A DNA stretch of 23,703 nt from a virus. Shown piece by piece: positions 1 through 23,703 of the stretch. The notes beneath the pieces are model-generated. The model did no database searches. It was given only the letters and a program-made list of their open reading frames with translations, and was not told the origin of the DNA. The stretch spans positions 1 to 23,703 of IMG/VR virus record IMGVR_UViG_3300030329_001452; one strand, 5' to 3'. Position 1 is the stretch's first letter, and the number at the start of each line of letters is the position of its first letter. The position numbers and the translations under genes were made by a program.

Positions 1-77
1 ATTTCTCCCTTGCTTAGATCGCCCATAGCCGGGAGCAAGCTATTGGGTAAGATACAAAAGTTCTCTGTTTGTTTCAA
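1..77 (-). CDS. Partial CDS, possible winged-helix replication protein (5' end only)
   Basis: The first 25 codons of a leftward gene run off the window edge. The frame is open from a TTG at 77-75, which overlaps the TGA of the preceding gene (TTGA). An AAGGGG ribosome-binding site lies six bases upstream. The peptide contains 'FCILPNSLLPAMGDLSKGE'. A hydrophobic-PN-LL-then-LS-GE pattern is typical of the start of winged-helix domains in phage replication-initiation (O-like) proteins. That assignment is inference from a short piece; the presence of a reading frame with a coupled start is directly seen. Confidence 0.45.
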   Translation of the reverse strand, partial: MKQTENFCILPNSLLPAMGDLSKGE

Positions 78-571
78 TGAACGCCCCTTACGTTATCATG
101 TATGTTTTGTGCTGTGGTTCTTATAACCATCCAGATATCTTTTGGTTTAGCATCGATACCTACCTTTATCCCTTTCTCAGCAAATGACTCCTTCACTTCA
201 CTCTGCATTCTTAATAGATCCTTCAAACTGTCTTGCGCTATGTCTTCAGTGTATTTGCTTTCTATCAAGGGTTTATTATTGATAAGGTACGCCGCAGAAT
301 AGATCTGACTACGATGCCACCAATACTCTATGCCCGCCATGATCTCTTCATCATCTTCTTCGTCTTCAAATATATCTGGATCAAGAAGCATAGCGAAGTA
401 ACCATCAGGTGAATCAACTTCCTTTTCTTTCTGCCATTGAGCAGCCCACTGCATCTCGTCAGGAAACCAGAAGAAGCCATCTATTACTGTACCAATATCA
501 TTCTCAGCCGGGTCCCCGCTTTTTATAGCCTTGGCTATTTCAGTTATATCTTGTAGTTGATACTCCTTCAT
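74..571 (-). CDS. Hypothetical acidic protein, 165 aa
   Basis: I do not recognise this protein. It is rich in Trp and acidic residues, with an Asp/Glu cluster (DIFEDEEDDEE) in the middle and a tryptophan-rich 'GIEYWWHRSQIY' segment after it. No membrane segment or signal peptide is visible, so it is probably a soluble cytoplasmic early protein. I chose the ATG at 571 over an upstream alternative at 619. It forms an ATGA overlap with the dUTPase stop and has an AGGAG ribosome-binding site just before it, whereas the longer version would overlap dUTPase by about 50 bases. It is part of the leftward chain of four-base overlaps and is probably co-translated with its neighbours. Confidence 0.75.
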   Translation of the reverse strand: MKEYQLQDITEIAKAIKSGDPAENDIGTVIDGFFWFPDEMQWAAQWQKEKEVDSPDGYFAMLLDPDIFEDEEDDEEIMAGIEYWWHRSQIYSAAYLINNKPLIESKYTEDIAQDSLKDLLRMQSEVKESFAEKGIKVGIDAKPKDIWMVIRTTAQNIHDNVRGVH

Positions 572-1077
572 AACTCCTGGCCTTTCGTTAACTCCTTTAT
601 ATCCGTACCATAATCCCATCCACCAAAGTCGTCTGTGCTTCCGAAACCGCCATCACCTCGCTGCGACTGGATGTCAAATAAACGATGCGCTTCGACTTCA
701 ATGATTTGAGGTAATGCTATAGGTAAGTACAAGAATTGAACCAGCTTAGTATTGGGTAGTATGAATACATTACGATGACTGACGTTCATAACATGCAAGT
801 GTATCTCACCCTCGTATCCTGAATCGACAACACAAGCACCAACCTGAAGCCCGTGCTTGGTTGCCACACCTGACTTATTGAATGCTACTAATGCCATACC
901 AACAGAGATATGCGCCTTGATTCCACTCGCTATCTTAGTGGAGTGTCCTGGCTCTACAGCTTCAGAACGGTAATCAGCTGGTACATAAAAGTCTATACCA
1001 GCGTCGTATTGATGAGCACGACTTGGAGATTTTACATCCCGTATCTTACAGAATCTAAATACTTGCGGCATATTCAT
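568..1077 (-). CDS. dut: dUTP diphosphatase (dUTPase), trimeric type
   Basis: Hydrolyses dUTP to dUMP and pyrophosphate, which keeps uracil out of phage DNA and supplies dUMP. All five motifs of the trimeric dUTPase family are visible in order: motif 1 'DAGID' (residues 25-29), motif 2 'NKSGVATKHG' (67-76, with Lys where Arg is usual), motif 3 'VVDSGYEGEI' (83-92, catalytic Asp85), motif 4 'KLVQFLY' (111-117) and motif 5 'RGDGGFGSTD' (140-149). About 20 residues follow motif 5; the full length of 169 is slightly above the usual 140-155. The ATG at 1077 overlaps the previous stop as ATGA, with AAGGA about nine bases upstream. It sits in the same operon as a thymidylate-synthase-like nucleotide hydroxymethylase, which fits a deoxynucleotide-remodelling role. 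Confidence 0.96.
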   Translation of the reverse strand: MNMPQVFRFCKIRDVKSPSRAHQYDAGIDFYVPADYRSEAVEPGHSTKIASGIKAHISVGMALVAFNKSGVATKHGLQVGACVVDSGYEGEIHLHVMNVSHRNVFILPNTKLVQFLYLPIALPQIIEVEAHRLFDIQSQRGDGGFGSTDDFGGWDYGTDIKELTKGQEL

Positions 1078-1265
1078 TCTATGTGGTCCTTAATTGTTTC
1101 TACTCGACCTGACCAGTCGATGGTTATTGACATAGGTTTAGGGTCTGTCCAGACGAAACCGTCACTTGTACCCGTTATATCTAACTGGTTAAGGAAGCTC
1201 ACCAACTGAAACGCCGACGTTGCTTCGCTTTTCTCGTCCGTCTTGATATCGATACGTATTGCCAT
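1074..1265 (-). CDS. Hypothetical protein, 63 aa
   Basis: Small soluble protein of unknown function. It reads as a plausible beta-rich domain: a charged start 'MAIRIDIKTDEKSE', a helix-like 'TSAFQLVSFLNQL', then alternating hydrophobic residues up to 'WSGRVETIKDHIE'. A strong ribosome-binding site (GGGAGGT) lies about nine bases before the ATG at 1265, and the stop overlaps the dut start as ATGA. Both points argue that it is real, although its first 77 bases lie inside the 3' end of the upstream gene in another frame. Confidence 0.65.
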   Translation of the reverse strand: MAIRIDIKTDEKSEATSAFQLVSFLNQLDITGTSDGFVWTDPKPMSITIDWSGRVETIKDHIE

Positions 1266-1620
1266 CCTCTGCTACCTCCCGTTTCTGTTGTTCTGATGCA
1301 TGAAGCTCTGGATCATTCCAATCTTCTGCCTCTTTCTTTGCCTCGGCCCAAGCCTGTTTCTCTTTGTACTCTGCCCATCCTTCCATGTAACCGCATACAT
1401 CGACCATATTGTCTCGCTTATGTACCTGCTTTTCTCTCGCGAACTTCAACCCGATCATCAAGGCATATGCCATATCCATGGTTACCATATTACCCGTCAT
1501 GACCATAGCAAAGTTACATGCATCCTGCATATTCTGATCGAACGATCCATAATCGTGACCATCTGCATTTTTGTAGACGATACTGTGTGCATCCAACAGT
1601 ATGCTCTTATCGATACTCAT
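1189..1620 (-). CDS. DUF6378-like phage protein, 143 aa
   Basis: Residues about 8-85 follow the pattern I know from the phage family DUF6378: 'DAHSIVYKNADGHDYGSFDQN' region, then 'VTMDMAYALMIGLKFAREK', then 'RDNMVDVCGYMEGWAEY'. The diagnostic points are the YG after the first helix, the K-AR pair, and D(N)xVD-GY. Function is unknown; the family often occurs beside nucleotide-metabolism genes in phages, which is also the setting here. The C-terminal 50 residues (Glu, Lys and Gln rich, 'EEQKREVAEDG'-like) look disordered and are the part overlapped by the next gene. The ATG at 1620 overlaps the hydroxymethylase stop as ATGA, and GGAGG lies seven bases upstream. The family name is from memory of the motif pattern, not from a search. 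Confidence 0.72.
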   Translation of the reverse strand: MSIDKSILLDAHSIVYKNADGHDYGSFDQNMQDACNFAMVMTGNMVTMDMAYALMIGLKFAREKQVHKRDNMVDVCGYMEGWAEYKEKQAWAEAKKEAEDWNDPELHASEQQKREVAEDGNTYRYQDGREKRSNVGVSVGELP

Positions 1621-2456
1621 AGTCTCCCTCCAACGAAGTTGTCTTGTTTAAACTCATCTACCATTTCCCACATCTGCTCAAGCTCTATGTCTCTACTGGG
1701 TAAGTACAGCATATCCTGCAGAACACGACCCCACGTAAACTCTTCAATTAACTCATATTTATCGAATACTTCGTTATTATAAGCATCGAATAGTAGATGC
1801 CAATAAGGTTCATAGCAATGAAATGATGCTGCAGTATATGTGAACGAACCTAACCCTATCCAAGGTATATCTGTTCGCTCCATTAGCTCGTTGCGCATCA
1901 TCTGTAAGAACAGCATACCTACCGCTACATCGTTGCAGAATCCAAACACGAAATCACTGGATCTCATATTCCAGATCAGATGCAGTTTATCATCTCGTAT
2001 AAAGAACTGAACGAACATCGTACATGGTACGTCCTTCATACCATAGTCTATATCAGGCTGATTCAAGGCTATCACAGCTCGCCGTGATTCTGGAAACCTT
2101 AATAGCTCATTAACAACTCGATCCCAGCCCCGATAAAGACCAACACCATAATTACTATGTACGTTACCATTGACACTAGCAATATCTTGCCAGGTAGAGG
2201 CTGCCTTCCCAATATTTCTAACGTTTTGATCTTGCGATAGATACCACATAAACTCGAGTAAAGCGTAGCGAACATTGAATTTTCTCTCTGGGTTATATAT
2301 ATTTATTTGACACACATCATCAATAGTTACGCTTTGATTGAATAACTCGATAGCTTTGCTATCTCCTTTGGATGACTTAGTTGCAACTACATTTCCATCA
2401 TAACGTAACCCATGCCGCATACCTTCATATGCTTGCTGCAAAGTACGATACCTCAT
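1617..2456 (-). CDS. Thymidylate-synthase-fold enzyme, probable dCMP 5-hydroxymethylase
   Basis: Belongs to the ThyA/dCMP-hydroxymethylase family, which uses methylenetetrahydrofolate to modify C5 of a pyrimidine nucleotide. Visible landmarks: Glu68 in 'LLEFMWYLS', Trp89 in 'STWQDI', 'NYG' at 102-104, the nucleophile Cys145 in 'DVPCTMF', the phosphate-binding 'RSSD' at 165-168, and His213/Tyr215 in 'SFHCYEPYW'. Cys145 to Arg165 is 20 residues, exactly as in E. coli ThyA (C146, R166). At the position of ThyA Asn177, which selects uracil, this protein has Asp176 (11 after Arg165, as in ThyA and in T4 gp42). Asp there is the hallmark of dCMP hydroxymethylase (T4 D179). I therefore infer hydroxymethyl-dCMP production, possibly for modified virion DNA. 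Length of 279 is close to ThyA and gp42. Both ends overlap neighbours as ATGA. Thymidylate synthase remains the alternative. Confidence 0.85.
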   Translation of the reverse strand: MRYRTLQQAYEGMRHGLRYDGNVVATKSSKGDSKAIELFNQSVTIDDVCQINIYNPERKFNVRYALLEFMWYLSQDQNVRNIGKAASTWQDIASVNGNVHSNYGVGLYRGWDRVVNELLRFPESRRAVIALNQPDIDYGMKDVPCTMFVQFFIRDDKLHLIWNMRSSDFVFGFCNDVAVGMLFLQMMRNELMERTDIPWIGLGSFTYTAASFHCYEPYWHLLFDAYNNEVFDKYELIEEFTWGRVLQDMLYLPSRDIELEQMWEMVDEFKQDNFVGGRL

Positions 2457-2617
2457 TTCTTCTCCCTGGTCATTGCCACATAATATTTACCGTTGATCTC
2501 AGCTATGAACTCGCCCTTCTCTGTATTGTACGTGCATTTGAACTCATTAGCGATACAACCTTCAATCATACGTTGCTCGAACATCTCTACAATACCATCA
2601 AATGTATCACAGTCCAT
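2453..2617 (-). CDS. Hypothetical protein, 54 aa
   Basis: Small protein of unknown function, 'MDCDTFDGIVEMFEQRMIEG' followed by a probable beta hairpin ('FKCTYNTEKGEFIAEINGKYYVAM'-type alternation) and a basic tail. I start at the ATG at 2617, not at an in-frame codon at 2638. A GAGGA ribosome-binding site lies eight bases upstream and this start clears the preceding gene. The stop overlaps the hydroxymethylase start as ATGA, so translation is likely coupled to that enzyme. Its compact alpha-beta pattern and position suggest a small accessory protein, but no partner can be named. Confidence 0.65.
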   Translation of the reverse strand: MDCDTFDGIVEMFEQRMIEGCIANEFKCTYNTEKGEFIAEINGKYYVAMTREKK

Positions 2618-2619
2618 TT

Positions 2620-2853
2620 CTAGTCCTCGTATGGCCAACCATCTTCTTGATTCCTTGCCATATCATCTTGATACTGGATAATGATAGCATCTTTACGGTT
2701 GTCTTCATCGAAGGATAAATCTTCAATAGCTTCCTCAAGATCTCGCTTAGAATCAGGTCTGTAAAAGTCCTTCTTCTTATCGCGTACAGTCTTAGGCTTG
2801 TTGAACTTCGCAGAGTTCCTAGCTACTGGATTCCTTCTTATTGTTTTGCCCAT
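2620..2853 (-). CDS. Hypothetical charged protein, 77 aa
   Basis: Unrecognised protein with a strongly basic first half ('RRNPVARNSAKFNKPK', then 'VRDKKKDFYR') and an acidic second half ('EEAIEDLSFDEDN'). It ends 'EDGWPYED'. The pattern suggests a largely disordered or nucleic-acid-contacting N-terminus with a helical acidic C-terminus. The start codon shares one base with the stop of the 175-residue gene (TGATG), typical of translational coupling. Its first 35 bases also overlap the end of the 78-residue frame at 2819-3055. Confidence 0.6.
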   Translation of the reverse strand: MGKTIRRNPVARNSAKFNKPKTVRDKKKDFYRPDSKRDLEEAIEDLSFDEDNRKDAIIIQYQDDMARNQEDGWPYED

Positions 2854-3055
2854 CAGTTCTCTCCTGGATCTTCTTCGCTGCGTAACTCTGCAGCGTCTCC
2901 CCCCATTTCTTGTCGAACCACTCTTCCCACGTTATTTTGTGCTCTGGCGGTACTTTCTCGTACTTGCGCCTCCAACACCACCTGGCGGCATGCAGCTTGA
3001 GCGTTTCGTAGTCTTTTGCTACTTTTTCCGGTGTACGTATTCTCGATTGCACCAT
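2819..3055 (-). CDS. Hypothetical Trp-rich protein, 78 aa (nested overlap)
   Basis: This frame overlaps the 3' 203 bases of the 175-residue gene and the first 35 bases of the 77-residue gene. It reads very much like a folded protein: 'PEKVAKDYETLKLHAARWCW', then 'KITWEEWFDKKWGETLQSYA', with well-spaced aromatic and charged residues and no glycine or serine junk. A TAAGG ribosome-binding site lies about eight bases before the ATG at 3055, and an in-frame TAA just upstream fixes the frame. By contrast, the overlapping tail of the 175-residue frame looks less protein-like. It may be the true gene here, or the displaced C-terminus of one longer ancestral protein. Function unknown. Confidence 0.55.
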   Translation of the reverse strand: MVQSRIRTPEKVAKDYETLKLHAARWCWRRKYEKVPPEHKITWEEWFDKKWGETLQSYAAKKIQERTDGQNNKKESSS

Positions 3056-3380
3056 CGATATGCCTTATAAAGTAAAACCCAAGCGGATCTTCTATCAGAG
3101 GAAAGGTCCGTAGGCCAAGCCAATGCTTTAGTTTGTTAGTCTCTTTGCCGAAGCCACAGCGCTCTGATAGTTCTCTCACTGTAATAGTCTGTGGCGGCAT
3201 GTCTATGTACCAGTTGGGTGAACGGTCATGATACGTGATCTTACCTGTATCATAGAACAACTTGAAATCGTTACAGGCTCGAGATCCCTCAATGCATAAC
3301 CAATAGTTGTGACACTTTTCCATCTTCGCAAAGTGTCTCATTTCACATGGTGATTCGGACATTGTCTCGCTGTTCTCCAT
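2853..3380 (-). CDS. Hypothetical protein, 175 aa
   Basis: Unrecognised. The N-terminal two-thirds (to about residue 112) is convincing protein: 'MEKCHNYWLCIEGSRACNDF', 'SPNWYIDMPPQTITVRELSE' and 'WLGLRTFPLIEDPLGFYFIR', mixing aromatic residues and possible cysteine pairs. The last 60 residues (Arg, Gln, Ala and Glu rich, ending 'EEDPGEN') resemble a shifted frame, and the competing frame at 2819-3055 looks better there. No clear ribosome-binding site precedes the ATG at 3380. In-frame ATGs at 3362, 3341 and 3323 are alternatives. The gene lies directly left of a probable terminator, so it may need its own promoter or readthrough. Confidence 0.5.
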   Translation of the reverse strand: MENSETMSESPCEMRHFAKMEKCHNYWLCIEGSRACNDFKLFYDTGKITYHDRSPNWYIDMPPQTITVRELSERCGFGKETNKLKHWLGLRTFPLIEDPLGFYFIRHIDGAIENTYTGKSSKRLRNAQAACRQVVLEAQVRESTARAQNNVGRVVRQEMGGDAAELRSEEDPGEN

Positions 3381-3391
3381 ATTTTAGATGT

Positions 3392-3419
3392 AAAAAAAGA
3401 GCAGTTTATCGCCATGCTC
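3392..3419 (-). terminator. Probable rho-independent terminator, leftward
   Basis: Read on the minus strand, a GAGCA / TGCTC stem (3419-3415 with 3403-3399) and an 11-base loop are followed by seven T residues (3398-3392). The stem is short, only five pairs, so efficiency may be partial. It lies after the 78-residue gene ending at 3448 and before the gene starting at 3380, separating the small-gene unit from the long nucleotide-metabolism chain. Confidence 0.45.
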
Positions 3420-3447
3420 AGGGCGTCAGAGATTTTAAGAGCTCTGA

Positions 3448-3684
3448 TTAACGACAGTATACAGACATACGATCAGCGAATTCAAGCGGTAGATCTTGAT
3501 TGAATCTCGCTAATAAGCCGTTCGTACCGTATTTTTCGCGTAGTTTCTTACTGTTCATTACGATATCAACAGCTCGTTTACGTGAACCACGACCACGAAA
3601 GCGAAGGTTTTGTCCTTCGAACAGGCCTTTCAAGTGAACTGGTACGTCTTTAGCTATCAGTCGTTGCGTTGCGTATTTTCGCAT
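3448..3684 (-). CDS. Hypothetical basic protein, 78 aa
   Basis: Arg/Lys-rich small protein ('RFRGRGSRKRAVDIVMNSKK' in the middle), with an acidic-aromatic end 'LPLEFADRMSVYCR'. The basic central stretch suggests nucleic-acid or ribosome contact, but no known fold is recognised. A GGAGAG ribosome-binding site lies about nine bases before the ATG at 3684. The start lies 35 bases inside the 3' end of a small upstream gene. It is the last gene before the terminator at 3392-3419. Confidence 0.65.
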   Translation of the reverse strand: MRKYATQRLIAKDVPVHLKGLFEGQNLRFRGRGSRKRAVDIVMNSKKLREKYGTNGLLARFNQDLPLEFADRMSVYCR

Positions 3685-3817
3685 TGTGTCTTGCTCTCCG
3701 TCTTTGAGTTTGTAAACGATTTAGGTTACTGCGTATCTTTCGTGAGCGCTCTGAACTGTGAGCCTTACGAAAAGATTCTTCGTCGAACCTCCAACTTGGT
3801 TCATCTGTGTATCTCAC
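3650..3817 (-). CDS. Small Arg-rich protein, 55 aa, GTG start
   Basis: A GTG at 3817-3815 overlaps the TGA of the preceding gene (GTGA), with a strong GGAGGT ribosome-binding site five to six bases before it. The frame stays open for 55 codons to a TAA at 3652-3650. The product begins 'VRYTDEPSWRFDEESFRKAH' (Met in place of Val when translated) and is very Arg-rich after that ('RLQTQRRRARHNAKIR'). Together with the next basic protein it fills what would otherwise be a 130-base gap in a compact operon. Function is unknown; a nucleic-acid-binding role is only suggested by charge. Confidence 0.55.
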   Translation of the reverse strand: MRYTDEPSWRFDEESFRKAHSSERSRKIRSNLNRLQTQRRRARHNAKIRNATTDS

Positions 3818-4140
3818 TTTGTACCTCCGTAGTTAAAGATCGTTCGATTATTATCGATTGTCTTCTTGAGCTTATCAAGTGCTTCCATGATTGTCTCATC
3901 ACGTCGTTGTAAAACTATCTGAGCTTCAGTTGGATCTGGTTGAGTGTCATCAATGAATCCAGACTGCCAACCAATATGATAAGCATCGTAAGCTATATCG
4001 ATAAGGTCTTCGATCATCTCTTCCTGATAGTCAGGATTATCACCAAGTTTCTCGATAACATCCTCAACATTAGCTGAGATGCGAGAACGAACTCGCTTTG
4101 GGATATCGCTGTGAGAGCGATTTGAATAGATTTCGGTCAT
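3814..4140 (-). CDS. Hypothetical helical protein, 108 aa
   Basis: Mostly helical, charged protein: 'DIPKRVRSRISANVEDVIEK', then 'YQEEMIEDLIDIAYDAYHIG', and a C-terminal helix 'DETIMEALDKLKKTIDNN'. It is not recognised. It has an excellent AAGGAGG ribosome-binding site before the ATG at 4140, and the leftward promoter-like motif at 4160-4190 lies immediately upstream, so it is probably the first gene of a short unit with the genes at 3650-3817 and 3448-3684. The good start signal and first position suggest high expression. Confidence 0.75.
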   Translation of the reverse strand: MTEIYSNRSHSDIPKRVRSRISANVEDVIEKLGDNPDYQEEMIEDLIDIAYDAYHIGWQSGFIDDTQPDPTEAQIVLQRRDETIMEALDKLKKTIDNNRTIFNYGGTK

Positions 4141-4159
4141 ATAATTCCCTCCTTATATA

Positions 4160-4190
4160 TAGATTTTCGAAATGTCACTTAAATTAAGTG
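4160..4190 (-). promoter_or_regulatory. Leftward phage-type promoter motif, copy A
   Basis: One of three copies of a 31-base motif made of blocks CACTTAA, AA, ACATTT, AAA and CTA at fixed spacing (3, 3, 2 and 2 bases between blocks). In this copy the first part is a perfect palindrome, CACTTAA-T-TTAAGTG. The first two bases are the CA of the encoded CCA end of tRNA-Asp. A TATATA follows, and the start codon of the 108-residue gene is 19 bases after the CTA block. The other copies are at 5246-5276 and 6039-6069. It may be a promoter for a phage RNA polymerase, a sigma70 -10 element with an activator site, or an operator. Confidence 0.6.
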
Positions 4191-4265
4191 GCGGAGTGGA
4201 CGGGACTCGAACCCGCAACCACTGGCGTGACAGGCCAGGATTCTAACCAATTGAACTACCACTCC
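4189..4265 (-). tRNA. tRNA-Asp (anticodon GUC), CCA encoded
   Basis: A complete cloverleaf on the minus strand: acceptor stem GGAGTGG / CCACTCC, D-arm with AGTTCAATTGGTTAGA, anticodon stem CTGGC / GCCAG around loop CTGTCAC (anticodon GTC), T-arm GCGGGTTCGAGTCCCG, discriminator G and an encoded CCA. It is very close to ordinary bacterial tRNA-Asp. It follows the zinc-ribbon gene, whose last 10 bases overlap the 5' end of the tRNA, so it is probably processed from that transcript. It may support the Asp-rich early proteins or replace host tRNA lost during infection. No attachment-site duplication is visible. Confidence 0.97.
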
Positions 4266-4408
4266 GGAGGATCATCGTCAAACCGTCCCATACTGACTTC
4301 ATTGAGACTATCATCAACATATGGATCTGGATCATTCGCATCTGCTTCGCACCACCAGCAAATATCATTCACAACTTCTTCAGTTTCACCGCAAATCTCG
4401 CATTTCAT
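4256..4408 (-). CDS. Small zinc-ribbon protein, 50 aa
   Basis: Contains a four-cysteine zinc-binding pattern, CxxC-N10-CxxC: Cys3 and Cys6 in 'MKCEICGETEE', then Cys17 and Cys20 in 'ICWWCEAD'. An acidic tail ('ANDPDPYVDDSLNEVSMGRF') ends 'DDDPPEW'. Small zinc ribbons of this kind in phages often contact host RNA polymerase or other proteins; here that is only a possibility. I start at the ATG at 4408 because a GAGGT ribosome-binding site lies seven bases before it. A GTG at 4519 would add 37 residues encoded by the repeat region. Its stop codon falls inside the 5' end of the tRNA-Asp gene, an unusual overlap. Confidence 0.7.
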   Translation of the reverse strand: MKCEICGETEEVVNDICWWCEADANDPDPYVDDSLNEVSMGRFDDDPPEW

Positions 4409-4446
4409 CTCGTCGACCTCGTTTTCAATATAAAAAAAAGCACCAA

Positions 4447-4544
4447 CATCTGTCTCATGCTTCACCAGTGGTGCATGTTCTTGAGATGCTGGTGCTAAAG
4501 CATCTGTCTCATGCTTCACCAGTGGTGCATGTTCTTGAGATGCT
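4447..4544. repeat. Two perfect 44-bp direct repeats, period 54 bp
   Basis: The 44-base unit beginning CATCTGTCTCATGCTTCACC is present exactly at 4447-4490 and again at 4501-4544, with a 10-base spacer. Each unit contains internal dyads: CCACTGG near its centre, CATGC/GCATG flanking it, and AGCATCT/AGATGCT near the ends on the minus strand. The 54-base period equals 18 codons, and one minus-strand frame through both units stays open ('ASQEHAPLVKHETD' repeated). It lies in the 161-base gap between the genes starting at 4408 and ending at 4570. It could be a protein-coding duplication, iterons of an origin, or a regulatory array. Confidence 0.85.
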
Positions 4545-4569
4545 TGTACTACAGCTGCAATTTTTATAT

Positions 4570-4977
4570 TTACGCAGCTAATTGTTGCTCAATACCTTCA
4601 GCAAGTTCCTCAGCGAAACTTTCGACTTTATCCATCGGCCAGATCTTTAAATATCCTGGCATTTGTTCGTAATGGCAAAAAGTATCAACACCATCTTCAG
4701 TATCACCGAATATAGCTTTTAATTTACTGTTGTGCAAAGACACAATAGCAAATCGTCGCTCTTCCGGATGTAGCTTCGATGGTTTTTTAACTCGAGTAAA
4801 GACTTTGTTTGATCCTTCAGGATCAGACTCAATCTCGATCGAATCAGCATTGTACGTTACTTTAAACTTCGAACCACACTCAAACCCATCCAAACCATAT
4901 CGCTGTTCTTCGAGCCACAAACGTCTTTTGCCCTTTTGCGTATGGATTTTCATCGGTACAGGTCTTATTCCAGTCAT
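4570..4977 (-). CDS. Conserved protein, paralogue 1 of an in-window pair, 135 aa
   Basis: Paralogue of the gene at 5643-5987: by hand count about 70 of 106 aligned residues are identical, beginning at 'HTQKGKRRLWLEEQ' and including 'VFTRVK', 'ERRFAIV', 'FGDTE' and 'GVDT'. The pattern (KG..RLWLE, G-F-G, paired beta strands, a closing GY-KI-P) resembles small SymE/AbrB-like beta proteins sometimes seen near DNA-modification genes; I hold that loosely. A 25-residue Glu-rich C-terminal helix ('ESFAEELAEGIEQQLAA') is absent from its partner. The ATG at 4977 is preferred over 4992 because GGAG lies nine bases upstream. It follows the 73-residue gene, six bases after its stop, downstream of promoter motif B. 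Confidence 0.75.
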   Translation of the reverse strand: MTGIRPVPMKIHTQKGKRRLWLEEQRYGLDGFECGSKFKVTYNADSIEIESDPEGSNKVFTRVKKPSKLHPEERRFAIVSLHNSKLKAIFGDTEDGVDTFCHYEQMPGYLKIWPMDKVESFAEELAEGIEQQLAA

Positions 4978-4982
4978 AATTT

Positions 4983-5204
4983 TTAGCTCCATCGGTCAAT
5001 GTTAGAATCGGTATATATACTGCTGTTCAAAACCCACTCAGCTTCTTCGTACTGGTCATAATCCTGATAATCGGACTGTAGCTCATTGCTAAGATCGTCC
5101 CACTCAGACTCAATGACCATCGAGCGACTAAATAAGTCCCAATTATTAGTGTCAAGACACTCTTGCCACATAGCTTGAACAGCATCGCTTTTTGCTTGGT
5201 CCAT
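4983..5204 (-). CDS. Hypothetical acidic protein, 73 aa
   Basis: Highly acidic protein with Trp residues spaced through it ('AVQAMWQECLDTNNWDLFSR', 'ESEWDDLSNELQSDYQDYDQ'), resembling the DNA-mimic or antirestriction style of small phage proteins. That resemblance is compositional only. I start at the ATG at 5204, six bases after GAGG; an upstream TTG at 5216 is less likely. It is the first gene after promoter motif B (5246-5276), so it is probably an early, well-expressed product. It has no membrane segment and no recognisable family motif. Confidence 0.7.
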   Translation of the reverse strand: MDQAKSDAVQAMWQECLDTNNWDLFSRSMVIESEWDDLSNELQSDYQDYDQYEEAEWVLNSSIYTDSNIDRWS

Positions 5205-5245
5205 AAAATACCTCAAAGTTAATAAAAAAAATGTATCTCCAATCT

Positions 5246-5276
5246 TAGTTTTTTAAAATGTTATTTAGATTAAGTG
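5246..5276 (-). promoter_or_regulatory. Leftward phage-type promoter motif, copy B
   Basis: Second copy of the CACTTAA / ACATTT / AAA / CTA motif, aligned without gaps to copies A and C. It lies 41 bases upstream of the ATG of the 73-residue gene. The CTA block is followed by AAGAT, so the sequence resembles a weak sigma70 -10 (TAAGAT). The right end overlaps an inverted repeat, TGACA (5275-5279) and TGTCA (5289-5293), which could bind a regulator. It probably drives the unit 5204 to 4189, ending with tRNA-Asp. Confidence 0.6.
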
Positions 5277-5518
5277 ACATTGATACACTGTCATAACAAT
5301 GGCGCTGGTATATTACTATATTGTAATACTATCAACGCTTTGTTTAGTTTGAGTGTCTGTTTTAATCAAGATACTCATGCACATGCGCAAAGATCTGAGA
5401 TTCTTGAGATTCTCTCACCCCCCGCCAGAGAATCAAGAACATCCAGCGACGTTAGAATATAATGAAATTCTAATATTCGTCCTTGTCTCGCGCATACTGG
5501 TGGGGTGGAATTATCGTG
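5277..5518. other. Gene-poor AT-rich region
   Basis: No convincing gene is seen on either strand; short open frames here lack ribosome-binding sites and read like noise. Visible structures are the TGACA-N9-TGTCA dyad at 5275-5293, an ATTAC-N6-GTAAT dyad near 5314-5331, a seven-pair TTAGAAT/ATTCTAA dyad at about 5452-5473, and the left half of an inverted repeat (5455-5478) matched at 6107-6130. It lies between promoter B and the terminator of the next cassette, so it is likely regulatory or a replication-related spacer. Confidence 0.5.
5455..5478. repeat. Left arm of a 24-bp inverted repeat
   Basis: Read on the minus strand this is GAATATTAGAAT followed by TTCATTATATTC. The plus strand at 6107-6130 has the same first 12 bases and matches 20 of 24 overall. 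The two arms flank the cassette holding the GC-rich paralogue. Both are AT-rich, so chance is possible. Confidence 0.45.
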
Positions 5519-5542
5519 AAAAAAAAGGGCGCCGAAGCGCCC
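5519..5542 (-). terminator. Strong rho-independent terminator, leftward, UUCG tetraloop
   Basis: On the minus strand GGGCGC, loop TTCG, GCGCCC, then eight T residues (5526-5519). The six-pair, all-GC stem with the extra-stable UUCG tetraloop is a textbook intrinsic terminator. It ends the transcript of the genes at 5643-5987 and 5563-5646 and insulates the region to the left. Confidence 0.93.
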
Positions 5543-5562
5543 GAGTATCCTTATCAGTTAAT

Positions 5563-5646
5563 CTAGTACTTCGTCAATAACATCACGAAGACGCCAGCAA
5601 GGAGTAAAAACGATATTATACAGATACCAATTTCAGCGCCAGTCAT
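5563..5646 (-). CDS. Tiny single-pass membrane protein, 27 aa
   Basis: Starts at an ATG overlapping the stop of the upstream gene (ATGA at 5646-5643) and ends at TAG. The product starts 'MTGAEIGICIISFLLLAGVF' and ends 'VMLLTKY', so almost the whole protein is one hydrophobic helix with a short acidic N-terminus and a Lys-Tyr end. It has no ribosome-binding site of its own and presumably relies on coupling. It lies between the paralogue gene and the strong terminator, so it is the last gene of a two-gene unit. Small membrane peptides of this size in phages can modify the envelope, inhibit a membrane partner or act as toxins; nothing here decides which. Confidence 0.6.
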   Translation of the reverse strand: MTGAEIGICIISFLLLAGVFVMLLTKY

Positions 5647-5987
5647 GACGACACCGGCATGATTTTGATATACCCTTCAGACATTTCGTACGACAATGGA
5701 GTATCGACACCATTCTCCGTATCGCCGAAAAGCTCTTTGAGACGAGCATTGTGAATTCCAACGATGGCGAAGCGACGCTCCGTCGGAATACGTTTCGAGG
5801 CCGCTTTGACGCGGGTGAACACCGTGTTGGTACCGTTCGGATCGGACTTGATTTCGACCGAATCCTCATTGTACACAACGTTGAACCGCGAACCCGGCGC
5901 GAAGCCAGGCAGTCCGTACTTTTGCTCTTCGAGCCAGAGCCGGCGCTTGCCTTTCTGAGTGTGGAGCTTCATGGGCTTATTGTTCAT
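5643..5987 (-). CDS. Conserved protein, paralogue 2 (GC-rich copy), 114 aa
   Basis: About two-thirds identical to the protein encoded at 4570-4977, sharing 'HTQKGKRRLWLEEQ', 'VFTRVK', 'ERRFAIV', 'FGDTE' and 'GVDT', but without the Glu-rich C-terminal helix. The DNA is clearly different in composition: a 60-base stretch at 5761-5820 has 37 G+C, against 25 in the matching stretch at 4741-4800. This copy therefore probably came from another genome and was not duplicated in place. An AAGGA ribosome-binding site lies eight bases before the ATG at 5987, and promoter motif C lies about 50 bases upstream. With its own promoter, a small membrane-protein partner and a strong terminator it forms a moron-like cassette. 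Function unknown; a small SymE/AbrB-like beta fold is possible. Confidence 0.78.
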   Translation of the reverse strand: MNNKPMKLHTQKGKRRLWLEEQKYGLPGFAPGSRFNVVYNEDSVEIKSDPNGTNTVFTRVKAASKRIPTERRFAIVGIHNARLKELFGDTENGVDTPLSYEMSEGYIKIMPVSS

Positions 5988-6038
5988 ATTAGCATTTCCT
6001 TATTGAGTGATAAAAAGTTTAAATGAATTTCTCAATTA

Positions 6039-6069
6039 TAGAATTTTGAAATGTCATTTCTTTTAAGTG
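6039..6069 (-). promoter_or_regulatory. Leftward phage-type promoter motif, copy C
   Basis: Third copy of the motif: CACTTAA, AA, ACATTT, AAA and CTA in register with copies A and B. The CTA block begins TATAAT on the minus strand, a perfect sigma70 -10 sequence, but the nearest -35-like sequence (ATGACA) is only 11 bases away, which is too close for a standard promoter. It is placed to transcribe the 5643-5987 gene, whose ATG lies about 51 bases beyond the CTA block. Confidence 0.62.
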
Positions 6070-6095
6070 CATAAGTGTTCTCTTATATAAATCAA

Positions 6096-6123
6096 TTGAC
6101 ATGTAGGAATATTAGAATATTAT
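6096..6123 (+). promoter_or_regulatory. Sigma70-type promoter for the rightward structural genes
   Basis: TTGACA (6096-6101), a 16-base spacer and TATTAT (6118-6123) give a perfect -35 and a one-mismatch -10. It faces the structural operon, whose first ATG is at 6244, leaving a leader of roughly 110 bases. It lies only 27 bases from the divergent leftward motif C, so the two could interfere or be co-regulated. Confidence 0.65.
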
Positions 6124-6130
6124 GATATTT
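6107..6130. repeat. Right arm of a 24-bp inverted repeat
   Basis: Begins GAATATTAGAAT and matches the reverse complement of 5455-5478 at 20 of 24 positions. It overlaps the -10 element of the rightward promoter, so the similarity may reflect a shared regulatory site and not a mobile-element end. Confidence 0.4.
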
Positions 6131-6243
6131 GGGGGGTCTGTCTCAATAGGGACACGAGTAAATTCTATTTTTCTGAAATTTTTTTTAATTTTTTTTGATT
6201 ATGATACAATACTGCTCCCGATGTATAACTCTCGGAGATATTT
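6124..6243 (+). other. Untranslated leader of the structural operon
   Basis: Non-coding stretch with a run of six G (6131-6136), a small TGTC-N8-GACA dyad just after it, two long T runs near 6180-6198, a TACAAT that could act as a second -10, and a CTCCCGA / TCGGAG inverted repeat that reaches into the GGAG ribosome-binding site of the first gene. The last could fold over the translation start. No gene is seen. Confidence 0.45.
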
Positions 6244-6558
6244 ATGCCTTGGATGAAAGGACAATCTGGCAACCCCAAAGGAAGGCCAAGAAAGAGTCAA
6301 AAGACAATGGCTCAACTGAGGAGTCAAATTAGTGAGCACCTACCAGATGTTATCGAGGTATTAGCGGGTGCTGCTAAAGAAGGAGATGTTCAGGCGGCGA
6401 GGATTCTAGTAGAGCGTTGTGTACCATCAATGCGGGCGCTAGATCAGAATATAAACGTCAACGAATCTGTGAAAGGCTTGTCGGATGAAGATCTGGCATC
6501 CCTAATGAAAGATTTTGAATCTGGAATAGAGAGGGACGAAGATGGCATCAACAATTAG
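6244..6558 (+). CDS. DUF5681-type protein, probable terminase small subunit
   Basis: The N-terminus 'MPWMKGQSGNPKGRPRKSQK' carries the KGQSGNPKGRP signature of DUF5681-type phage proteins. Many of these sit directly upstream of terminase or portal genes and are taken as small terminase subunits that recognise phage DNA. The basic signature is followed by a helical region ('MAQLRSQISEHLPDVIEVLA', then 'KEGDVQAARILVERCVPSMR') and an acidic tail. A GGAG ribosome-binding site lies eight bases before the ATG. It is the first gene of the rightward operon. Three structural genes separate it from the large subunit, which is unusual and weakens the assignment slightly. Confidence 0.65.
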   Translation: MPWMKGQSGNPKGRPRKSQKTMAQLRSQISEHLPDVIEVLAGAAKEGDVQAARILVERCVPSMRALDQNINVNESVKGLSDEDLASLMKDFESGIERDEDGINN

Positions 6559-6997
6559 CGCAGCAACTCTTACGGTAACCGTAACTGAGAGCATCACCTT
6601 GAATGGCTCCAATATGGGAGCTACCAATACTAAGGCGATCTCTTCGATAAACGAGATAAGTCAACGTATTGTTTCTCTCGATGCATCCAATGTAAGGACG
6701 ATTTTCGAATTCGGGGCTACGGTAGGCTCGGGGACGTTTATCAAAGGTGATGTAAAGTATATTCGCATCACGAATAAAGACGATACTAACTCTGTAGACT
6801 TGAATTTAGCTACAGGATCTACCAACTGTTGGATATCTGTAGAAGCGGGGCAAAGTTTTATCGTGTCTACGGGAACTTCGACATCACAAGGTGTTGCAAG
6901 CGGAACAGTGGCCACACCAACTCTTGCTGACTTAGTGAAGATCAGCGCATATAGTGCAAATGCAATCGATCTTGATTGCTACTTAGCATCAGCATAG
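6542..6997 (+). CDS. Probable virion structural protein, 151 aa
   Basis: Ser/Thr-rich, beta-strand protein ('TISAATLTVTVTESITLNGS', 'GDVKYIRITNKDDTNSVDLN', 'CWISVEAGQSFIV'), with no charged helices and no membrane segment. The composition is typical of head-decoration or tail-associated beta-sandwich proteins of marine phages. The ATG overlaps the previous gene by 17 bases, with GAGAGG a few bases upstream. Its position before the terminase is odd for a decoration protein, but the structural character is clear. No precise family is recognised. Confidence 0.6.
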   Translation: MASTISAATLTVTVTESITLNGSNMGATNTKAISSINEISQRIVSLDASNVRTIFEFGATVGSGTFIKGDVKYIRITNKDDTNSVDLNLATGSTNCWISVEAGQSFIVSTGTSTSQGVASGTVATPTLADLVKISAYSANAIDLDCYLASA

Positions 6998-7007
6998 GAG
7001 GATAATT

Positions 7008-7337
7008 ATGCCGAAAGTAGGAAAAAAACACTTCCCGTATACCCCAAAAGGAAAAGCCGACGCTAAAAAAGAACGCCTTGCTGAGGCTATGGAGAGAGCG
7101 CAAAAAGAATCAGCGTTGTTACGAGCAAAAGACTCTATGAATAGAGGCGGGTGGGGAAGAACACAAGGATTGCGACCAGTGCCTGATAGAGCTCCTTACC
7201 GTCCCCATCCTAATCCACCACCTAAGGGCTGGCAACCACCGAAAAAGAATTTCCCAGTTAGGGGTACACCACCACGCGTAGGCAAAACTCCTCCCAAACC
7301 ACCACGAAAGAACCCGTACCAAGAATCTGATAGATAA
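7008..7337 (+). CDS. Basic, proline-rich phage protein (VGKKxFPYTPKGK type), 109 aa
   Basis: Begins 'MPKVGKKHFPYTPKGKADAK'. This lysine-rich opening is common in short proteins of marine phages, where it is usually left as hypothetical or virion-associated. A short helix ('ERLAEAMERAQKESALLRAK') follows, then a Pro/Arg/Lys-rich disordered half ('RPHPNPPPKGWQPPKK', 'KTPPKPPRKNPYQ'). The basic charge suggests DNA or capsid-interior contact. An AGGAGG ribosome-binding site precedes the ATG. The stop shares one base with the next start (TAATG). Confidence 0.7.
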   Translation: MPKVGKKHFPYTPKGKADAKKERLAEAMERAQKESALLRAKDSMNRGGWGRTQGLRPVPDRAPYRPHPNPPPKGWQPPKKNFPVRGTPPRVGKTPPKPPRKNPYQESDR

Positions 7338-8041
7338 TGGCTAAAATCAAGAACATCAAGAAGATCGTTCTTGCTAATTCGGGGTCTGGTGCTGATGCAG
7401 TTGTCACATATGTAAACGAGGGACCGTGGTCTACTGCTTCTTCTGTGACTGTTGTGGAGTTAGCTGGTGAATTCTTCGCTGGAGAAGGAGCTTCGGGCAA
7501 TGACTGGTCCTTAGACGGGACTATTAGCAACACTGCAACTACAGTTGTAGTAGCTGGTATTTTTGGTGGTTCCTTGCCACCACAAAACGAAAACCAAGGA
7601 TTACCATACGCTGGATGGTCTTATCCAGTGCTGCCAACAGGCGGTGGCAGGATTATGATTGGCACAGAGGTTATCAAGTATGACACGTGTACGTTCTCAG
7701 GTAACACTGCTTTTGATACAGATTATACTACCGCTACACTAACCTCATGCACCCGGGGTGATAGAAGCACGACAGCTGCGGGACATACAGACGGAGATAC
7801 TGTTAAAGAGATACTTATTGGGCAGGTATCTAATATAGAGTACGATACGGTAGAGGCGAACTTTAACGTATGGACTAGCACGACGCAAGTGTACTATGAA
7901 ATGCAAGGCACAACCGGTCCTAGCATTAATCCCGCACTTGAGCCTGGGGTACCCGAATATGTTCCGCGGGCAACTCAGCATTTAGTACCCGTCAGCGATG
8001 CTAGTGTAACACTGTATGAAGTTACCGGAGAGCAAAGTTGA
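7337..8041 (+). CDS. Probable structural protein, 234 aa
   Basis: Thr/Ser/Gly-rich beta protein. A central part reads 'GGGRIMIGTEVIKYDT', then 'LTSCTRGDRSTTAAGHTDGD'. This resembles the 'G-E ... R-G ... TAA-H-GD-V' element found in many phage neck, baseplate and fibre proteins. No enzyme motif, signal or membrane segment is seen. The start shares a base with the preceding stop and the end overlaps the TTG start of the terminase, so it is translationally coupled on both sides. Exact particle location is unknown. Confidence 0.6.
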   Translation: MAKIKNIKKIVLANSGSGADAVVTYVNEGPWSTASSVTVVELAGEFFAGEGASGNDWSLDGTISNTATTVVVAGIFGGSLPPQNENQGLPYAGWSYPVLPTGGGRIMIGTEVIKYDTCTFSGNTAFDTDYTTATLTSCTRGDRSTTAAGHTDGDTVKEILIGQVSNIEYDTVEANFNVWTSTTQVYYEMQGTTGPSINPALEPGVPEYVPRATQHLVPVSDASVTLYEVTGEQS

Positions 8042-9483
8042 GCCTATCTATGGCTTTGGCTAATAGCCTGCCGAAAGAGGAGATCCGTGCATTGTTGGCT
8101 ACGGAAATGCACAGACGTTTAGAGGCTCGGAAAGCGCGCTGGGTTGCACTTGACGGCCCACAAAAGAAGTTCGTTAACAGCGAACACCCACATGTGTTGT
8201 TTGGTGGCGCCCGCGGGGGTTCTAAAAGCGTGGGTATGTTATTGGCTTTCAGAAAACACGCAGAGCGATATGGAAGAGAGGCGCAAGGTCTCTTATTTCG
8301 CAGGACATATCCAGAAACGGGGGAACTCGTTAAGCTGGGTCAGTATGTCTTCGTGCAAGAAGGTTGGGAATGGAAGGTCGGGGAGCGAAAATGGGTCTCC
8401 CCCAGCGGATCCGTGCTACAGTTGAAACACCTAGATGAAGATGCCGACGCTATGAAATTGCAGGGGTTTTCGGTAACTTTCCTAGGTTTTGACGAACTCG
8501 GGAACTGGCCATCGCCAGAACCTATCGATTTGTTACAAGCCACTATGCGCTCTGCGGCTGGCGTACCCGTGCTATTCCGTGCTTCTGCTAACCCAGGTGG
8601 ACCAGGACATGGTTGGGTAAAAGAGCGGTATATAGATTCTCAAGATGATAAGAAAATCTTTATACCATCTAAGATTCAGGATAACAAACCGCTGATGGAG
8701 AACGATCCTGGGTATATAGATCGTATAAAGATGTCAGGACCAGAATGGTTAGTGAAAGCGTGGTTAGACGGTGATTGGAATATAGCTCCTGGAGCTTATT
8801 TTGAAAACGTATGGAATCCAGAAGAACACGTTATAGAGCCATTTGAGATGCCACACGAGTGGAGACGCTGGAAAGCATATGACCATGGCTATAAGTCACC
8901 AGCTGGATGTGTATGGTTTGCGCAAGACTATGATGGTATAATCTACCTGTACAGAGAGTTATATTGGTGCTCTAAACCCAACAAAGGTAGTGAAACACCA
9001 ATAGAAGATATAGCAAGGGAGATAGTAGATGTTGAAGAGAAGGAAAGAAAACTTGGTATCAAATTCCGAAGTAACGTTGCGGATTCGGCGATTTTTATTA
9101 GAGATGGTCGCCATAAAAGCGTTGCAGATGTATTTGCTGATTATAATGTTATTTGGGAGCCTAGTTCGAAAGGGCCGGGGTCTAGGGTGCAAGGCTTGCA
9201 AGAGTTTGTGGATCGCCTTAACGGGCGGACTTTCAAGGTGTTTAACACTTGCAAACACTGGCTTCGTACGGTACCTTCGTTACCTGCTGACACCAAAAAG
9301 ATAGAGGATATTGACACCGCCGCTGAAGACCATTTGTTTGATGCAACGCGATATGGTCTAATGACAAAGCGAGCAAGATCACGGAAACCCACCCCCAAAA
9401 AAGAACCACCCGCAAGATGGACAGACGAATGGTTGAATAACTTGGATGACATTTATAGGGAAGAGGAAGCATGGATAATTTAG
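8038..9483 (+). CDS. terL: Terminase large subunit
   Basis: The ATP-driven DNA-packaging motor and nuclease. Walker A 'GGARGGSKS' (residues 56-64), Walker B ending 'VTFLGFDE' (146-153, Asp152/Glu153), and a coupling motif 'RASANPGG' (181-188) form the ATPase. The RNase-H-like nuclease follows, with acidic candidates Asp282 in 'YDHGYKSP', Asp349 in 'NVADSAIF' and Asp431/Asp435 in 'AEDHLFDATRYG'. Length of 481 is normal. I use the TTG at 8038: it overlaps the previous stop as TTGA and has GGAG seven bases upstream. An ATG at 8050 is the alternative. The 3' end overlaps the portal gene by 13 bases. Confidence 0.96.
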   Translation: MSLSMALANSLPKEEIRALLATEMHRRLEARKARWVALDGPQKKFVNSEHPHVLFGGARGGSKSVGMLLAFRKHAERYGREAQGLLFRRTYPETGELVKLGQYVFVQEGWEWKVGERKWVSPSGSVLQLKHLDEDADAMKLQGFSVTFLGFDELGNWPSPEPIDLLQATMRSAAGVPVLFRASANPGGPGHGWVKERYIDSQDDKKIFIPSKIQDNKPLMENDPGYIDRIKMSGPEWLVKAWLDGDWNIAPGAYFENVWNPEEHVIEPFEMPHEWRRWKAYDHGYKSPAGCVWFAQDYDGIIYLYRELYWCSKPNKGSETPIEDIAREIVDVEEKERKLGIKFRSNVADSAIFIRDGRHKSVADVFADYNVIWEPSSKGPGSRVQGLQEFVDRLNGRTFKVFNTCKHWLRTVPSLPADTKKIEDIDTAAEDHLFDATRYGLMTKRARSRKPTPKKEPPARWTDEWLNNLDDIYREEEAWII

Positions 9484-11525
9484 AAGTCTTAACATCGGAT
9501 CCTAGCTTACAATCGCCAGTAGCTGCTGATTCTAGGGGGTTGATAAGAAAATACCAACAGAATATTGAACTTTCTTATCGTAAGTGGAAGAATCGATACA
9601 AAGAGATTGAGCATGCTAGACGCTATGCGCTTGGTAAGTTAAACAGAACGACACAGGCTATGACTGGCGAGCAGATATCAACACAAGCCGGTCGATCAAT
9701 AAAAGGTAATATTATACATGCAACCCTGCAGGGATTATTGCCTTACATATATTCGCAGAACCCTGAGATAAAAATCAGGCCGGGAGCCAATGTAGACCCA
9801 CAAGGCCCACAATACAGAGTAGCTGATCTTTTTTCAGAAACTGTAGAAATTGTATTAAATGAATCTTTGAAAAAAGCGGGTTTAAAACGGATTGCTAAAC
9901 AAGTATTACGATCCTGCATGACGAGTAAAGTTGGTATTATCAAAGTTACGTACCAAAGGGATTATTACAAGGATCCACTCGTTAGTCGACAGTTTAACGA
10001 TGCTCAAGACAGTTTAGCTAGGATACAAGAAGATATTCGACGGCTACAAGACGCTGGAACGTATGAAGGTGACAAAGACGAACTGGTAGAAGAAATCACT
10101 ATGACGATGAATGCGCTTGCTCTGCAAGTGGAAGTAATGCATCGTGAAGGACTCAATCTTGGTTTTGTACGTCCAGAAGATTTTCGTATGGATACTGCTT
10201 TAGATACATTGCAAGACTATGATGCTGCTCGCTGGATAGCTAACGTTACTTGGATGACCCCCGGTGATGTAATGGAAAGATTCCAATTGTCTAAGGAAGA
10301 GGTTGACAAATATACGCTTTACCGACGCACAGCCAGTGGAATACCTAACCGTTTAAATAAAGACCAACCTTACTCCACGTCGGACATGGAAGATGTTAAC
10401 CTAGCGATTGCTGTATGGGAATATTGGGACAAAACCACTCAAACAGTGTATACGTGGTGTGATGGTAGCGATAAATGGTGTAAGGATCCATTTGTGCCTG
10501 CTCGTATGGGCGATAGATTCTTCCCGTATTTTATTCTTGGCCTGAACTGGATAGACGGAGAGGAATGGCCGGTGTCTGAAACAGAATTGTTGATGAACTT
10601 GCAAGACGAATATAATACTGTTCGCACTCAGTTAGCTAAGCACAGAGAACTATCAGCTCCATTCTACGTTGCAGACGCATCGCGTGTCAACCAAGAAGAT
10701 ATAGAAATCTTCAGCAACGCTGCTATTGGTGACATTGCTATGATAAACGCCGCTGGACTTGGTGTAAACCAGGTATTTCAACCAGCCACTGTTCCGCCTA
10801 TGAACCCTATAGTATATGACACCTCACCTATCCGAACCGATATGGAATGGATAAGTGGTTTGGGCGATGCTCAGCGTGGTGGTATTATGCGGGCGAAGAC
10901 AGCAACAGAAGCTAATATACAGCAACAAGGCTTAGCTACTCGCGTGCAAGAGAAACTAGATGCAACAGAAGATTGGTTGCGTGATGTTGCTCATTTCGCT
11001 ATAGAGATTCTCTTACAAGAGGTAAAACCTGAAAAAGCGCAAGAAATAGCGGGGCCACAAGCTTTCTGGCCGTTGCTTAACAAACAGATGTTATATGATT
11101 CTATTCATGTTAATATCGTTGCCGGCAGTATGGGTATGCCCAATGAGAATGATGAAAGAATGCGATGGATTGAATTAATGCCAATCATAATGCAAAACAT
11201 TCAAATGGTGCAAATGATGAGGCAATCAGGTTTGCCAGATCAGTTTAATCCGTATGTACAGTTACTTGAAGAGACTTTTAAACGTTTTGACGAAAGGATC
11301 GATATTGCTAAATTCTTACCGCCTGTACCGGAGCAGATACAGCAGACGGTACAGCAGAATATGATCATGCAACAGATGATGGGAGCAGGACAGCAACAAG
11401 GTATGCCGAACGCAGTACAACAACCACCACCCCCACAAGGTGCCAACGAGGTAATGAATGCACCAGGAAATAGAGTTATGCAACGTAGTCGTAACCAACA
11501 CAGGGAACCACAGGGAGAAATGTAA
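9471..11525 (+). CDS. Portal protein, 684 aa
   Basis: Forms the dodecameric DNA-entry ring at the head vertex. The position between terminase and scaffold, the size near 700 residues (close to P22-type portals) and the sequence character support this: an N-terminal helical part ('YRKWKNRYKEIEHARRYALG'), then 'GNIIHATLQGLLPYIYSQNP', a long 'ARIQEDIRRLQDAG' coiled segment, and 'SGLGDAQRGGIMRAKTATEA' late in the protein, as in portal stem-crown regions. The last 60 residues are Gln, Met and Pro rich and probably disordered. The start follows GAGGAAGC and lies in the terminase 3' end. Confidence 0.85.
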   Translation: MDNLEVLTSDPSLQSPVAADSRGLIRKYQQNIELSYRKWKNRYKEIEHARRYALGKLNRTTQAMTGEQISTQAGRSIKGNIIHATLQGLLPYIYSQNPEIKIRPGANVDPQGPQYRVADLFSETVEIVLNESLKKAGLKRIAKQVLRSCMTSKVGIIKVTYQRDYYKDPLVSRQFNDAQDSLARIQEDIRRLQDAGTYEGDKDELVEEITMTMNALALQVEVMHREGLNLGFVRPEDFRMDTALDTLQDYDAARWIANVTWMTPGDVMERFQLSKEEVDKYTLYRRTASGIPNRLNKDQPYSTSDMEDVNLAIAVWEYWDKTTQTVYTWCDGSDKWCKDPFVPARMGDRFFPYFILGLNWIDGEEWPVSETELLMNLQDEYNTVRTQLAKHRELSAPFYVADASRVNQEDIEIFSNAAIGDIAMINAAGLGVNQVFQPATVPPMNPIVYDTSPIRTDMEWISGLGDAQRGGIMRAKTATEANIQQQGLATRVQEKLDATEDWLRDVAHFAIEILLQEVKPEKAQEIAGPQAFWPLLNKQMLYDSIHVNIVAGSMGMPNENDERMRWIELMPIIMQNIQMVQMMRQSGLPDQFNPYVQLLEETFKRFDERIDIAKFLPPVPEQIQQTVQQNMIMQQMMGAGQQQGMPNAVQQPPPPQGANEVMNAPGNRVMQRSRNQHREPQGEM

Positions 11526-12649
11526 TGGCAGAAGCCCAAACCGTGTTATCAGAGGCCGAGTTACAGCAGTCAACGGTCGAGATAATGAACCAAGAGTTAG
11601 ACCGTATTAATGAAGAGAGGCCAGTAGAAGAACCGCAAGTTGAGCAAACTCGAGAGGAGGTTGCCGATGCAGGAGAACCCACAAAGACCGATTCTGACAC
11701 TCCCACCTTCCAAGAAGCTCAGGAAGCACAGCAAGACATTAGGGGTGCGGATGATTCGACAGAAGAACCAACAGAAGAACTTCAAGCAAGCGAGAGAATT
11801 CAAGAGACAGAAGGTTTAGAGAAGGACGATTCAGAAGTATACAGTAATTTAAAACCCAAAGCTCAAGAGCGGTTCAAACACTGGATAGATCGTGCAAATG
11901 CTGCAGAAGAGCAGTACAACACTTTATTAGATGGTAATAATCAACTTGCTGGTATCATTCAAGATAGCACGACAAATCCTGAGCAATTAGGTTGGGCCTT
12001 GGAGGTTTTCAAGGGTTTAAACTCTGGTGATTATAACACAGCTATACATTCTTTAAAAGCTTTGGATAACTTCTCCGATCAAGTAGCAAAGACACTAGGG
12101 GTTAACCACTCGCCTAATGATAAAGCTGATTTTAGCGATTTTGAGGATTTAAGAGGCGCTGTAGATAACTTAGAGATGAGTGAGGATTGGGCAAATAGAT
12201 TAGCACAGCAAAGGGTATCTCAAAACTCTATGCACCAGGCGCAAGCACAGTTTCAACATCAAAATAACCAAGCACAACAGTATGCGCAGCAGTATGAGAA
12301 TGCAAAAGAGCATGCTTACAGCATGATAGAGAGTTGGGAACAGAATTTGACTGAAAAAGATCCCGACTATGGATTAAAGAAGGATATAATGATAGAGATG
12401 GGTACTGAACTGGCAAAATCTAACGTGCCACCTGATCAGTGGTTACCAGTTTTGCAGAATCAGTACAACACACTCTCCCGCGGTATGCACGTTGCTGGCG
12501 ATACACGGAGAGGCGCTAGTAATTCTGGGCCCCTAGCACCCAGTAGAAATGCCGGCACTACAGGTGGAGCTACATCTGATACTCTAGACCAGGCTGAAGT
12601 AACGCCTGAGTTCTTGCAAGCTCAGTTAGATAAGTTTCACAACGAATAA
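11525..12649 (+). CDS. Capsid scaffolding protein, 374 aa
   Basis: Very acidic and Gln-rich, predicted mainly helical and disordered, lying directly between portal and capsid, which is the standard scaffold position. The first 110 residues are Glu-rich ('NEERPVEEPQVEQTREEVAD'). The middle has helices around 'EEQYNTLLDGNNQLAGIIQD', then a Gln-rich stretch ('QAQAQFQHQNNQAQQYAQQY'). The C-terminus is helical ('TPEFLQAQLDKFHNE'). No protease motif is seen. The start shares one base with the portal stop (TAATG). Confidence 0.82.
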   Translation: MAEAQTVLSEAELQQSTVEIMNQELDRINEERPVEEPQVEQTREEVADAGEPTKTDSDTPTFQEAQEAQQDIRGADDSTEEPTEELQASERIQETEGLEKDDSEVYSNLKPKAQERFKHWIDRANAAEEQYNTLLDGNNQLAGIIQDSTTNPEQLGWALEVFKGLNSGDYNTAIHSLKALDNFSDQVAKTLGVNHSPNDKADFSDFEDLRGAVDNLEMSEDWANRLAQQRVSQNSMHQAQAQFQHQNNQAQQYAQQYENAKEHAYSMIESWEQNLTEKDPDYGLKKDIMIEMGTELAKSNVPPDQWLPVLQNQYNTLSRGMHVAGDTRRGASNSGPLAPSRNAGTTGGATSDTLDQAEVTPEFLQAQLDKFHNE

Positions 12650-12721
12650 CAGGATTTAGACAGTAGCTGGATTCGTCTCCAGTAGCACGTAAAGGTCTTC
12701 GTGTGACCAAAACCTGTTGAG

Positions 12722-12727
12722 TATAAT
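12722..12727 (+). promoter_or_regulatory. Possible -10 element ahead of the capsid gene
   Basis: A perfect TATAAT stands in the 101-base gap before the capsid gene, but no clear -35 is seen 16-18 bases upstream. The same gap carries two small hairpins (CTGGA/TCCAG and GGTC/GACC) and a strong AAAGGAG ribosome-binding site at 12737-12743. The gap is unusual in this otherwise overlapping operon. Confidence 0.35.
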
Positions 12728-12750
12728 TTCAAGAAGAAAGGAGTCAATAT

Positions 12751-13944
12751 ATGGCTACATATAACAACACAGCACTTCATACCGATGATGTTGCTCAGTT
12801 GGGCTATGTTGCTCTGAATAACTACTTGAAGAACAAACCTATTGATCAGGTTGCTCAAGAACGTCCACTACTCAAGTCTTTGATGGCAAAAAAGAAACCT
12901 TGGGGCGGTGGTCAGCAGTATATCGTAGAGCAAGTTCGCACTGGTTATGGTTCAAACATGATGTGGTTTGGTGACACAGCGGGTAAAAATACGACCGATG
13001 CGGTTACTTATAACACGCGTGACACAGTTCGACAAGTTAAGTATTCTTGGGCCTCTGCTCATGATGGTTTTCAGTTCACTGAAGACTTTCTACTGGGTAA
13101 CGGTATTATCGTAACTGATAGTGCACCTCGCAACTCTTCGTCAGCTAACTTAGTTCAGCTAACGAACGTGTTTAATGAGTCTATGGATGTTCTTCGTTTG
13201 GGTTTTGAAGAGATTCTAGACATGTCCCTGCACCTTAGTGGCGCTGTTGATCCAGGTGGCGGTGCAGATTCTGCTAATAAGCGTATCAATGGTCTCGATT
13301 CTATTATCAAGATCAAGGGTACTGCTGATGTGGTTGGCGGTCTGACCAAAACTGCCCATACTGGTTCCAATTACTGGAACAATCACTGGGATGATGGTTC
13401 TGGCGTGAATGACGGTGGCGCAGCAGGCACTGGTGTAACTCAGGCAAACCTTATAAAGAATATGGAAACGCTATGGCGTAAATGCCAAACTAATGGCGGA
13501 AGTCCAGATATCATTATAGCGGGCACGACATTTGTTGATAAGTTCCGAGCAGCATGTCTTGACACGTCTAACAATGGTATGTCTCGATATATGGTGCAGC
13601 CTACACAGCAGTCAACGATGCCTTGGAATATGGATCCGTCTGTGGAGATCAAGAACGGTGGAACATTCACCGGTCTAGAGTTCATGGGTATTCCTATTCT
13701 TTGGGACCCGTCGTTTTCTAAGTGTGATACGCAAGACTCTGGCGCAACTTACGCGTGGGAACGTCGTTGCTACTTCCTGAATTCGAAGCATTTGACGCTT
13801 CGTCCGATCGAAGGCAATGACATGATCGCTCGCAAGCCGCCCCGTGAGCACAACAAGTATGCGTACTACTGGGGTTTGACATGGCGCGGTTCTTTGACGT
13901 CTAATCGTCTGAACGCACATGCCGTACTTTGGTGTACTGCGTAA
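12751..13944 (+). CDS. Major capsid protein, HK97-like fold, 397 aa
   Basis: Main shell protein. It follows the scaffold gene and has the usual size. It has an N-terminal helix ('AQLGYVALNNYLKNKPIDQV'), glycine-rich E-loop-like segment ('KPWGGGQQYIVEQVRTGYGS'), a long P-domain helix ('FNESMDVLRLGFEEILDMSL'), and a C-terminal A-domain with 'DIIIAGTTFVDKFRAACLD' and 'TGLEFMGIPILWDPSF'. It has its own strong ribosome-binding site and is followed by a strong terminator, both consistent with high expression. Codons appear more G+C-favouring near the 3' end than in neighbouring genes. Confidence 0.9.
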   Translation: MATYNNTALHTDDVAQLGYVALNNYLKNKPIDQVAQERPLLKSLMAKKKPWGGGQQYIVEQVRTGYGSNMMWFGDTAGKNTTDAVTYNTRDTVRQVKYSWASAHDGFQFTEDFLLGNGIIVTDSAPRNSSSANLVQLTNVFNESMDVLRLGFEEILDMSLHLSGAVDPGGGADSANKRINGLDSIIKIKGTADVVGGLTKTAHTGSNYWNNHWDDGSGVNDGGAAGTGVTQANLIKNMETLWRKCQTNGGSPDIIIAGTTFVDKFRAACLDTSNNGMSRYMVQPTQQSTMPWNMDPSVEIKNGGTFTGLEFMGIPILWDPSFSKCDTQDSGATYAWERRCYFLNSKHLTLRPIEGNDMIARKPPREHNKYAYYWGLTWRGSLTSNRLNAHAVLWCTA

Positions 13945-13957
13945 GGTAGTGATGATT

Positions 13958-13988
13958 GGGGGGAGGTAACCCTTCCCCCTTCATTTTT
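13958..13988 (+). terminator. Rho-independent terminator after the capsid gene
   Basis: GGGGGGAGG pairs with CCTTCCCCC (nine pairs with one G-U) around a TAAC loop, followed by TTCATTTTT. It lies 14 bases after the capsid stop, so part of the transcript ends here and downstream tail genes are presumably expressed less. Confidence 0.85.
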
Positions 13989-14002
13989 CAAGGGAGAGAA
14001 AT

Positions 14003-14359
14003 ATGGCATACAAAGTAGAACGTGTAAAAGTAGTGATAGATTGCCAAGATGGCGTAACGAAACTTGGCGAAGCTGTACCACCATATGAGATACCACTGTT
14101 ACTTAGTGAATTTGGTGCGGAAGGTATTGAAGTGATGGACCTCACCGGCGGTTACTTTGAAGTAGAGGATTTGACAGGCGAAGTAGATCGTTTATCTCAG
14201 AAGTATGGAGAGGGCGTAGTAAGGAATGTTTTCGGTCATAGTCCACTTCCTGCTATACAAAAAGCTATAGAACAGGTTATGGAGAAGCAAGAGGCTACGA
14301 ATGGCAGCAAGAACACTAGAAAGTCTAAGGACAGAGTTAGCTCAGCGGCTGGGGTTTAG
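14003..14359 (+). CDS. Hypothetical protein, 118 aa
   Basis: Unrecognised small protein between capsid and adaptor. The first half is beta-alpha-like ('VERVKVVIDCQDGVTKLGEA', 'YEIPLLLSEFGAEGIEVMDL'), with a charged C-terminal helix ('AIQKAIEQVMEKQE') and a basic tail ('TRKSKDR'). A GGGAGAG ribosome-binding site precedes the ATG. The last 59 bases overlap the start of the adaptor gene. Capsid-adjacent position suggests a head or neck component, but no motif confirms it. Confidence 0.65.
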   Translation: MAYKVERVKVVIDCQDGVTKLGEAVPPYEIPLLLSEFGAEGIEVMDLTGGYFEVEDLTGEVDRLSQKYGEGVVRNVFGHSPLPAIQKAIEQVMEKQEATNGSKNTRKSKDRVSSAAGV

Positions 14360-15083
14360 TTCGTCTGGTAGTGGTGCTATACTACAAAAGGACTTATTAA
14401 ACTCTGCATTACGCAGTGGGCAAGAGCAGTTATTCTATGAATTTGGTGACTTACTAACACACAAAGTCAATGATACCGTTCCTGGTAAGACTGCAGAGTC
14501 AGAGAAATTTTATGAAGCGCCAGCAGATTGCAACCTATACAAACCTGTTAATGTATCTATAAAGGACACTAACAATAGCAATTACAGGGTACTGCCATTT
14601 GGTATATCGCCAGCAGAGCGTAATTGGGAAACGATAAATAATCAGTTACCTGCAAAGTGGGACGTATTAGATGACGGTGGGGTGGCTAAGATTCAATTGT
14701 GGCCAACACCATCTGACTCCACATCGAATTTAAGACTAGAATATAATGCTGGGGTTAGCAGTTTCTCCGAAGACACAGATCTTTCATCGATTAACCCGCA
14801 ATTAATTCTATTACATGGTATGACCACCATGAAGGCGCATTATCGCCAACCAGATTATGAAATATATGCTGGGCAGTTAGAATCCCTATTGGGTAGGTTG
14901 AGAGCTGCTTCAGTACAAGGTAAACGATGGGCCAAGAAGACAATGGATTTTGTGTTGAGTCCTACTACGTCAGATTGGGAATACGCGTCACAAGTAACCC
15001 AACAAGTAAACAATATTATATCTTCCCATACGTTTATCACACCATCTACTGCTGGTGCTACACACATAGTCACCGCGAGTTAG
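14301..15083 (+). CDS. Head-tail adaptor (P22 gp4-like or equivalent), 260 aa
   Basis: The opening 'TLESLRTELAQRLGFSSSGS' followed by 'LQKDLLNSALRSGQEQLFYE' is the helical bundle pattern seen in phage head-to-tail adaptor proteins that stack under the portal. A middle section of beta strands ('VAKIQLWPTPSDS', 'LRLEYNAG') and a helix ('GQLESLLGRLRAASVQGKRW') follow. Position after the capsid gene supports the role. The ATG is inside the previous gene with GAGG about seven bases upstream. The exact family is not certain; a tail tubular protein is the main alternative. Confidence 0.65.
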   Translation: MAARTLESLRTELAQRLGFSSSGSGAILQKDLLNSALRSGQEQLFYEFGDLLTHKVNDTVPGKTAESEKFYEAPADCNLYKPVNVSIKDTNNSNYRVLPFGISPAERNWETINNQLPAKWDVLDDGGVAKIQLWPTPSDSTSNLRLEYNAGVSSFSEDTDLSSINPQLILLHGMTTMKAHYRQPDYEIYAGQLESLLGRLRAASVQGKRWAKKTMDFVLSPTTSDWEYASQVTQQVNNIISSHTFITPSTAGATHIVTAS

Positions 15084-15092
15084 GAAACATAT

Positions 15093-16628
15093 ATGGCAAC
15101 AACTAAAGTTGTAGATATGCTGGCGACGTCATCGTCTGAGATACCTTACGATGATTATTTTTACAAAACAACGCCTACTACTGACGAAAGAACTCAGGCT
15201 AGCATAGTACGAGATTATGTATTATCTGGCGTAACAGCAGGCGAAGGTTTAAGCAAAACAACAACGCCCTATGCAGACGCTAACCCTGTAGCGACATTAG
15301 ATTTTAAAACATCTGAAATAACCGCTGCCACAGTTACCGCAGCCGCTGGCGATTTATTGGTAATACAAGATGTTGATGACTCTAATAACACAAAGAAAGT
15401 CACAGCTCAGTCGATTGCTGATCTTAACAGCACTCCTGGAGATGTTGTCGGTCCTGGCACCTCTTCGGATAATGCAATTGCTAGATTTCATGGAACTGAT
15501 GGCGAAACCATACAAAATTCTTCAGTACTTATTGATGACTCTGGTAATATAACAGCAGGTGCATGGACCGCTACTGATGTAGGTGTTGCGCACGGTGGTA
15601 CGGGTGCATCTGATGCTAGTGATGCTCGTACAAATTTAGGTCTTGATATCGGTAGCGATATACAAGCGTGGGATCCTGAGTTAGATCAGATAGCTGCCTT
15701 GACTGTAACTACGGGCGCTATCATGGTAGGCGATGCCACGCCTGATTGGGGCGTATTAGCAATAGGTTCCACAAATGACGTATTACGCACAACTGACGGC
15801 ACGAATCCTTCTTGGGGTAAGGTAGATCTAACGAGTAATATACAAGGCAATCTACCAATGAGTCACCTCAATAGTGGCACTGGAGCTTCTAGCGCAACTT
15901 TCTTAAGAGGAGACGGTGTTTGGTCTTCTCCTGCAGGTGGAGGTGATGTAACCGGACCTGATACCTCAACAAATAACGCTTTAGTGCGCTTTGATGAGAC
16001 AACGGGCAAGGTAATACAAAATTCTACCGCTACGTTGAGTGATGCAGGTACATTAACAGCTACTGCATTTTCTGGGCCTCTCACGGGAAACGCAGACACA
16101 GCGACAACCTTAGAGACAGCTAGGGATATAGCTGGTGTTAGTTTTGATGGCTCAGCTAATATCGATGTACCTCTGGGCAATATTGATGGTGTTACCATAG
16201 CGAGTGTGGCGGATAATCAGTTTCTTAGGTACGACACGACGTCAGGGCAGTGGCAAAATGAAACCGTATCTGTTGGCACTGGATCTGTAACTAGCGTGGG
16301 TAGTGGCGATGGTTTAACAGGTGGCGCTATTACCACGAGTGGGACGCTTAGCGTAGATTTAACAGATACTAATACATTCACATCAGCCAATACTGTTAGT
16401 AAAGCTGTGGTACGAGATAGTTCAGGAGATTTCGCCGCCGGAACGATTACAGCAACTTTGAGTGGTAACGCAACAAATATTACCGGAAATTTAGCAGTAG
16501 CAAACCTAAATAGTGGCACTGGTGCAGCTGTGGGAACTTTTTGGCGAGGTGATGGAACATGGGCTACACCGCCAGCAAGTGGTGACCCAGCAGGAACGGC
16601 CGTAGCAATGGCAATTGCTTTAGGTTAG
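15093..16628 (+). CDS. Tail fibre protein, 511 aa
   Basis: Repetitive beta-rich fibre. It contains typical phage fibre units: '[19 protein letters not shown]' once, two copies of an 'LNSGTGA..(A/G)TF.RGDG.W..P' unit (near residues 261-280 and again near the C-terminus), and two 'GDV.GP.TS..NA..RF....G..IQNS' units. These make a shaft of repeats with a short N-terminal attachment region ('[20 protein letters not shown]'). No catalytic or receptor-binding head is obvious at the Ala-rich end ('[11 protein letters not shown]'), so the receptor-binding part is probably supplied by the separate small genes that follow. Confidence 0.82.
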
Positions 16629-16637
16629 GAGAAAATA

Positions 16638-16976
16638 ATGGCTAACGCATTTAAAAACAAAGCTAAAACACTGACTAATGATACATTATCCACAGTGTTT
16701 ACGGCGCATACATCTGGAGCAGCGGAGACAGTTATACACAGCCTGACTGTATGCAACACAGGAACGGCTGGAACAATCAACGCAGACATAGTGGTTACTG
16801 ATTCAAGCCCTTCAGCAAGTTACTACATTGCTAAAGTGGCTCCAGTTCCAGAGGGTAGTTCTCTTGTATTTGCTGACATCAAATTAAATCTAGAATCTGG
16901 AGACATACTAAAAGCTAAGTCTTCTCATGCTAGTGGACACTTGGATGTATTCGCTTCGGTGCTTGAGATAACATAA
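16638..16976 (+). CDS. Small beta-sandwich structural protein, 112 aa
   Basis: Begins 'MANAFKNKAKTLTNDTLSTV' and continues with alternating hydrophobic strands ('AETVIHSLTVCNTGTAGTIN', 'YYIAKVAPVPEGSSLVFADI') and a final 'GHLDVFASVLEIT'. Short proteins of this pattern accompany tail-fibre genes in marine phages, but I do not recognise a defined family. An AGGAG ribosome-binding site lies before the ATG. Its stop overlaps the next start (TAATG), so it is co-translated with the first adhesin. Confidence 0.6.
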   Translation: MANAFKNKAKTLTNDTLSTVFTAHTSGAAETVIHSLTVCNTGTAGTINADIVVTDSSPSASYYIAKVAPVPEGSSLVFADIKLNLESGDILKAKSSHASGHLDVFASVLEIT

Positions 16977-17884
16977 TGGCCTATCTAGGAAAATACGAAA
17001 CAAGGACTGCCGACTTTAAGGTGTATACCAGTAGCACGGCTACTGCTACGCATACCTTATCGTGGACACCGACGAGCAAGCAAAGTCTTCGTATTACTAT
17101 TAATGGTGTTGTCCAGCAAGACGATGCGTTTAGCCTTACAGGTAATACAGTAACATTAGATGCTGCAATCTTATCGACTGATGTTCTGGAGATTGTTGGC
17201 GTAAATGAACTAGGCGGACAAGTCCTAGTCCCTGCTGACGGAAGCATTCAGACAGGCAAGTTGGGTGATAACTCTGTAACCCTAGCTAAGATGGCAGGCG
17301 GTACAGACGGTAATTTGATTACATACGATGCTAGTGGTGATCCAGCATACGTTGCTACGGGAACAGCTACTCATGTATTGACATCTAATGGTGCTGGTGC
17401 TGCACCGACTTTTCAAGCGGCTGCTTCAAAAGACAACTTGCCAGCTTTTTATGCAAGTATGACTAGTGGAAACCAAACGATAGGTGATAATTCTGCAACG
17501 CTCATTAGTCTCGATAATTCAGTTTTTGATACCGCAAGTGGTTTAAATGTTACAGCATCGGGAACTAATCCACGCAGTTATACGGTGCAAGCGGGTGGTG
17601 CAGGTAAGTGGTGCTTGATTTGGTCCGCGTGGCTTCAGGGAAGTACCAGCAGAACCAACAAGGTGTCTTGCGCTTTACGAAAAGGCGGATCAACAATTAA
17701 TGAGATTATCCATCAGCAAACTGCTAATGATGGGTTTGGACAACATTCCTGCGCTGGTGTTGCGTTAGCGGAATTGATAGTTGGTGATTATATAAATTTG
17801 TATGCAACTATCGATGTTAACAGTGGAACACCTACTATTTATACGAGTGGCACATGGCTACAAGGGTTTAGGTTGGCAGAATGA
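16976..17884 (+). CDS. Adhesin with YLG attachment module and C1q-like head, 302 aa
   Basis: Three parts. Residues 1-75 form an attachment module starting 'MAYLGKYE' with 'SLRITINGVVQQDDAFSLTG', a module shared with the gene at 20344. A linker 'GNLITYDASGDPAYV' and 'TATHVLTSNGAGAAPTFQ' follows. From about residue 150 comes a beta-sandwich like the C1q/TNF family: 'FYASMTSGNQTIGDNSATLI', a middle 'AGGAGKWCLIWSAWLQGSTS', and an end 'YTSGTWLQGFRLAE'. C1q-like heads are trimeric ligand binders; here the likely role is host-surface recognition. The gene overlaps the small following gene by ATGA. Confidence 0.72.
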   Translation: MAYLGKYETRTADFKVYTSSTATATHTLSWTPTSKQSLRITINGVVQQDDAFSLTGNTVTLDAAILSTDVLEIVGVNELGGQVLVPADGSIQTGKLGDNSVTLAKMAGGTDGNLITYDASGDPAYVATGTATHVLTSNGAGAAPTFQAAASKDNLPAFYASMTSGNQTIGDNSATLISLDNSVFDTASGLNVTASGTNPRSYTVQAGGAGKWCLIWSAWLQGSTSRTNKVSCALRKGGSTINEIIHQQTANDGFGQHSCAGVALAELIVGDYINLYATIDVNSGTPTIYTSGTWLQGFRLAE

Positions 17885-18183
17885 AATCAAAAGGACTTGA
17901 AAAATTAGGATTTGTTCCTGATAGAGACTTTAAACTCCAAGACGATGGCGAGGGTTCATATATAAAAGATTGGTTTAGTACAGAGCCCCGACCAACTCAA
18001 GCAGCTGTCGATGCAGCTTATATTGAGTGGGAAAATGATTACTCACGCAATCGCAAAGAAGAATACCCATCAGTAGATGAACTAATCGTAGCACTTTGGG
18101 AGGGTGTTGTAGAAGAAAGAATGGCAGCAGTTACTAAACTAGAGGCGAAACGACAGGCTGTCAAACTTAAATATCCCAAGTGA
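17881..18183 (+). CDS. Small fibre-associated protein, possible assembly chaperone, 100 aa
   Basis: Charged helical protein. The C-terminal part 'YPSVDELIVALWEGVVEERM' followed by 'LEAKRQAVKLKYPK' resembles a YPS-hD-hALW element that ends many phage fibre-associated proteins and small tail-assembly (XkdW-like) proteins. The first half ('FVPDRDFKLQDDGEGSYIKD') is acidic. It is coupled by ATGA to the C1q-type adhesin, so a dedicated folding or attachment partner is a reasonable but unproven guess. The stop overlaps a GTG start of the small membrane gene. Confidence 0.62.
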   Translation: MKSKGLEKLGFVPDRDFKLQDDGEGSYIKDWFSTEPRPTQAAVDAAYIEWENDYSRNRKEEYPSVDELIVALWEGVVEERMAAVTKLEAKRQAVKLKYPK

Positions 18184-18344
18184 GTTTTATTGTTGGGATT
18201 GCGCGAATAGCGCATTGGTTTTTAATACCTTTCTTGGTGGTATGGATGACGATAGCACCGAGTGACATGCTGCCTAAGTGTTTATCAGACGCTAAGGCAC
18301 ACATAGCAGAACAATTTAGAGGAAGTTACTTTGGCACTAACTAA
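18180..18344 (+). CDS. Small membrane protein, 54 aa, GTG start
   Basis: A GTG at 18180 overlaps the preceding TGA (GTGA) and the frame runs to a TAA at 18342-18344. It encodes one hydrophobic helix ('SFIVGIARIAHWFLIPFLVV') followed by a soluble charged end ('DMLPKCLSDAKAHIAEQFRG'). It fills a 147-base gap in an otherwise contiguous set of genes. A holin or other lysis-related membrane peptide is possible given its length and single helix, but there is no endolysin in the window. It lacks a good ribosome-binding site and depends on coupling. The 3' end overlaps the TTG start of the next gene by 14 bases. Confidence 0.55.
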   Translation: MSFIVGIARIAHWFLIPFLVVWMTIAPSDMLPKCLSDAKAHIAEQFRGSYFGTN

Positions 18345-19263
18345 AATTCGAGCATCAAATCTCGATTCAACTGGCACAGCAGACGCGACTACCTTTTTAA
18401 GAGGTGACATGGAATGGAGTTACGCTAATACCTCCTATGACATAGACCTTCTCGTTGTCGGTGGTGGAGGAGGTGGGGGAAAAGGTATCGGCGGAGGTGG
18501 CGGAGCTGGTGGTTTTCAAACAGCCACGGCAACCCCTATTTCTGGTGGGGTTATCACAATAGTTGTAGGTGATGGAGGTGCAGGCGCCCCCGGAGGTGGA
18601 AATGCTTCTGGTTCCGTTGGAGTAACTTCTTCAGCGGGAGGCGGAGGTATAACGACAATCTCTTCTGCTGGCGGTGGTTATGGTGGTGGTTACAACATAG
18701 CTGGCGGTGCAGGTGGTAGTGGCGGCGGGGGTAGTGTCGCTGCTGGCGCTGGCGCAGGTAACACCCCTAGCACAACCCCATCACAAGGATCGACAGGTGG
18801 TGCTCCTTCTGGCGATCTAGGTGCAGCCACTAGTGCTGGAGGTGGTGGTGGCGCTACGAGTGCAGGAGCAGCGGGAGCAAGTAACGCAGGAGGTGCAGGT
18901 GGAAGTGGCACAGCTTCTACAATAACGGGCGCATCTGTTACTTATGCTGGAGGAGGAGGTGGTTCGACACACAGTGGTGGAGGATCTGGAGGAGCCGGCG
19001 GCGCTGGAGGAGGTTCCGCTGGTGGTGATTCGGGTGCAAGCACCACTGTGTCAAACGGAACTATTTATACTGGCGGAGGCGGTGGTGGTAATGGTTACAA
19101 CTCCCCCAATACTAACGCAGCGGGTTCTGGCGGTAAAGGGGTCGTTATCTTGAGTATGAATACAGGCTCATATACCGGTGTCACTAGTGGCTCACCTACT
19201 GTGACTACCTCCAGTGGGAAAACAATACTAACTTTTACAGGTAACGGTAGCTATACGGCATAA
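18331..19263 (+). CDS. Polyglycine-rich adhesin, 310 aa, TTG start
   Basis: The N-terminal linker 'LDSTGTADATTFLRGDMEW' is shared with other fibre genes here. The head starts 'YDIDLLVVGGGGGGGKGIGG' and is dominated by GG and GGG runs with Ala, Ser and Thr between. The 'LVVGGGGGG...GGGGGAGGF' pattern is that of glycine-rich fibre-tip domains, which in the T-even gp38 adhesin of phage S16 form stacked polyglycine-II helices. The C-terminus is beta-like ('TVTTSSGKTILTFTGNGSYT'). The TTG at 18331 has AGAGGA seven bases upstream. It is probably a receptor-binding tip. Confidence 0.75.
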   Translation: MALTKIRASNLDSTGTADATTFLRGDMEWSYANTSYDIDLLVVGGGGGGGKGIGGGGGAGGFQTATATPISGGVITIVVGDGGAGAPGGGNASGSVGVTSSAGGGGITTISSAGGGYGGGYNIAGGAGGSGGGGSVAAGAGAGNTPSTTPSQGSTGGAPSGDLGAATSAGGGGGATSAGAAGASNAGGAGGSGTASTITGASVTYAGGGGGSTHSGGGSGGAGGAGGGSAGGDSGASTTVSNGTIYTGGGGGGNGYNSPNTNAAGSGGKGVVILSMNTGSYTGVTSGSPTVTTSSGKTILTFTGNGSYTA

Positions 19264-19267
19264 TATT

Positions 19268-19630
19268 ATGGCATCATTCGCAAAGATTGGATTAAACTCT
19301 AAAGTTATTGAGGTGCATTCCGTGCATAATGACGTACTAAAGGATGCAGATGGGGTTGAACAAGAGTCTTTAGGTGTTGATTTCTTAACTAAACTCCTTG
19401 GTTGGGCGCTTTGGAAGCAAACCTCTTATAATGGTAACATCAGAAAGAACCATGCTGGTGTTGGGTATACATATGATGAGGTAAGAGATGCTTTTATACC
19501 ACCAAAACCATATCCATCATGGACTTTAAATGAAGCAACTTGCCTTTGGGATGCGCCAGTAGCTCACCCAGATGACGGTAAATTACATATTTGGGATGAA
19601 GAGAATACACAATGGGTAGAGGTTGAGTAA
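19268..19630 (+). CDS. Conserved marine-phage fibre-associated protein, 120 aa
   Basis: Closely resembles a small protein widespread in cyanophages and other marine phages, beginning 'MASFAKIGLNSKVIEVHSVH', with 'GVDFLTKLLGWALWKQTSYN' and 'NHAGVGYTYDEVRDAFIPPK', then 'YPSWTLNEATCLWDAPVAHP' and a final 'IWDEENTQWVEVE'. The middle seems shorter than typical homologues, which I recall having about 20 more residues before 'RKNYAGVGY'. Function is unknown. It sits between two polyglycine adhesins, consistent with a tail-fibre accessory or assembly role. Confidence 0.75.
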   Translation: MASFAKIGLNSKVIEVHSVHNDVLKDADGVEQESLGVDFLTKLLGWALWKQTSYNGNIRKNHAGVGYTYDEVRDAFIPPKPYPSWTLNEATCLWDAPVAHPDDGKLHIWDEENTQWVEVE

Positions 19631-20344
19631 ATGGCATTAACTAAAGTAGATAAAACAGTCATAGAAGCCACTGGAACAGCGAGTGCAACGACATTCCTAC
19701 GGGGCGATGGATCATGGAACGCTCCGCCTTCCTCTGGATTTATTGGGTACACGGTTTATACCGCATCGTCTAGTACTTGGACTAAGACCGACAATAATCC
19801 CACAAAGTTAGTAGTAGAGGTTCAAGGGGCAGGGGGTTCTGGCGGCGGCGGCGGTGCAAGCAAGGGTGCTGGTGGTGGCGGAGGTGGCTACGCTAGAAAG
19901 TTTTTGGATGTTACCAATATAGACACTTGTACTGTTGAGGTAGGTTCGGGAGGTCTTAACCCCACAACAAACTCAGCAGGCAATGCTGGTGGAGCATCCA
20001 AGTTTTACAAAGCATCAGGGTCTGGATCTTTTACAAGCATCGACGGACTTGGTGGGTCTGGTGGTGCCGCCAATTACGGTTCGGGCGGCGCTGGAGGCGT
20101 TGCGTCTGGTGGAGATATAAATATAACGGGCGGTAGCGGTGGTGGTGAAACAAACGAAAATAATATCGGTGGCGGATCATTTTTTACCCCGTCCCATTAT
20201 TCCATCACAAGCAATCTAAACCCCTCTGGTGCTGCAACAGGCTACGGTGGTGGTGGAGAAGGTTCAAGAAAAACTGGCGCTGGTGATGGTTCAAAAGGTG
20301 GTGACGGCATGGACGGGATAGTTATTGTCTGGGAGTATAAATAA
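19631..20344 (+). CDS. Polyglycine-rich adhesin, 237 aa
   Basis: The linker 'ATGTASATTFLRGDGSWNAP' is nearly identical in pattern to that of the gene at 18331. The head begins 'GFIGYTVYTASSSTWTK', continues 'KLVVEVQGAGGSGGGGG', and has many Gly-Gly runs. It ends 'GMDGIVIVWEYK', an ending shared in form with the gene at 21398. The gly-rich middle probably packs as polyglycine-II helices with exposed variable loops. The start lies directly after the TAA of the preceding gene and the stop shares a base with the next start. Confidence 0.75.
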   Translation: MALTKVDKTVIEATGTASATTFLRGDGSWNAPPSSGFIGYTVYTASSSTWTKTDNNPTKLVVEVQGAGGSGGGGGASKGAGGGGGGYARKFLDVTNIDTCTVEVGSGGLNPTTNSAGNAGGASKFYKASGSGSFTSIDGLGGSGGAANYGSGGAGGVASGGDINITGGSGGGETNENNIGGGSFFTPSHYSITSNLNPSGAATGYGGGGEGSRKTGAGDGSKGGDGMDGIVIVWEYK

Positions 20345-20772
20345 TGAGTTATCTAGGAAACGAGCCAAGATTTGGTACATACCCTGTACAGTTAATCACT
20401 CCTAATGGTGTTGATTCAACCTTTACACTGAATGAATCTCCAACTTCAGAAGCGTCGATCATCGTCACGATTGATGGAGTAAAGCAGCAGACAGATGCTT
20501 ATAGCGTAAGCGGTACGACATTAGACTTTGCTGGCACTGTTCCTGCATCGACTACTCAGATAGAGGTTGTCTACTTAGGGTTGGCTTCTGACGGAATCCC
20601 AACAGTAGACCAGACGCTAGGTACTAATGCGCTTATGAGAACTAACGCCCAGACCATCAACGAAGACATCACTATAGGCGCTACGACTAACGCAGTCAGT
20701 GGCGGACCTATTACTATAGCAGACACCAGAACAGTTACGATAACTACTGGTGGTAACTGGAGCGTCGTATGA
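20344..20772 (+). CDS. Head-less YLG attachment-module protein, 142 aa
   Basis: Consists of the attachment module also present at the start of the 302-residue adhesin: 'MSYLGNEPRFGTYPVQLITP', 'TFTLNESPTSEASIIVTIDG' and 'DAYSVSGTTLDF'. Then comes a short beta extension ('TINEDITIGATTNAVSGGPI', 'DTRTVTITTGGNWSVV'). There is no C1q-like or glycine-rich head. It may be a stand-alone connector onto which the next gene product docks, or the remnant of an adhesin that has lost its head by recombination. The stop overlaps the next start as ATGA. Confidence 0.65.
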   Translation: MSYLGNEPRFGTYPVQLITPNGVDSTFTLNESPTSEASIIVTIDGVKQQTDAYSVSGTTLDFAGTVPASTTQIEVVYLGLASDGIPTVDQTLGTNALMRTNAQTINEDITIGATTNAVSGGPITIADTRTVTITTGGNWSVV

Positions 20773-21398
20773 GTACATTAAAAGTCAACAAGCTACAGAA
20801 GACTGTGAGCGGAGCGGCTACATTCACACTACCTACTGATGATGGAACGGCTGGACAGTATTTAAAAACTGATGGCTCTGGAAACTTAACTTGGGGTACG
20901 CCACCAGGCCAAAAGATAACCCATGCAAGTCAATGGGTTCTTACTTCTACTCAATCGGGCGAGAAGAATCCCATCACTAGTGATTTAGAAGAACAAGGTT
21001 CACCAGTAGGGTTCGGTATTTTAGGGTCTTCTATGACGCAAGTAGGCGGTGTATTTACTTTCCCGTCTACGGGTTATTGGTTAATTAAATTCCATGCCCT
21101 GTATACAAATTCGGGTCGTATAGCAAGAATGAATGGCACTATTCAAACTACCACAAATGATTCTACCTATGTAGACGCAGCAGTAGCGTATGCTTTTACT
21201 GTATCGTCGCCTGCTCAACGTACAAGTTCTTGTTCTGAGTACATTTTTGATGTTACCGACACATCAACGCATAAGGTTAGATTTTCTTTTGGTGCGGCGT
21301 CAGGAACACCAGACTTATTGGGCGCGTCTAATGATTCCTCAAGCGGCACTGCATGGGATAGAAGTAGCATGACATTCATAAGATTGGCAGATACATAA
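20769..21398 (+). CDS. C1q-like adhesin, 209 aa
   Basis: The N-terminal linker 'GQYLKTDGSGNLTWGTPP' is followed by a C1q/TNF-type beta-sandwich: 'GILGSSMTQVGGVFTFPSTG', 'YWLIKFHALYTNSGRIARMN' and the closing 'AWDRSSMTFIRLADT'. It is a paralogue of the gene at 22147, sharing the linker, 'ASQW', 'FPSTG.W' and the final 'TFI(R/K)LA'. It probably trimerises and contacts host glycans or proteins. It is coupled on both sides (ATGA upstream, shared base downstream). Confidence 0.72.
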   Translation: MSTLKVNKLQKTVSGAATFTLPTDDGTAGQYLKTDGSGNLTWGTPPGQKITHASQWVLTSTQSGEKNPITSDLEEQGSPVGFGILGSSMTQVGGVFTFPSTGYWLIKFHALYTNSGRIARMNGTIQTTTNDSTYVDAAVAYAFTVSSPAQRTSSCSEYIFDVTDTSTHKVRFSFGAASGTPDLLGASNDSSSGTAWDRSSMTFIRLADT

Positions 21399-22147
21399 TG
21401 GCATCAACACTTATAGTAGATCAAATACAAAAGACAGGCGGATCGACAACTGCCTTAACGCTTCCGACATCTAATGCATCGGCTAATCAGTACTTACAGA
21501 ATGATGGTGCTGGAGCGCTTAGTTGGGCTACAGTCGCTTCTGCTGGATTCATCAAGTATACTGTTGTTACTGCTACAGATACAACATTTGATCTGGATTC
21601 GAGCACAACCAAACTTATTATCGAGGTTCAAGCATCTGGTGGTACCGCAGGTTCTAGTCATAGTTCTGGATATAACGGTGGTAGTGGTGGAGGTGGAGCA
21701 TATGCAAGGAAACTATTGACTGGAATAACAGGATCAACAGATAAACTCAATATACAAATTGGAGCTGTCGCTGGCATAGCGGGTTCTGGTAATGATACGA
21801 GTGTTGCCGCCGCTGGAACCGCATCGTTTACCACCATTACGTGCGCTGGTGGTTCTGGGGGTGCTACTGCTAGTGGAAGCGCTTCGGGCGACGGTGGATC
21901 AGGAGGAGCAGTCCCAACAACAGGGGATTTTAATATTGGTGGCGGTAATGGAACTAACGGTGCTGTTGGTCTTGCTAACGCCGCAGGAGGCTCGTGGATG
22001 AGTAGATGGAATGGTCGCAGCAATGCGAGTGGAGGTGTAGGCGTGGATGCACTGGGTTATGGTGGTGGTGGACCCGCCGCTTATGCTGGATCTCATGCTG
22101 GTGGTGATGGTGGGCCAGCAGTCGTAATAGTGTGGGAGTATGCATAA
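21398..22147 (+). CDS. Polyglycine-rich adhesin, 249 aa
   Basis: The linker 'ANQYLQNDGAGALSWATV' belongs to the same type as those of the C1q-like genes, here carrying a glycine-rich head. The head starts 'GFIKYTVVTATDTTFDLDSS', then 'KLIIEVQASGGTAG', many Gly-Gly runs, and a C-terminal 'GGPAVVIVWEYA'. The mixture of a C1q-type linker with a polyglycine head shows that heads and linkers are exchangeable in this array. It shares a start base with the preceding stop. Confidence 0.75.
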   Translation: MASTLIVDQIQKTGGSTTALTLPTSNASANQYLQNDGAGALSWATVASAGFIKYTVVTATDTTFDLDSSTTKLIIEVQASGGTAGSSHSSGYNGGSGGGGAYARKLLTGITGSTDKLNIQIGAVAGIAGSGNDTSVAAAGTASFTTITCAGGSGGATASGSASGDGGSGGAVPTTGDFNIGGGNGTNGAVGLANAAGGSWMSRWNGRSNASGGVGVDALGYGGGGPAAYAGSHAGGDGGPAVVIVWEYA

Positions 22148-22788
22148 TGGGTAAAGTAATTGCAGATTTAGCAGCATCAGCAGCAAGCGCAACATTTAGT
22201 GTAGAAAACGCGACGTCTAGTGTAGGGTATGTGCTGTCAGGGACAGATGGCTCTGCTAACGATCACTTAAAAACGGATGGTTCTGGGAACCTTTCTTGGG
22301 TTGCTCCTCCTGCTGGAGGGTTAACCACGGCTAGTCAGTGGCGTGTTCAAGCGGATTTTACTGGAGATGCGCAACCTATAGGCGATAGCACTGGTACGAT
22401 CGCAATAGTTAATACCGATGGTTACGGTTCGCTTGGTTCTGCAATGACATACGGGAGCGGTGTGTTTGCATTTCCTTCGACTGGTTTTTGGCTGTGTCTT
22501 GGACAATTCACTTTCACCTCCACATTAACAGGGAACGTTGCTGCTTACTTAGAATATACAGCGAACAATGGGGGTGCTTGGGCAACTGCATCACGATCAG
22601 AAGACGGTAGCAATTACGGGTATCGATCAAACGTTAATATTTATCACATGATGGACATAACTGACACAGCTAATCAGAAAGTGCGATGGTCTGTTGATGC
22701 AGATCCGGCGGGATCTGGAGGCACTATAACAACGAGAGGCGATGCCTCTGTAACCGAGACAGGATTCACTTTCATAAAATTAGCATGA
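22147..22788 (+). CDS. C1q-like adhesin, 213 aa
   Basis: Paralogue of the gene at 20769. It has linker 'NDHLKTDGSGNLSWVAPP', then 'TTASQWRVQADFTGDAQPIG', 'GVFAFPSTGFWLCLGQFTFT', and the C-terminus 'TETGFTFIKLA'. The N-terminus ('MGKVIADLAASAASATFSVE') differs from its relative, so the module before the linker has been replaced. I use the ATG at 22147, which shares a base with the previous stop and has GGGAG upstream; a GTG at 22132 is possible but unlikely. Likely host-contact protein. Confidence 0.72.
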   Translation: MGKVIADLAASAASATFSVENATSSVGYVLSGTDGSANDHLKTDGSGNLSWVAPPAGGLTTASQWRVQADFTGDAQPIGDSTGTIAIVNTDGYGSLGSAMTYGSGVFAFPSTGFWLCLGQFTFTSTLTGNVAAYLEYTANNGGAWATASRSEDGSNYGYRSNVNIYHMMDITDTANQKVRWSVDADPAGSGGTITTRGDASVTETGFTFIKLA

Positions 22789-22795
22789 AACTGAC

Positions 22796-23581
22796 ATGAC
22801 AAAGATCAGATCAACGAACATTCTGGATGGTGCGGTCACTGCGGCAGACCTTACTGATGACACGATCACAGTTGCCAAACTCAGCGGGAATGCGGCGGCG
22901 ACTGCGGGTACATTTCTCAAGCAAGACGGAACGTGGTCTGCCGCTGGCGGCGGATTCCTCGGTCTTGTCGTCTACACGGCAGACGGCACTTATACCCGTG
23001 GCGGAACATCAAACGGCACCTCTGGCGATCAAGGAAGCGCCAGCGTTACGAAGGTGATTATCCACGCAATCGGAGCGGGTGGTGCTGGCGGCGGAGGCTA
23101 CAGTAGCACCTACTGGGGGCAAGCGGGGGGAGGTGGAGCGTACTTTATCAAGAGTTTAGTCGTGTCTGGAATCACCAGTGCAACGATCACAATCGGCACA
23201 GCGGGTGCGGCTGTTGGTCAAAGCACAACGGGTAGTACCGGAGGCAACACGATCTGGTCAGATGGGACAAACACGCTGACGGCTAACGGTGGTGCTGGTG
23301 GAGATCGCGGATACAACAATGGACATGGATCATCGGCTGGAACTGGCGGCACGACAAGTTCCGGTGATGTCAATTTCGCGGGGTCACGGGGAACCAATGG
23401 TTCGGCTGGCGGAACAATCCCCGGAATTCCAATGGGTGGATGGGGTTTTTCCCCATACGATTACGCGACCGCTGGTAATCGGGTTTCGACGGGCTACGGA
23501 TATGGTGGCTGGACTGCGAACGCTTCACCTTGGTCTTATGCGGGGGGGTCAGGTTTAATGATCATCGAGGAATACGCATGA
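22796..23581 (+). CDS. Polyglycine-rich adhesin, GC-richer copy, 261 aa
   Basis: The linker region 'AAATAGTFLKQDGTWSAAG' is followed by 'GFLGLVVYTADGTYTRGG' and a glycine-rich head ('IGAGGAGGGGYSSTYWGQ'). It ends 'GSGLMIIEEYA', a variant of the VIVWEYA ending of its relatives. The base composition is higher: 34 of 60 bases are G+C at 22861-22920, against 27 of 60 in the comparable linker at 21421-21480. Codons ending in C or G are preferred. No ribosome-binding site is visible before the ATG at 22796. These points suggest that this gene was brought in by recombination at about 22790. Confidence 0.72.
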   Translation: MTKIRSTNILDGAVTAADLTDDTITVAKLSGNAAATAGTFLKQDGTWSAAGGGFLGLVVYTADGTYTRGGTSNGTSGDQGSASVTKVIIHAIGAGGAGGGGYSSTYWGQAGGGGAYFIKSLVVSGITSATITIGTAGAAVGQSTTGSTGGNTIWSDGTNTLTANGGAGGDRGYNNGHGSSAGTGGTTSSGDVNFAGSRGTNGSAGGTIPGIPMGGWGFSPYDYATAGNRVSTGYGYGGWTANASPWSYAGGSGLMIIEEYA

Positions 23582-23703
23582 CAACAGGTTACGCACACAT
23601 TAAAGATGGCAAGGTTATCAACATCAGCAATTGGGATGGTGTTACTCCATATAATCCCGGCGACGGTGTGACGATGGTTCTTGCGGATGCAAACACACGC
23701 ATC
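23578..23703 (+). CDS. Partial small fibre-associated protein
   Basis: Starts at an ATG overlapping the previous stop as ATGA and runs off the window after 42 codons. It begins 'MTTGYAHIKDGKVINISNWD', then 'GVTPYNPGDGVTMVLADAN'. This 'h-I.dG.VIN...WDG.TPYNPG.GVT' pattern is common in short proteins that follow tail-fibre genes in marine phages. Like the genes at 17881 and 19268, it follows an adhesin and may be an accessory or chaperone. Confidence 0.65.
   Translation, partial: MTTGYAHIKDGKVINISNWDGVTPYNPGDGVTMVLADANTRI

Follow-up and report, generated by a model that had tools for sequence, protein, structure and literature searches.

An uncultivated bacterial virus carries an open reading frame (ORF) for 279 aa whose product is, with high confidence, a dCMP hydroxymethylase belonging to the clade of T4 gp42. 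The stretch of DNA that was analysed (hereafter the window) comprises 23,703 bases and is the whole of the IMG/VR virus record IMGVR_UViG_3300030329_001452, itself a fragment of a genome. The reading is well supported by homology, fold, active-site residues, tree position, selection and neighbouring genes. The enzyme class as such has long been known; what is new is its carriage by a small uncultivated virus of bacteria. The ORF had been proposed in an earlier, sequence-only reading that did not give its strand; it was borne out and lies on the minus strand. The genes of the surrounding block and the codons of the diagnostic residues are collected in Table 1.

Table 1. Genes and diagnostic codons of the hydroxymethylase block (window coordinates)
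Feature	Position	Strand	Remarks
Predicted dCMP hydroxymethylase (T4 gp42 type)	1617..2456	-	279 aa, ATG start
DUF6378 protein, 143 aa	1189..1620	-	PF19905, 35.6 bits; ATGA overlap, directly downstream of hydroxymethylase
Small ORF, 63 aa, between DUF6378 and dUTPase	1074..1265	-	no Pfam family
Trimeric dUTPase family protein, 169 aa	568..1077	-	PF00692, 63.8 bits; PHROG_135, 1e-29
181-aa protein overlapping dUTPase gene	74..619	-	no family matched; kept in block
Ser101-Asn102-Tyr103 codons (T4 Ser94/Tyr96)	2148..2156	-	
Asp142 codon, Cys-3 position (T4 Asp145, water activation; ThyA Leu143)	2031..2033	-	
Cys145 codon, catalytic nucleophile (T4 Cys148, ThyA Cys146)	2022..2024	-	
Thr146 codon (ThyA His147 position; T4 gp42 also Thr)	2019..2021	-	
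Asp176 codon, base selector (ThyA Asn177, T4 Asp179)	1929..1931	-	

Family, fold and phylogeny

The Pfam scan assigned the ORF to the thymidylate synthase (TS) family (Thymidylat_synt, PF00303) with 63 bits, the cut-off being 24.3, and it matched PHROG_160 at 4e-36. In a sequence search of the PDB the best match was T4 dCMP hydroxymethylase (dCH; PDB 1b5d, 6a9b) with 84 bits (E=7e-23), whereas MilA came second with 45 bits and E. coli TS scored 44. Considering these scores and the invariance of Asp176 (see below), the assignment is not a matter of chance. Moreover, a profile of 10 viral proteins matched T4 dCMP hydroxymethylase in the PDB with 187 bits, the next entry reaching 97 and those thereafter 84-89. 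The AF2 model of the ORF (pLDDT 85, pTM 0.89) shows the TS/dCH fold, and a Foldseek search with this model returned MilA first with T4 dCH close behind.

In a tree of 20 rows, several deep forks of which are weak, the ORF, three of its relatives, contig L042 and T4 gp42 form a clade of 6 rows with a support of 98/99. The enzymes of the Xanthomonas phages Mallos and YB23 branch with ThyA (100/98), apart from the ORF, and SPO1 gp29 is found elsewhere. A scan of cellular genome contigs for homologues of the hydroxymethylase yielded no relative.

Active-site residues and choice of substrate

The ORF corresponds one-for-one with T4 gp42 at E68, S101, Y103, R125, R126, D142, C145, T146, R165, S166, D168, D176, H213 and Y215. 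These include the features of the TS superfamily, namely the nucleophile C145, the Arg pair R125/R126, E68 (Glu60 in T4) and the ribose contacts H213/Y215. A multiple alignment confirmed that C145, R165, S166-S167-D168, H213 and Y215 stand in the register of ThyA, with the numbering of the sequence-only reading, and that the spacings it had given (20 from the Cys to the Arg and 11 from there to the selector) are those between C146, R166 and N177 of ThyA, for which the E. coli residues were checked. That reading had also placed Asp176 at the selector position. In the alignment with ThyA, T4 gp42, SPO1 gp29 and other phage enzymes this residue indeed falls on ThyA N177 and T4 D179. Its neighbour Asn175, which at the selector would have spoken for a uracil enzyme, aligns with T4 N178; since it is Asp176 and not Asn175 that aligns with ThyA N177, that objection falls away.

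In the MetaGPA study (PMC8670742) positions 177 and 147 were those that best separate the TS homologues of viral contigs with modified cytosine from those of unmodified ones. The ORF has Asp176 at the former and Thr146 at the latter, and the earlier proposal that the substrate would be dCMP and not dUMP is supported by this pair of residues.

Hydroxymethylation versus other activities

The Asp selector would equally suit a dCMP methylase of the Xp12 kind, in which a hydride transfer instead of the addition of water would yield 5-methyl-dCMP and hence 5mC in the DNA. According to a passage of PMC8670742 that cites Liu and Santi (1992), the Asn-to-Asp exchange in thymidylate synthase leads to methylation of dCMP, and therefore the selector alone cannot exclude such an enzyme. 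The ternary structure of T4 gp42 (PMC6400193) provides a second discriminator: Asp145, three positions before the catalytic Cys (Cys-3), constitutes together with Ser94/Tyr96 the signature of hydroxymethylation, and the D145N variant makes no 5hm-dCMP. These positions are filled by Asp142, Ser101 and Tyr103 in the ORF, and the same residues occur in 10/10 aligned viral proteins, which argues against a methylase. The homologues of Mallos and YB23 served as the methylase control; they are probable methylases, judged from the DHFR genes near both enzymes and from the size of YB23, which at 63.8 kb is as in Xp12. They have the Asp selector as well, but carry Asn at Cys-3 and Pro after the Cys, and their place beside ThyA in the tree sets them further apart. 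In addition, no DHFR was recognised among the early genes scanned, and the C-terminus of the ORF (FVGGRL) is unlike the tail of ThyA. At Cys-3, ThyA has Leu (Leu143) and the dUMP hydroxymethylases, whose selector is Asn, have Asp. The selector and the Cys-3 residue thus sort the enzyme set two by two, and the ORF falls in the cytosine-hydroxymethyl cell. The signature residues and the tree, which joins the ORF to T4 gp42, support the prediction that the product is hydroxymethylated and not methylated, and we consider a methylase very unlikely.

A dUMP enzyme, that is a thymidylate synthase or an SPO1-type dUMP hydroxymethylase that tolerates the Asp selector, could be fed by the dUTPase encoded in the same block, and the record of the relative G001 (see below) holds no other TS match besides the hydroxymethylase. 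However, the removal of dUTP fits the dCMP reading just as it fits the dUMP reading, as in T4 hydroxymethylation likewise goes together with a dCTPase-dUTPase (PMC8056088), and the hydroxymethylase of Enterococcus phage nattely also adjoins a dUTPase, followed there by a beta-glucosyltransferase. The selector is Asn in the uracil enzymes that were aligned (ThyA, SPO1 gp29 and the SH-Ab dUMP hydroxymethylase), and the annotated dUMP hydroxymethylases have another Asn directly after the catalytic Cys, whereas Asp176 is invariant in 10/10 aligned viral proteins; considering also the grouping with T4 gp42, action on dUMP is extremely unlikely. The ribonucleotide counterpart, a CMP hydroxymethylase like MilA, deserves mention as MilA is the top match in fold and the second in sequence and has the selector Asp as well. 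Nevertheless, the preference of MilA for ribose is set by Ala176 and Lys133 (PMC5175136), and the ORF has the deoxyribose-type Ser166 and Arg126 of T4 at these positions. A deoxyribonucleotide substrate is supported by these two residues, and the chance that the enzyme acts on CMP appears close to negligible.

Gene block, relatives and selection

The hydroxymethylase protein was found in 6 IMG/VR records at 75-100% identity and in a seventh, L040, at about 44%. Wherever a relative extends over this region the order hydroxymethylase, DUF6378, dUTPase is preserved, DUF6378 being present in 7 of 7 such relatives, and in the close relatives the dUTPase gene is followed by those of the 181-aa protein, a DnaB-like helicase, an exonuclease and a ribonucleotide reductase. 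The six hydroxymethylase copies show dN/dS values of 0.12-0.19 among each other, and the gene is under purifying selection. Another 19 records that share the terminase gave no match to it; the checked contigs end before the early block and thus the missing gene says nothing about these phages. The PADLOC defence models had no match among the early genes scanned.

Two other features of the window were recorded. Two similar proteins (4570-4992, minus strand, 140 aa, and 5643-5987, minus strand, 114 aa; MKxHTQKGKRRLWLEEQ...) are encoded in the stretch that separates the hydroxymethylase block from the terminase, a pair that is kept in relatives and to which the family searches gave no name. The region 16638-23581 (plus strand) holds a run of glycine-rich, repeat-like proteins with the common N-terminal motifs FLRGDGxW and LxxDGSGxLxW. 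These are probably parts of tail fibres or appendages that vary between relatives.

Accessory genes in the relative G001

The relative G001 comprises 42,894 bases. Its sequence matches the window at 99.6% identity over the window's first 3,427 bases, its terminase and portal are related to those of the window, and, judged from the window, some 1.6 kb between its ends seems to be all that it lacks. As the two are related phages, pooling their genes into a single inventory is an inference. The genes of G001 include those for a replication initiator-like protein, a DnaB-like helicase, a resolvase, an exonuclease, an SSB-like protein and a large ribonucleotide reductase (RNR). A 2567-aa protein (G001:22583-30286, plus strand, partly in L013) is probably an internal protein of the virion.

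Family scans recognised no DNA polymerase, kinase, glycosyltransferase or carbamoyltransferase among the G001 genes, and a motif search among the ORFs of G001 and the window revealed no kinase-like P-loop protein. The sole GxxxxGK[ST] motif of G001 resides in the DnaB-like protein, so that this search found no nucleotide kinase of the P-loop type, whether T4 gp1-like or other. The sequence-only reading had seen no glucosyltransferase in the window, and scans of the early genes against protein families agree with this; it had also pointed to the region beyond the window for an hm-dCMP kinase or a glycosyltransferase, and neither was found in G001. Carbamoyltransferases were likewise not found in the window or among the early genes of G001; hmC itself needs no decoration. 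T4 uses a kinase of its own for hm-dCMP, gp1. For the present lineage, either the host kinases suffice, or the gene went unrecognised, or the replacement of dC is partial.

A possible route to modified DNA

The enzyme would act as in T4. Cys145 would attack C6 of dCMP, while Asp176 would bind the cytosine and protonate N3, and the one-carbon unit would be passed from methylene-tetrahydrofolate onto C5. A water molecule activated by Asp142, with Ser101/Tyr103, would then add to the exocyclic methylene to give 5-hydroxymethyl-dCMP and tetrahydrofolate. After phosphorylation, probably by host kinases, hm-dC would replace some or all of the dC in the phage DNA and block many restriction enzymes. 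We consider it likely that the virion DNA contains hmC, and the chain from the enzyme via modified virion DNA to protection from host restriction is plausible. Considering that G001 lacks a recognisable kinase, transferases and DNA polymerase, it is inferred that the virion DNA is modified, to what extent, and whether it is decorated further.

In T4 the competing dCTP is removed by the dCTPase-dUTPase of gene 56 (PMC8056088). On basis of the ATGA overlap with the hydroxymethylase gene and its conserved motif YG...KxxR...DNxxDxxGY, DUF6378 was considered as a MazG-like dCTPase. A profile search of the PDB with DUF6378 returned nothing, its AF2 model is weak (pLDDT 65, pTM 0.54) and had no Foldseek match in the PDB, and hhalign comparison with two PRA-PH-like neighbours gave a probability of 0.1 on shallow alignments. 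DUF6378 and the hydroxymethylase possibly form a functional pair, and by its position DUF6378 is a candidate partner in the control of the nucleotide pool. Upstream of the L042 hydroxymethylase, too, a protein resembling DUF6378 is encoded, with a score slightly below the Pfam cut-off.

The phages best known for hydroxymethylating cytosine are large ones of the T4 kind, equipped with a polymerase, a kinase, a dCTPase and sugar transferases of their own. That a hydroxymethylase cassette is conserved in a lineage of small uncultivated phages suggests that far less equipment can also suffice for the use of modified cytosine, and marks DUF6378 as a testable nucleotide-pool gene. In its most far-reaching form, a phage of about 44-45 kb without a polymerase, kinase or glycosyltransferase of its own would make hmC DNA with the hydroxymethylase, DUF6378 as the pyrophosphatase that removes dCTP, and the dUTPase, relying on the kinases and polymerase of the host. 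We regard this full scheme as doubtful; if it were true, DUF6378 would represent a new dCTPase family and the complete T4-style accessory set would be dispensable. Conversely, should the ORF prove inactive on dCMP, the residue rules for the annotation of metagenomic TS homologues would need revision.

Homologues and comparison with known systems

In several homologues the genomic context is richer. The nattely enzyme (gp051) lies with a P-loop protein, a dUTPase and a beta-glucosyltransferase; that of Xanthomonas phage Xp15 (gp36) with a carbamoyltransferase, a PRA-PH, a P-loop-like protein and a dCMP deaminase; and that of contig L043 with a carbamoyltransferase, a P-loop protein, a second TS-like protein and a dUTPase. 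A 5hmC carbamoyltransferase has been demonstrated biochemically (PMC8670742). The transferase neighbours of the homologues are consistent with hmC chemistry, while modified DNA in the present phage is a separate question. Two further TS homologues were observed. The second TS-like protein of L043 (3131-3919, plus strand) has Met for T4 Glu60 and Asn for T4 Asp171, and is perhaps a partner, either degenerate or without catalytic activity, of the hydroxymethylase encoded there. The homologue of Maribacter phage Molly_3 (L025:4932-6011, plus strand), with Asn as selector and Asp at Cys-3, is of the hydroxymethyl-uracil type by the rule described above; it adjoins an annotated beta glucosyl transferase gene and sugar-nucleotide genes, which would suggest glycosylated hydroxymethyl-uracil in that phage.

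Compared with T4 gp42, with which it shares 32% identity, the clade, the catalytic and signature residues in register and the motif RSxDxVFGFxND, the ORF is 33 aa longer and has a C-terminal extension of its own, ending in FVGGRL. Moreover, it has Cys174 where T4 uses Arg177 to bind the folate tail, and Thr88 for T4 Ile81, and there is neither a beta-glucosyltransferase beside it nor a phage kinase that was found. Nattely gp051 and Xp15 gp36 have the Asp selector, the Asp at Cys-3, the Ser/Tyr pair and nearby nucleotide-pool genes (dUTPase, PRA-PH, deaminase) in common with it, but in these phages a transferase and a P-loop or kinase-like gene are adjacent, for which the sequence read from the window lineage has no counterpart. 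The fold and Asp selector are common to MilA (PDB 5jnh), which differs in the ribose-type Ala/Lys pair. The Xp12-type dCMP methylases, as represented by Mallos and YB23, share the Asp selector and differ in Asn at Cys-3, the branch on the side of ThyA and the DHFR neighbours, whereas the dUMP hydroxymethylase SPO1 gp29 shares the Asp at Cys-3 and differs in the Asn selector, the Asn after the Cys and its place in the tree.
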